Part shown: piece by piece, positions 1-49,238 of the stretch
How the letters are laid out: each line of letters starts with the position of its first letter
Position numbering within the stretch: position 1 is the stretch's first letter
DNA from: an uncultured SAR86 cluster bacterium
Lineage (GTDB): Bacteria; Pseudomonadota; Gammaproteobacteria; Magnimaribacterales; D2472
NCBI GenBank assembly: GCA_902591565.1
Contig: CACJBC010000007.1
Location: 1-49,238 of the forward strand
Direction of reading: 5' to 3'
Length of the DNA: 49,238 nt
Notes under the pieces: model-generated
Told to the model about the DNA's origin: nothing
The model's input: the letters and a program-made list of their open reading frames with translations, nothing else
Database searches by the model: none
Translations under genes and position numbers: made by a program

Positions 1-1
1 T

Positions 2-553
2 TTTCAACTTCCTGCAAAAATTACAGTTTGTTTTAAAGTGCCTGATGGAACTGGTTTTTGGCCAGCTATATGGATGCTTCCTCAGGGCTTTATGAATAAT
101 AATAAAGTATGGCCTGATGATGGAGAGATAGATCTAATGGAAGCTAGAGGAAGATTGTCTCAGGTTGTTGGTTCTGCAATGCACTTTAAAGCAAACTGGG
201 GTAGTCATACTTTTATTTCAAAAGATGTTCATGTTTCAATGGCCGAAAATTTTCAAGATACTTTTCATTCAATTACATTTGAATGGAGAGAAAATTCTAT
301 AAAAATGTTTTTAGACAACGAAGATACTCCTTTTTTTGATGAAAACTCTGATGCAAGTTCTCTAGTAAATACATATTATCCATTTAATGAGCCATTTTAT
401 TTAATATTAAATGTTGCTTCAGGTGGTAATTTTGACAGTTCTTTTCAGACAGATACAAATTCTTTCTGTCAAAATGCTGATTGCACTAATTTGTCTATTC
501 CAGATAGAGGAAGATTTCTAATAGATTATATTGAATATAAATCAATTGACTGA
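2..553 (+). CDS. GH16 family beta-glucanase-like protein, 5' end missing
   Basis: This is the C-terminal part of a glycoside hydrolase family 16 protein. The frame is open from base 2, so the true start lies before the window; a GTG at 38 is internal. The catalytic signature ExDxxE appears as EIDLME: nucleophile Glu at 125-127, Asp at 131-133 and acid/base Glu at 140-142. It follows the block WPAIWMLP, typical of laminarinase-like (endo-1,3-beta-glucanase) members. The C-terminus (RGRFLIDYIEYKSID) closely matches the end of the next gene, so the two are tandem paralogs. By family knowledge it would cleave beta-1,3 or mixed-linked glucans outside the cytoplasm; the exact substrate cannot be read from sequence. 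Paired cysteines near the C-terminus fit an exported, disulfide-bonded protein. Confidence 0.9.
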   Translation, partial: FQLPAKITVCFKVPDGTGFWPAIWMLPQGFMNNNKVWPDDGEIDLMEARGRLSQVVGSAMHFKANWGSHTFISKDVHVSMAENFQDTFHSITFEWRENSIKMFLDNEDTPFFDENSDASSLVNTYYPFNEPFYLILNVASGGNFDSSFQTDTNSFCQNADCTNLSIPDRGRFLIDYIEYKSID

Positions 554-582
554 TTTCAAAAATAAATAATGAAAATATTTTG

Positions 583-601
583 TAATTATGTATCATAATT
601 A
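583..601. repeat. Inverted repeat between the GH16 genes
   Basis: TAATTATG (583-590) and CATAATTA (594-601) are perfect 8-base arms around a 3-base loop, followed by TTTCTT. It could be a weak terminator for the first GH16 gene, but the stem is almost all A/T. Confidence 0.3.
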
Positions 602-623
602 TTTCTTAATGTTGTAACACAAA

Positions 624-1961
624 GTGAAATCAAATCCATTTATAAATATTCTAATATTAATCATTATTAGCTCATGCGGCGGTGGAGGGGGTGGCACTTC
701 AAGTCCTGGTGATGTATCAGCTTTTAATCCATCCATTGATTCTTTTTCAAGCTCATCTTATTCATTAACAGTCGGAGGTTCTATTAACTTAACATGGTCA
801 ACTACCAATGCAATTGCTTGTACTGCGAGTGGAGATTGGAGTGGAGATAAATCAAATTCAGATTCACCTTTTAATATAACTCTAAATGAAGTTAAAACTT
901 ATGTATTTACATTAACATGTCGAGGAGAAGACCCTTCAAATACGGTATTTAAAACTATCGAAGTTATTGTCTCTAGTGAAGGCAATTCATCTTCAGGCAT
1001 TTATGGTGAAGATAAAAGCTCTTATTGTGCTTTACCATCAAATAACTCATCTTCATATTGGATTGAAGATTTTTCTTCAAACGTTTTAGACGATCAAATT
1101 TTTACCTACCAAGAATCAAATGGATTTTGTAAAGTTCCAGGATGTCCAAATGGAGATTCAGATTTTGTTACTGGCTGGGGCAATAATGAAAAGCAATACT
1201 ATACAAGCTGTAGAGATGGTTATTCAAAAAACTGTAATTCTGAAACAAACACAACTGAAAACCTATTTATTGAAGATGGATATTTAAAAATACAGCCTAT
1301 ATTTAATAACACTGATCCTTTTGATGATCCATATTGTGCAACTAACACGTGTTCATGGGGAGGAACATGGGACTATACTTCTGCAAGAATTATGACTTCA
1401 AGTAAAAAACTAATATCTCCAGGTTCTGAAGTCACTGTATGTTTTAAATACCCTGAAGCAATGGGTCACTGGCCAGCAATCTGGATGCTCCCTGAGGGCT
1501 TTGTTGAAGGATCAAAAACTTGGCCTGATGACGGTGAGAATGATCTTGCTGAACATATGTATAATCATGGTGCTGCAGATACGCAATCAACTATTCATTT
1601 TGGTACATCAAATAATTCAAATAATATTTGGCATATAGAATCTGTTCCAAGTAACGTTAATTTTTTTGATAAATTTCATTCTATAACCATGAAATGGCAG
1701 ACCGATAAAATAGAATATTTTCTTGATACTCAGACAGAGCCCTATTTATCGATAGATAAGAATATAAGATCTGAATTCAATTCAGCTGCATGGCCATTCA
1801 ATGAAGACTTTTATTTAATACTAAATGTTGCAACTGGTGGTAATAATGGAGGCACTCCTAATACCTCAAAATACTGCCATGATTCAGTGTGCTCTAATTT
1901 AGCTGACAAAGATAAAGGAAGGTTTGTAATAGATTATATTGAAATAAAATCTATTGACTAA
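624..1961 (+). CDS. GH16 family glucanase-like lipoprotein with Ig-like domain
   Basis: A 445-residue exported lipoprotein. The GTG start at 624 is the only sensible one, because an in-frame TAA lies 9 bases upstream and a lipoprotein signal follows: a hydrophobic stretch ending ISS-C18, with Gly at +2. A glycine run leads into an Ig/PKD-like domain (about residues 35-117) whose Cys66 and Cys99 probably pair. The GH16 domain covers about 145-445. The catalytic motif is ENDLAE (Glu305, Asp307, Glu310), so all three acidic residues remain, although the usual hydrophobic residue after the first Glu is Asn. The core WPAIWMLP matches the upstream paralog. Likely role: outer-membrane-anchored beta-glucan (laminarin-type) hydrolysis. 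Its stop overlaps the convergent hisIE stop by 11 bases. Confidence 0.88.
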   Translation: MKSNPFINILILIIISSCGGGGGGTSSPGDVSAFNPSIDSFSSSSYSLTVGGSINLTWSTTNAIACTASGDWSGDKSNSDSPFNITLNEVKTYVFTLTCRGEDPSNTVFKTIEVIVSSEGNSSSGIYGEDKSSYCALPSNNSSSYWIEDFSSNVLDDQIFTYQESNGFCKVPGCPNGDSDFVTGWGNNEKQYYTSCRDGYSKNCNSETNTTENLFIEDGYLKIQPIFNNTDPFDDPYCATNTCSWGGTWDYTSARIMTSSKKLISPGSEVTVCFKYPEAMGHWPAIWMLPEGFVEGSKTWPDDGENDLAEHMYNHGAADTQSTIHFGTSNNSNNIWHIESVPSNVNFFDKFHSITMKWQTDKIEYFLDTQTEPYLSIDKNIRSEFNSAAWPFNEDFYLILNVATGGNNGGTPNTSKYCHDSVCSNLADKDKGRFVIDYIEIKSID

Positions 1962-2553
1962 TTCTTCTTTTTTTTAATTCAGTCATTACATCATTTAATG
2001 AATAGTTTTGAGATTTAAGAAGAACCAATAGGTGAAATAGTAAATCTGCTGATTCATCAATAATTCTTCCATCATCAGTTACGGCTGCTATGGATGTTTC
2101 ACCAGCTTCTTCAGTTAATTTTTTTGCTATTTCCTTAACACCTTTTTTTAATAAAGATGCAACATAAGAATTATTTAAATTTTCTCTCTTTCTTTTATCA
2201 ATAGTATCTTCAAGTTCAGTGATTATTGAAAATACATTTTTAGACTCAGCTTTAAAACAAGAGTAATTTTCTAAATGACATGTTGGACCTAACGGACTTG
2301 CTTTAATCAACAAAGTATCATTATCACAATCTATTTCAATTGATTGCATAATTAATTTATTGCCAGAGGTTTCACCTTTAGTCCATAGTTTTTGTCTAGA
2401 TCTGCTGAAAAAAGTTACCTCCTTTGAACTTAAAGTATGATCAAGAGATTCTTTATTCATATAACCAAGCATCAAAATATTGAATGATATTGAGTCTTGA
2501 ATTATTGCTGGTATAAGACCTTTATCATCCCATTTTATATTTGTAGTATCCAT
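1951..2553 (-). CDS. hisIE: Bifunctional phosphoribosyl-AMP cyclohydrolase / phosphoribosyl-ATP pyrophosphatase
   Basis: Carries out steps 2 and 3 of histidine synthesis in the cytosol. The N-terminal HisI domain (about residues 1-110) contains the MLGYMN and FFSRSR blocks and the metal-ligand region with Asp/Cys around CDNDT plus GPTCH. The C-terminal HisE domain (about 112-200) is a helical MazG-like pyrophosphohydrolase with the acidic EEAGE motif and a later DESADLLFH block. The length of 200 aa matches E. coli-type fused HisIE. It is the last gene of the his operon, 4 bases after hisF. Confidence 0.96.
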   Translation of the reverse strand: MDTTNIKWDDKGLIPAIIQDSISFNILMLGYMNKESLDHTLSSKEVTFFSRSRQKLWTKGETSGNKLIMQSIEIDCDNDTLLIKASPLGPTCHLENYSCFKAESKNVFSIITELEDTIDKRKRENLNNSYVASLLKKGVKEIAKKLTEEAGETSIAAVTDDGRIIDESADLLFHLLVLLKSQNYSLNDVMTELKKRRISQ

Positions 2554-2557
2554 TATT

Positions 2558-3325
2558 TTATACCCTTATATTTATTGATTGATTTAGTAAAAATTCTTTA
2601 AGCTCATTAATGATAATTAAATTTTTATGAAATACACTTGCTGCAAGTGCGCCGCTGGACTTTGTCTTAGTGAAAACATCTTGAAAATCTTCTATACGAC
2701 CTGCACCACCAGATGCAATCAATGGCACATCACAATTTTTTAACATCTCATTTAATTGAACAAGATCATATCCATTTCGAACGCCATCTTGATTCATACA
2801 ATTTAAAACAATTTCACCAGCGCCCAAACTTTGAACTCTATCAATCCATTCATTGGTTTCTATATGAGTATTTTTGATTGTTTTTTCATCTCCGGTATTT
2901 GAATAAACGATATATTTATTATTTTCAATCATAGAATCAATTCCAATTACAACACACTGACTGCCAAATTCATTTGCAAGTTCTTTTATTAGATCAGGAT
3001 TCTCAAGAGCTGGCGTATTAATAGAAACTTTATCGGCCCCATTATTTAATATCTGCTTTGCATCACTTATACTTTTTATACCTCCAGCTACACAAAAAGG
3101 TATATTTATAATTTCAGCTATGATTTTTACCCAATCTTTTGAAACAATTCCATCATATGTGCTAGCACCAATATCATAAAAAACTAATTCATCAGCTCCC
3201 TCATCATTATATTTTTTTGCTAATTCAATAATTGAACCAACAACCTCGTGATCCTTAAATTTAATTCCTTTAACCACTTGACCATTTTTTACATCGAGAC
3301 ACGGAATTATTCTTTTAGTTAACAT
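2558..3325 (-). CDS. hisF: Imidazole glycerol phosphate synthase, cyclase subunit
   Basis: TIM-barrel subunit that uses ammonia from HisH to convert PRFAR into IGP and AICAR. It starts with the family signature [16 protein letters not shown], holding the catalytic Asp of strand 1. The second catalytic Asp and the phosphate-binding loops are seen at [15 protein letters not shown] and the AASVFH end. The 255 aa length is normal. The start overlaps hisA by 11 bases, which supports translational coupling. Confidence 0.97.
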
Positions 3326-4034
3326 TCTTTAAATCCTGAAGAGAAATTTTATTCTCATATATTGCTTTACCAACAACACATTCATTGCAAAGAATTGATC
3401 TTAAATTATTTATATCCTCTAGGGATCCAATTCCGCCAGATGCTATGAGATTGATATTCTTGTTAGCTAATAGGTTCTTATATATGTTTATATTAGGCCC
3501 TTTAAGCGTCCCATCAACTGAGATATCTGTAGCTAATATATTTTTTATCCATTTATTATTATTTATGTAATCATACAAATTAATATCTGTGTTTTTTGTC
3601 CAACCGTGTATAGAAAGAAGAGGGGTTTCATTGCTTAGATTAAAATCTAATCCAAATATTATTTTATTAACATCTATATAGTTTTTAAGCTGATTTCTAA
3701 ATGCATCATTAGTAATAGCTGCTGTCCCAACAATAATTCTTCTTATATTATTAGATAATAGCTGCGAAGCTTTTTCTATTGTCCTTATGCCACCCCCAAC
3801 TTGAATCTCAATATTTTCAATACAAGAAATATTTTGAATAATTTCAAGATTTTCATCTCCACCAGTTTTAGCAGCATTTAGATCAACAATATGAATATTT
3901 TTAAATCCTGCTTTCTTAAAAATTTTTACTTGTTCTATTGGATTTTCGTTATATACGGTTACATCTGAATAATTGCCTTTTAATAATCTTACACATTTTC
4001 CGTTTAATATATCTATTGCGGGTATTATGTTCAT
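3315..4034 (-). CDS. hisA: Phosphoribosylformimino-5-aminoimidazole carboxamide ribotide isomerase
   Basis: Half-duplicated TIM barrel homologous to HisF that isomerises ProFAR to PRFAR. Features seen: [15 protein letters not shown] at the N-terminus with the catalytic Asp, QVGGGIR for the first phosphate loop, [15 protein letters not shown] with the second catalytic Asp, and LIASGGIGS for the second phosphate loop. The 239 aa length fits. The ATG overlaps the hisH stop by 4 bases. Confidence 0.97.
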
Positions 4035-4606
4035 ATTGATTTAATAAAATAAGTTAAAAATTTTTCACCTGCTTTGGATGATTTCTCTGGATGAAATTGA
4101 CACCCTAAAATATTATCTTTTTTTATAATAGATGAAAATTTATTGCCATATGAGCTATAACCAATCGTAAATTTAGAATCTTTATTAAAGTAGCTATTAG
4201 CAAAATAATAGTGCCCATTAAGGCTATTATCAGTATCACATTCAACTTTGTTCCAACCCATTTGTGGAACATTAACCCCATCATTTACATTAAATTTTTC
4301 TATATTTCCATCAATGATTCCCAGGCATCCTGTTTGATTTTCTTCTGAATAATCAAAAAATATTTGCATACCTATACATATGCCTAGAATTGGTTTTTTT
4401 GTGGATTTAATAAAATTTATTAAATCTCTTTTTCTTAGAGTATTCATAACTACATCAGCTGAACCAACTCCTGGAAGAACATATGCATTCATTTCAGATA
4501 GTTCTTTTACAGAATTTGTAATAATTGCGTTAATACCCAACCTCTTGAATGAATAATAAATTGAATTAAGATTAGCGCCACCACAGTCTATAATTCCAAT
4601 ATTCAT
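4031..4606 (-). CDS. hisH: Imidazole glycerol phosphate synthase, glutamine amidotransferase subunit
   Basis: Class I glutamine amidotransferase that feeds ammonia to HisF. The nucleophilic Cys lies in the elbow PILGICIGMQ and the catalytic His-Glu pair in GCQFHPEKS. The oxyanion region PGVGSAD is also present. At 191 aa it is of normal to slightly short length. It overlaps both neighbours by 4 bases (ATGA-type), as expected for a heterodimer partner of HisF in one mRNA. Confidence 0.96.
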   Translation of the reverse strand: MNIGIIDCGGANLNSIYYSFKRLGINAIITNSVKELSEMNAYVLPGVGSADVVMNTLRKRDLINFIKSTKKPILGICIGMQIFFDYSEENQTGCLGIIDGNIEKFNVNDGVNVPQMGWNKVECDTDNSLNGHYYFANSYFNKDSKFTIGYSSYGNKFSSIIKKDNILGCQFHPEKSSKAGEKFLTYFIKSI

Positions 4607-6477
4607 AGAAGACCTTTTGTTGATGCAACATCCAAATTTGTTTTAGTGAGTGCTTTTTTTAAGGCTCTTGTAAAACTTTTAAATGTAGCTTCGATGATGT
4701 GATGAGTATTAGTTCCTTTAGTATCAATATGACAAGTAAAATTGACTGCATTAATAAATGATATAAAAAAATGTTCGAACATTTCAGTTGGAAAATCACC
4801 TACATATTCTCTTAAATCAGATGTCTTCATTTTTAACATTGTTCTTGAAGCCATATCAATAGTAACTGTTGAAATAGTCTCATCCATAACCAATGATTCA
4901 ATAGATGAATATCTTTCAATAGTATTTCTATCTCCAATGGCATCTTTAAATGCATCACCTAAAGCAATTGCAACATCTTCAATAGTGTGATGTTGATCTA
5001 TTTGAAGATCGCCCAAACAATTAATTGTTATATCAAACCCACCATGTTTGGCGAATTGTTCAAGCATATGATCAAAAAACTTCAGACCAGTATCTATATT
5101 ATAGTTACCGGAACCATCTATATTTAGATTTATAAAAATACTTGTTTCATTAGTAGTTCTTTTAATAAATGATGTTCTAGATTGATTATCTAAATCATTA
5201 AGAGCATAACTTTCTCTTATTGAAACAGCTTTTTTATGAGCATCAAGATTTTCAGCTTCTGCTAAGGTTTTCACAGTGGGTGCTAAGTTTATAAAGCCAT
5301 CAGGAGAGGCAGTCTGAAAGGTAATACTTTTACCAAAATCTTTTACTGATAGACCTGAGTATGTTTTGGCAGCTCTACCAGTAGGTAATGTGTGATTTGA
5401 ACCTGATGCATAATCTCCAAATGATTCTGGTGAATATTTACCACAAAAAACCGATCCAGCATTATTTATTAAAGGCGCAATTTTTGAAAAATTATTATCA
5501 AGAAGAATCAGATGTTCTGGGGCATTATCGTTAATGAAATTTATTATTTCTTGATCATTCTTTGCTTTCACTAAATAAATATTTTTAAGGCTTTTGTCAA
5601 GAATCAATTGTCTTTTTAAATCAACTTTTTGTTGTTTTATTTCAGATTTAATAGAGTCTAAAAGCAATTCATTTTTTGAAATTAAAACAGCTTTTGCATC
5701 TACACTGTGCTCAAGTTGGGATAGTAAATCTGATGCAATAATATCAACTTTTTTTTCATCATCAGAATAAACATAAACTTCGCTTGGTCCTGCTGGCATA
5801 TCAATTGGAACATCTTTATTAACAATAACCTTTGCTTCAGTAACATACTTATTTCCAGGTCCAAAAATCTTTAGACATTTTGGAATTGTGTCTGTTCCAT
5901 ATGCCATAGCAAATATTGCTTGAGCGCCGCCAACTTTATAAATATTTTTTATTTTTAATAAATTAGCAACCCATAATATAGTTGGGTTTATTTTTCCCTT
6001 AGCATCAGGTGGAGTGCATATGACGATATTTTTACATCCTGCAATTATTGCAGGAATAGCTTGCATTAATAGTGAGCTAAATAGCGGAGCTGTACCGCCT
6101 GGAATATACAAACCTACTGTATCAATCGGTCTAAATTCTGACCATAATGAAATGCCTTTTGTAGTTTCTAGATTATTAATTGATAGTCCATTAAGCTGTT
6201 TTTGATGATATTTTTTTATATTTGCGTATGCAATAAGAATTGAATTTTTTAGTGAATCAGAAAGAAATTTATCTGATTGTTTAAATTCACTTTTAGTAAC
6301 TTTGAAAGATTTAAGTTCTTTTTCATTTAAAATCTTAGAAATTTTTCTAAGTCCATTATCTCCTTCATTAATTACTAATCTTTTGAATTTATTAATTGTT
6401 GCAATATCTTTAGATAAAATTTTTGATTCCTTAAAGTCTAAGACTGTTGATTTTTTGTTTAATGTAAGATTTTTCAT
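4603..6477 (-). CDS. hisD-hisB: HisD-HisB fusion: histidinol dehydrogenase / imidazoleglycerol-phosphate dehydratase
   Basis: One uninterrupted 624-residue frame holds two complete enzymes. Residues 1 to about 430 are histidinol dehydrogenase: IYKVGGAQA, the zinc ligands in QLEHS, GDYASG and the late DAHKK His, and the catalytic NAPEHL Glu-His pair. Residues about 434-624 (DNA 4603-5178) are IGP dehydratase: FDHML, HHTIEDVAIALG, the second His pair in THHIIEA and the usual STKGLL-type end. The linker is only a few residues long. HisB is normally separate, or fused to the HisN phosphatase in enterobacteria; I do not know this HisD-HisB joining as a common arrangement. In the usual order hisG-D-C-B, loss of hisC would bring D and B together (inference). 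The gap to hisG is 1 base. Confidence 0.94.
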   Translation of the reverse strand: MKNLTLNKKSTVLDFKESKILSKDIATINKFKRLVINEGDNGLRKISKILNEKELKSFKVTKSEFKQSDKFLSDSLKNSILIAYANIKKYHQKQLNGLSINNLETTKGISLWSEFRPIDTVGLYIPGGTAPLFSSLLMQAIPAIIAGCKNIVICTPPDAKGKINPTILWVANLLKIKNIYKVGGAQAIFAMAYGTDTIPKCLKIFGPGNKYVTEAKVIVNKDVPIDMPAGPSEVYVYSDDEKKVDIIASDLLSQLEHSVDAKAVLISKNELLLDSIKSEIKQQKVDLKRQLILDKSLKNIYLVKAKNDQEIINFINDNAPEHLILLDNNFSKIAPLINNAGSVFCGKYSPESFGDYASGSNHTLPTGRAAKTYSGLSVKDFGKSITFQTASPDGFINLAPTVKTLAEAENLDAHKKAVSIRESYALNDLDNQSRTSFIKRTTNETSIFINLNIDGSGNYNIDTGLKFFDHMLEQFAKHGGFDITINCLGDLQIDQHHTIEDVAIALGDAFKDAIGDRNTIERYSSIESLVMDETISTVTIDMASRTMLKMKTSDLREYVGDFPTEMFEHFFISFINAVNFTCHIDTKGTNTHHIIEATFKSFTRALKKALTKTNLDVASTKGLL

Positions 6478-6478
6478 A

Positions 6479-7342
6479 TTAATTTAAGAGTTTTTCTACT
6501 GGCATTACTAATATTGAGGAGGCTCCTTTAGCTTTAAGTTTTTCCATAGTCTCCCAAAATATTGGTTCTTGGCATAAAGCATGAATTGCAACTTTATTTT
6601 CATTCTCCAGAGGTATTACTGTTGGTGATTCTGACCCAGGAAGTAATTTACAAATCTCTTTGACCTTTGATGCATCTGCATTCAACATGACGTATTTACT
6701 TTCAGTAGCATTAACAACACCCTGCATTCTACTAATTATTTTTTCAGCAATTTTATTTTTTGAAACTGATAAATTTTTATTTTTTATAAGAACAGCTTCA
6801 GACTCCAGGATTGTTTCAACTTCTTTTAAGTTATTTGCTTCTAGTGTTGCACCAGATGAAACAAGATCGCATATCAGATCAGACATGCCAATGTAAGGAG
6901 TTAATTCTACTGATCCGTGTATATTGATAATAGAAGCATCTATTTTTCTATCTCTTAAATATTTTTTTACAGTATTTGGATATGAGGTTGCTATTTTTTT
7001 ATTTTTGAAACTTCTAATATTAATATTTTCAGGACAAGCAAATGACAACCTACATTTAGAAAAACCTAAACTTAACACTTTTTCAATAGATGTTTTTTTA
7101 AATAAAGATTTTTCTAGTAATATGTTTTCTCCAACTATCGCTAGATCTGCATCACCATTAGATACTAAAGAAGGAATGTCATCACTTCTTACAAACAGTA
7201 TATCAATAGGCATATTGTTAGCTTTTGCCAAGAGATTATCAGTTTTAATTGAAAAATTAATACCCGATTTTTTTATTAAGTCTGCGCTTTGATCAAATAG
7301 TCTGCCTTTTTTTTGAATAGCAATAGTTAGTCTATTTTTCAT
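6479..7342 (-). CDS. hisG: ATP phosphoribosyltransferase, long form
   Basis: First and feedback-controlled step of histidine synthesis, ATP + PRPP to phosphoribosyl-ATP. The start MKNRLTIAIQKKGRL and the PRPP/ATP-site block DLICDLVSSGATLEANNL are typical. The 287 aa length and a C-terminal ACT-like regulatory region (about 215-287, ending SSILVMPVEKL) mark it as long HisG_L, which does not need HisZ. Its ATG overlaps the upstream TrpR-like gene stop by 4 bases, so it is transcribed from the promoter ahead of that gene. Confidence 0.95.
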   Translation of the reverse strand: MKNRLTIAIQKKGRLFDQSADLIKKSGINFSIKTDNLLAKANNMPIDILFVRSDDIPSLVSNGDADLAIVGENILLEKSLFKKTSIEKVLSLGFSKCRLSFACPENINIRSFKNKKIATSYPNTVKKYLRDRKIDASIINIHGSVELTPYIGMSDLICDLVSSGATLEANNLKEVETILESEAVLIKNKNLSVSKNKIAEKIISRMQGVVNATESKYVMLNADASKVKEICKLLPGSESPTVIPLENENKVAIHALCQEPIFWETMEKLKAKGASSILVMPVEKLLN

Positions 7343-7605
7343 TTCTTAATCCTTTGTAAAATTTTTTTATAACCTTGATAGGGTTCATTTGATAAAAATC
7401 TTGCAACCCTTGTGACTGTTGTAGTGCTTGTTTCTAATTTAGTAGCAATATCTCTATAAGAAAGATTATCTTCATATAAAAGTTGAGCTACTGACCATCG
7501 CTCTTCAAGTGCTTTTAACTCAGCAGGAGTACAGAGATCTTTTAAAAAATCATTAACCTCATTTTTATTTTTTAATAGCAATAATGCTTCATTTAGATTT
7601 TTCAT
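7339..7605 (-). CDS. yerC: TrpR-like (YerC/YecD family) regulator, likely his operon repressor
   Basis: An 88-residue all-helical protein of the TrpR superfamily. The characteristic block is LCTPAELKALEERW, followed by the helix-turn-helix YRDIATKLETSTTTVTRVARFL. It is the first gene of the his operon and overlaps hisG by 4 bases. A perfect palindrome with the spacing of a trp operator lies in its promoter, so autogenous histidine-responsive repression is likely. TrpR-family regulators predicted to act on his genes (called HisR in some comparative studies) are known in other lineages; the ligand here is inferred. No Shine-Dalgarno precedes the ATG, which fits a leaderless mRNA. Confidence 0.85.
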   Translation of the reverse strand: MKNLNEALLLLKNKNEVNDFLKDLCTPAELKALEERWSVAQLLYEDNLSYRDIATKLETSTTTVTRVARFLSNEPYQGYKKILQRIKK

Positions 7606-7612
7606 GCGTGCT

Positions 7613-7641
7613 AGTGTATTACTATGTTAATACAATGTAAA
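7613..7641 (-). promoter_or_regulatory. his operon promoter
   Basis: Read on the minus strand, TTTACA (7641-7636) and TACACT (7618-7613) are separated by exactly 17 bases. The -35 matches 5 of 6 consensus bases and the -10 matches 4 of 6. Only 7 bases separate the -10 from the ATG, so transcription should start at or next to the start codon. Confidence 0.6.
7615..7634. promoter_or_regulatory. Palindromic operator, TrpR-like spacing
   Basis: TGTATTA and TAATACA are perfect 7-base inverted arms around a 6-base centre. The 18-base core GTATTA-N6-TAATAC has the same length and half-site layout as E. coli trp operators (GTACTAG-type arms). It fills the spacer between the -35 and -10, the classic repressor position, directly ahead of a TrpR-like gene. 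Confidence 0.65.
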
Positions 7642-7642
7642 G

Positions 7643-7669
7643 AAAAAAAGGCGCTAAATTTAGCGCCTT
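7643..7669 (-). terminator. Rho-independent terminator after the small membrane protein gene
   Basis: AAGGCGCTAAA/TTTAGCGCCTT (7648-7669) is a perfect 11-base-arm palindrome. On the minus strand it is followed by a run of seven T. It ends the 7686-8114 transcript and insulates the his promoter. Confidence 0.85.
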
Positions 7670-7685
7670 AATAAATTATATTAAA

Positions 7686-8114
7686 TTAATCTTTTGTATT
7701 AATCCATAAAGGTAATACTGCTATCAATAATCCAGAAAAGAAAAAGATCCTTGATCCGATTGCAGCAAGCATATTACCTTCAGCGTGAGAGGCTAAAAAA
7801 CCCTGAGAGCCAGCTCCAAGATCTATATCACCATTAGCAGCGTCTAGTGCACTTAATGCCATAGCATGACCGTCATAGGTACCACCAATTAGATTACCCA
7901 AGTTTAGGGCAAGCATAAAAACTGATACTGCAAAAGCAGTTCCAATAATTTTTGCAATTGTATTGGCCCCTTTGTCTACCATAACACTACTAAATCTAGC
8001 TGCAATCCATACAGCAATTACCATAGCAAGAAACACTGTTGCATTTGCGCCTCTTGAGCTTGCAAAGATACTCCATAGTTCTAATTCATAATTAACACTA
8101 GTTAATAAATCCAT
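7686..8114 (-). CDS. Small three-helix membrane protein, paralog of the gene at 35785
   Basis: I do not recognise a named family. The 142-residue product has hydrophobic segments at about 25-43, 54-78 and 117-138, with a polar, Asp/Gly-rich loop between the second and third. It aligns without gaps over about 55 residues with the product of 35785-36165: N-x3-F-x2-MV-x2-W-x-A-x-R in helix 1 and N-x-IGG after helix 2. Both are single-gene units with strong ribosome binding sites and their own terminators, suggesting high expression. No catalytic or cofactor motif is evident. It may be an inner-membrane subunit or structural protein; function is unknown. Confidence 0.8.
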   Translation of the reverse strand: MDLLTSVNYELELWSIFASSRGANATVFLAMVIAVWIAARFSSVMVDKGANTIAKIIGTAFAVSVFMLALNLGNLIGGTYDGHAMALSALDAANGDIDLGAGSQGFLASHAEGNMLAAIGSRIFFFSGLLIAVLPLWINTKD

Positions 8115-8118
8115 AATC

Positions 8119-8128
8119 TCTCCTCCTA
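8119..8128 (-). promoter_or_regulatory. Very strong ribosome binding site
   Basis: On the minus strand TAGGAGGAGA lies a few bases before the ATG at 8114. It is among the closest matches to the anti-Shine-Dalgarno in the window and fixes the start of the 142-residue membrane protein. Confidence 0.75.
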
Positions 8129-8191
8129 GAAAAATATTAATATTTATTTATACAAGATATATATAAATCAATACAAGAAATAATACATGTA

Positions 8192-9220
8192 TTATTTGAA
8201 CATATTGTGATTATTTTGTGACAATAAAGAGACTATTTCTAGGTGTTTTGTATTTGGAAATTGATCAAAAATTTCTATGTTAATAACTTTAAAATTTTTC
8301 AATTTTTCTATATCCCTGATGTATGTTTCGTAATTGCATGAAATATATAAAACGTTATCAAATTTATTAATCAAATTTATAACATTGTCATCAAGTCCAG
8401 CACGAGGCGGATCAACTAAAATATGAGAAAAATCAAAATTATTTATATCAATATTATTCATTCTTTTAAAAACTCTACCATTAAATAATTCAGTTACTTC
8501 TTCTGCTGACAATCGAGCATGAAATATATTACTTATATTATTTTCTTCAATTGCTTTATTAAGACATCTAATCGATTGTCGATTATTTTCAGTCGCTAAA
8601 ATCTTATTAAATAATTTTCTCATTGGTACAGAAAATGTCCCAGAACCACAGTAAAGCTCAAGAAGATCTTTTGGATTTTCAATAAAACTCATAGTTTTTA
8701 GAACCATCATAGGCATATGAAAATAGTTTGGCTGATAAAATGATTGGTCTGTTTGATATAGAACTGATTTTAGTTCTTTAATATCATCACGAAGCAAATC
8801 ATCATGAGTTGAATATAATTTATTTTTAGATCTTAAATTAATTTTTATATTTAAAATGTCTGCAAGCTCATTTGCCAGAGATTTAATTTCATCATCAATT
8901 GGCCTATGGTAAATCATAGAGACTAATATTTCGTCATCTCTATTAGCTCTAAAATTAATTTGGAATAATCTCTCTTTGAGAATATCTTGATTATTAATTT
9001 TATCTAACAGATTAGGCATTAATTTTTGAATACAAGGTCTTGCAATAGAAAAACTTTCTAAATAAATTATTTCACCCAATGAAGAGTACATAGTATAAAA
9101 GTTATTCTTATAACCAAATTCACATCTTGATCTGTATCCTGAAGATGGACTGTAATTAATTTTGATTTTATCTTTGTAATTATTTTTTAATAAAGATAAT
9201 ACTTTTTGAAATTTATCCAT
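8192..9220 (-). CDS. trmA: tRNA (uracil-5-)-methyltransferase
   Basis: SAM-dependent enzyme that makes ribothymidine at position 54 of tRNA. Features in order: a substrate-binding N-terminal part with SGYRSRCEFGY, FYQPN, SAM motif I in LLELYCGSGTFSVPM, DPPRAGLD, the nucleophilic Cys in YISCNYETY, and the general-base Glu in FDQFPNTKHLE. The FDQFPxTxHxE ending and 342 aa length point to TrmA rather than RlmC or RlmD, and no iron-sulfur cysteine cluster is seen. It is divergent from nfuA. Confidence 0.93.
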   Translation of the reverse strand: MDKFQKVLSLLKNNYKDKIKINYSPSSGYRSRCEFGYKNNFYTMYSSLGEIIYLESFSIARPCIQKLMPNLLDKINNQDILKERLFQINFRANRDDEILVSMIYHRPIDDEIKSLANELADILNIKINLRSKNKLYSTHDDLLRDDIKELKSVLYQTDQSFYQPNYFHMPMMVLKTMSFIENPKDLLELYCGSGTFSVPMRKLFNKILATENNRQSIRCLNKAIEENNISNIFHARLSAEEVTELFNGRVFKRMNNIDINNFDFSHILVDPPRAGLDDNVINLINKFDNVLYISCNYETYIRDIEKLKNFKVINIEIFDQFPNTKHLEIVSLLSQNNHNMFK

Positions 9221-9243
9221 TTAATTAATAAAAAGATCCTTGT

Positions 9244-9273
9244 TATAAATGATATTAATCCTATAAATGATAT
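9244..9273. repeat. Direct repeat in the trmA-nfuA divergent region
   Basis: TATAAATGATAT occurs at 9244-9255 and again at 9262-9273, 18 bases apart. Each copy includes a possible -10 element. It could be tandem promoter sequence or a binding site, but AT-richness makes chance plausible. Confidence 0.3.
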
Positions 9274-9317
9274 ATTAATGGGTACAAACTGAAAGATTCA
9301 TTTTAATTGAATATGCT

Positions 9318-9908
9318 ATGGAAAATATTGTAAATATAACTGAGTCAGCTGAAAATTATCTAGCTAAACTTTTAAAAGATAAAAATGAACCGAACCTTGC
9401 AGTGAGGATTTTTATATCAGATCCTGGCACCCCAAAAGCTGAAACATGTTTAGCATATTGCAAGCCAGAAGAAGCTCATAAAGATGATGTGATCTTGAAA
9501 TTAAAAAAAATAACTGTTCATGTAGAAAAAAGAAGTATTCCTTTTTTAGTTGATGCAGAAGTTAATTACGATAATGATACTTTTGGCGGACAATTAACAA
9601 TCAAGGCACCAAATGCGAGGTTGCCTAATATTTCACCTGATAGTCCTATAGAGGATAGAATCAATTATGTTATCTATAATGAAATTAACCCAATGCTTGA
9701 ATCGCATGGTGGCGATGTTAGTCTAGTGAAGTTCACTGAAGCTGGTGAGGCTATACTTCAATTTGGTGGTGGTTGTCAGGGTTGTGGAATGGTTGATGTT
9801 ACTTTAAAAGATGGAATTGAAAAAACATTATTGGAACAAATACCAGAGGTAAGGTCTGTTAAAGACTCAACCGATCATTCAATTGATGATAATGCATATT
9901 ACAAATAA
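9318..9908 (+). CDS. nfuA: Fe-S biogenesis protein NfuA
   Basis: A 196-residue carrier that delivers [4Fe-4S] clusters to target proteins. The N-terminal half (about 1-100) is a degenerate A-type/HesB-like domain with the DPGTPKAETCLAYC segment. The C-terminal Nfu domain has the cluster-binding CxxC at Cys153 and Cys156 in GGGCQGCGMVDVTLKDG. The two-domain order and length match E. coli NfuA. The 3' end abuts convergent csiV. Confidence 0.95.
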   Translation: MENIVNITESAENYLAKLLKDKNEPNLAVRIFISDPGTPKAETCLAYCKPEEAHKDDVILKLKKITVHVEKRSIPFLVDAEVNYDNDTFGGQLTIKAPNARLPNISPDSPIEDRINYVIYNEINPMLESHGGDVSLVKFTEAGEAILQFGGGCQGCGMVDVTLKDGIEKTLLEQIPEVRSVKDSTDHSIDDNAYYK

Positions 9909-10760
9909 CTAAACATCATTTACTGAAAGTATTATTCCAAATTTAGGATGGTCAAAGTAGTGAATCTCCTCATTGAATATTCTTCTTTCTTCATCAATAA
10001 ATATATTTATGACTTCTGTTGACTCAATTTTTATATCATCTTTATCATGATTGATATCAATATAGCTATTTGGTTCATTTAGATTAAGTTTTAAATTGCT
10101 AGCAATATTAATTTTATTGGTTTGATTTGACTTAAGGATTTTGCTTTCGTATTTTTGAATTTTCTCTGCTGTAGTGTCTTTTGTTTTATTTGATGCAACT
10201 CCTAGATAGCTTTTTATATCAACATGTAAAAATCTACTTCTATATAACTTTAGAAAAATACCATACTCTTTTATTACATTTTCATGGAATAAGAATTTGG
10301 AATCATCTTTGGAATCAATATTTTGTATCCACTTAAAACTATCCAATACTTCATATTCATTATTTTTTTCTAATTTACTATTTAATTTCTTTAGAACATC
10401 TAAATTATTTGATTTTCTGTACCATTTCTTTGGGTTTGATACTTTTGTGTTTTCGTTAGCTTTTTCAATATATGAATTTTGTTTCTTGGAATCTAACTTA
10501 AAACCTTTTAAAAGATTATTAAAAAAATTTTCTTTATATTGGGTTTTATATAGATCACTATTTATTTTAAGACTTGGATTATAAAATTTTAATACTTTAT
10601 CTGCTGGAGCTATAAATTCTGCATCAAATGTTTCATTGGCAGAAGATTGAGAGTATTTAAATATTATTATTTCTACTTCATATTCTTTTAAATCTAAATC
10701 CTCATATGCATTAATATTATGAATAAGGGTTGTAATAAGAAATATTTTAAGTAATTTCAT
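9909..10760 (-). CDS. csiV: CsiV family exported protein
   Basis: Predicted periplasmic protein with a signal peptide (about residues 1-18, ending NINA). The mature start YEVEIIIFKYSQ and the end RRIFNEEIHYFDHPKFGIILSV are the two conserved blocks of the CsiV family. In Vibrio, CsiV is a peptidoglycan-binding protein that activates LpoA and so PBP1a cell-wall synthesis. The middle (about 60-230) is poorly conserved and lysine-rich. The start overlaps the end of mfd by 14 bases; csiV next to mfd is a familiar gammaproteobacterial pairing. Confidence 0.82.
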   Translation of the reverse strand: MKLLKIFLITTLIHNINAYEDLDLKEYEVEIIIFKYSQSSANETFDAEFIAPADKVLKFYNPSLKINSDLYKTQYKENFFNNLLKGFKLDSKKQNSYIEKANENTKVSNPKKWYRKSNNLDVLKKLNSKLEKNNEYEVLDSFKWIQNIDSKDDSKFLFHENVIKEYGIFLKLYRSRFLHVDIKSYLGVASNKTKDTTAEKIQKYESKILKSNQTNKINIASNLKLNLNEPNSYIDINHDKDDIKIESTEVINIFIDEERRIFNEEIHYFDHPKFGIILSVNDV

Positions 10761-13700
10761 TTATTAAATTCATAATTGCATTTCTTCTTACTGAAGTATC
10801 ATTCTCATTCATTTCAATAATAAATTTATTTTCTTGATTTATTGAATAAATATTGGGACTGATTTGCAGCATAGTCAATATTTTATCAAAAACTTTCTTT
10901 CTAATACTCGAAGATAATAATATTGATGTTTTATTTGCATTAGATTTGATATTAATAATTCCTGTATTTCTTATCATCACTAATAATTTTGAATCATCTA
11001 TTAAACTTTTAACCTCTGTTGTTAATGAACCACATCTATCTTTAAGATCTTTTGCAATATTATTTATTTCATCTATTGATAATGCATTACTTAGGTTTTT
11101 ATAAACCTTTAGTCGTTCAATTGGAGAGGGTAAATATGATTCATTGATATATGATGAGTCATAAAAATTTATTTCAGTATTAATAAATTCTTTTTCATCA
11201 TTGTTTTTAAATGTATTTATTGCGTTTTTCAACATTGATAAATATAAACTCATACCAATGGTGTTAATGTGTCCGCTTTGCTTTTCACCTAATATTTCTC
11301 CGCCACCTCTAATTTCAAGATCTTCTTGAGCAATAAAAAAACCTGAACCCAAATCACATAATTTTATTATTGAATCTAATCTATTTTTTGCAATTTTAGA
11401 TAAATCATTAGTTGGAGTTAAAAAATAACAATAACCCTGTTTTGATGATCTACCAACTCTACCTCTTAATTGGTGAAGTTGAGATAGCCCAAAGTTTTGG
11501 GAATCGATTATCATTATTGTATTTGCATTCGGTATATCTAAACCCATTTCTACTATTGTTGTACATATAAGAACATCCAACAATCCAGCATCAAAGTTCC
11601 TCATTACTTTTGATATTTCATCTTTCTTTAATTTACCGTGCGCTATAGCAACATTGGTATCAGGTAAGAGCTCAATTAATATATTTTTTAAGGAATTCAT
11701 TTTCCCTATGTTATTTTGCACAATAAAGCACTGACCCCCTCTAGATACTTCTCTTGATATTGCTTCTTTAAACAATTGATTAGTTTCAATTTTAAGAAAA
11801 GATTTAATGCTTAATCTATTAGATGGTGGAGTATGCAAAAAAGAAAATTCTTTTAAGCCTGAAAAAATAAAATTCATTGTTCGAGGTATAGGTGTTGCAG
11901 ATAAATATAGTATGTGAATGTTTTCTTGTTTGCTTTTTATAAAGTCTTTTTGCCTAATACCAAATCTATGCTCTTCATCTACTATTAAAATACCAGTGTT
12001 ATTAAAATCTATACCACATGTAAATAGGGCATGAGTCCCAATAATTATGTCTATAGTCTTATTATTAAAACTTTTTACGTATTCATCTTTATTTTTTTTA
12101 GTAGTATGTCTATTAATAATTTTTATAGATGCTCCTGTATTTTTAAATCTCTCTAAAAATGATTCATAATGTTGTTCACTGAGAACTGTACTAGGACATA
12201 ATAAAATTGCTTGCTTATTTGAATTAATGCAAACAAAAGCAGATCTCATAGCAACCTCGGTTTTACCAAAGCCAACATCTCCACATAAAACTCTATTCAT
12301 AGGTTTTACTAAAGCTATATCCTTATATATTGCATTAATAGCTTCTAATTGATCTACGGTTTCTGTAAATGGAAAATCTTTATTAAATATATTTAAATCT
12401 TCCTCATTTGCTTTTAAAACATATGCAGTTGATTCAAGTCTTCTGGATTCGATATCTAATATTTCTGCAGCATGATCGTATGCTCTTTTTTTTGCCTTTT
12501 CTTTATTTTTTATCCACTTATTTGATGATAGTGAATCAAGCCCTATATTTACAGTCAAATCATTTCTGTGATACTTGCTTATTAAATCAATGCTTCTAAG
12601 AGGAACATATAAGGCTTCATTAGATGAATATATAATTTTCATATATTCATTAGAGTGATTATTAGTTTCTACAACCTCTAAACCTTTATATATTCCAATA
12701 CCATAATTCTCATGAACAACATAATCACCCTCGTTAAATAGTTGATCCCTGTTATGAACAACTGATTTCTTTTTTTCAGTATCTAGAAATGCTAAGTTTC
12801 CATCTTCTTTATATTCATTGCTAAAAATTATGATTTTATCTTTTATATGAATAGGCCTAACAATATCAGAAATCATTAGATTTATACCAACAGTTGCATC
12901 AGAAATGTTTTTTATTTCCCTAACTTTTGGTTTTAGTGCATTAAACAAAACCTCATATTCACTTTGAAGTGATGTTAGTAATATGATTTTATAATTTTGT
13001 ATTTTAAATTTGTTTTTATCATCTAATATTGCACTTATATCTTTATAAATGACATCTTCATAATTATCAAAACTCCAATAAATTTCTTGTGGAAGTTTAT
13101 TTTTGATGACTTCTACTGAACAAAATAAATCATTTGGCGATAAAAGTGGCCTTTGTGAATCAATGTTTTCATCATCAAATCTTTGATGGATATAGCTTTC
13201 ATAGGATTTAATATCATCAGAAAAATTATCCAATACTATCAAAGAATGACTATCAAATAATTCAAAAAAATTAGATGTTTTGTTAAAAAATAAAGGTATG
13301 TAAATATCTGAACCTTCAGCCTTTCTAACTGTATTTAATTTTTGAAATATTTCACAATTTCTTTCATCATAATCTTGAAAATATTCCCTCCAATTATCAC
13401 GAAATATTTTTAAATTAAAGTCATCAAAGGTATATAAAGAGCTTTTAGATAGTCTAAAATTATTTAACTTTTCAGTCGATAACTGAGTTTCAATATCAAA
13501 AAATCGTACAGATTCAATACTATCATCAAAGATTTCAACTCGCAGAGGATTGCTATATATAGGCGCAAAGATGTCTATAATTCCACCCCTGAGAGAGTAT
13601 TGATTAATACTTTCAACTCTATTGACCTTTTCGTAGTTAAGAGAAATAAGAATTTTTTCAAGTTTAGTTAAAGATAATGAATCTTCTAAAGTAAAAATTT

Positions 13701-14025
13701 CTTTTGATTGAAAAAAATCTTTAGTGGGATATATCTCAAACAAACTTTTAACTGTTGCTATAACAATTCTCTTGTTAGTATCTAACGAATTTAAAATTGA
13801 AAAACGCTCGCTTAAAATATTATCAGGGGAAGAGAAGTGATCGTAAGGTAATATTTCATTTTCTGGAAAATATCTAATGTTCGATGAATTTAGATATAAA
13901 GATAATTCATTTTTTAAAAGTTTTGCCTCTTTATTATCCTTAACAATAATACATAAAGAATCATTAGAATCATGATATTTATCAATCAATTGATGTGCAA
14001 ATCTATGGTCTTTATTTTTATGCAT
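10747..14025 (-). CDS. mfd: Transcription-repair coupling factor
   Basis: DNA translocase that removes RNA polymerase stalled at lesions and recruits UvrA. The 1092-residue product has an N-terminal UvrB-like region, a CarD-like RNA polymerase-interacting domain (FNEGDYVVHENYGIGIYKG, about 430-480) and an SF2 motor with Walker A CGDVGFGKTEVA, the DEEH box VDEEHRFGIRQ, SATPIPRT and QLRGRVGRS. The C-terminal TRCF domain follows. It is slightly shorter than the E. coli protein (1148). The start is divergent from the acyl-CoA dehydrogenase gene. Confidence 0.97.
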   Translation of the reverse strand: MHKNKDHRFAHQLIDKYHDSNDSLCIIVKDNKEAKLLKNELSLYLNSSNIRYFPENEILPYDHFSSPDNILSERFSILNSLDTNKRIVIATVKSLFEIYPTKDFFQSKEIFTLEDSLSLTKLEKILISLNYEKVNRVESINQYSLRGGIIDIFAPIYSNPLRVEIFDDSIESVRFFDIETQLSTEKLNNFRLSKSSLYTFDDFNLKIFRDNWREYFQDYDERNCEIFQKLNTVRKAEGSDIYIPLFFNKTSNFFELFDSHSLIVLDNFSDDIKSYESYIHQRFDDENIDSQRPLLSPNDLFCSVEVIKNKLPQEIYWSFDNYEDVIYKDISAILDDKNKFKIQNYKIILLTSLQSEYEVLFNALKPKVREIKNISDATVGINLMISDIVRPIHIKDKIIIFSNEYKEDGNLAFLDTEKKKSVVHNRDQLFNEGDYVVHENYGIGIYKGLEVVETNNHSNEYMKIIYSSNEALYVPLRSIDLISKYHRNDLTVNIGLDSLSSNKWIKNKEKAKKRAYDHAAEILDIESRRLESTAYVLKANEEDLNIFNKDFPFTETVDQLEAINAIYKDIALVKPMNRVLCGDVGFGKTEVAMRSAFVCINSNKQAILLCPSTVLSEQHYESFLERFKNTGASIKIINRHTTKKNKDEYVKSFNNKTIDIIIGTHALFTCGIDFNNTGILIVDEEHRFGIRQKDFIKSKQENIHILYLSATPIPRTMNFIFSGLKEFSFLHTPPSNRLSIKSFLKIETNQLFKEAISREVSRGGQCFIVQNNIGKMNSLKNILIELLPDTNVAIAHGKLKKDEISKVMRNFDAGLLDVLICTTIVEMGLDIPNANTIMIIDSQNFGLSQLHQLRGRVGRSSKQGYCYFLTPTNDLSKIAKNRLDSIIKLCDLGSGFFIAQEDLEIRGGGEILGEKQSGHINTIGMSLYLSMLKNAINTFKNNDEKEFINTEINFYDSSYINESYLPSPIERLKVYKNLSNALSIDEINNIAKDLKDRCGSLTTEVKSLIDDSKLLVMIRNTGIINIKSNANKTSILLSSSIRKKVFDKILTMLQISPNIYSINQENKFIIEMNENDTSVRRNAIMNLINEIT

Positions 14026-14053
14026 TTGATGGTAAATTTTTTACAAATACTTG

Positions 14054-14059
14054 TATAAT
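14054..14059 (+). promoter_or_regulatory. Possible -10 element for the acyl-CoA dehydrogenase pair
   Basis: A perfect TATAAT lies about 40 bases before the ATG at 14101. No good -35 is seen at 16-18 bases. An AGG-containing ribosome binding site (ATAGGTAATT) is next to the ATG. Confidence 0.35.
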
Positions 14060-14100
14060 GTTGTGCGTATTCTATCAATTCAAAAATAATATAGGTAATT

Positions 14101-15270
14101 ATGGACATTAATTTTTCAAAAGAAGATCTCGCTTTTAGAGATGAACTAAGAGATTGGTTAGCTAATGACTATCCAAAACATGTAAAAGATAAAATGGATA
14201 AAGGTGAACACCTTACTCGACAAGATATGGTTGATTATCATAAAGCTTTGTCTGCAAAAGGGTGGATGGGTTACAACTGGCCTGTTGAATACGGTGGAAC
14301 TGGTTGGAGTGCTACTCAATTATATTTATTCAATAAAGAGTTTGGAATGGCAGGATGTCCTCCACTTTTAGCTTTCGGTGTAAGTATGGTTGCTCCAGTT
14401 ATTTGGACATTTGGTAATGAAGAACAAAAGAAAAGATTTTTGCCAGATATTCTAGATTTTAATACCTGGTGGTGTCAGGGTTATTCTGAACCTGGATCTG
14501 GTTCAGACTTAGCATCACTAAAAACAAAAGCTGTACGAGAAGGAGATCATTATGTTGTTAATGGTTCTAAAACATGGACAACATTAGCTCAAAATGCAGA
14601 TTGGATATTTTTACTTGTTCGAACTGACTCTAGTGGAAAAAAACAAGAAGGAATCTCGTTTCTTCTGGTTGATATGAAAACACCTGGTATTGAAGTTAAA
14701 CCAATTATTACCATTGATGGAGATCATGAGGTTAACTCAGTGTTCTTTACAGACGTTAAAGTACCAGTTGAAAATTTAGTTGGTGAAGAGGGCAAAGGCT
14801 GGACTTACGCAAAATTTTTACTTGCTCATGAGAGATTTGGAATAGCAGCTGTTGGCGCATCAATGAGAGCACTTGGTCAATTAAAAGAAATAGTTTCTGA
14901 GTTAGATAATCCTGATTTAGATAAAAAAGTTGCTGAAATGGAAATTGCAATTTCAGCATTAGAGATGACAGAGTTAAGGCTTTTATCTGATTTAGAAAAT
15001 GGAGGTCATCCTGGTGCTGAGTCATCAATTCTAAAAATTAAAGGCACTGAAATACAGCAAGGCCTTACCGAATTATTCGTAGAAGCTGCTGGTGAATATG
15101 CTTTAATGTATCCCGGAGCCGGAGGATATGGTTCGAATGATAAACCATCAGGTCCAGAGCATGCAGCTGTTTCACTGGAAAGGTTCTTGAACTTCAGAAA
15201 AACATCTATTTATGGTGGAAGTAATGAGATTCAAAAAAATATTATTTCTAAGTTTGTTTTAGGTGTATAG
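14101..15270 (+). CDS. Acyl-CoA dehydrogenase, probable catalytic subunit
   Basis: A 389-residue FAD flavoprotein of the acyl-CoA dehydrogenase superfamily. It has the FAD/substrate signatures WWCQGYSEPGSGSDLAS and NGSKTWTT. The common catalytic-Glu site before the C-terminus (YEG in MCAD) reads IYGGSNE here, with Gly372. Glu244 in AHERFGIA sits where isovaleryl-CoA-type enzymes place their base, so it may serve instead. The next gene, 2 bases away, encodes a second diverged subunit; such pairs form alpha2-beta2 enzymes in actinobacterial sterol and acyl-chain catabolism. Substrate is unknown. No thiolase or hydratase gene is adjacent. Confidence 0.9.
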   Translation: MDINFSKEDLAFRDELRDWLANDYPKHVKDKMDKGEHLTRQDMVDYHKALSAKGWMGYNWPVEYGGTGWSATQLYLFNKEFGMAGCPPLLAFGVSMVAPVIWTFGNEEQKKRFLPDILDFNTWWCQGYSEPGSGSDLASLKTKAVREGDHYVVNGSKTWTTLAQNADWIFLLVRTDSSGKKQEGISFLLVDMKTPGIEVKPIITIDGDHEVNSVFFTDVKVPVENLVGEEGKGWTYAKFLLAHERFGIAAVGASMRALGQLKEIVSELDNPDLDKKVAEMEIAISALEMTELRLLSDLENGGHPGAESSILKIKGTEIQQGLTELFVEAAGEYALMYPGAGGYGSNDKPSGPEHAAVSLERFLNFRKTSIYGGSNEIQKNIISKFVLGV

Positions 15271-15272
15271 AA

Positions 15273-16364
15273 ATGAATTTAAGTTATACAGAAGAGCAGA
15301 TAATGCTCAGAGAGCAAATTCAAAAGTTTTGTGAATCAGAATACGATTTTTATAAAAGGGAAGAAGTAGTTAAATCTGATAATGACTTTGATGAAAATGC
15401 ATGGAAACTATTTGCAGAACAGGGTTGGTTATCTATGTCATTTTCAGAAGAATCAGGTGGTTTTGGTTTTGGTCCTATAGAACTATCAATTTTATTTGAA
15501 GAATTTGGTAAAACACTAGTTATTGAACCATATTTAGCAAATGTTGTTTTAGCCGGATCTACTCTTGATAAATCAAATTTTTCTCGAAAAGTTGAACTAA
15601 TAGAAGGTATATCATCAGGTTCTATGCATATCTCTCTAGCTTATGCTGAAGCAGCTAAATCCTATGAATATTTAACACCGTCTACAAACTTATCTGATAA
15701 GAATAAACTTAATGGAACAAAATCTCTTGTTTTAAATGGTAAAAACGCATCTAAATTAATTGTTACTTGCATTAAAAATAATGAATTTCATCTTGTCCTT
15801 GTTGATCCATCTGCTGAGGGTGTTTCATTTAATTCCTTTAAAACTATAGATGAGCAGACATGTGCTGAATTTACTTTTGAAAACGTCAATGTTGATGATG
15901 ATGATGTTATTGCTTCTGGTGAAGAGGCCTCCAACTTACTTGTTGAGGTTTTAAATTTAGCTACATTATGTGTCAGTGCTGAGGCTGTTGGTTGTATGCT
16001 GTCTTGTTATCAAAAAACAGTCCAATACACTAAAGAACGAGAACAATTTGATCAACCAATCTCTAACTTTCAGGTATTACAACATCGCATGGTAGATATG
16101 TTCATTGACAGTGAGCTTGCTAAATCATTACTTTTCAAAGCTATGCTGGAAGTAGATTCAAACTCTGAAGATAAGTATAAACATGTGTCTGCATTAAAAG
16201 CTCATGTTGGTAAATTTGGAAAACTTTCAGCTCAAAATGCTATTCAATTACATGGCGGTATGGGTGTCAGTGAAGAAATGATGATAGGTCATTACCTTAA
16301 AAAGATGGTTGCAGTAGATGCTATGTTTGGTAATGCTGATTTTCATCTTAAAAACATAGCCTAA
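15273..16364 (+). CDS. Acyl-CoA dehydrogenase family protein, probable non-catalytic partner
   Basis: A 363-residue member of the same superfamily. The FAD-contacting block REQFDQPISNFQVLQHRMVDM and the HGGMGVSEEMM loop are present. No Glu is seen at either usual catalytic position: the helix-G region reads LATLCVSAEAVG and the C-terminal site reads MFGNADFH. The N-terminal domain SYTEEQIMLREQIQKFC is normal. It probably pairs with the 389-residue protein in a heterotetramer with one active subunit type. The spacing of 2 bases implies co-translation. Confidence 0.88.
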   Translation: MNLSYTEEQIMLREQIQKFCESEYDFYKREEVVKSDNDFDENAWKLFAEQGWLSMSFSEESGGFGFGPIELSILFEEFGKTLVIEPYLANVVLAGSTLDKSNFSRKVELIEGISSGSMHISLAYAEAAKSYEYLTPSTNLSDKNKLNGTKSLVLNGKNASKLIVTCIKNNEFHLVLVDPSAEGVSFNSFKTIDEQTCAEFTFENVNVDDDDVIASGEEASNLLVEVLNLATLCVSAEAVGCMLSCYQKTVQYTKEREQFDQPISNFQVLQHRMVDMFIDSELAKSLLFKAMLEVDSNSEDKYKHVSALKAHVGKFGKLSAQNAIQLHGGMGVSEEMMIGHYLKKMVAVDAMFGNADFHLKNIA

Positions 16365-16432
16365 ATAAATCATTTTTATTTCAAAATTTATAGATTAAAA
16401 TTAAAAATAACTGTAAATTTTTTACATTAGAT

Positions 16433-17935
16433 ATGAATGATAATAGGGATCTAAGTTTTCAATCTACTAAACGCCAAGACCGAATATTGCCTGAAGATTC
16501 ATTTGGCGATTGGAAGTGGAGAGAAGGTCTTGCTGAATCAATGATTCCAATTATTGGTGGATTGTATCGTAATGGTATCAATATTCTTATCTATGGAAAA
16601 TCACTTGTTAATTTATCTCCAGTTGAAATTATGAAAGCCCATAGATTTGCTCGGCAAGCAGATAATAATGAGTTAAGTGAATTGGAAACATTTCCTATCT
16701 TAGAATACATAAATTCACTAAATATTGCAGATTGTGAAATTGACGTTGGTGAATTAGCTATTAAGTTCCCAAATTTTAGTGAATTAAAAAAAAATACATC
16801 TGGTTTAAGTGATTTTATAAATAGTGAGTTATCAGACGTTATTGATAGTGAATCGTCTCGACCAAAAAAATCAAAAGATATAGTTTTATATGGTTTTGGT
16901 CGAATTGGACGACTTGTTGCAAGGATGATGATTCAAAATACTGGTCCAGGTAATTATTATAGGCTTAGAGCTATTGTAATTAGAAAAGCAGGTGTAGATG
17001 ATATTTATAAAAGAGCAAGTTTACTATCAAGAGATTCTGTTCATGGGTCTTTTGATGGCACTGTTAGGGTTGATGAAGAAAAATCATTACTTGTCATAAA
17101 TGGCAATCCTGTAAAAGTAATTTACGCATCAGGACCATCTGATATTAATTACAATGATTATGATATCCATGATCCTATTGTTATTGATAATACTGGTGTA
17201 TGGAGAGATAAAGAGGGTCTTGGTAAGCATATAGATTCTGGTGCATCAAAAGCAATATTAACAGCGCCTGGCAAAGACGATATTAAAAATATTGTATATG
17301 GGGTCAATGATTCTATCTTAGACGATGAAGACAATATAATTTCTGCGGCATCGTGTACAACAAATGCAATCGTTCCTGTATTGAAGGTCATAAATGATAA
17401 TTATGGTATTGAGGGTGGTCATATTGAGACAGTTCATTCTTATACAAATGATCAAAACTTAATTGATAATTTCCATAAAGGAGATAGAAGAGGTCGTGGA
17501 GCTCCGTTAAATATGGTTATAACAACAACTGGTGCAGTAAAAGCTGTTGCAAAAGCAATACCGGAGCTTAAAGGAAAATTAACTGGTAATGCTATTAGAG
17601 TTCCAACACCAAATGTTAGTTTAGCTATATTATCTCTTCTATTAGATAGTGATGTTTCAAGAGATGATTTAAATAATTACCTTAAATCAATGGCTTTTCA
17701 TTCTAAATATAGAGAAACAATTGGCTATGTTAATTCTCCAGAGATTGTATCTTCTGATTTCTATTCAAGCCCATTTGCTACAATTATTGATTCTCAAGCT
17801 ACTATTTCAAGCGGTAGAAGAGTGACTTTATATTGTTGGTATGACAATGAGTATGGTTACTCAAAACAAGTGATTAATTTAGCAAAAAAAGTAGCAGGTA
17901 TTTCACTAAAAAGATTTCCTAAACCAATTCAATAA
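16433..17935 (+). CDS. gap: Glyceraldehyde-3-phosphate dehydrogenase, long form with N-terminal extension
   Basis: A 500-residue GAPDH. The first 146 or so residues are a helical extension not found in GapA. They are followed by the Rossmann motif GFGRIGR (154-160), the catalytic Cys308 in ASCTTNA, the catalytic-His region HSYTNDQNLIDN and the substrate-binding RRGRGAP. Long GAPDHs of this type occur next to nqr genes in Pseudomonas-like genomes. Whether it works in glycolysis or gluconeogenesis cannot be decided from sequence. It lies 78 bases ahead of nqrA on the same strand. Confidence 0.93.
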   Translation: MNDNRDLSFQSTKRQDRILPEDSFGDWKWREGLAESMIPIIGGLYRNGINILIYGKSLVNLSPVEIMKAHRFARQADNNELSELETFPILEYINSLNIADCEIDVGELAIKFPNFSELKKNTSGLSDFINSELSDVIDSESSRPKKSKDIVLYGFGRIGRLVARMMIQNTGPGNYYRLRAIVIRKAGVDDIYKRASLLSRDSVHGSFDGTVRVDEEKSLLVINGNPVKVIYASGPSDINYNDYDIHDPIVIDNTGVWRDKEGLGKHIDSGASKAILTAPGKDDIKNIVYGVNDSILDDEDNIISAASCTTNAIVPVLKVINDNYGIEGGHIETVHSYTNDQNLIDNFHKGDRRGRGAPLNMVITTTGAVKAVAKAIPELKGKLTGNAIRVPTPNVSLAILSLLLDSDVSRDDLNNYLKSMAFHSKYRETIGYVNSPEIVSSDFYSSPFATIIDSQATISSGRRVTLYCWYDNEYGYSKQVINLAKKVAGISLKRFPKPIQ

Positions 17936-18013
17936 AACGCTAGAATCAAGGCCTCTTTACATTTATAATCATCACGTTTTCGATCTATTTATATATACTT
18001 AGGCTAAGCACAC

Positions 18014-19231
18014 GTGATAAAAATTTCAAAAGGTTTAGATTTACCAATTTCAGGTATTCCTGATCCTGTATTATCTGATATGCCCAAAGTTACTACCGTC
18101 TCTTTATTAGGTAATGATTTTACTGGCATGAAACCAACAATGTTGGTTAAACCAGGTGATATCGTTAAAAGAGGCACTAAAATCTTTGAAGATAAAAAAA
18201 ATCCTGGTGTTTTTTTTACATCACCTGCAGGTGGTATTGTTAAAGAAATTAGCAGGGGAGAAAGAAGAAAATTTTTATCGATTGATATTGAAATAGCTGA
18301 TAATGAAGACCACGTTGAATTTGATACTAATGAAAACACTAGAAATCTTCTTATAAATTCAGGTTTATGGAATGCTTTTAGATCTAGACCTTTTAATAGA
18401 ACCCCCTCAATAGATTCTTCTCCTAATGCTATATTTATAAATGCCTGTGATACCAATCCTCTGGCTGTAGACCCTTATTTTATAATCAAAGAGGATTTAA
18501 ACTATTTCAATAGAGGCTTAAAGGCTCTGTATGAAAATTTTTCATGTCCCATTCATTGTTGTTATCAAAATGCTGACTTTGACTTATCAGTAGACGGAAT
18601 TAATTATCATCAATTTTCTGGACCACACCCATCAGGATTAACTAGTACACACATAAATAAAATATATCCTGTTAATCTAAAAAGAATCGCTTGGACGATT
18701 GGTTACCAAGATGTTATTTCTATTGGCTATTTGTTAGAACATGCTTTTTTAAGAACTCATAAGCTTATTGCGTTAGGCGGACCTTCTGTATTTAGTCCAT
18801 CATTAATTAAAGCTCGCATCTCAGGTAATATTGATGAATTGACAGCTGGTAAACTTGAGACAGGTTCAAGAGTTATTTCAGGATCTGTACTTTATGGTCA
18901 TGCTTCCGAAGGAGTTATGAACTACTTAGGATTTTATGATTCACTCATATCGGCAATTCCAGATCAAGCCAATGATATATTTTTAAATTGGTTGATGCCA
19001 GGTTCAAAACTTCATTCAAAATTAAATGTATTTATTTCTTCATTTTTAAAACCATCTAATTTTATATTTAATACTTCAGTTAATGGAGGCGATAGAGAGC
19101 AGGCAGTAGATTTAGGTATGCTTGAACTTGCACCCGAAGATCTTGCAGTTTGTTCTTACATTTGTCCAAGTAAATATGATTATTGCTCAATACTGGCTAA
19201 TAATCTTAACGAACTATATCTAGAACAATGA
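18014..19231 (+). CDS. nqrA: Na+-translocating NADH:quinone reductase subunit A
   Basis: Peripheral cytoplasmic subunit of the NQR complex, implicated in ubiquinone binding. The GTG start at 18014 gives IKISKGLDLPISGIP, matching the conserved NqrA N-terminus. The biotinyl-lipoyl-like segment LVKPGDIVKRGTKIFEDK and the C-terminal block LAPEDLAVCSYICPSKYDY are typical. At 405 aa it is somewhat short for the family (about 445). No clear Shine-Dalgarno precedes it. It overlaps nqrB by 4 bases. Confidence 0.96.
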   Translation: MIKISKGLDLPISGIPDPVLSDMPKVTTVSLLGNDFTGMKPTMLVKPGDIVKRGTKIFEDKKNPGVFFTSPAGGIVKEISRGERRKFLSIDIEIADNEDHVEFDTNENTRNLLINSGLWNAFRSRPFNRTPSIDSSPNAIFINACDTNPLAVDPYFIIKEDLNYFNRGLKALYENFSCPIHCCYQNADFDLSVDGINYHQFSGPHPSGLTSTHINKIYPVNLKRIAWTIGYQDVISIGYLLEHAFLRTHKLIALGGPSVFSPSLIKARISGNIDELTAGKLETGSRVISGSVLYGHASEGVMNYLGFYDSLISAIPDQANDIFLNWLMPGSKLHSKLNVFISSFLKPSNFIFNTSVNGGDREQAVDLGMLELAPEDLAVCSYICPSKYDYCSILANNLNELYLEQ

Positions 19232-20454
19232 AAGGTTTAAGAAATTACATTAATTCAGTTAAGCCAAATTTTGTTGATGAGGGTAAATATTCAAAATGGT
19301 TTCCACTATTTGATGCAATTGAAAATTTTGTTTTTTCAACTCAAACTAAAACTTCTAACCCAGTTCATGTTCGAGATGGCGTAGATATCCAAAAAATTAT
19401 GGTAATTGTTTGGTTGTCTACTTTTCCCGCAATGTTTTTTGGAATGTATAACCTTGGTGCTCACTCTCTAGAATATCTTGAATCTATAAATCAATTAAAT
19501 ACAGGCGATTGGCATCACTATTTAGTAAGTTTTGTTGGCTATGATTCATCAAGTTTCATCTCAAAACTTTGGTTTGGAGCATGTTACTTTATGCCAATTT
19601 ACATAACTGTTTTTGTTGTAGGAATAGGTTGGGAAACATTATTTGCTGTTATAAGAAAACATGAAATTAATGAAGGTGCATTCGTGTCAACTGTTTTATT
19701 TTCATTGAGTTGTCCGCCAGATTTACCACTATGGCAAGCAGCATTAGGTATTACGTTTGGTCTTGTAATTGGAAAAGAAATTTTTGGAGGAACTGGTAAG
19801 AATTTTCTTAATCCAGCTCTAACAGGAAGAGCTTTCTTATACTTTGCATATCCATCACAAATATCTGGTGATAAAGTTTGGATTGCTGGTCTAGCAGATA
19901 ACAATATTGTTCCGGAGGGTTACAGTGGTGCAACTGCATTAGGAGTAGCAGCAGAAAGTGGTATGGCAGGAATAAATGAAAAATTTACTTGGATGGATGC
20001 ATTTTTAGGTTACATACCTGGTTCGATTGGTGAAACATCAATAATCGCTATTGGCATTGGCTTAATTATTCTTTTAGCTACAAAAGTAGCCTCCTGGAGA
20101 ATAGTTTTAGCAACTATGCTAGGAATGATATTTATGTCTGGGATATTAAATATTGTTGGTTCTGATACAAATCCAATGTTTGCTATTCCTTGGTATTGGC
20201 ATCTAGTTATTGGAAGTTTTGCCTTTGGCTTGGTTTTCATGGCAACAGAACCTGTTTCAGGCTCTGGAACAAATACCGGAAGATGGATATATGGGTTTAT
20301 AATAGGGGTTACAGTTGTTTTAATAAGAGTTATTAATCCAGCCTTCCCTGAAGGTATGATGTTAGCAATCTTATTTGCTAATTTACTAGCTCCAGTTATA
20401 GATCACATGGTTATGGTATCGAACATTAATAAAAGAAAGGCTTTGACACAATGA
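19228..20454 (+). CDS. nqrB: Na+-translocating NADH:quinone reductase subunit B
   Basis: Main membrane subunit, with about ten transmembrane helices, carrying covalent FMN and riboflavin. The FMN-attachment motif SGATA (in EGYSGATALG) supplies the Thr modified by ApbE. GKEIFGGTGKNFLNPALTGRAFL is a family signature. The 408 aa length is normal. Overlaps of 4 bases on both sides indicate translational coupling. Confidence 0.97.
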   Translation: MKGLRNYINSVKPNFVDEGKYSKWFPLFDAIENFVFSTQTKTSNPVHVRDGVDIQKIMVIVWLSTFPAMFFGMYNLGAHSLEYLESINQLNTGDWHHYLVSFVGYDSSSFISKLWFGACYFMPIYITVFVVGIGWETLFAVIRKHEINEGAFVSTVLFSLSCPPDLPLWQAALGITFGLVIGKEIFGGTGKNFLNPALTGRAFLYFAYPSQISGDKVWIAGLADNNIVPEGYSGATALGVAAESGMAGINEKFTWMDAFLGYIPGSIGETSIIAIGIGLIILLATKVASWRIVLATMLGMIFMSGILNIVGSDTNPMFAIPWYWHLVIGSFAFGLVFMATEPVSGSGTNTGRWIYGFIIGVTVVLIRVINPAFPEGMMLAILFANLLAPVIDHMVMVSNINKRKALTQ

Positions 20455-21239
20455 ATGATTCAATAATAAAAACTCTTGGTGTTGCTTTCACTATATGTTT
20501 AATATGCTCATTTGTTGTATCTTCTACTGCAGTTAGCCTTAGAGATATGCAAAACGAAAATAAAGCTAATGATAAAAGAATGAAAATTCTTCAAGCCGCT
20601 GGTATTTTTGATTCTAATAAAGATATAAAAGAACAATTTGAAACTCTTGAACCCAAATATATCGACTTCAATTCAGGTAAACTTTTAACGGGGTCATTAT
20701 TGGATGAATTCTTAGCTCAACATAAGGGTGATTACGATCAAATCGCAGCTACAAGAAATAGCAATTATTCAAAATCTCTATCAACTGCAGAAGACATAGC
20801 GATTATAAAAAATCGTGAAAATGTTGGTAAATTTTATCTATTACGTAACGAGGATAATTCAATAAACAAAGTTATTCTTCCTGTAAGAGGGTATGGATTG
20901 TGGGGTACTTTATTTGGATATATTTCTATAGAAAATGATTTCAATACAGTTGCTGGCCTTGAATTTTATGAACATAAAGAAACTCCAGGTTTAGGTGCTG
21001 AAGTTGATAATCCGAAATGGAAGTCGCTCTGGCCAGGAAAACAATTATATAAAAATAATGAAGTAGCTTTAGAGGTTATTAAAGGTAAAGTTCCTGAAGG
21101 TGATATGAATCTTGCTTACAAAGTGGATGGTCTTTCAGGTGCTACTATTACAAGCAGAGGCGTCACAAATATGATTAAGTATTGGTTTAGCGATTCTGGT
21201 TATGCAAATTTATTTAGTGAATTAGATTATGAGTCTTAG
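20451..21239 (+). CDS. nqrC: Na+-translocating NADH:quinone reductase subunit C
   Basis: Subunit with one N-terminal membrane helix (about 8-28) and a periplasmic FMN-binding domain. The covalent FMN site is the Thr of SGATIT near residue 235, matching the SGATxT consensus used by Apb[16 protein letters not shown] is also characteristic. It is 262 aa long and overlaps nqrD by 11 bases. Confidence 0.97.
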
Positions 21240-21915
21240 TAGATATAAAGAAGCTTTATACAAGCCGCTTATTGATGAAAATCCTATAACACTTCAAATA
21301 CTAGGTATTTGTTCAGCTTTAGCTGTAACTAATAATTTAACTGTAACTTTGGTGATGTGTGTTGCCTTAACAAGTGTATGTTCTTTTTCTAATTTATTTA
21401 TATCTCTAATTAGAAATCATATCCCAAGTAGTATTAGAATTATTGTTCAAATGACCATTATTGCATCTTTGGTAATTGTGGTTGATGAGTTATTAAAAGC
21501 TTATGACTATGAAACAAGTAAAAAGTTATCTGTTTTTGTCGGACTTATAATAACTAACTGTATTGTTATGGGCAGGGCTGAAGCTTTCGCAATGAAAGAA
21601 AAACCATTATTAAGTTTTTTTGATGGTCTTGGTAACGGCTTGGGCTATAGTGTGATTTTGATTGGTGTTGCTGCAATCAGAGAGCTTTTTGGAGCTGGAA
21701 CTCTAATGGGATACGAATTATTACCTCTTGTATCAAATGGCGGTTGGTATATGGCTAATAATTTACTTTTATTACCTCCAAGCTCATTTATTATTATCGG
21801 TTTATTTATTTGGGCGATTAGATCATATAAGCCAGCACAAGTCGAAGAAGATGATTTTGCATTATCAAAACATAGTACCAATGAAGATTTAACTAAAAGA
21901 GAATTAAATGTTTGA
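21229..21915 (+). CDS. nqrD: Na+-translocating NADH:quinone reductase subunit D
   Basis: Six-helix membrane subunit. Cys28 in [13 protein letters not shown] and the Cys of [13 protein letters not shown] are the conserved pair that, with the matching pair in NqrE, holds the intramembrane iron centre. The 228 aa length fits. The C-terminal tail (about 200-228) is polar. It overlaps nqrE by 8 bases. Confidence 0.97.
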
Positions 21916-22519
21916 ACACTATTTAAATATATTTATTACAACAGTATTTATTGAAAATATTGCTTTATCTGTATTTTTAGGAATGTGTACTTTTTTAGCT
22001 ATATCAAAAAAAATTGATGCTGCTATAGGTCTTGGCATCGCTGTTATTGTTGTATGTCTTATAACAGTTCCGCTTAATAATCTTATATTTAATTACGTAT
22101 TAAGAGACGGAGCGTTAGCATGGGCAGGCCTTCCTAATACAAATTTAGAGTTCGTAGAGCTTATAAGTTATATTGGAGTGATTGCGGCAGCAGTCCAAAT
22201 ATTAGAAATGTTTTTAGATAAATATGTGCCGGCTTTGTATAATGCACTAGGCGTATTTTTACCTCTAATTACCGTTAACTGTGCAATTTTAGGTGCGTCT
22301 TTATTTATGGTTGAAAAAGATCTTATGTTTGGTGAGAGTGTTGTATATGGCCTTGGAGCCGGTTTTGGCTGGGCAATGGCTATTGTAATTCTTGCTGGCA
22401 TTAGAGAAAAGCTTAAATATTCTGATATACCTGAGGGATTAAAAGGTCTTGGTGCAACTTTTATTATTGTTGGTTTAATGAGTTTTGGTTTTATGTCATT
22501 TGGAGGTATATCTCTATAA
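21908..22519 (+). CDS. nqrE: Na+-translocating NADH:quinone reductase subunit E
   Basis: Six-helix membrane subunit homologous to NqrD in inverted topology. Cys27 in [11 protein letters not shown] and the Cys in [10 protein letters not shown] complete the iron-binding set. The 203 aa length is standard. A 16-base gap with AGAGGA gives nqrF its ribosome binding site. Confidence 0.97.
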
Positions 22520-22535
22520 TTAAGAGGAAATAATT

Positions 22536-23762
22536 ATGCAGATTGATTTAATACTCGGTGTTTTAGCTTTTTCTGGAATAGTTTTAACCCTAGTGCTAGT
22601 AATTATTGGTGCTAGATCAAAACTAGTATCCACTGGAGATGTTTCTATTGAAATCAATGGAGATTCATCTAATCCATTAGTAGTTCCAGCAGGATCAAAG
22701 TTATTACAGACTTTGGCTGACAATAAAATCTTCTTGTCGTCTGCATGTGGTGGTGGCGGTACCTGTAGTCAATGTAAGTGTGTAGTATTAGATGGCGGTG
22801 GTTCAATTTTGCCAACAGAAGAATCTCACTTTAACTCACGTGAAAAAAATGATGGTTGGAGACTTTCATGTCAGGTTCCCGTAAAAAGTGATATGAAAAT
22901 TGAAGTACCTGAGGAAATATTTGGAGTTAAAGAATGGGAATGCGAGGTTGTTTCCAATGAAAATGTAGCCACCTTTATCAAAGAACTGGTTCTTAAGCTT
23001 CCTGAGGGGGAAAATGTTGATTTTAAAGCAGGTGGATATGTTCAGCTTGAAGCTCCAGCTTACGAAATCGACTACAGGTCATTTGATATTCAAGAGGAGT
23101 ACCACGCAGATTGGGATAAATTTAAGATTTGGGATAATAAATCTATAAATACAGAACCTGTTATAAGAGCATACTCTATGGCCAATTATCCTGAAGAGAA
23201 GGGTATTATCAAATTTAATATCAGAATAGCATCCCCACCTCCGGGTACTGACTTTCCTCCTGGAGTAATGTCATCGTGGACTTTTAATTTAAAACCAGGT
23301 GACAAAGTAAAGGTATTCGGTCCCTTTGGTGAATTCTTTGCTAAAGAAACTAGAAATGAAATGGTGTTTGTTGGGGGTGGAGCAGGTATGGCTCCAATGA
23401 GATCTCATATTTTTGATCAATTGCTTCGAATCAACACAGATAGAAAAATAACTTTTTGGTATGGCGCTAGAAGCTTAAAAGAAATGTTCTATGTAGATGA
23501 ATTTAATGCGTTGGCTGAAAAATATGACAATTTTGAATGGCATGTTGCATTGTCAGACCCTCAACCAGAAGATGATTGGGATGGAGATACTGGATTTATT
23601 CACAATGTACTTTATGAAAATTATTTAAAACATCATGAAGCACCTGAAGATTGTGAATATTATATGTGTGGACCACCTATGATGAATAAAGCAGTTATAG
23701 ATCTTTTAACGAATATTGGCGTAGAGCCAGAAAATATTGCTTTAGATGACTTTGGTGGCTAA
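22536..23762 (+). CDS. nqrF: Na+-translocating NADH:quinone reductase subunit F
   Basis: Electron input subunit: NADH to FAD to [2Fe-2S]. One N-terminal helix (about 5-25) is followed by a ferredoxin domain with ligands Cys71, Cys77, Cys80 and Cys112. The FAD domain has [11 protein letters not shown], and the NADH domain has [13 protein letters not shown] and [11 protein letters not shown]. The cysteine spacing and 408 aa length match the Vibrio protein closely. Confidence 0.97.
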
Positions 23763-23768
23763 TTTAGC

Positions 23769-24761
23769 TTGATTTCTAGAAAGCTTTCATCAAAATTACT
23801 AGCACTTGTTGTTGGAGGTATTTGTGTTTATATAGCCTATACTTCAAATACCAACAATTCTTATTCTATTAGTGGATCTGCATACGGATCATATTGGTCT
23901 GTTACTTCAAGTAATTTTATTGCTGATCATCACGAAAAAAACATTATAAAAATTATAAACAAGGTTGATATGGTTGCCTCAAACTATAAACCTGATTCAG
24001 AGATAGCAATTGTAAATCAGAAACCTATAAATATACCTATTTCAATTAGTGCTGATTTATATAATATTTTAGAAATTGCACAAAATGTTCATAAGATTTC
24101 TGATGGATTTTATGATATTACATTAGGCAAGGTTTCAAGTGGCCTCGGTTTTGCTCCGTCTTTTGAAAAAGATGTAACCCAAGATTCATTTAAAGATTAT
24201 TCATTATTGAATAATTCAAAACTTATTAAGTCTTCACTTAATTGGTTTGATCTGTCTTCTATTGCAAAAGGATATGCTGTTCAACTAATACATGAGTATT
24301 TGATGTTAAATAATATGCCTAATCATTTGATAGATATTGGTGGTGAACTAATTATAAATGGAACTATTAACAATCAACCTTGGAAGGTTGGAATACAAAA
24401 TCCCTCAGCTTTAACAGACAATGCAATTTACGTTATACAAAACAATAATAAAGATTTTTTATCTATTGCAACTTCAGGTGAATACAGAAATTTTAAACTT
24501 GATTCAAATAACAACAAAATTTCTCACACAATTAACCCAAAAACTCTTTCATCAATAAAATCTAAGGCATTATCGGTAACGGTTGTACATAAGAGATCAG
24601 CTACATATGCAGATGCTCTAGCGACAGCATTTAATGTTATTGGTTACCCTGAATCTATTGATTATGCCAATAATAATAATATAGCATTGATGTTAGTGAC
24701 TGAAATTGATGGTGAGTATGAATTAATATTCTCTAACGAATGGTATAATTTAGGCTTATGA
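23769..24761 (+). CDS. apbE: FAD:protein FMN transferase
   Basis: Periplasmic flavin transferase that attaches FMN to the SGAT threonines of NqrB and NqrC. The start is TTG at 23769, 6 bases after nqrF. A hydrophobic anchor or signal (about 8-24) is followed by family blocks: GSAYGSYWSV, VSSGLGFAP, DLSSIAKGYAVQ, LIDIGGEL, the late SHTINPKT, and metal-site SATYADALATAFNV. Its place in the nqr operon supports the role. Confidence 0.93.
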   Translation: MISRKLSSKLLALVVGGICVYIAYTSNTNNSYSISGSAYGSYWSVTSSNFIADHHEKNIIKIINKVDMVASNYKPDSEIAIVNQKPINIPISISADLYNILEIAQNVHKISDGFYDITLGKVSSGLGFAPSFEKDVTQDSFKDYSLLNNSKLIKSSLNWFDLSSIAKGYAVQLIHEYLMLNNMPNHLIDIGGELIINGTINNQPWKVGIQNPSALTDNAIYVIQNNNKDFLSIATSGEYRNFKLDSNNNKISHTINPKTLSSIKSKALSVTVVHKRSATYADALATAFNVIGYPESIDYANNNNIALMLVTEIDGEYELIFSNEWYNLGL

Positions 24762-24940
24762 GTACTTTTGTAGCAACATTTATAGTTATTGCCTTAGCAT
24801 TTTCAGCTCTTGCTATTGGTTTAATCCTAAGGAACAAACCCATCGAAGGTTCTTGTGGTGGAGTTATGACGTCAGATGACGGGACATGCTCTATATGTGG
24901 TAAAACAGAACTGAACTCTTGTACTAGAACTGATTCATAG
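24758..24940 (+). CDS. nqrM: NQR maturation protein NqrM
   Basis: A 60-residue membrane protein with one helix (about 5-24) and four cysteines, Cys33, Cys44, Cys47 and Cys55, in the pattern GSCGG...CSICGK. The family is required for NQR assembly and probably delivers iron to the NqrD/NqrE centre. The start overlaps apbE by 4 bases. Its 3' end overlaps the convergent aceA stop by 17 bases. Confidence 0.93.
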   Translation: MSTFVATFIVIALAFSALAIGLILRNKPIEGSCGGVMTSDDGTCSICGKTELNSCTRTDS

Positions 24941-26504
24941 TATTATCTTTACCGGCTGCTTTTAATGCAGCTTCACCCGCAAAGTACTCCTTGTGATCAT
25001 CACCCATATCTGAACCAGACATATTTTGGTGCTTCACACACGCTATACCTTCTCTAATTTCTTTTCTCTGAACATTGGCAACATATCCCAACATTCCTTG
25101 GTCTCCAAAATATTCTTTAGCTAGGTTATCTGTAGACAGCGCAGCAGTATGATAGGTGGGGAGGGTAATCAGATGATGAAAAATTCCAGCTTCTCTAGCA
25201 GCATCTGCTTGGAATGTTCTTATTTTGTTATCTGCTTCAATAGCCAATTCTGTATCATCATATGAAACATTCATTAAATCATCTCTATTGTATTTAGACA
25301 TATCTTTACCATCATTTTCCATTACATCAAATACCTGTTGTCTGAAATTAAGAGTCCAGTTAAAAGATGGACTGTTGTTGTAAACAAGTTTTGCATTTGG
25401 AACCACTTTTCTAATTTCATCCATCATTGCACCAATTTGCCCAATGTGCGGTTTTTCAGTTTCGATCCAAATTAGATCTGCTCCATTTTGAAGACTTGTA
25501 ATTGAGTCTAAAATACATCTAGCTTCTCCAGTACCTTTCCTAAATTGATACAAATTACTGGGAAGTCTTTTTGGACGGAGTAAATAACCATCTTTATTAA
25601 TCATTACATCACCATGTTTCATATCTTCTTGTGATACTTCTTCCATATCTAAAAAAGAGTTATATTGATCACCAAGATCACCTTTTTCATTTGTTATAGC
25701 AATTTGCTTGGTAAGACCTGCACCTAAAGAATCAGTCCTAGCAACAATAATACCCTCATCAACTCCTAACTCTAAAAACGCATATCTAACAGCATTAATT
25801 TTTGCTAAGAAATCTGCATGGGGAACAGTGACCTTACCGTCTTGATGTCCGCATTGTTTCTCATCAGAAACCTGATTTTCTATTTGAATAGCACATGCGC
25901 CTGCCTCAATCATTTGTTTAGCCATCAAGTATGTAGCTTCTTCGTTTCCAAATCCTGCATCGATGTCAGCAATTATTGGAACAATATGTGTTTCAAAATT
26001 ATCAATTTGTTCTTGTATAGCGGTTTTATCTGAATCATTTGCATTATCTAATTTTCTGTATAAGTCTCCTAATTCTCTTGCATCAGCCTGTCTTAGGAAT
26101 GTGTATAGTTCTTCGATTAGATTTGCAACTGTAGTTTTTTCATGCATTGATTGATCAGGCAGAGGACCAAAATCTGATCTTAGTGCTGCTATCATCCAAC
26201 CTGAAAGATATAAATATTTTTTATCAGTAGTTTTAAAATGTTTTTTTATTGAAATCAGCTTTTGTTGGCCAATAAAACCATGCCAGCAACCAAGGGACTG
26301 TGTATATTTTGATGAATCTTGATCATACTCTTCCATATCTTTACGCATAATAGAAGCTGTATATTTTGCAATATCTAAACCTGTCCTAAAACGGTTTTGT
26401 TTTCGCATTCTTGTGACATATTCTGGATTTATAGAACTCCAATTAGATGAAGACATGGTATCTATATCCATAACATTATTTTTTATTTCTTCGTGTTTAG
26501 ACAT
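24924..26504 (-). CDS. aceA: Isocitrate lyase, long form
   Basis: Glyoxylate-bypass enzyme that splits isocitrate into glyoxylate and succinate. The 526-residue length and the active-site loop DEKQCGHQDGKVTVPH, with the catalytic Cys, mark the longer subfamily found in Pseudomonas-type genomes rather than the 434-residue E. coli form. Other conserved blocks are WMIAALRSDFGPLPDQS, IADIDAGFGNEEATY and NNSPSFNW. No malate synthase gene is in the window. A perfect TTGACA lies upstream. The other isocitrate-consuming enzyme, icd, is nearby. Confidence 0.95.
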   Translation of the reverse strand: MSKHEEIKNNVMDIDTMSSSNWSSINPEYVTRMRKQNRFRTGLDIAKYTASIMRKDMEEYDQDSSKYTQSLGCWHGFIGQQKLISIKKHFKTTDKKYLYLSGWMIAALRSDFGPLPDQSMHEKTTVANLIEELYTFLRQADARELGDLYRKLDNANDSDKTAIQEQIDNFETHIVPIIADIDAGFGNEEATYLMAKQMIEAGACAIQIENQVSDEKQCGHQDGKVTVPHADFLAKINAVRYAFLELGVDEGIIVARTDSLGAGLTKQIAITNEKGDLGDQYNSFLDMEEVSQEDMKHGDVMINKDGYLLRPKRLPSNLYQFRKGTGEARCILDSITSLQNGADLIWIETEKPHIGQIGAMMDEIRKVVPNAKLVYNNSPSFNWTLNFRQQVFDVMENDGKDMSKYNRDDLMNVSYDDTELAIEADNKIRTFQADAAREAGIFHHLITLPTYHTAALSTDNLAKEYFGDQGMLGYVANVQRKEIREGIACVKHQNMSGSDMGDDHKEYFAGEAALKAAGKDNTMNQF

Positions 26505-26539
26505 GGCATTTCCCTATTACCTCTTAAATTATGTAGTGT

Positions 26540-26568
26540 AGTAGATAATAATAGGTTTTTTATGTCAA
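26540..26568 (-). promoter_or_regulatory. Possible aceA promoter
   Basis: On the minus strand a perfect TTGACA (26568-26563) is followed after 17 bases by TCTACT (26545-26540), a weak -10. The palindrome TTATTTAAATAA at 26571-26582 lies directly upstream and could be a regulator site. The leader is about 30 bases and has AGGG near the ATG. Confidence 0.4.
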
Positions 26569-26639
26569 CATTATTTAAATAACATTGATTTTAAGGGCTT
26601 TATTAGAATATTTTTGTGTAGCTTTACTACAAAATATAT

Positions 26640-28001
26640 CTAATATATGGATTTGGCTATTTCTATTGCCTTACCTATATAGATGCTAGGTTTTAAATTG
26701 AGTAACTTTTCTTTTGAATTTGTACTAATTGAAAGAGAGTTTATAAAAGTAATGTAAGATTCTTGATCTAATTTAGAACCCCTAGATAATTTTTTTAGTT
26801 GTTCATAAGCATCTGGAATTCCTTCGTATCTCATTAATGTTTGAACTGCTTCAGTTAATACTTCCCAATTATCATTAAGCTCATCTTGTATTTTAATTTT
26901 ATTAGGGGTTATTTTACTTAATCCATTAATTGCAGATTTTATCGCTAAAGCTGAATAACCAAACCCTAAACCCACATTTCTCAAAACAGTTGAGTCAGAT
27001 AAATCTCTTTGATGACGTGATTTTGTAAGCTTGTTTGCAAAAAATTCTAATAATGCAGAAGAGATTCCAAAATTTCCTTCAGCATTCTCAAAATCTATCG
27101 GATTAACTTTATGCGGCATAGTTGAAGATCCGACTTCATTTTTTAAAAGTTTCAGAGCAAAAATATCATTTGATATATATATCCATGCATCCTGACAAAG
27201 ATCTATGAGAATATTATTAATTCTAACAAGAGAATGGCATGTCTCAGCTATCCAATCATGAGGCTCAATCTGAGTAGTATATGCATTCTGTTCTACAGCA
27301 AACTGTTTAATGAATTTTTTATTAATTTGCGACCAATTTATTTTAGTATCTACAATATCAAAGGTATGATAATTTCCAGTCGCACCGCTAAATTTTGCCA
27401 TTGGCTTGATTGATTTTAAAATTGATTTCTCTCTATCTAATCGCGATGCAAAGACCTTGAATTCTTTACCTAATGTTGAAGGTGATGCAGGCTGGCCATG
27501 AGTTCTTGCTAAAAAAGCTACATTAGACCATTTTTTTGAATATAAATTTAAAACCTTGTTTATGTTATTAATTTCATTCACATATATTGATATTCCTTTT
27601 TTTATCATCACTGCATAGCTAAGAGAATTTACATCCTCACTAGTTAATCCAAAATGGATTAAATGAATGTATGAAGATAAAACTTTATCTTTTTTGAAAT
27701 GATTTCTTATATAGTATTCAACTGCTTTGACATCATGATTTGTTGTGGCTTCAATTTTTTTTATTTGTAAGACTGATTTATTATCAAATGAATTTTTAAA
27801 TTTAACTATTTTTTCAACAGAATTTTTTGAGAGAGGTTTAAAAGTATTTGGAAGCTTTGAACATAAAAATAATATCCATTCTATTTCTATTTCAAATCTA
27901 ATTTTAATTAATTCAGACTCACTAAAATTTTCTCTAAAATTAGAAATCTTTTTTGCATATCTGCTATCTAGTGGTGAAATATTATTATGATCAAATTTCA
28001 T
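26640..28001 (-). CDS. purB: Adenylosuccinate lyase
   Basis: Acts twice in purine synthesis: SAICAR to AICAR, and adenylosuccinate to AMP. The fumarase-superfamily signature SSTMPHKVNPIDFEN contains the mobile-loop catalytic Ser. LARTHGQPASPST and HFGLTSEDVNS are further active-site blocks. The 453-residue length matches the E. coli-type enzyme. It is 34 bases downstream of mnmA, so probably in one transcript. Confidence 0.96.
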   Translation of the reverse strand: MKFDHNNISPLDSRYAKKISNFRENFSESELIKIRFEIEIEWILFLCSKLPNTFKPLSKNSVEKIVKFKNSFDNKSVLQIKKIEATTNHDVKAVEYYIRNHFKKDKVLSSYIHLIHFGLTSEDVNSLSYAVMIKKGISIYVNEINNINKVLNLYSKKWSNVAFLARTHGQPASPSTLGKEFKVFASRLDREKSILKSIKPMAKFSGATGNYHTFDIVDTKINWSQINKKFIKQFAVEQNAYTTQIEPHDWIAETCHSLVRINNILIDLCQDAWIYISNDIFALKLLKNEVGSSTMPHKVNPIDFENAEGNFGISSALLEFFANKLTKSRHQRDLSDSTVLRNVGLGFGYSALAIKSAINGLSKITPNKIKIQDELNDNWEVLTEAVQTLMRYEGIPDAYEQLKKLSRGSKLDQESYITFINSLSISTNSKEKLLNLKPSIYIGKAIEIAKSIY

Positions 28002-28035
28002 TTTTAATCTTATATTTGAAAATTAGGATTATATA

Positions 28036-29115
28036 TTAAAAAGTCTTACAAATAACTCCGCCGCCCAGACATATTTCATTATCATAGAATACTGCTGATT
28101 GACCTGGTGCAATTGCTCTAATCGATTCTTCGAATGTAACCTTATATTCATTAGATGATTTCTCGATAGTGCAGTTAACAGGAGTGTGTTGATGCCTTAC
28201 TTGAACACTACATTTAATTGGATATTTATAGTTAATATCATTTATATAATTTATATCTTCAACATATAGACCTTTATTCATAAGTAATTTGTTATCTCCA
28301 CCTTGACATACATATATTTCATTTTTTGGTATATCTTTTTTATATACATACCATGGGAGTTCTTCTTTGCCCTTAACACCGCCAATCATAAGACCTTGTC
28401 TTTGACCTTGGGTGTATAAAATTGACCCTTGATGTTGACCAATGATGTTGTCATTTTCATCTTTAATGTCACCTTTTTTAAATTCAATAAAACGACTTAA
28501 GAAATCTTTTAGATTTTTTTCACCAACAAAACATATACCAACAGAATCTTTTTTATTAGCTGTAACTAAGTCATTTTTAAGAGCGATGTTTCTTACTTCT
28601 GATTTTGTTAAATTCTCTAAAGGGAAGAGGCATTTAGAAAACTCTTTTTCTGATACTTCATGTAGAAAATATGTTTGATCTTTATTAATATCTTTTGCTC
28701 TTGATAGAAAGTTTCTACCATCTTTATTTATTATCTTTGCATAATGGCCTGTAGCTATGAAGTCTGCTCCTATTTCAAATGCATAATCTAAAAATGATTT
28801 AAATTTTATTTCTCTATTACATAAAATATCAGGATTAGGCGTCCTGCCTTTCTCATGTTCACATAAAAAATTAGTAAATACTCTATCCCAATATTCATCT
28901 GAAAAATTTGCCTTATGTAATGGTATGTCTAATTTATCGCAGACTTTAGATGCATCCTCAAAGTCAATTTCTGATGTACAAACCTCACCTGGCTCAGATT
29001 GCCAATTTTTCATAAATAAGCCTTTAACATCATATCCTGCTTCTTTAAGCAAATAAGCAGAAACAGAAGAATCAACCCCTCCCGAAAGTCCTACAACTAC
29101 TGTTTTTTTTCCCAT
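28036..29115 (-). CDS. mnmA: tRNA-specific 2-thiouridylase
   Basis: Makes 2-thiouridine at wobble position 34 of tRNAs for Lys, Glu and Gln. It has the PP-loop [11 protein letters not shown] near the N-terminus, the first active-site Cys in [12 protein letters not shown] and the second in [12 protein letters not shown]. The 359 aa length is normal. It is transcribed away from icd and is followed by purB, matching a frequent gammaproteobacterial neighbourhood. On the minus strand, TATAAT lies about 25 bases before the ATG. Confidence 0.96.
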
Positions 29116-29211
29116 ATTCTTTATTTTTATGCATATTATATTGCATTATTTAATAGTATAATAACGCCGTTTTTCTATCTAATTAATCTTACTACAGGGA
29201 TCGGTAAACAA

Positions 29212-30465
29212 ATGAAATTCAACAAAATAAAAGAACCTAAAAGTGGAGAAAAAATATCTTATAACAATGGAGTGCTTACCGTTCCTGATAATCCAATAAT
29301 TCCATACATTGAAGGCGATGGCATAGGTGTAGATATTACCCCAGCTATGCTTAATGCGGTAAATAGTGCAGTAAAAATTGCTTATAATGGCAAAAGAAAA
29401 ATTGAATGGATGGAAGTATATTGTGGTGAGAAATCAACAAAGGTTTATGAAAAAGACACTTGGCTACCAGATGAAACAATAGACGCCTTAAAAGAATATG
29501 TAGTAAGTATAAAAGGTCCTTTAACAACTCCTGTTGGAGGAGGTATACGATCTCTTAATGTTTCCTTAAGACAGATTTTAGATTTATATGTTTGCTTAAG
29601 GCCGATTAGATATTTTGAAGGTGTTCCATCGCCAGTAAAGAGACCTCAAGATACAGATATGATTATTTTTAGAGAAAACTCAGAAGATATTTATGCTGGT
29701 ATAGAATTTAAAGCTGAATCAGAAGAATCCAAGAAAATTGTAAAAACTCTCGAGGATGATTTTGGTATTGTACAGATTAGATTTCCAGAGACCGTTGGAA
29801 TTGGCGTAAAACCAATCTCTAAGGAGGGCACAGAGAGACTTGTTAAGAAAGCTATAAACTACGCAATTGATAATGACAGAAGTTCAGTCACCCTTGTACA
29901 TAAAGGGAACATAATGAAATATACAGAAGGCGCATTTAGAGACTGGGGTTATGAACTTTCAAAATCTGCTTATAACGCAGAAGATTTAGATGGTGGACCA
30001 TGGCAGGTAATAAAGAACCCTAAAAATGGTAAAAGTATTGTCATTAACGATGTAATTTGTGATGCTTTTTTACAACAAATCTTACTAAGACCTAAAGACT
30101 ATGATGTTATCGCTACCATGAATCTAAATGGTGATTATATATCTGATGCTTTAGCTGCATGCGTTGGAGGTATTGGTATTGCGCCTGGTGCTAATCTATC
30201 AGATGAATATGCTGTTTTTGAAGCAACACATGGTACTGCACCAAAATACGCAGGCCAGGATAAAGTTAATCCTGGAAGTTTAATACTCTCAGCTGAGATG
30301 ATGTTAAGACATATGGGTTGGACTGAAGCAGCTGATTTAATTATAAGTTCAATGGAAAAAACCATCCTTGCAAAAAAGGTAACCTATGATTTTGAGCGAA
30401 TGATGGATGGTGCAGATCTAGTATCCTGCTCAGGTTTTGCTGAAGAGATGGTTAAAAGGATGTAA
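29212..30465 (+). CDS. icd: NADP-dependent isocitrate dehydrogenase
   Basis: TCA-cycle enzyme, isocitrate to 2-oxoglutarate. The dimeric E. coli-type sequence shows [13 protein letters not shown], containing the Ser that AceK phosphorylates in E. coli, then [13 protein letters not shown] and [17 protein letters not shown]. The coenzyme region around [17 protein letters not shown] fits the NADP type. It is 417 aa long. The stop overlaps the clpS ATG as TAATG. No aceK is seen in the window, so phosphorylation control is not established. Confidence 0.96.
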
Positions 30466-30803
30466 TGATAAGGTTATCCAAAGAGACCATAGATGCATCA
30501 AATGATTTAGGATCAGCAGTATTAGAAAAAGATCCAGAACTAAAAGAACCTCCCTTATATCAAGTAATATTAATTAATGACGATTACACTCCCATGGAGT
30601 TTGTTGTCTATGTTCTTCAAACAGTTTTTAACCATACTCATGAAAAATCTACACAAATAATGATGGCCGTTCATACAAAAGGAAAGGGTGTTTGTGGTAT
30701 ATTTTCAAAAGAGATTGCTGAGATGATGTCATATGAAGTTAATAATATGGCAAAACATCACAATCATCCTTTATTGAGTGAAATAGAACCATTAACTGAT
30801 TAA
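30465..30803 (+). CDS. clpS: ATP-dependent Clp protease adaptor
   Basis: A 112-residue adaptor that brings N-degron substrates to ClpA. The core YQVILINDDYTPMEFVVYVL contains the substrate-pocket Asn-Asp-Asp, followed by the HTKGKGVCG and AEMMSYEV blocks. The N-terminal 30 residues are the flexible tail. It is fused translationally to icd (1-base overlap) and lies 2 bases before clpA. Confidence 0.96.
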   Translation: MIRLSKETIDASNDLGSAVLEKDPELKEPPLYQVILINDDYTPMEFVVYVLQTVFNHTHEKSTQIMMAVHTKGKGVCGIFSKEIAEMMSYEVNNMAKHHNHPLLSEIEPLTD

Positions 30804-30805
30804 AT

Positions 30806-33049
30806 ATGTTTAGTAAAGATTTAGAAGTTTCAATTGCCAATCTTTTTGATAAGGCACAAGAAATAAATATTCAATATCTGACTGTTGAACATCTATTTTT
30901 GATGATTCTCAATGATTATGATGTAAAAGATTTTATTGAAGCTCAAAATGTTAGTGTTGATGCGTTAAAGGATGAGCTTAATGAGCATTTAAAAAAATCT
31001 ATTATTATGAGAACTGATAATCAAAAAGCCGTGCAACCAACACTTGGTTTTCAGAGAGTTCTACAAAGAGCTGTTTTTCATATTCAATCATCTGGAAAAG
31101 GGGTAGTGAAGCCAATAAATATTTTAGTTGCGATATTTTCAGAAAAGGAATCAAGATCGGTATATATTCTAAATAAAAACAATATTAACAGACTCGATGT
31201 TGTCACGTTTATTTCTCACGGTCCATCAGAAAAGAAAACAAGTGACAGCATCACTGCAAATGAAGAAAATATCGAAGCAGAAAATATTAAAACAGAAGAA
31301 AGTCCTTATTTAATTAATTTAAATAATTTAGTTAATGAAGATAAGATTGATAATTTAATTGGAAGAACAAAAGAAGTTGATAGATTAATTCAAATTTTAT
31401 CAAGAAGAACAAAGAATAATCCACTGCTCGTTGGAGAATCAGGGGTAGGGAAGACTGCAATCGCTGAAGGTCTTGCATATTTAATAGTAAATAATAAAGT
31501 CCCTAACATTCTTAATGAGTCAATAATATATTCATTGGATATAGCTGCTTTAATTGCTGGTACGAAATACAGAGGTGACTTTGAAAAAAGATTGAAAGAA
31601 GTTTTAAAATTTTTAGAAACTAAAGATAAGGCAATTTTATTTATAGATGAAATACATACCATAATAGGTGCTGGCTCTGCTTCAGGTGGATCTCTAGATG
31701 TTTCTAATCTTCTAAAACCTGCGCTTGGTAAAGGTACCTTAAGATGTATTGGCTCGACAACATTTCAAGAATACAGGGGTATTTTTCATCAAAATCAAGC
31801 TTTATCAAGAAGATTCCAAAAAATTGATATTATTGAGCCATCTTTTGATGAGTGTATTGAGATAATTAATGGCATTAAAAATATTTATGAAGAATACCAT
31901 AATGTGTCCTATACCAATGAGGCAATTAAAGCTTCTGTAGATCTATCATCAAAATATATCAATGAAAGATTTCTACCTGATAAAGCAATTGATGTTATAG
32001 ATGAAACTGGGGCTATGTTGAATATAGCTAGAAAAAATAATAAAAATATTGCCGTAAACCAGTCAGATATAGAAAAAACTATATCTAAGATTACCAAAAT
32101 ACCAGAACAAAATATAACTGTCTCAGATAAGAAAGATCTTAAAAACTTAGAAGAAAATCTAAAAAGAGTTATTTTTGGTCAAGATCTTGCTGTGGAAACT
32201 TTAGCTAATGCTATAAAACTCTCACGTGTTGGTCTTAGAGATGATAATAAAACTATAGGTTCATTTTTATTTACTGGTCCTACTGGGGTGGGTAAAACAG
32301 AAATATCTAAACAGTTATCTGAGATTATGGGTATAGATCTTATTAGATTTGATATGAGTGAATATATGGAAAGACATACTGTCTCAAGGCTCATAGGAGC
32401 TCCTCCTGGATATGTTGGATTTGATCAAGGTGGTTTGCTCACTGAAGCAATTGTTAAATCACCACATTGTGTTCTGTTATTAGATGAAATTGAAAAAGCG
32501 CATCCTGATATTTTTAATATTCTCCTTCAAGTAATGGATGCTGGCGTTTTAACTGACAATAACGGAAGAAAAGCTGATTTTAGAAACGTAATTTTAATCA
32601 TGACAACTAATATTGGTGCTGAATTATTAGCAAAAAGAAATATTGGATTTAGTACATCTTCTAATGAATCAGATGCCATGAATTCACTTAATAAACTTTT
32701 TACACCTGAATTCAGAAATAGATTAGATGAAACAATTCAATTTAATTACCTAGAAAAATCAATTATCTTATCTATTGTTGATAAATTCCTTACAAAACTT
32801 CAGGCTCAATTGGATAAAAGAAATGTTGAAATTGTTGTAACAAAGGCTGTTATTAACTGGATAGCAGATAACGGTTATGATAAAGAGATGGGCGCAAGAC
32901 CTATGGAAAGATTTATTTCTAAAAATATTAAAAAACCATTGGTTGATAAATTATTATTTGGTAATTTAAAATCTGGCGGCCAAATAAAATTAGATATAGT
33001 TAATGGATCTTTAAAATTTAAAGAAATTAAAGATAAGATAAAAGTTTAA
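30806..33049 (+). CDS. clpA: ATP-dependent Clp protease ATP-binding subunit
   Basis: AAA+ unfoldase that feeds ClpP. The 747-residue order is the N-domain (about 1-145), which binds ClpS, then AAA1 with Walker A GESGVGKTA and Walker B LFIDEIH, and AAA2 with GPTGVGKTE and LLLDEIEKAH. The ClpP-docking loop appears as IGF in RNIGFSTSS. It lacks the ClpB-type coiled coil. ClpP itself is not in the window. It ends facing cysK. Confidence 0.96.
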   Translation: MFSKDLEVSIANLFDKAQEINIQYLTVEHLFLMILNDYDVKDFIEAQNVSVDALKDELNEHLKKSIIMRTDNQKAVQPTLGFQRVLQRAVFHIQSSGKGVVKPINILVAIFSEKESRSVYILNKNNINRLDVVTFISHGPSEKKTSDSITANEENIEAENIKTEESPYLINLNNLVNEDKIDNLIGRTKEVDRLIQILSRRTKNNPLLVGESGVGKTAIAEGLAYLIVNNKVPNILNESIIYSLDIAALIAGTKYRGDFEKRLKEVLKFLETKDKAILFIDEIHTIIGAGSASGGSLDVSNLLKPALGKGTLRCIGSTTFQEYRGIFHQNQALSRRFQKIDIIEPSFDECIEIINGIKNIYEEYHNVSYTNEAIKASVDLSSKYINERFLPDKAIDVIDETGAMLNIARKNNKNIAVNQSDIEKTISKITKIPEQNITVSDKKDLKNLEENLKRVIFGQDLAVETLANAIKLSRVGLRDDNKTIGSFLFTGPTGVGKTEISKQLSEIMGIDLIRFDMSEYMERHTVSRLIGAPPGYVGFDQGGLLTEAIVKSPHCVLLLDEIEKAHPDIFNILLQVMDAGVLTDNNGRKADFRNVILIMTTNIGAELLAKRNIGFSTSSNESDAMNSLNKLFTPEFRNRLDETIQFNYLEKSIILSIVDKFLTKLQAQLDKRNVEIVVTKAVINWIADNGYDKEMGARPMERFISKNIKKPLVDKLLFGNLKSGGQIKLDIVNGSLKFKEIKDKIKV

Positions 33050-33064
33050 ATCTTTATAATCTTC

Positions 33065-34108
33065 TTATACTGACTCGCTGTAGGCGGGCGTTGAATTTAA
33101 AATCTCAATTTCAGAACTATTCATATCTGGAGATATCTCTTCAAACAAAACACTGGATAAATACCTTTCTGCTGTATCAGCAAGCATACACAGAATTGTA
33201 GATCCTTTTGGTGCTTTATTAGCAACTTCCATCGCCACCGCAAATGTCGATCCACCAGAGATACCAGTTAATATACCTTCGTGAGCTGCAAGTTTTTGCG
33301 ACCATTTAATTCCATCCGCTCCAGCCACAGGTATTATTTCATCTATAAATTTATTATCTATAGCTTCCTGCAAAACAAGCGGAATAAAATCAGTTGTCCA
33401 GCCTTGTATTGGATGAGGATTCCAATCAGGATGTGAGACAGCAGGAGCACCATCATCGGTTCTTTCTTGATTTGTCCCCTTAGCAACAAGAGGTGCAACA
33501 TCAGGCTCAGCCATGATTAGTTTTGTATTTGGCATTGATTTTTTTAAAACTCTTGCTACACCTGAAAAGGTACCGCCAGTTCCATAACCAGAAACCCAAT
33601 AATCTAAACCTAAATCTTTAAAATCTGAGAGTATTTCTTCACCGGTAGTGCTCTCATGAATATTTGCATTAGCTTCATTTTCAAATTGTCTAGCATAAAA
33701 CCATCCGTTTTGATCAGCTAATTCTTTTGCCTTTTTATAAGCACCAGAACCAGCCTCAGGAGCTGGCGTGATAATAACCTTGGCACCAAGAAACCTCATC
33801 ATTTTTCTTCTTTCAATAGATGCACTTTCAGGCATTGTAATAACACATGGATAATTTTTTGCAGCACATACAAATGCAAGGCCAATTCCAGTATTACCAC
33901 TTGTGGCTTCAACAACTGTTTGTCCTGGTTTTAAAACCCCTTGTTTTTCAGCCTCATCAATTATGCTAAAAGCTAGCCTATCTTTAACGGATGATGCAGG
34001 GTTAAAAAACTCTGGTTTAACATATAAATCAATCCCTTCAGGAGCTAAATTATTAATTTTTACTACAGGAGTGTTCCCTACTGTATTTAGTATGCTGTTA
34101 TAAATCAT
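33065..34108 (-). CDS. cysK: Cysteine synthase (O-acetylserine sulfhydrylase)
   Basis: PLP enzyme that makes cysteine from O-acetylserine and sulfide. Lys42 in PASSVKDR is the PLP lysine. TSGNTGIGLA binds substrate, and YGTGGTFSG is the PLP-phosphate loop. The 347-residue length exceeds E. coli CysK (323) by a C-terminal extension ending AYSESV. CysK is more likely than CysM or cystathionine beta-synthase, but these are close relatives. Confidence 0.9.
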   Translation of the reverse strand: MIYNSILNTVGNTPVVKINNLAPEGIDLYVKPEFFNPASSVKDRLAFSIIDEAEKQGVLKPGQTVVEATSGNTGIGLAFVCAAKNYPCVITMPESASIERRKMMRFLGAKVIITPAPEAGSGAYKKAKELADQNGWFYARQFENEANANIHESTTGEEILSDFKDLGLDYWVSGYGTGGTFSGVARVLKKSMPNTKLIMAEPDVAPLVAKGTNQERTDDGAPAVSHPDWNPHPIQGWTTDFIPLVLQEAIDNKFIDEIIPVAGADGIKWSQKLAAHEGILTGISGGSTFAVAMEVANKAPKGSTILCMLADTAERYLSSVLFEEISPDMNSSEIEILNSTPAYSESV

Positions 34109-34216
34109 GGTTGACTAAATAATAAAAAAAATGATTCTATCATATTAATTTTTAATTTAAATTAATAACATATCTTTATTTTTTAAATATAAAAAATTTA
34201 CATTTTTGTAATGAAT

Positions 34217-34245
34217 ATGACACATATTTTAAGAATATATATATT
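34217..34245 (+). promoter_or_regulatory. Promoter for the two exported proteins
   Basis: ATGACA (34217-34222) and TATATT (34240-34245) are spaced by 17 bases, each matching 5 of 6 consensus bases. The predicted leader is about 27 bases and carries AGAGGG as ribosome binding site before the ATG at 34279. Confidence 0.5.
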
Positions 34246-34278
34246 AATATAAGTTGTTAATCTATAGAGGGAAAAATT

Positions 34279-35019
34279 ATGTATAAAAATTTATTATCAA
34301 TTATTGTTGTTGGATCTTTTTTATTATTCAACACATCAATTTCAGCAAATTCTGAAAAAATAGAGAGTGATGGAACAGTAGCTGAATTTAATTACTTTAC
34401 TGTTACAGATCCATCTAGTTTTATGAAAGCTCTTAATGATTTTGATAATTCAGAATGTGCTAAAAGTTGGAGAAATGAATCTGGAGCTGATATTAGCCTG
34501 TGGGCTATTAGAGGTTCAGGAAATAGTCATTTTATCTTAGTAGTTTATGAAAATTGGGATCAAATGCAAAAAGGAAGAGCTATATTTACATCATGTAAAG
34601 AATCAGCAAAGATGATCAAAAGCTTTCAAAAATCAACAGATACAGATAGATCATGGAACTGGGTCTCTGAAAATGTATTATCAGGAAGGAATTGGCAATC
34701 TAATACTGTTTTTGCAAAATTTAATTTTAAAGTTCAAGAGGGTAGTGAGTCAGAATATGTCAGTGCATGGAAACAGTTAATGAGATCACAAATAAATAAT
34801 ATACCTGGATCATTTGGACTTAATGTTATTCCTTATGGAAATAGATACACATCACATATGGTATATTTCGGAGCTGATTCAATGACAGATCTCTCTCAAT
34901 CACTTGCAAAAGTTCGATCAACATCAGATTTTGCAGATTTTGCTAAAATTGCTAAAGATATAAGGGTAAATGTAAATACAGAATTAGTTCAATTTGTAAA
35001 AAACTTTAATGGTGAATAA
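34279..35019 (+). CDS. Exported protein with duplicated alpha+beta domain
   Basis: I do not recognise a named family. The 246-residue product has a signal peptide (about 1-24, ending SISA). The mature part looks like two halves, about 33-118 and 136-243. Each runs strand (AEFNYFTV / FAKFNFKV), helix (SSFMKALNDF / SEYVSAWKQL), then strands and a second helix, the order of dimeric alpha+beta barrel (ABM/NIPSNAP-like) folds. No metal or catalytic motif is obvious. The next gene, 24 bases on, seems built the same way, so the pair may act together in the periplasm. A strong AGAGGG ribosome binding site suggests good expression. Confidence 0.78.
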   Translation: MYKNLLSIIVVGSFLLFNTSISANSEKIESDGTVAEFNYFTVTDPSSFMKALNDFDNSECAKSWRNESGADISLWAIRGSGNSHFILVVYENWDQMQKGRAIFTSCKESAKMIKSFQKSTDTDRSWNWVSENVLSGRNWQSNTVFAKFNFKVQEGSESEYVSAWKQLMRSQINNIPGSFGLNVIPYGNRYTSHMVYFGADSMTDLSQSLAKVRSTSDFADFAKIAKDIRVNVNTELVQFVKNFNGE

Positions 35020-35043
35020 AAACTTTATTAATTAGGAGAAATA

Positions 35044-35733
35044 ATGAAAATAATAAAATCATTGTATTTATCAAGTATATTTTTTATAAGCACTAGCTTA
35101 TTTGCCACTGTTCCAGAAGGTGCATTCACAACACTTCATGTAAAAGCTAAAAATATAGATGCATATGTAAACTATATGAAAGAAAACACTGAAGCATTTA
35201 AGATGATTGGATCTGATGTCGCTGGAGTTTGTATTGTCAAGACTGGAAACGAATATCCTGGTGAAATGTTTGTTTGGAATGCATTCCCTAGTGTTGAAAA
35301 AGCATTTCAAACCTCTGAGCTATATGATCCTATGAATGCTTCTGAAGGCTTTAATAAACTCAGAATGCCTTTATATTCGGTAACTTGGAAACCTTTAAAA
35401 GAATTTGAGCTTAAGCCAGGATATGAAAGACTTTGGAGAATAAAAACTACTGATTCTAGAGCATTTGCAAAAGAAATGACTCGATTAGAAAAAGAAGTTC
35501 AGAAAGCTGGCCATGGTATGAGATTTGGTGTTTTTGAACCAATGGGTGGAGGTACTGAGGTAGTTCATTTAAGAGTAGTTACTGATACTGCCGCTGAAAG
35601 TGGTAAGGTTGTTGATGAATATTATGCAGGTGCCTCATATGGAAAAATATGGGACAACGCCTTTAAAAAATATGTTACAGAGGTAGTAAGAGAGACTACT
35701 GAATTTTGTAAAATAATTTATACAAAATCATAA
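35044..35733 (+). CDS. Exported protein, probable structural relative of its upstream neighbour
   Basis: A 229-residue exported protein with a signal peptide (about 1-21, ending SLFA). Two halves, about 25-115 and 123-225, each begin with a strand and helix (FTTLHVKAKNIDAYVNYMKE / ERLWRIKTTDSRAFAKEMTR), suggesting a tandem ferredoxin-like alpha+beta barrel. It has two cysteines, one in each half. It follows an AGGAGA ribosome binding site and ends at a strong terminator, so it closes a two-gene operon. Function is unknown. Confidence 0.78.
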   Translation: MKIIKSLYLSSIFFISTSLFATVPEGAFTTLHVKAKNIDAYVNYMKENTEAFKMIGSDVAGVCIVKTGNEYPGEMFVWNAFPSVEKAFQTSELYDPMNASEGFNKLRMPLYSVTWKPLKEFELKPGYERLWRIKTTDSRAFAKEMTRLEKEVQKAGHGMRFGVFEPMGGGTEVVHLRVVTDTAAESGKVVDEYYAGASYGKIWDNAFKKYVTEVVRETTEFCKIIYTKS

Positions 35734-35745
35734 GGTTATAAAAAG

Positions 35746-35771
35746 AAGAGGGCATATAGCCCTCTTTTTTT
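35746..35771. terminator. Bidirectional terminator
   Basis: AAGAGGGC (35746-35753), loop ATATA, GCCCTCTT (35759-35766), then a T run. On the minus strand the same stem is followed by TTCTTTTTAT. It serves both the exported-protein operon and the convergent small membrane protein gene. Confidence 0.85.
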
Positions 35772-35784
35772 GTTTGTAAGTTTA

Positions 35785-36165
35785 TTATTCTTTAACCCAA
35801 ACTAAAGCAAGTTGGAATACTAAGACAAATAACACAAAAATTGTTTGTACAGGTCCACCGACTATAAGTGGAGCATCTAAATATTCAGACATTCTATCGC
35901 CTGAAGCCGCACCCATGTCAACCAACAAAGCAACATTTGAATTTAATATTGCTCCACCGATTTGATTAACTTGGAACATAAAAGCAGCAACAAATACACA
36001 GAAAATTGATGTAAATAGTTTTCCTGCTAAGTTTACATTAGGATTGTTTCTAACATTATTGCACATTCTAAATGCTAGCCATGTCATTAAAACCATTCCT
36101 ACAAAGTACATAGAGTTTTGAATAAAACTTACTTGCATAAGATTTAATACTTGATATTCAGTCAT
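35785..36165 (-). CDS. Small three-helix membrane protein, paralog of the gene at 7686
   Basis: A 126-residue protein with hydrophobic segments at about 18-34, 48-75 and 102-124. It aligns without gaps with residues 24-78 of the 7686-8114 product, sharing N-x3-F-x2-MV-x2-W-x-A-x-R and N-x-IGG. The loop between helices 2 and 3 is again Asp/Gly-rich (MGAASGDRMSEYLD). The ribosome binding site AGGGAGA is strong and the gene has its own terminator. It lies convergent to the operon for two exported proteins of unknown function. No known family is recognised. Confidence 0.78.
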   Translation of the reverse strand: MTEYQVLNLMQVSFIQNSMYFVGMVLMTWLAFRMCNNVRNNPNVNLAGKLFTSIFCVFVAAFMFQVNQIGGAILNSNVALLVDMGAASGDRMSEYLDAPLIVGGPVQTIFVLFVLVFQLALVWVKE

Positions 36166-36263
36166 TTTTTCTCCCTATTAAAATTAACTAATATTGATAA
36201 TAATATAATTATGTTTAATTTTGTAACAAATATTTATTTATATAATAGATATAAAGATTTTAT

Positions 36264-37454
36264 TTAAAATCTACATGGTCTAAAATTTTTTAGTAAATTA
36301 TTATTAATATTCTCAGTAATTTCTTGTGCAACTATTTTACCTACTATTGGCCCAAGACTAATTCCGCTATGCATTGATGCTAAATATGAATCTTGATTAG
36401 AATTTATATAACCTATTATTGGTAGGCCATCTAAAGGAAGAGGCCTCCATCCAATATCAACAGATTCAACTTCAATTTCATCCATATTTTTTATAAATGA
36501 TTTTGCTTGTTCAAGAATTTTATTAACATGTTGATTGGCTAGCATTGATGACGGAAATTTTGATGGATAACCTTCTAGTCTGAGCTTATGGTTCTCAGGA
36601 GCACCATCCTGTTCACCAATTATTAGTCTTCCATCACTTTGTTGATGAATATGAATTCCAGGACCTACAATGATCTTATTAATAATATTCATATATGGTT
36701 TAGTTTTTATGATTATTCCTGCAGTAGGTTCTCTCAAAACTTTTTTATTAATTAATGAATTCGTATCTACGCCGGTTGCAAAAATTATTAAATTAGTTTC
36801 AATTTCGCCAAGAGAAGTATTAATAGATGATAATTTACCGTTTCTATAAATAGAATTTTGATAGGTACAATTATTTATAACTTTACCACCATTAAAAGAA
36901 GTTCTAGCTACTAAATTTTCAATTGTTTTAAGTGCATCTATTGCACCATCCTCAATAGAATAAACAATATTATTATTTTTATTAAAATCTATATTTGGTT
37001 CAAATGAAGATGCTTTTAAGTTATCAATAATTTCATGCTTTGAATACGAGGGGTATTTTAATAATTGATTTACATTATCTAATAATTTTTTATGCTTTTT
37101 AGTATCAACAAACCACTCTAATGAGCCATTCCACTTACTGGGAAAATCAATATATTTATATAGATCATTAAATGCACCTAATCCTAATTGTGACAAATAA
37201 TTATATGAATAAGGTTTTTTAGGGTATGTTGCATTAACCCAATTAAATGACTTACCGCTTGTTCCACTACCTGGTATAGATTTATCTATAATTGTTACAT
37301 TCTGTCCCAATCTTGATAGTTCATGTGCTATACATATCCCTACAATACCAGCTCCAACAACAGTTATTTTCTTATTATTTTTTTTACTCGCAGAAGCTAA
37401 TGGTGAGCATAAGGCTATTGTAGATAATAATTTAAGGAAATCCCTTCGTTGCAT
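36264..37454 (-). CDS. FAD-dependent amino-acid-oxidase-type oxidoreductase, exported (Tat-like signal)
   Basis: A 396-residue DadA/D-amino-acid-oxidase superfamily flavoprotein. The N-terminus QRRDFLKLLSTIALCSPLASA looks like a twin-arginine signal (RRxFLK plus hydrophobic stretch), so it is probably folded with FAD before export. The dinucleotide motif is VVGAGIVGICIAHELSRLGQ, and GWRPLPLDGLPIIG plus SGISLGPIVGKIVA near the end are typical of this superfamily. The substrate may be an amino acid or other amine; it cannot be fixed. Its ATG overlaps the stop of the oligopeptidase gene as TAATG, so peptide cleavage and amino-acid oxidation may be linked (inference). Confidence 0.85.
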   Translation of the reverse strand: MQRRDFLKLLSTIALCSPLASASKKNNKKITVVGAGIVGICIAHELSRLGQNVTIIDKSIPGSGTSGKSFNWVNATYPKKPYSYNYLSQLGLGAFNDLYKYIDFPSKWNGSLEWFVDTKKHKKLLDNVNQLLKYPSYSKHEIIDNLKASSFEPNIDFNKNNNIVYSIEDGAIDALKTIENLVARTSFNGGKVINNCTYQNSIYRNGKLSSINTSLGEIETNLIIFATGVDTNSLINKKVLREPTAGIIIKTKPYMNIINKIIVGPGIHIHQQSDGRLIIGEQDGAPENHKLRLEGYPSKFPSSMLANQHVNKILEQAKSFIKNMDEIEVESVDIGWRPLPLDGLPIIGYINSNQDSYLASMHSGISLGPIVGKIVAQEITENINNNLLKNFRPCRF

Positions 37455-39553
37455 TATTCAACTAAATTTATAATAAAGTTAAATTCTTCAGCTATTTCAT
37501 TAAATTGATTAATTTTTCCACTCATACCCCCATGACCTCCAATGAGATTCATTTTCATTATGATTGGATTATCAGATTGGTTGTATTCTCTTAGCTTGGG
37601 TGTATATTTAGCAGGTTCAAAATATTGCACCTGAGAATCATACAAACTAGATGTTATAAATACAGCAGGGTAGTTAGCTTCGTAAATATTATCATAAGGA
37701 GAATATTGCTTTATGTAGTTGTATTCATCAATGTTAGCTGGATTTCCCCACTCATCATATTCAAATGTAGTTAATGGTATACTCGGATCTGACATTGTAG
37801 TAAGCACATCGACAAAAGGAACTCCAGATAATATACCTTTGTAAAGTTCAGGCTCTTGGTTAATAATTGCCCCCATTAACAAGCCACCAGCGCTGCCACC
37901 TCTTGCAAAGACATTATCTCGACTGCCTATACCTTTATCTAAGACAGCATTAACACCATCGTTAAAATCATTGAATGTATTCATCTTATTAAACATTCGC
38001 CCATCATCATACCAATGCTTACCCATTTCACCGCCGCCTCTAATATTAAGAATTGCATATACAAAACCCTTATCTAATAATGGTATAAGGGACTGTCTAA
38101 ATGATGCGTCAGTATTAATTCCATAAGAGCCATATCCATAGAATAGAATAGGTGCAGTCGAAATATTGATATCATTTTTATAGAAAATTATTGCTGGAAT
38201 ATAAACACCATCTCTAGCTTCGTAAAAAAATCTTTCGTCGGTGTATTGTTTCTCATCAAAATTTAATAATTTCTTTTGCCAAACTGTTGAGTAAGACTTA
38301 GATTTAAGATTAAAAAATTTTATGGAATCTGGTGTTGTTAAACTAGAATAATTAAAATAAAAACCTTCATCTGAATAATTTATATTATTGGTGTTGATAC
38401 TAACTGTATATGCATTATCCTCATGCGCAATCCTATAAGTTTCTTTAGATGACAGATTAAAAATACTAATTTCTGGCAAACCATTGTCTCTAATTTCAAG
38501 TACTAAATTATTTTTTTTATAATAAATATCATTTATGAAAATATTAATATTATGATCAATAATCACATCCATATTATCAATAGATAAATCTTTAAGTGTA
38601 TCTGTTTTTAAAATTCTAAAATTAGGAGCATCATAATTGGAAAGAATAAAGAAACTCTGACTATCTATGTGCTCTAAATAATATAAATGATTTTTAGATC
38701 TTTCCAAAAATAGATAAGGTTTATTAAGAGGATTATTTAAATCAATTAGGTGGATTTCATTTTGGTTTGTAGCTTCAATATTTATATAAGCATATTCTTT
38801 AGATTTAGACCTAGTAATATTTATGTCATATTCTTGATCATCTTCTTTATATATCAATATATCCTCAGAGGAGGGTGTACCAATTCTGTGAACGTATACA
38901 GAATTATTAATAAGAGTAACCGGATCTTTTTTTAAATAAATTACGTAATCGTTATCATTAGACCAAACAATATCTCTTGAAGTTCTTCTAAGTTCGCTGT
39001 CAACAATTTCTAGAGTAAGAGCATCTATAATTTTTATATCATGCTCACGTCTACCATTGTTATCTTCTAAATATGCAATCAAAGAATTATCCGGTGAGGG
39101 CTTAATGGCATTAACAGAATAGTACTCTTGCGTTTTTAATTTAATATTTGGATCCAAATAAATAATTTCTTCATCGCTAGACTTAGCTTTTCTATAAAAT
39201 TGTGGTAATTGATCATCTTTATTTAATTTTTCGTAATAAAGATAACCATTATTTTCAACAGGGAATGATATTTCTTGATCAGGAAGTTGATTAAGTAGCT
39301 CATTAACAATTTGGGTTTTATGGTCTTGTTGAGATTTAAACCACTCATCTGCATATAAATTTTCTAATTTTAAATAATTTAGAATTTCTTTATTTGATCT
39401 TGAATCATCGCGAAGCCAATAATAATTATCAATTCTTATGTCGTTATGTTGTATTAATTCGTATGGTATTTTTTTTGGATTAGGTTTTTCCATAATATTA
39501 TGATCGCATGAGGTTATAAGTAAAAAAATTAGTAAAAGTTTATTTATTTTCAT
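37454..39553 (-). CDS. Oligopeptidase B-like S9 peptidase, predicted inner-membrane lipoprotein
   Basis: A 699-residue prolyl-oligopeptidase-family (S9A) enzyme. The lipoprotein signal ends ITS-C16, and Asp17 at +2 is the E. coli Lol-avoidance residue, so the protein may stay in the inner membrane facing the periplasm. An N-terminal beta-propeller (about 80-430) precedes the hydrolase domain. The catalytic triad is Ser554 (GGSAGGLL), Asp639 (SLYDSQV) and His674 (GGHGG). The DEWGNP block is typical of oligopeptidase B, which cuts after basic residues in short peptides, but most OpdB proteins are cytosolic. First gene of a two-gene operon. Confidence 0.9.
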   Translation of the reverse strand: MKINKLLLIFLLITSCDHNIMEKPNPKKIPYELIQHNDIRIDNYYWLRDDSRSNKEILNYLKLENLYADEWFKSQQDHKTQIVNELLNQLPDQEISFPVENNGYLYYEKLNKDDQLPQFYRKAKSSDEEIIYLDPNIKLKTQEYYSVNAIKPSPDNSLIAYLEDNNGRREHDIKIIDALTLEIVDSELRRTSRDIVWSNDNDYVIYLKKDPVTLINNSVYVHRIGTPSSEDILIYKEDDQEYDINITRSKSKEYAYINIEATNQNEIHLIDLNNPLNKPYLFLERSKNHLYYLEHIDSQSFFILSNYDAPNFRILKTDTLKDLSIDNMDVIIDHNINIFINDIYYKKNNLVLEIRDNGLPEISIFNLSSKETYRIAHEDNAYTVSINTNNINYSDEGFYFNYSSLTTPDSIKFFNLKSKSYSTVWQKKLLNFDEKQYTDERFFYEARDGVYIPAIIFYKNDINISTAPILFYGYGSYGINTDASFRQSLIPLLDKGFVYAILNIRGGGEMGKHWYDDGRMFNKMNTFNDFNDGVNAVLDKGIGSRDNVFARGGSAGGLLMGAIINQEPELYKGILSGVPFVDVLTTMSDPSIPLTTFEYDEWGNPANIDEYNYIKQYSPYDNIYEANYPAVFITSSLYDSQVQYFEPAKYTPKLREYNQSDNPIIMKMNLIGGHGGMSGKINQFNEIAEEFNFIINLVE

Positions 39554-39620
39554 AAAGCTATTTTGGGTTAACTCAATATTATAAAATTATTACACATAGT
39601 TTTAATTTAATTACTTATGA

Positions 39621-39649
39621 TTGTTGATTTTATTACTTTAATATATGAT
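39621..39649 (+). promoter_or_regulatory. Possible promoter for the small lipoprotein gene
   Basis: TTGTTG (39621-39626) and TATGAT (39644-39649) are spaced by 17 bases. A CAGGGGG ribosome binding site lies about 9 bases before the ATG at 39677. Confidence 0.45.
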
Positions 39650-39676
39650 ATCATTTGATATGCAGGGGGTTTTTAG

Positions 39677-40111
39677 ATGATTAACATTTTTTCTATTTTA
39701 AAAAACAAATCTTTATATATTCTTTCAGTTGTATTTATTACATCTAGTTGTGCTTATACAGTGCCTCTTTATCAAGATAATTCATCACCAAGGTTGCATT
39801 TTCCTTATGAGCCTGAATCATTATCATGTGTCCAGCTATCTCAACAAGTTATAAGAGTTCAAAATCAGTTATCTGATATAGCTAGCAGGGTAACAGAACA
39901 AGCATCAAGAAGTACTGCCTCTTTTTCTGCTGGAATTACAACCAATAATCCTAAAAATGGATCTAATTTTCTTGGTTTTAAATCAAGCGCAGTTGACCCA
40001 ACTGTTACAGAATTTCAATCTGGCTTATTGTTATTAGAGGAACTTCAAGTTCTTCTAGTAGATAAATGTGCTGAGAGTGACTTACCATATTCTGTTCAAC
40101 CTAAAGGTTAG
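39677..40111 (+). CDS. Small predicted lipoprotein, unknown function
   Basis: A 144-residue exported protein. A positively charged start and hydrophobic stretch end in SS-C25, a likely though not perfect lipobox (Thr at -3). The mature part has a helix-prone stretch (about 52-80, QLSQQVIRVQNQLSDIASRV), a Ser/Asn/Gly-rich middle, and another helix (about 113-131). Two more cysteines, Cys51 and Cys134, could form a disulfide. The single gene sits between two minus-strand groups and has a purine-rich AGGGGG ribosome binding site. No family recognised. Confidence 0.72.
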   Translation: MINIFSILKNKSLYILSVVFITSSCAYTVPLYQDNSSPRLHFPYEPESLSCVQLSQQVIRVQNQLSDIASRVTEQASRSTASFSAGITTNNPKNGSNFLGFKSSAVDPTVTEFQSGLLLLEELQVLLVDKCAESDLPYSVQPKG

Positions 40112-40147
40112 TATTTAAGCTTATTTAGAGCAGGGCTTATCTTTTAA

Positions 40148-40184
40148 ATATATATATATATCACTTCGCATAATATATATTATG
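40148..40184. repeat. AT dinucleotide run and palindrome in a convergent gap
   Basis: A 14-base alternating AT run (40148-40161) is followed by CATAATATATATTATG (40169-40184), a perfect 16-base palindrome. The region separates two converging genes, but no T run makes a clear terminator. Confidence 0.4.
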
Positions 40185-40198
40185 TTTAATATTCTAAT

Positions 40199-40504
40199 TT
40201 AAGACATACCTTTAATTTTTTGAAGTGTTATCTCTGTTGAAGCACGCCTATGCTGTGATAGTTTTTGATAATCAGTATCTTTCCACCAATTATCTGCATC
40301 TTTTTCAGATGGAAATGAAAATATTATTACTCGATCAAATTGGTTTGGTGTACTACCTTCAAGACATTCTGGTGAATCATCATATGTAATAAAAGTTCCA
40401 TTATATTTTTTTAGGAATGGGAAAAAACCTTTTTCATAAATTCTATACTCTTTAGGATCATTTATTTTTAAATTAACAACCATAAAAACTGTTCTATTTG
40501 CCAT
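40199..40504 (-). CDS. DUF1330 family protein
   Basis: A 101-residue cytosolic protein of the dimeric alpha+beta barrel type. It matches the DUF1330 pattern: FMVVNLKINDPKEYRIYEKG at the start, LEGSTPNQFDRVIIFSFPSEKDADNWW in the middle, and YQKLSQHRRAS near the end. The biochemical role of the family is not known. It begins 32 bases after the exported-protein cluster with an AGGA ribosome binding site, so it may be co-transcribed, although it lacks a signal peptide and may be unrelated to that cluster. Confidence 0.85.
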   Translation of the reverse strand: MANRTVFMVVNLKINDPKEYRIYEKGFFPFLKKYNGTFITYDDSPECLEGSTPNQFDRVIIFSFPSEKDADNWWKDTDYQKLSQHRRASTEITLQKIKGMS

Positions 40505-40536
40505 AATTTCATCCTAATATTGATTTTATGTTTAAA

Positions 40537-40986
40537 CTATAAATCTTCTTCAAAGTCTAATCTTATTGTTTCAGAACTAATATCATCCTTATCTTTATCA
40601 TTAATTTTTAAATCACAAAATTTCAAATAATTTGTTTTTGATGATCCTTTAATATTAATTTTTTTCGGATCATATGTATATTCATATTCTATAGAAGATT
40701 GATTTACTTGAAAAATTCTTAACTCTGAATTTTTTATGCTGAAATTAAGTTTTTTATTAACAATAAAATGATTCCAGCATTTTTGTAAATCATCTTCATT
40801 ACGTCCAGAGATATTATATGAACGCCATGCATCAGAACGTATTATTTTATATGATTCTATTTGTGCCTCAGCATCAGTAAATGATACATCAGTGCCTTTT
40901 ACTTTAATAATTACTGTTTTCGGATAAGCCTCATAACTTAAAATCAATAAAAAAAAACATAATAGACTGATTCTAAAAATCGTCAT
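40537..40986 (-). CDS. Exported protein, last member of the CsgG-like cluster
   Basis: I place the start at the ATG at 40986 because it gives a clean signal peptide (TIFRISLLCFFLLILSYEAYP). An upstream ATG at 41031 would overlap the previous gene by 59 bases and add a poor N-terminus. The 149-residue product has a helix with Ala/Trp/Tyr pattern (DAEAQIESYKIIRSDAWRSY) resembling the N-terminal AxxxAxxxAWxxY helix of the 44462-45610 product. This suggests a stand-alone version of an LPP20-like domain. Two cysteines may pair. It ends in an acidic tail (LDFEEDL). No known family recognised. Confidence 0.65.
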   Translation of the reverse strand: MTIFRISLLCFFLLILSYEAYPKTVIIKVKGTDVSFTDAEAQIESYKIIRSDAWRSYNISGRNEDDLQKCWNHFIVNKKLNFSIKNSELRIFQVNQSSIEYEYTYDPKKINIKGSSKTNYLKFCDLKINDKDKDDISSETIRLDFEEDL

Positions 40987-42376
40987 CATCAAGACCCATA
41001 GAACCGCCATCATCATATTCATTAGATTCATATGGATTATCTTCTTGTGATGACTTTTCAGGAGCTTTGTCTAGAGAGTCTTGAATTTCACCTGCAAATT
41101 CTTGGCCAGAAGGTGTCCATGCTCTAACAACTATATATGTTGGTTGTTTATTTATTGGATGTCTCCAAAGTGCTGAATCAAGAGTTGTAACACCTCTTAG
41201 ATCACCACTGGCACTAGAACTTAATCTAGATTCAATATTTTTTTCTGAGTAATAATTAATTTCATTTGTAGAAGCGCTCTCGCTCGTTTGAGAAAGCTTA
41301 TCATATGCCTGAGTTTGCTCTATTGATTCCTTTTGAAATAATAAAATACCTCTATCAGCTTTAATAGTTGCTTCTGTTAAAGCAGCCTCTTCTGACATAC
41401 CAGAGCAATTTCCTTGACAGCCTGCTACACCCCAGCTGATTAGTGAGACCTCACCCCTAGCATTTTTAGTAGAATATGTACCAAACTGGCTAAATGCTTT
41501 TCTAGCACCCTCTTCGTCATATAAATCAGGAATTTGTTCGAATAACGATTTTTTTGGTTTTTTATCTTTAAGAATTTTCATATTTCCAGTTGCTATAGCA
41601 TCAGCAGTTTCTTGAACTTTTTCTGACCACAAATTCACCATACACATATTAACTCTTTTATCATTAGGTTTTGCATTTACGTAAGTAGCAATTGTTTTCA
41701 TTCCTCTTACAGTTCCTTGAGAGCTTGCTGTTATTTTATCTTTAAAATTTTTCTGATTAAGAATATCATCGATTAGCTCTTGTTTTTCTTCCTCAGATTT
41801 ATTTTTATCATTAAGTTTCTCTCTAGTTTCAGGATCAATTGCTTTATCAAGTTGCTGATTAATAAATAATTTAGCTTTGTCATACATATTCATGTCAGCG
41901 TAATCTTTTGTTTTATCTTCGTTTTCACTCATTGAACTGATATCTGGTTGTTTTTCACCTGAAGAAGATTTTTGAATTATCGATCTTGATACTTCACTTA
42001 CCATTTCTTGGTTTAAATAAGCCACAAGCTCACCTTTTGCTTTCATATTCGCAACAACGGATGCATCAAATAACGCATCAGGAAAGGATGAGCTTGATGG
42101 GTCTGCCTCAACAGTATCTGTTGCAATTGATATAAAAAATTTATCGCCATTTCTTTTTGTATTGAGACCTTCTTGCGGCCTACCACCAATTGATTTAGCT
42201 AAACCTTTATGAGTTCTTATAAACTTCTTGCATGATTCATCAGCTGTTTGGATACGCTCAAATGAAACTCCACCCTCTGTTACATCTGATGGATCCTCAG
42301 ATACTTCCTGAGCATTTAAGTTAACTATGAATATTATAATAAATACAATATGTACAGAATTTAATTTCTTTAACAC
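40973..42376 (-). CDS. Exported protein with two LPP20-like repeats
   Basis: The preferred start is GTG at 42376: it has AAAGAGG at proper spacing and gives a normal signal peptide (LKKLNSVHIVFIIIFIVNLNA). An ATG at 42445 adds 23 residues without a ribosome binding site. The 467-residue product appears internally duplicated. SSQGTVRGMKTIATY (about 218-232) and SASGDLRGVTTLDSA (about 388-402) end two similar regions, each starting with an Ala-rich helix and closing with a V-x-x-[AL]-W-[ST] strand, as in LPP20-like envelope proteins. Between them lie a lysine/glutamate-rich helical stretch and the Cys pair AGCQGNC. It ends in DDDDF. Function is unknown. Confidence 0.7.
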   Translation of the reverse strand: MLKKLNSVHIVFIIIFIVNLNAQEVSEDPSDVTEGGVSFERIQTADESCKKFIRTHKGLAKSIGGRPQEGLNTKRNGDKFFISIATDTVEADPSSSSFPDALFDASVVANMKAKGELVAYLNQEMVSEVSRSIIQKSSSGEKQPDISSMSENEDKTKDYADMNMYDKAKLFINQQLDKAIDPETREKLNDKNKSEEEKQELIDDILNQKNFKDKITASSQGTVRGMKTIATYVNAKPNDKRVNMCMVNLWSEKVQETADAIATGNMKILKDKKPKKSLFEQIPDLYDEEGARKAFSQFGTYSTKNARGEVSLISWGVAGCQGNCSGMSEEAALTEATIKADRGILLFQKESIEQTQAYDKLSQTSESASTNEINYYSEKNIESRLSSSASGDLRGVTTLDSALWRHPINKQPTYIVVRAWTPSGQEFAGEIQDSLDKAPEKSSQEDNPYESNEYDDGGSMGLDDDDF

Positions 42377-42454
42377 AATAAAACCTCTTTTTATATAGTA
42401 ACAAACCAATAAATAAAATAACAAATAGAAATAATTAATGCCCATTTAATTAGT

Positions 42455-43732
42455 TTACCAACCATCATCAAACTCCTTGTCTAACTTCTTTTTTAAATCT
42501 TCTTGTAGTTTACTTGAATCCTTTTTTGTTCTCTCTGGCATAGATCTAATAATAAAAGATTTCGGTTTAAAATCATTCAAAGCATCTTTCTTTGATAAAT
42601 TAACTATTTTTGCATAAGACATTTTTGAGGTAACTTCAGTTATTTCAATTATTCCGATTTGCATCTCTCTTCTGCCTAAACTTTCTTTTGTGTAAGAATC
42701 AATAATTTTGCTTCCATACTGTATTAATTTAAATTTTTGACCGACCTTAATTAAATCACCGCCTGTTCCAATTGTTAAAACATCACCATTGATGCTTTCT
42801 ACTACAAAAGGATAAATTGCCTCAAGTATTTTATATCCAGCTTTTTTTGCTGTTTCTTGAATGGCCTCTTGCAGAGCCAAATCAGTTCCATTTGATAAAT
42901 TAACAACTCCAGCAAGATTAACATTTAAATTTTGTGAGAACTTAACCTGTCCTGTTGCGACATCAATAACTCTAAAATTTAAATTTAAACTACCGACAGA
43001 TCTATTTATAATCTTATCAGTAGTTTTTAGTTTTATTTCTTTTTCATTTAATCGGAGACTATTTAATGTTCCAACTAATAAAAAATCAGCAACAAGTTCT
43101 TGCCCAAGTTTAACAAGTTGATTTGTAGGAACATTTCCTTGAGTTAGTCTAGATTTTTCTCCAGTAATTAAATTTTGATAATTTCTATCTAAAACTGTAA
43201 ATTTCCTAGTTTGAACTAAATAATTATTTACAGCATCAGTTAAAAGATTAGACACAGCATCGCCATTTAAGTCTGCTTGTTTAAATGAACAACATGACTG
43301 TCGAGGAATAAAGTCAATTATAGCTATTTTCTTTCTTTTTGCTGATTTAGGAAGTTTAAATTTTGCAATCTTAACCTCTAATTTAACTTTGACATTACCA
43401 CTTTGTGTTTTAGATTGATTTAAAATTTTATAACCATCTACTATTCCATTTGTTCTAGATTTAATTTCGTCCTGCATTTCTTTTTCATTTGAAAATTCAG
43501 AACCCTCATTTGTAGATTTTGATTGAGATCTAGTCTTTAAAAGAGTTTCAGATTCAATAGATTTTCCATTAACCATAGAAATTGCTTGAACTAATGCATC
43601 ATCCACAGCCTCATTTAAAGTTTGCCCGACACCTTCTGATTTAACATTTATAATATCTATATTAGCTTGGGCAAAAAGCGGCATAAAAAATAATGCCGCA
43701 CTTAATATTATTTTGCCGTTAAATCTATTCAT
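42455..43732 (-). CDS. CsgG/FlgT-like exported protein
   Basis: A 425-residue periplasmic protein with an ordinary signal peptide (about 1-23, ending AQA), unlike CsgG, which is a lipoprotein. Residues about 24-125 resemble a FlgT-N/LPP20-type domain (EGVGQTLNEAVDDALVQAI). Residues 133-305 are a CsgG/TolB-N-like domain: KKIAIIDFIP, FTVLDRNYQNLI, LVADFLLVGTL and FRVIDVATGQV. Residues 308-395 (INGDVLTIGTGGDLIKVGQKFKL) resemble the C-terminal domain of FlgT. No flagellar or curli genes are in the window, so neither role is implied. An adjacent Cys-Cys pair lies at 147-148, and the tail ends FDDGW. Confidence 0.8.
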   Translation of the reverse strand: MNRFNGKIILSAALFFMPLFAQANIDIINVKSEGVGQTLNEAVDDALVQAISMVNGKSIESETLLKTRSQSKSTNEGSEFSNEKEMQDEIKSRTNGIVDGYKILNQSKTQSGNVKVKLEVKIAKFKLPKSAKRKKIAIIDFIPRQSCCSFKQADLNGDAVSNLLTDAVNNYLVQTRKFTVLDRNYQNLITGEKSRLTQGNVPTNQLVKLGQELVADFLLVGTLNSLRLNEKEIKLKTTDKIINRSVGSLNLNFRVIDVATGQVKFSQNLNVNLAGVVNLSNGTDLALQEAIQETAKKAGYKILEAIYPFVVESINGDVLTIGTGGDLIKVGQKFKLIQYGSKIIDSYTKESLGRREMQIGIIEITEVTSKMSYAKIVNLSKKDALNDFKPKSFIIRSMPERTKKDSSKLQEDLKKKLDKEFDDGW

Positions 43733-43740
43733 TAATTTAT

Positions 43741-44448
43741 TTAAATGGCTCCTGATATATCAGAATCGTCGACTTCAACACCTTGAGATTTTGCCGATGT
43801 AACTAAATCTTTTCCGTTTGAAACTAATCCTTTAATTAAACCAGGCCCATTTTTTGCAATAGCCATACCTGTAGATAGAGATTTTTGTAATTTTCTTAAT
43901 TTCATAGGATTAGTTTTAACTTCAGATAAAGCTGATTTAGCCTCATCTGCGAAATCTTTCATAGGCCCTGATAGCTGAGATGTTCTATATACGGCTTTTA
44001 AGTATGGCGGTATAGCTTTTGTAAGATTTTTTTTAGCTTCATCTCCAAGCTCTTTATTTTCAGAAGCTAGCTTTGCAGTCTCTTCGGCACTACTCATAGT
44101 TTCTTCAATAACATCTTTAATGCCAGCACCTTTATTAATGTTTTCTGCTCTAATTTTTGCTTTTTCAGCACCAGTCTTATCTCCATAGGCTTCTTTAATT
44201 AAAGCTTCAGCTTGGGCGATATCAAATAAAACTGCTCTCATTTCACTTTCTAATTTTTCAGCGGCTGCAGCAGGATCCGTTGATGATTTTTCTTCAGTTT
44301 CTTCGCTTAAACCTGGTATACCTGGCATACCTGGAACTTTAGGTATTTCTGGTATTCCAGGAACTTTCGGTAGTTTTGGGAAAGCTTCAACATTGAACGC
44401 TACAATAATACTGCCTAATATTATTGAGCTTAATATATAGTTTTTCAT
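43741..44448 (-). CDS. Exported helical protein with period-3 proline N-terminus
   Basis: A 235-residue protein with a signal peptide ending VEA after residue 22. The mature N-terminus has Pro at 24, 27, 30, 33, 36, 39, 42 and 45, exactly every third residue, often followed by Gly or Lys, so a polyproline-II rod is likely. The rest (about 55-235) is Ala/Lys/Glu-rich and predicted helical, with no cysteine. The ribosome binding site AAGGAGA is strong. It sits between the two proteins carrying CsgG/TolB-N-like motifs and probably works with them. No known family recognised. Confidence 0.75.
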   Translation of the reverse strand: MKNYILSSIILGSIIVAFNVEAFPKLPKVPGIPEIPKVPGMPGIPGLSEETEEKSSTDPAAAAEKLESEMRAVLFDIAQAEALIKEAYGDKTGAEKAKIRAENINKGAGIKDVIEETMSSAEETAKLASENKELGDEAKKNLTKAIPPYLKAVYRTSQLSGPMKDFADEAKSALSEVKTNPMKLRKLQKSLSTGMAIAKNGPGLIKGLVSNGKDLVTSAKSQGVEVDDSDISGAI

Positions 44449-44461
44449 ATTTTTCTCCTTC

Positions 44462-45610
44462 TTATAATTTATAAATCAATGAGTTTATTGCTTCATTAAA
44501 AGCTTTTTTAAGTGCAAGATTTGCAGCAATAACATCTGACGAACCAAATGCTGTTTTAATTTCAGGGCCTACTGATGCTACCATTTCTGCAGCATAATCA
44601 TCATTATTAATTCTGTAGAGCTGAATATTAACCAGGACGTCTGCAGAATAGTTACCTGTGTCATAATCAACTTTTGGTACACTAGTATCAACAGTTCCAA
44701 GTAAGAGAAAATCAACGAAAGGTTTATTTAATCTTTCATAATTTAAATCAACTATATTCATTATAAGAGATTCTTGAGTATCAGGATTTATATTGGCACC
44801 ATAAATATGATCAGTATTTCCTAAAAACTCTGACGATATTACTCCATATAATTTTTCATAGCCAAGACGCCTATTAATCATATTATCTAACCAGGAAGGT
44901 GATCGAACACTCATTTGAAAAGGCTGCGCTACATCAGAAATTTGAGATACTGCAGACTGTAAGTCTCCAATTAAATATGTTCTTTGTGTAGCCTTTCTAG
45001 TTGTTTTGCCACCAGTTGTAATAGCTGAACGATTGGTAGTAGATTCAATGGATGATAATGATGTTCCATCGTCATTTATAATTGCATCTGTCTGTGAACT
45101 ATTTCTAGTTTCAGTTTGTTTGTTTATCTTTTCGTCAAAAATATTTGCAACATCAGTTTTTCTTGGAATAACCATTGCAACTATAGATTTTCCAATTAAG
45201 TCTGATCTTATTTGAGATGTGCTAGATAAATCCCTTAATTGAGCATTAACTTGTTGCTCATTAATATTTGCATTTATTACAACAGTATATGTTCTTGTAT
45301 CGTTGTCACATTCTGCAAATAATATTTTATAGTTGTTATCTACATATTCATCAAATTTTGATAAAAATGTATTTTTATTTGCATTGTATGCATCAATTTT
45401 TTCACGTGAAAAAGTATTAATATAATTGTTCCATGCGATTTCTTTTGCCTCTCTTATAGCACTCAAATGCAAACTTCTTTCTTTTGGCCTATTTTCTTTA
45501 GTGCATAGTCTTTTTGGTAGTTCTATGGTTGCTCGACCTTTATATTGACCAGATTCAATATTGGTAGCAAAGAGAAATGGAATAATTAATAATAGTATTT
45601 TAGTTTTCAT
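44462..45610 (-). CDS. Exported protein with LPP20-like and CsgG/TolB-N-like parts
   Basis: A 382-residue exported protein (signal peptide about 1-20). Residues about 45-120 hold an LPP20-like helix (AIREAKEIAWNNYINTF) and strands. Residues 138-158 (GKSIVAMVIPRKTDVANIFDE) resemble the first strand of CsgG/TolB-N domains. A Ser/Thr-rich insertion follows (165-205). FVDFLLLGTVDTSV (298-311) parallels ADFLLVGTLNSL in the 42455-43732 protein, then come strands and a final Ala-rich helix. It is therefore likely a diverged relative of CsgG. It overlaps the upstream gene by 11 bases. Confidence 0.7.
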   Translation of the reverse strand: MKTKILLLIIPFLFATNIESGQYKGRATIELPKRLCTKENRPKERSLHLSAIREAKEIAWNNYINTFSREKIDAYNANKNTFLSKFDEYVDNNYKILFAECDNDTRTYTVVINANINEQQVNAQLRDLSSTSQIRSDLIGKSIVAMVIPRKTDVANIFDEKINKQTETRNSSQTDAIINDDGTSLSSIESTTNRSAITTGGKTTRKATQRTYLIGDLQSAVSQISDVAQPFQMSVRSPSWLDNMINRRLGYEKLYGVISSEFLGNTDHIYGANINPDTQESLIMNIVDLNYERLNKPFVDFLLLGTVDTSVPKVDYDTGNYSADVLVNIQLYRINNDDYAAEMVASVGPEIKTAFGSSDVIAANLALKKAFNEAINSLIYKL

Positions 45611-46919
45611 AGTTTAACCTTAGCTCTTTTTTTAGATAATTTGAATTTTTTTTAAAAGTTTTTGCGTCAACTGAAACATAATTTTTAATATATTTTGTAT
45701 CTTGTAATCTTAAATTGTTTATATATTTGTATAAAAGCTCTTCAGTTGAGTTATTAAAATATTGCCAATCATTAACTGTATCTCCTTTTACAACTTTATT
45801 AACTAAACCATTTTTAACTGAATGTGTAAAATGAGTAATACCATAACTATTAGCCATACCATCAGCTGTCATAAAGCTTATATCTATATATGAAGCATAA
45901 GCATAAGCCTCAATACCATTATTCTCTTTAAGAAGAACTTTCTTTTGAGGTTTATTAAACGAAATATTAAATCCACGATCTATATCTGGTAGTTCAAGAT
46001 TAAATAACTCTTCTCTATCAGCAAATTTCATCTTTACCTGTCTACCAAGTGCATCACCTTCAGAATATGGAATTAGAGGAAACGAATAAATATCAGAAAA
46101 CCATTTAACAAATTGCTGGCCCACCCAGTCCTTATATTTTTTTTCTGAAAAAATGTTATTGTTTAAAAAATATAGATTTTTACTATCAAATGTTTCTCCA
46201 TTCTGAAAATTCAATGAATCATTCGATAAATTAATTTGATTGATGCCAACATTTTCGTCTGCGTACTTAATTTTATATGGATTTAGATTATTAATATAAG
46301 AAATAACAGGTTTCAAAACAGAACTTTTTTCAATAGAGTTAATTTTTATAGATTTATCAAAAAGCGTCTGCGCAATCTTGTCTTCATCCATACTAGTTAA
46401 AGAATTAACTTGATTCTTATCAAGAGTAAGGCCTAAATAAAAAGAAACAAATCTTATAAAATCAAGTTTTGATGATCTACTACAATTTTCTGAATAACTA
46501 TCAACATATGGCCTTGATGATTCATTTGGATAAGAAGATAGAATTAATTGATCTCTTGGATCATACAAAATAGTTTGAGTACTTAAAAAGTATGTATTAA
46601 CACATTTATTGTTATAGCTGTATGAATATACTCTTTCTTTATCGATTGCTACTACCAATGAAAGAGTTCCATCTTTTGAGTTATCTCTGTTATCAAAATA
46701 TAAGTTGTAAATCCTTGAATCATTATTTTTTAATTTTGATGAAATAATATTGGTTAGTATTTTGTTTGGAGTTTTATTAAATTTAACTGTATTGGGATAT
46801 TCATCTTCTATTGCACCAGTTGATGATATAAAAGATACATAACTAAATTGAACGTTTTCTGAAGAAGATAAGGTCGAAACAACGAAGAGAAAAATTATAA
46901 GATTAAATTTTCTTAACAT
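45600..46919 (-). CDS. Exported protein, first gene of the CsgG-like cluster
   Basis: A 439-residue protein with a signal peptide (about 1-20, ending STLSSS or near). I recognise no domain. It is rich in Asn, Ser, Tyr and Lys, with three cysteines in the first half, and looks mixed alpha/beta without membrane helices. A conserved-looking stretch is WVGQQFVKWFSDIYSFPLIPY (about 265-285). The ORF begins about 125 bases from divergent infA; AGGG lies about 12 bases before the ATG. The 11-base overlap with the next gene ties it to the operon. Confidence 0.72.
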   Translation of the reverse strand: MLRKFNLIIFLFVVSTLSSSENVQFSYVSFISSTGAIEDEYPNTVKFNKTPNKILTNIISSKLKNNDSRIYNLYFDNRDNSKDGTLSLVVAIDKERVYSYSYNNKCVNTYFLSTQTILYDPRDQLILSSYPNESSRPYVDSYSENCSRSSKLDFIRFVSFYLGLTLDKNQVNSLTSMDEDKIAQTLFDKSIKINSIEKSSVLKPVISYINNLNPYKIKYADENVGINQINLSNDSLNFQNGETFDSKNLYFLNNNIFSEKKYKDWVGQQFVKWFSDIYSFPLIPYSEGDALGRQVKMKFADREELFNLELPDIDRGFNISFNKPQKKVLLKENNGIEAYAYASYIDISFMTADGMANSYGITHFTHSVKNGLVNKVVKGDTVNDWQYFNNSTEELLYKYINNLRLQDTKYIKNYVSVDAKTFKKNSNYLKKELRLNYEN

Positions 46920-47043
46920 GAAAATATTACACCCTTTTTTGCAGTTGTTAATAATTACTATGTTTCATAATTACACACTTTTTAGAATATATAAAATATT
47001 CTTTTAATAAAATTTAATTAATTTTGGTGTAGAATAGTCGGCT

Positions 47044-47262
47044 ATGGCCAAAGAAGATGCATTAGAATTTGATGGAGAAGTTATAGAAACTCTTCCCAAT
47101 ACTAAATTTAAAGTTAAATTAGATAATGGGCATATTATTACCGCTCATATATCTGGAAAAATGCGTAAACATTACATTCGCATTTTAACTGGGGATAAAG
47201 TTAAAGTTGAAATGACTCCATATGATCTAACTGTAGGAAGAATTACCTTTAGAGGCAGATAA
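47044..47262 (+). CDS. infA: Translation initiation factor IF-1
   Basis: A 72-residue OB-fold protein that binds the ribosomal A site during initiation. The sequence [18 protein letters not shown] at the start, [18 protein letters not shown] and the end GRITFRGR are diagnostic. The length is exactly that of E. coli IF-1. A TAGAAT -10-like element ends only 8 bases before the ATG and no Shine-Dalgarno is seen, so the mRNA may be leaderless or nearly so. In many relatives infA lies beside clpA; here it has moved away. Confidence 0.97.
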
Positions 47263-47270
47263 ATCTCGAA

Positions 47271-48215
47271 CTATACTGTTTTTTCAGATCTGAAGTGTTT
47301 AAAGAAAAAATATGTAGCTAATGCTGTAAGCAAGTGCCAAATACCATGTGCTTGTATTATTGAATCTGGCGAACATGATGCATGATCAGGAACCCCAGTT
47401 AACCATATTGCATAAGCACTTAAATAGGAAATCATACCAAAAATGAACCATATGTATGTTCTAGAATATTTTGGTTGTTCATTTGATAATACAGCTGGTA
47501 ACCAAAACAATATTATCCACCAATATTCATTAAAATTTTCAAATACTTCATATGGCATCGTCCCAAATAACATTAAAACTAAAAAACCAACAAAACCTGA
47601 TAGTAATCTAAAAATTGGTGACCAAAATTTATAAAGCATTTCAGAGATAACCCAGAATGATATAGAAACACCAAATAAGTTAAAATTAATACCTAATTCA
47701 AAGTCAGTAAACCATCTCCAAATTGAATAAATAATCACAATAGTTGTATATGTAATTAAAAATTGTTTAATGGTCCATTTGGACATACTGTAAACATTAA
47801 ATAGCCAGGGCAAAATAATATACATTATCATGCTTAAATTATCGGCCCAAGCACCCCACTCTGTATTAGTACCATGCATAAGCATTGATCCTGGACCTAA
47901 ATAAATTACAACTGATGCATAGAGAATAGAAATCGGACTAATACCGATAAAAGCATTATTTGAGTTTTTATTATCATTACATAAAATCCAAAAAAGATAT
48001 AAACCAACAAACATAAAGCCTAAATTACTTAGGGTATTAATAGGTTCTCTAAAAATGCCTTCTGAAACTCTTTCACACCATCTTGATGCTTCTCCAATTA
48101 AACTTGCAGATTCAGTTGATTGAATTAAACCTAAGGCGCTTAAGATAAAAAAGATTATTAGAAATATTAATGAAATAAAACATGCAACATAAAAATGGTA
48201 AAAATTTTTAGTCAA
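47271..48215 (-). CDS. Ceramidase-like (CREST superfamily) membrane hydrolase
   Basis: A 314-residue integral membrane protein with about seven or eight helices. Motifs of the alkaline ceramidase/CREST superfamily are all visible: [22 protein letters not shown], then [15 protein letters not shown], and near the end the metal ligands in [18 protein letters not shown]. By family knowledge the His and Asp residues bind zinc and hydrolyse an amide or related bond in a membrane lipid; the bacterial substrate is unknown. Its start overlaps the end of the amidohydrolase gene by 8 bases, so the two are co-transcribed. It converges on infA with 8 bases between stops. Confidence 0.82.
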
Positions 48216-49238
48216 GCTTAATAACCTTGCCTGCTTTCATAACAAAAGATACATTTTCCATATTATTAATATTTTTTAAAGGATTGCCATCAACAGCAAT
48301 TATGTCAGCAACTTTCCCCACTTCTATGGACCCTAATATGGAATCTATACCAAGCAATTTAGCAGTTGAAATAGTTGCTGCTTGTATGGTCTCTATGGCT
48401 GGCATGCCATATCTAACCATATACACAAATTCCTTCCAATTGGTACCATGCGGTTGAACACCTACATCAGTACCAAAAGCTATTTTTACACCTCTTAAGT
48501 ATGCTTTATTAAAAGTATTACCAATTTGAGGACCAACAGATGCTGCTTTCGGCCTAACTATTTCTGGAAAATAATTATCAATTTTTGATTTTTCAGCTAC
48601 AAATTCACCTGCAGATATTGTTGGTACGTAGTAAGTATCATTATTTATCATTAAATCCATGACTTCATTGGTCATGTATGTGCCATGTTCAACTGAATCA
48701 ACACCTGCAATTACAGCTCTTTTCATTCCCTCAGAACCATGAGCATGTACTGCTACCCACATACCATAATCTTTAGCAGCTTTAACAACAGCATCAACTT
48801 CTTCTTCAGTAAACTGTGGATTATCACCAGACTTTGCAACACTTAAAACACCACCGGTAACTGTGAGTTTAATTCCATCTGCACCATCTTTATATCTCTG
48901 CCGAACAGCAGTAAATGCCTCATATGGTCCATTTATTACCCCATCCTCCGGAGCAGGATATTTATAGGAATCTTTACTTATTCCATTAGTATGGTCAGCA
49001 TGACCTCCTGTTGTTGCAATACTTTTACCAGAAGTAAAGATTCTAGGACCAAGTACCTGATTAGAATTAATTAAATCCCTTAAAGAAATAGCTATTAACC
49101 CACTATCACCGACCTGTCTTACAGTTGTAAAACCAGCTTTTAGAGTTATAAGTGCATGTTTTGCCGCCATTATTGCACTTGTTTCTCTTTCAGTTTTTGC
49201 AGGTCTTTCTGCTTTTGATTGGTATTCTTGACCAAAGT
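48208..49238 (-). CDS. Metal-dependent amidohydrolase (imidazolonepropionase-like), 5' end missing
   Basis: The frame is open to the window edge; the ATG at 49170 is internal. The amidohydrolase-superfamily barrel shows GGHADHTNG, the metal ligands in VAVHAHG and VEHGTYM, and the catalytic Asp in [11 protein letters not shown]. It ends with the typical [20 protein letters not shown] and a short beta segment. Family members hydrolyse cyclic amides or prolyl/N-acyl dipeptides, and many are exported. The N-terminal part, where a signal peptide would be, is outside the window. Co-transcribed with the ceramidase-like gene. Confidence 0.9.

What the first reader, a model, noticed from the sequence alone, without database searches (positions are those of the whole stretch)
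40537..46919. Six-gene exported cluster with CsgG/FlgT-like and LPP20-like proteins: candidate undescribed envelope system
Six adjacent minus-strand genes all encode proteins with signal peptides and no membrane helices beyond them. Two share a CsgG/TolB-N motif ([AV]DFLL[VL]GT), one has two LPP20-like repeats, one is a helical protein with a proline rod, and two are unrecognised. Gaps and overlaps are short throughout. No curli subunits (CsgA/B/E/F), flagellar genes or PBP genes are nearby, so it is neither the curli system nor a plain LpoB locus. A periplasmic or outer-membrane assembly complex is the natural inference.
Basis: partly seen in the sequence, partly recalled or inferred. Interest (0 to 1): 0.75.

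Follow-up and report, generated by a model that had tools for sequence, protein, structure and literature searches.

The report
Conserved FlgT-like envelope gene cluster
Six neighbouring genes for exported proteins in a tiny-genome ocean bacterium form a real, conserved unit built around a relative of a flagellar ring protein, although the bacterium appears to have no flagellum, so the unit probably builds an undescribed structure in the cell envelope.

Summary
In detail: six minus-strand genes (40537-46919) encode exported proteins without further membrane helices, in a SAR86 genome. They are a conserved unit. In the order, 10 of 199 genomes carry g2; eight of these, the window included, have all six genes in order, one is cut by a contig end and one has g1-g4 only. 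A core g1-g2-g3-g4 keeps its order in Cupriavidus metallidurans CH34 and two unnamed gammaproteobacterial families, and occurs rearranged in two further loci.

Main correction: g4 is closest to FlgT, not CsgG. Its model aligns to FlgT over 405 columns (Foldseek E 2.2e-19; CsgG 4.8e-7), although domain placement differs. FlgI was not found in the four SAR86 carriers tested. g5 is an internally duplicated DUF6844 protein; its family has a solved but unexplained structure, 4QVR. g4 and g5 end in acidic tails with a terminal W/Y or F.

Best reading: a non-flagellar FlgT-type ring or collar in the envelope. Ring formation, complex and function are inferred. No description was found in the open library searched.

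The parts
45600..46919 (-). g1: 439-aa exported protein, first gene of the core; no known family
   Evidence: ORF; no credible Pfam, NCBIfam or PDB match; homologs first in order in SAR86, f16, Cupriavidus and f110 loci
44462..45610 (-). g2: 382-aa exported protein; N-terminal domain (about 20-130) weakly LPP20/FlgT_N-like, then a CsgG/TolB-N-type fold with a polar, low-confidence insert at about residues 152-212
   Evidence: AF2 model pLDDT 68.8; VIA Z 8.8 (rmsd 4.2, 173 aligned) to LPHT-ring chain 8z5n_0, 8.7 to CsgG 4q79 and TolB 1crz, 6.6 (4.6, 98) to Lpp20; Foldseek best is CT253, E 9e-4
43741..44448 (-). g3: 235-aa exported protein, probably helical (by sequence reading; no model made); Pro-rich linker only in some members
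   Evidence: ORF; alignment; no PDB relative at E up to 5
42455..43732 (-). g4: 425-aa FlgT-like protein with domains at about 24-127, 130-307 (CsgG/FlgT_M type) and 308-398 (FlgT_C/TsaP type); ends in FDDGW
   Evidence: Pfam CsgG 1.8e-8; model pLDDT 70; Foldseek FlgT 3w1e E 2.2e-19 over 405 columns; VIA Z 15.2, rmsd 3.1, 153 aligned, middle domain only; C-domain hits TsaP E 1.6e-5
   Evidence: hhalign to DUF6844-type proteins, probability 99.5 over 351 columns; halves match at probability 84
40537..40989 (-). g6: 150-aa exported protein overlapping g5 by 17 nt; detected only in SAR86-type loci
   Evidence: alignment-based start; present in the ten SAR86-type loci that have g5 (and 16 and 24 for L016)
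47044..47262 (+). infA (IF-1), divergent from g1; 124-nt spacer between
   Evidence: 72-aa ORF, named from recall; a near-identical ORF lies beside g1 in L015
46923..46951 (-). promoter-like site with TG before the -10, just upstream of g1; weak
   Evidence: consensus scan; such sites are not more frequent than in shuffles (33 found, mean 42.3)

Best explanation
The cluster encodes one envelope assembly in which g4 acts as FlgT does: a three-domain protein that multimerises into a periplasmic ring or collar at the outer membrane. g2 (a weakly LPP20/FlgT_N-like plus a CsgG-like domain) would be a second ring or adaptor subunit, g5 (duplicated DUF6844) and g6 an outer layer present in most SAR86 versions, and g1 and g3 dedicated partners. 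SHOWN: conserved linkage and order; export features; FlgT as best structural match of g4; duplication and family of g5; no FlgI detected in four SAR86 carriers; acidic tails ending in W/Y (g4) and F (g5). INFERRED: ring formation, physical complex, outer-membrane position, and that the g4 tail docks onto g1-g3 (19 of 20 g4 proteins read from loci with g1-g3 end in an aromatic residue, 0 of 6 from loci without). What the ring would surround is unknown; a secretin-domain protein is the one candidate tested that is common in these genomes.
For: Six-gene order in eight of the 10 SAR86 genomes with g2, plus contig L025; four-gene order in Cupriavidus, f16 and f110. g4 to FlgT 3w1e E 2.2e-19 and to LPHT-ring chain 8z5n_0 (presumably FlgT) 3.0e-19; CsgG next at 4.8e-7, LpoB 5.3e-5. 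g4 C-domain matches TsaP, E 1.6e-5; TsaP's tie to secretins is recalled. FlgI not found in 5 of 12 tested genomes with the g1-g4 cluster, among them 4 of 4 SAR86. In high-GC relatives g4 has a lipobox-like A/G-C after the hydrophobic stretch. FlgT, FlgO and FlgP make the Vibrio H ring (PMC7693769, passages).
Against: No oligomer was predicted or observed. Foldseek's full-length alignment has TM-score 0.30 and rmsd 25, so domain placement differs from FlgT; VIA places only the middle domain, where FlgT (15.2) is tied with CT253 of Chlamydia (14.4). The fold also occurs in LpoB and TolB, not known to me as ring formers. g2's match is near the noise level. FlgI is present in 7 of the 12 cluster genomes tested, and six other SAR86 carriers were not tested. 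Secretin: found in 6 of 6 SAR86 non-carriers but 6 of 10 SAR86 carriers; G036, 90% complete, has g1-g4 and no detected secretin. LpoB proteins beside DUF6844 also end in W, so that ending is not peculiar to g4. g1 and g3 are tied in by linkage alone.
Confidence: 0.45

Rival explanations
1. Outer-membrane export or secretion device: g4 and/or g2 form a CsgG- or PelC-like collar or pore that passes a polymer or protein, with g5/g6 as exported or surface products.
For: Pfam CsgG over cut-off; CsgG and PelC among structural matches; the g5-family protein FTT_1539c is listed as immunoreactive in a study of mice given outer-membrane vesicles (PMC10963506, passage).
Against: FlgT matches far better than CsgG in Foldseek. 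The g4 model has one long hairpin (217-257) with a charged tip and no second one, so a CsgG-type barrel is unlikely (CsgG barrel anatomy recalled). I saw no constant neighbour gene in the loci opened that would be a substrate or polysaccharide synthase, by reading the ORF lists.
Confidence: 0.2
2. Peptidoglycan-synthase regulation: the cluster is an elaborated LpoB-like system that activates penicillin-binding proteins.
For: g4 passes Pfam's LpoB cut-off, 23.8 against 22.3. In Azospirillum sp. TSH100 and in G286 the DUF6844-g4 pair sits beside a true LpoB (TIGR02722, 145 and 205 bits, cut-off 110.55).
Against: LpoB ranks well below FlgT and CsgG. The window's g4 has no NCBIfam LpoB hit. I saw no separate LpoB-like gene in the g1-g4 loci with the g4 profile, though those loci were not scanned with the LpoB model.
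Confidence: 0.15
3. Loose collection: co-transcribed but independent periplasmic proteins kept together by transfer as an operon, without forming a complex.
For: Patchy distribution (10 of 199 in the order; 4 of 369 in the class sample, one without the cluster) and different genomic sites in different genera.
Against: Gene trees are broadly parallel (pairwise distance r 0.75-0.92; shared descent alone would also give this). Order is kept down to about 20% identity. The aromatic tail of g4 tracks the presence of g1-g3.
Confidence: 0.15

Closest known systems
FlgT of the Vibrio flagellar H ring (PDB 3W1E; LPHT ring 8Z5N)
   Same: Best structural match of g4 over nearly its whole length; exported
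   Different: About 15% identity; different domain placement in the model; FlgI not found in four SAR86 carriers; different gene neighbours; acidic-aromatic tail
CsgG curli secretion channel
   Same: Middle domain of g4, and probably of g2
   Different: No curli genes among the neighbours scanned; one hairpin in the g4 model; extra N- and C-terminal domains
DUF6844 / FTT_1539c (PDB 4QVR, Francisella)
   Same: g5 is a distant, nearly full-length relative; in all five other DUF6844 hits of the class sample a g4-like gene lies beside it
   Different: g5 scores just below Pfam's cut-off and belongs to the g1-g6 cluster; the Francisella-like locus has LpoB and another protein instead of g1-g3
TsaP
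   Same: C-terminal domain of g4 (E 1.6e-5)
   Different: No LysM match in g4; extra FlgT-type domains
LpoB
   Same: Fold of the g4 middle domain; beside DUF6844-g4 in some genomes
   Different: g4 is longer, multi-domain and has no NCBIfam LpoB hit

Membership tests
Flagellar FlgT / H ring | FlgT_N-FlgT_M-FlgT_C domain plan | tested here: met
   Foldseek to 3w1e, E 2.2e-19 over 405 columns, but TM-score 0.30; VIA confirms only the middle domain, Z 15.2, tied with CT253; FlgT_M sequence hits only below cut-off and in relatives
Flagellar FlgT / H ring | Serves a flagellar basal body | tested here: not met
   No FlgI in G000, G014, G008, G036 (71-92% complete), nor in G467, G148, G286, G324; found in 9 of 17
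CsgG curli secretion system | CsgG domain | tested here: met
   PF03783 34.4 bits against cut-off 20.8
CsgG curli secretion system | Two membrane hairpins forming the barrel (recalled) | tested here: inconclusive
   One long hairpin 217-257 in a moderate-confidence model
CsgG curli secretion system | CsgA/B/E/F genes | tested here: inconclusive
   None among the 9 proteins of the neighbourhood scanned; not searched genome-wide
LpoB / PBP1B activator | NCBI LpoB equivalog TIGR02722 | tested here: not met
   No NCBIfam hit for the window's g4 at E up to 1
DUF6844 (PF20891) | Homology to DUF6844 proteins over most of the length | tested here: met
   hhalign probability 99.5 over 351 columns; single-sequence Pfam score 23.6, below cut-off 27
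LPP20 family | LPP20 domain in g5 | tested here: inconclusive
   No Pfam LPP20 hit; internal duplication only

The most novel reading that the evidence does not exclude
A non-flagellar H-ring-like machine: a dispersed operon (g1-g2-g3-g4, plus g5-g6 in most SAR86 versions) that builds a FlgT-type collar, also in bacteria without flagella. Its subunits are held together by acidic, aromatic-ended C-terminal tails of g4 and g5 that dock into g1-g3, and the collar stabilises an outer-membrane machine such as a secretin.
Probability: 0.25. Interest if true: 0.75.

Novelty: new variant of a known kind. Interest (0 to 1): 0.52.

Why it matters
SAR86 is an abundant ocean lineage (recalled) with very small genomes, so a roughly 6.4-kb exported cluster kept as a unit is unlikely to be idle. 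If the FlgT reading is right, flagellar H-ring parts have kin that work without a flagellum, which bears on where those rings came from. It also gives a family context to DUF6844, which has a solved structure and a known immunoreactive member but no function that I could find.

Tried and rejected
Curli locus: no curli partner among neighbours scanned, and FlgT fits better. Anti-phage defence: no PADLOC match for the six proteins. Viral origin: pattern-based scans of viral contigs gave no relative of g2 or g4. Cluster in Bacteroidota: contig NYWQ01000056.1 is labelled Flavobacteriales, but its argH-like gene is 59% identical to genes of SAR86 G014 and G018 (5 of the 8 SAR86 genomes asked gave no match, and G065 31%), so I treat it as probable mis-binning. 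g2 and g4 as whole-protein homologs: hhalign probability 0.2, 13% for the middle domains; their kinship rests on structure only. G461 and G681 hits: neighbourhoods lack the cluster; not counted as carriers. g1 and g3 in the PDB: nothing credible. Secretin co-occurrence: no positive link. The single-sequence search with g5 and the SAR86-only g5 profile did not find 4QVR; only the broader profile did, and that one already held an annotated DUF6844 protein (L045). Open-library searches were used for background only (listings; passages of one paper).

Full report
OBSERVATION. Two starts are better set further in: g5 at a GTG at 42376, preceded by AAGAGG, and g6 at an ATG at 40989, both in line with relatives. 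With these starts the spacings are -11, +13, +8, +78 and -17 nt, and a hydropathy scan finds an N-terminal hydrophobic stretch in all six and none above 1.08 later. The cluster runs away from infA (47044-47262, plus strand; named from recall). The promoter-like site before g1 is weak, and such sites are not enriched over shuffles.

HOST. One search names three of four related contigs as uncultured SAR86. The window's genome is 1.07 Mb, 83% complete.

CONSERVATION INSIDE SAR86. A g2 profile that includes four of the ten genomes it found (and L025) hits 10 of 199 genomes of the order, 2 of 40 among those at least 90% complete and at most 5% contaminated. I opened all ten. The window, G014, G965, G960, G940, G918, G943 and G946 (eight) have g1 to g6 in the same order and strand; in G918 the g1 frame is shortened at its N-terminus (380 aa). 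G008 has g2-g6 and ends at a contig edge. G036 has g1-g4 only, and g5 was not found elsewhere in G036. A further contig, NYWQ01000056.1 (L025), has all six; it is labelled Flavobacteriales, but its argH-like gene is 59% identical to that of two SAR86 genomes, so I read it as probably SAR86. Sites differ between genera: beside infA and a ceramidase-like gene in the window and G014, beside an SDR gene and rpsT in G036 (names partly recalled), elsewhere in others.

CONSERVATION OUTSIDE SAR86. Profile searches found g1-g2-g3-g4 in the same order in five of 149 genomes of an unnamed high-GC family, f16, including the one (G372) already in the profile (opened); in G839 and G790 of unnamed family f110; and in Cupriavidus metallidurans CH34 (NC_007974.2, about 2457093-2461430, minus strand). 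Rearranged versions occur in Caballeronia sp. SBC2 (g4, a weak g5-like gene, an ORF, g1, g2, g3) and in G416 (g5, g2, g4, g3, g1, between trp-type genes by recall). In all, 18 of 21 loci opened with the cluster keep g1-g2-g3-g4 in order, one is cut by a contig end and two are rearranged. Survey rates are low: 4 of 369 in the class sample, one (G461) without the cluster, and 5 of 299 in the phylum sample, one (G681) without the cluster. Surveys were anchored on g2; g4 and g5 were also searched alone in 101 relatives, but g1, g3 and g6 never were. Gene trees for 18 loci are broadly parallel (r 0.75-0.92); the SAR86 split was recovered for g1, g2 and g4 but not g3, and the split grouping f16, Cupriavidus and f110 for g2, g3 and g4 but not g1.

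WHAT THE PROTEINS ARE. g4: Pfam CsgG 1.8e-8 and LpoB 4.7e-5. The AF2 model (pLDDT 70, five sequences) matches FlgT 3w1e at E 2.2e-19 over 405 columns and an LPHT-ring chain, presumably FlgT, at 3.0e-19; CsgG follows at 4.8e-7 and LpoB at 5.3e-5. The whole-chain TM-score is low (0.30, rmsd 25), so domains match but their relative placement does not. The second aligner places only the middle domain (FlgT Z 15.2, rmsd 3.1, 153 aligned), tied there with CT253 (14.4) and ahead of TolB (13.0) and CsgG (11.5). The C-terminal domain matches TsaP at 1.6e-5. g2: an N-terminal domain weakly like Lpp20 (Z 6.6, rmsd 4.6, 98 aligned) and a CsgG/TolB-type domain (Z about 8.7), both near the noise level for such comparisons. 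g5: DUF6844 family (hhalign 99.5%), internally duplicated. A broad g5 profile hits PDB 4QVR, Francisella FTT_1539c, at 3.7e-35, though a SAR86-only profile and the single sequence do not; a DUF6844 protein of genome G286 matches 4QVR end to end. g1, g3 and g6: no known family (PDB for g1 and g3).

TAILS. g4 ends in W or Y in 19 of 20 proteins read from loci that also have g1-g3 (15 W, 4 Y; the exception is G416; L035 not read), and in 0 of 6 from loci without g1-g3. g5/DUF6844 ends in F in 18 of 18 proteins read, counting the weak Caballeronia one; 4QVR ends in Y. In the window only these two of 40 ORFs of at least 150 aa combine an aromatic end with three or more acidic residues in the last eight; with six further SAR86-type loci it is 9 of 124, seven of them g4 or g5. 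Relatedness confounds these counts, and the LpoB proteins beside DUF6844 in L045, L060 and L061 also end in W.

SECOND NEIGHBOURHOOD. DUF6844 was found in 6 of 229 class genomes, including the window's (below cut-off there); in the other five a g4-like gene lies directly beside it. In Azospirillum sp. TSH100 the order is a hypothetical protein, YcfL, LpoB, DUF6844, g4; in the Francisella-like genomes LpoB, DUF6844, a CsgG-like protein, then a protein with no Pfam or NCBIfam hit (families scanned in G286 only). So g5 and g4 look like an older pair that was joined to g1-g3, or lost from them, in different lineages (inference).

MECHANISM. FlgT, FlgO and FlgP are placed in the proximal, medial and distal H ring of Vibrio motors (PMC7693769, passages). 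FlgI, a P-ring protein, was searched in 17 genomes: 9 have it. Of the 12 with the g1-g4 cluster, 5 lack it (four SAR86 and G467) and 7 have it; of the 5 with DUF6844-g4 only, 3 lack it (control genomes rang in 3 of 14). A FlgT-type protein kept without a flagellum most simply suggests a collar for something else. Secretin domains are present in 20 of 24 genomes: 6 of 6 SAR86 non-carriers, 6 of 10 SAR86 carriers and 8 of 8 others, so a secretin is possible as partner but not singled out; some carriers without it are incomplete.

PRINT. Searches of the open library found no paper with DUF6844, none with CsgG, LPP20, operon and FlgT together, four with loosely related terms, none relevant by listing, none with COG3014 and LpoB, two unrelated for TsaP/FlgT/CsgG (listing), and one unrelated for SAR86 and CsgG (listing). 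FTT1539 appears as an immunoreactive protein in PMC10963506 and PMC4207810 (passages), without a function there. Subscription journals are mostly not held, so description elsewhere is not excluded.

VERDICT. A real, conserved envelope gene cluster, undescribed in the library searched; a new variant built from known folds, with the FlgT relation as the main new fact and the function open.

Noticed in passing
L018:7957-9788, L019:7755-9616, L020:8125-9960: Other SAR86 genomes (G065, G050, G009) carry a tandem pair of about 300-aa CsgG-type proteins that match the g4 profile, without g1-g3 beside them (Pfam CsgG checked for L018 only).
   Followed up: partly
window 40973-43732: Acidic C-terminal tails with a terminal W (g4) and F (g5), resembling in form the docking tail of single-stranded DNA-binding protein (comparison recalled).
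   Followed up: partly
L059:6857-15001: G681 has an array of genes of which several match the g2 or g4 profiles weakly; perhaps another FlgT/CsgG-type envelope cluster.
   Followed up: no
L025 (NYWQ01000056.1): Contig labelled Flavobacteriales looks like SAR86; its bin may be contaminated.
   Followed up: partly
window 47271-48215: Membrane protein matching Pfam Ceramidase (3.8e-15) next to infA.
   Followed up: no
window 40199-40504: DUF1330 protein (1.7e-20) directly after g6; a similar ORF follows the cluster in G014 but not in G008. Probably not part of the unit.
   Followed up: partly
window 44975-45157: Serine/threonine-rich polar insert in g2 after the first strand of its CsgG-type domain, low model confidence, with a conserved GG pair.
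   Followed up: no
L060:9142-9747, L061:6790-7398, L045:6961-7593: LpoB-type proteins beside DUF6844 end in W, like g4.
   Followed up: no
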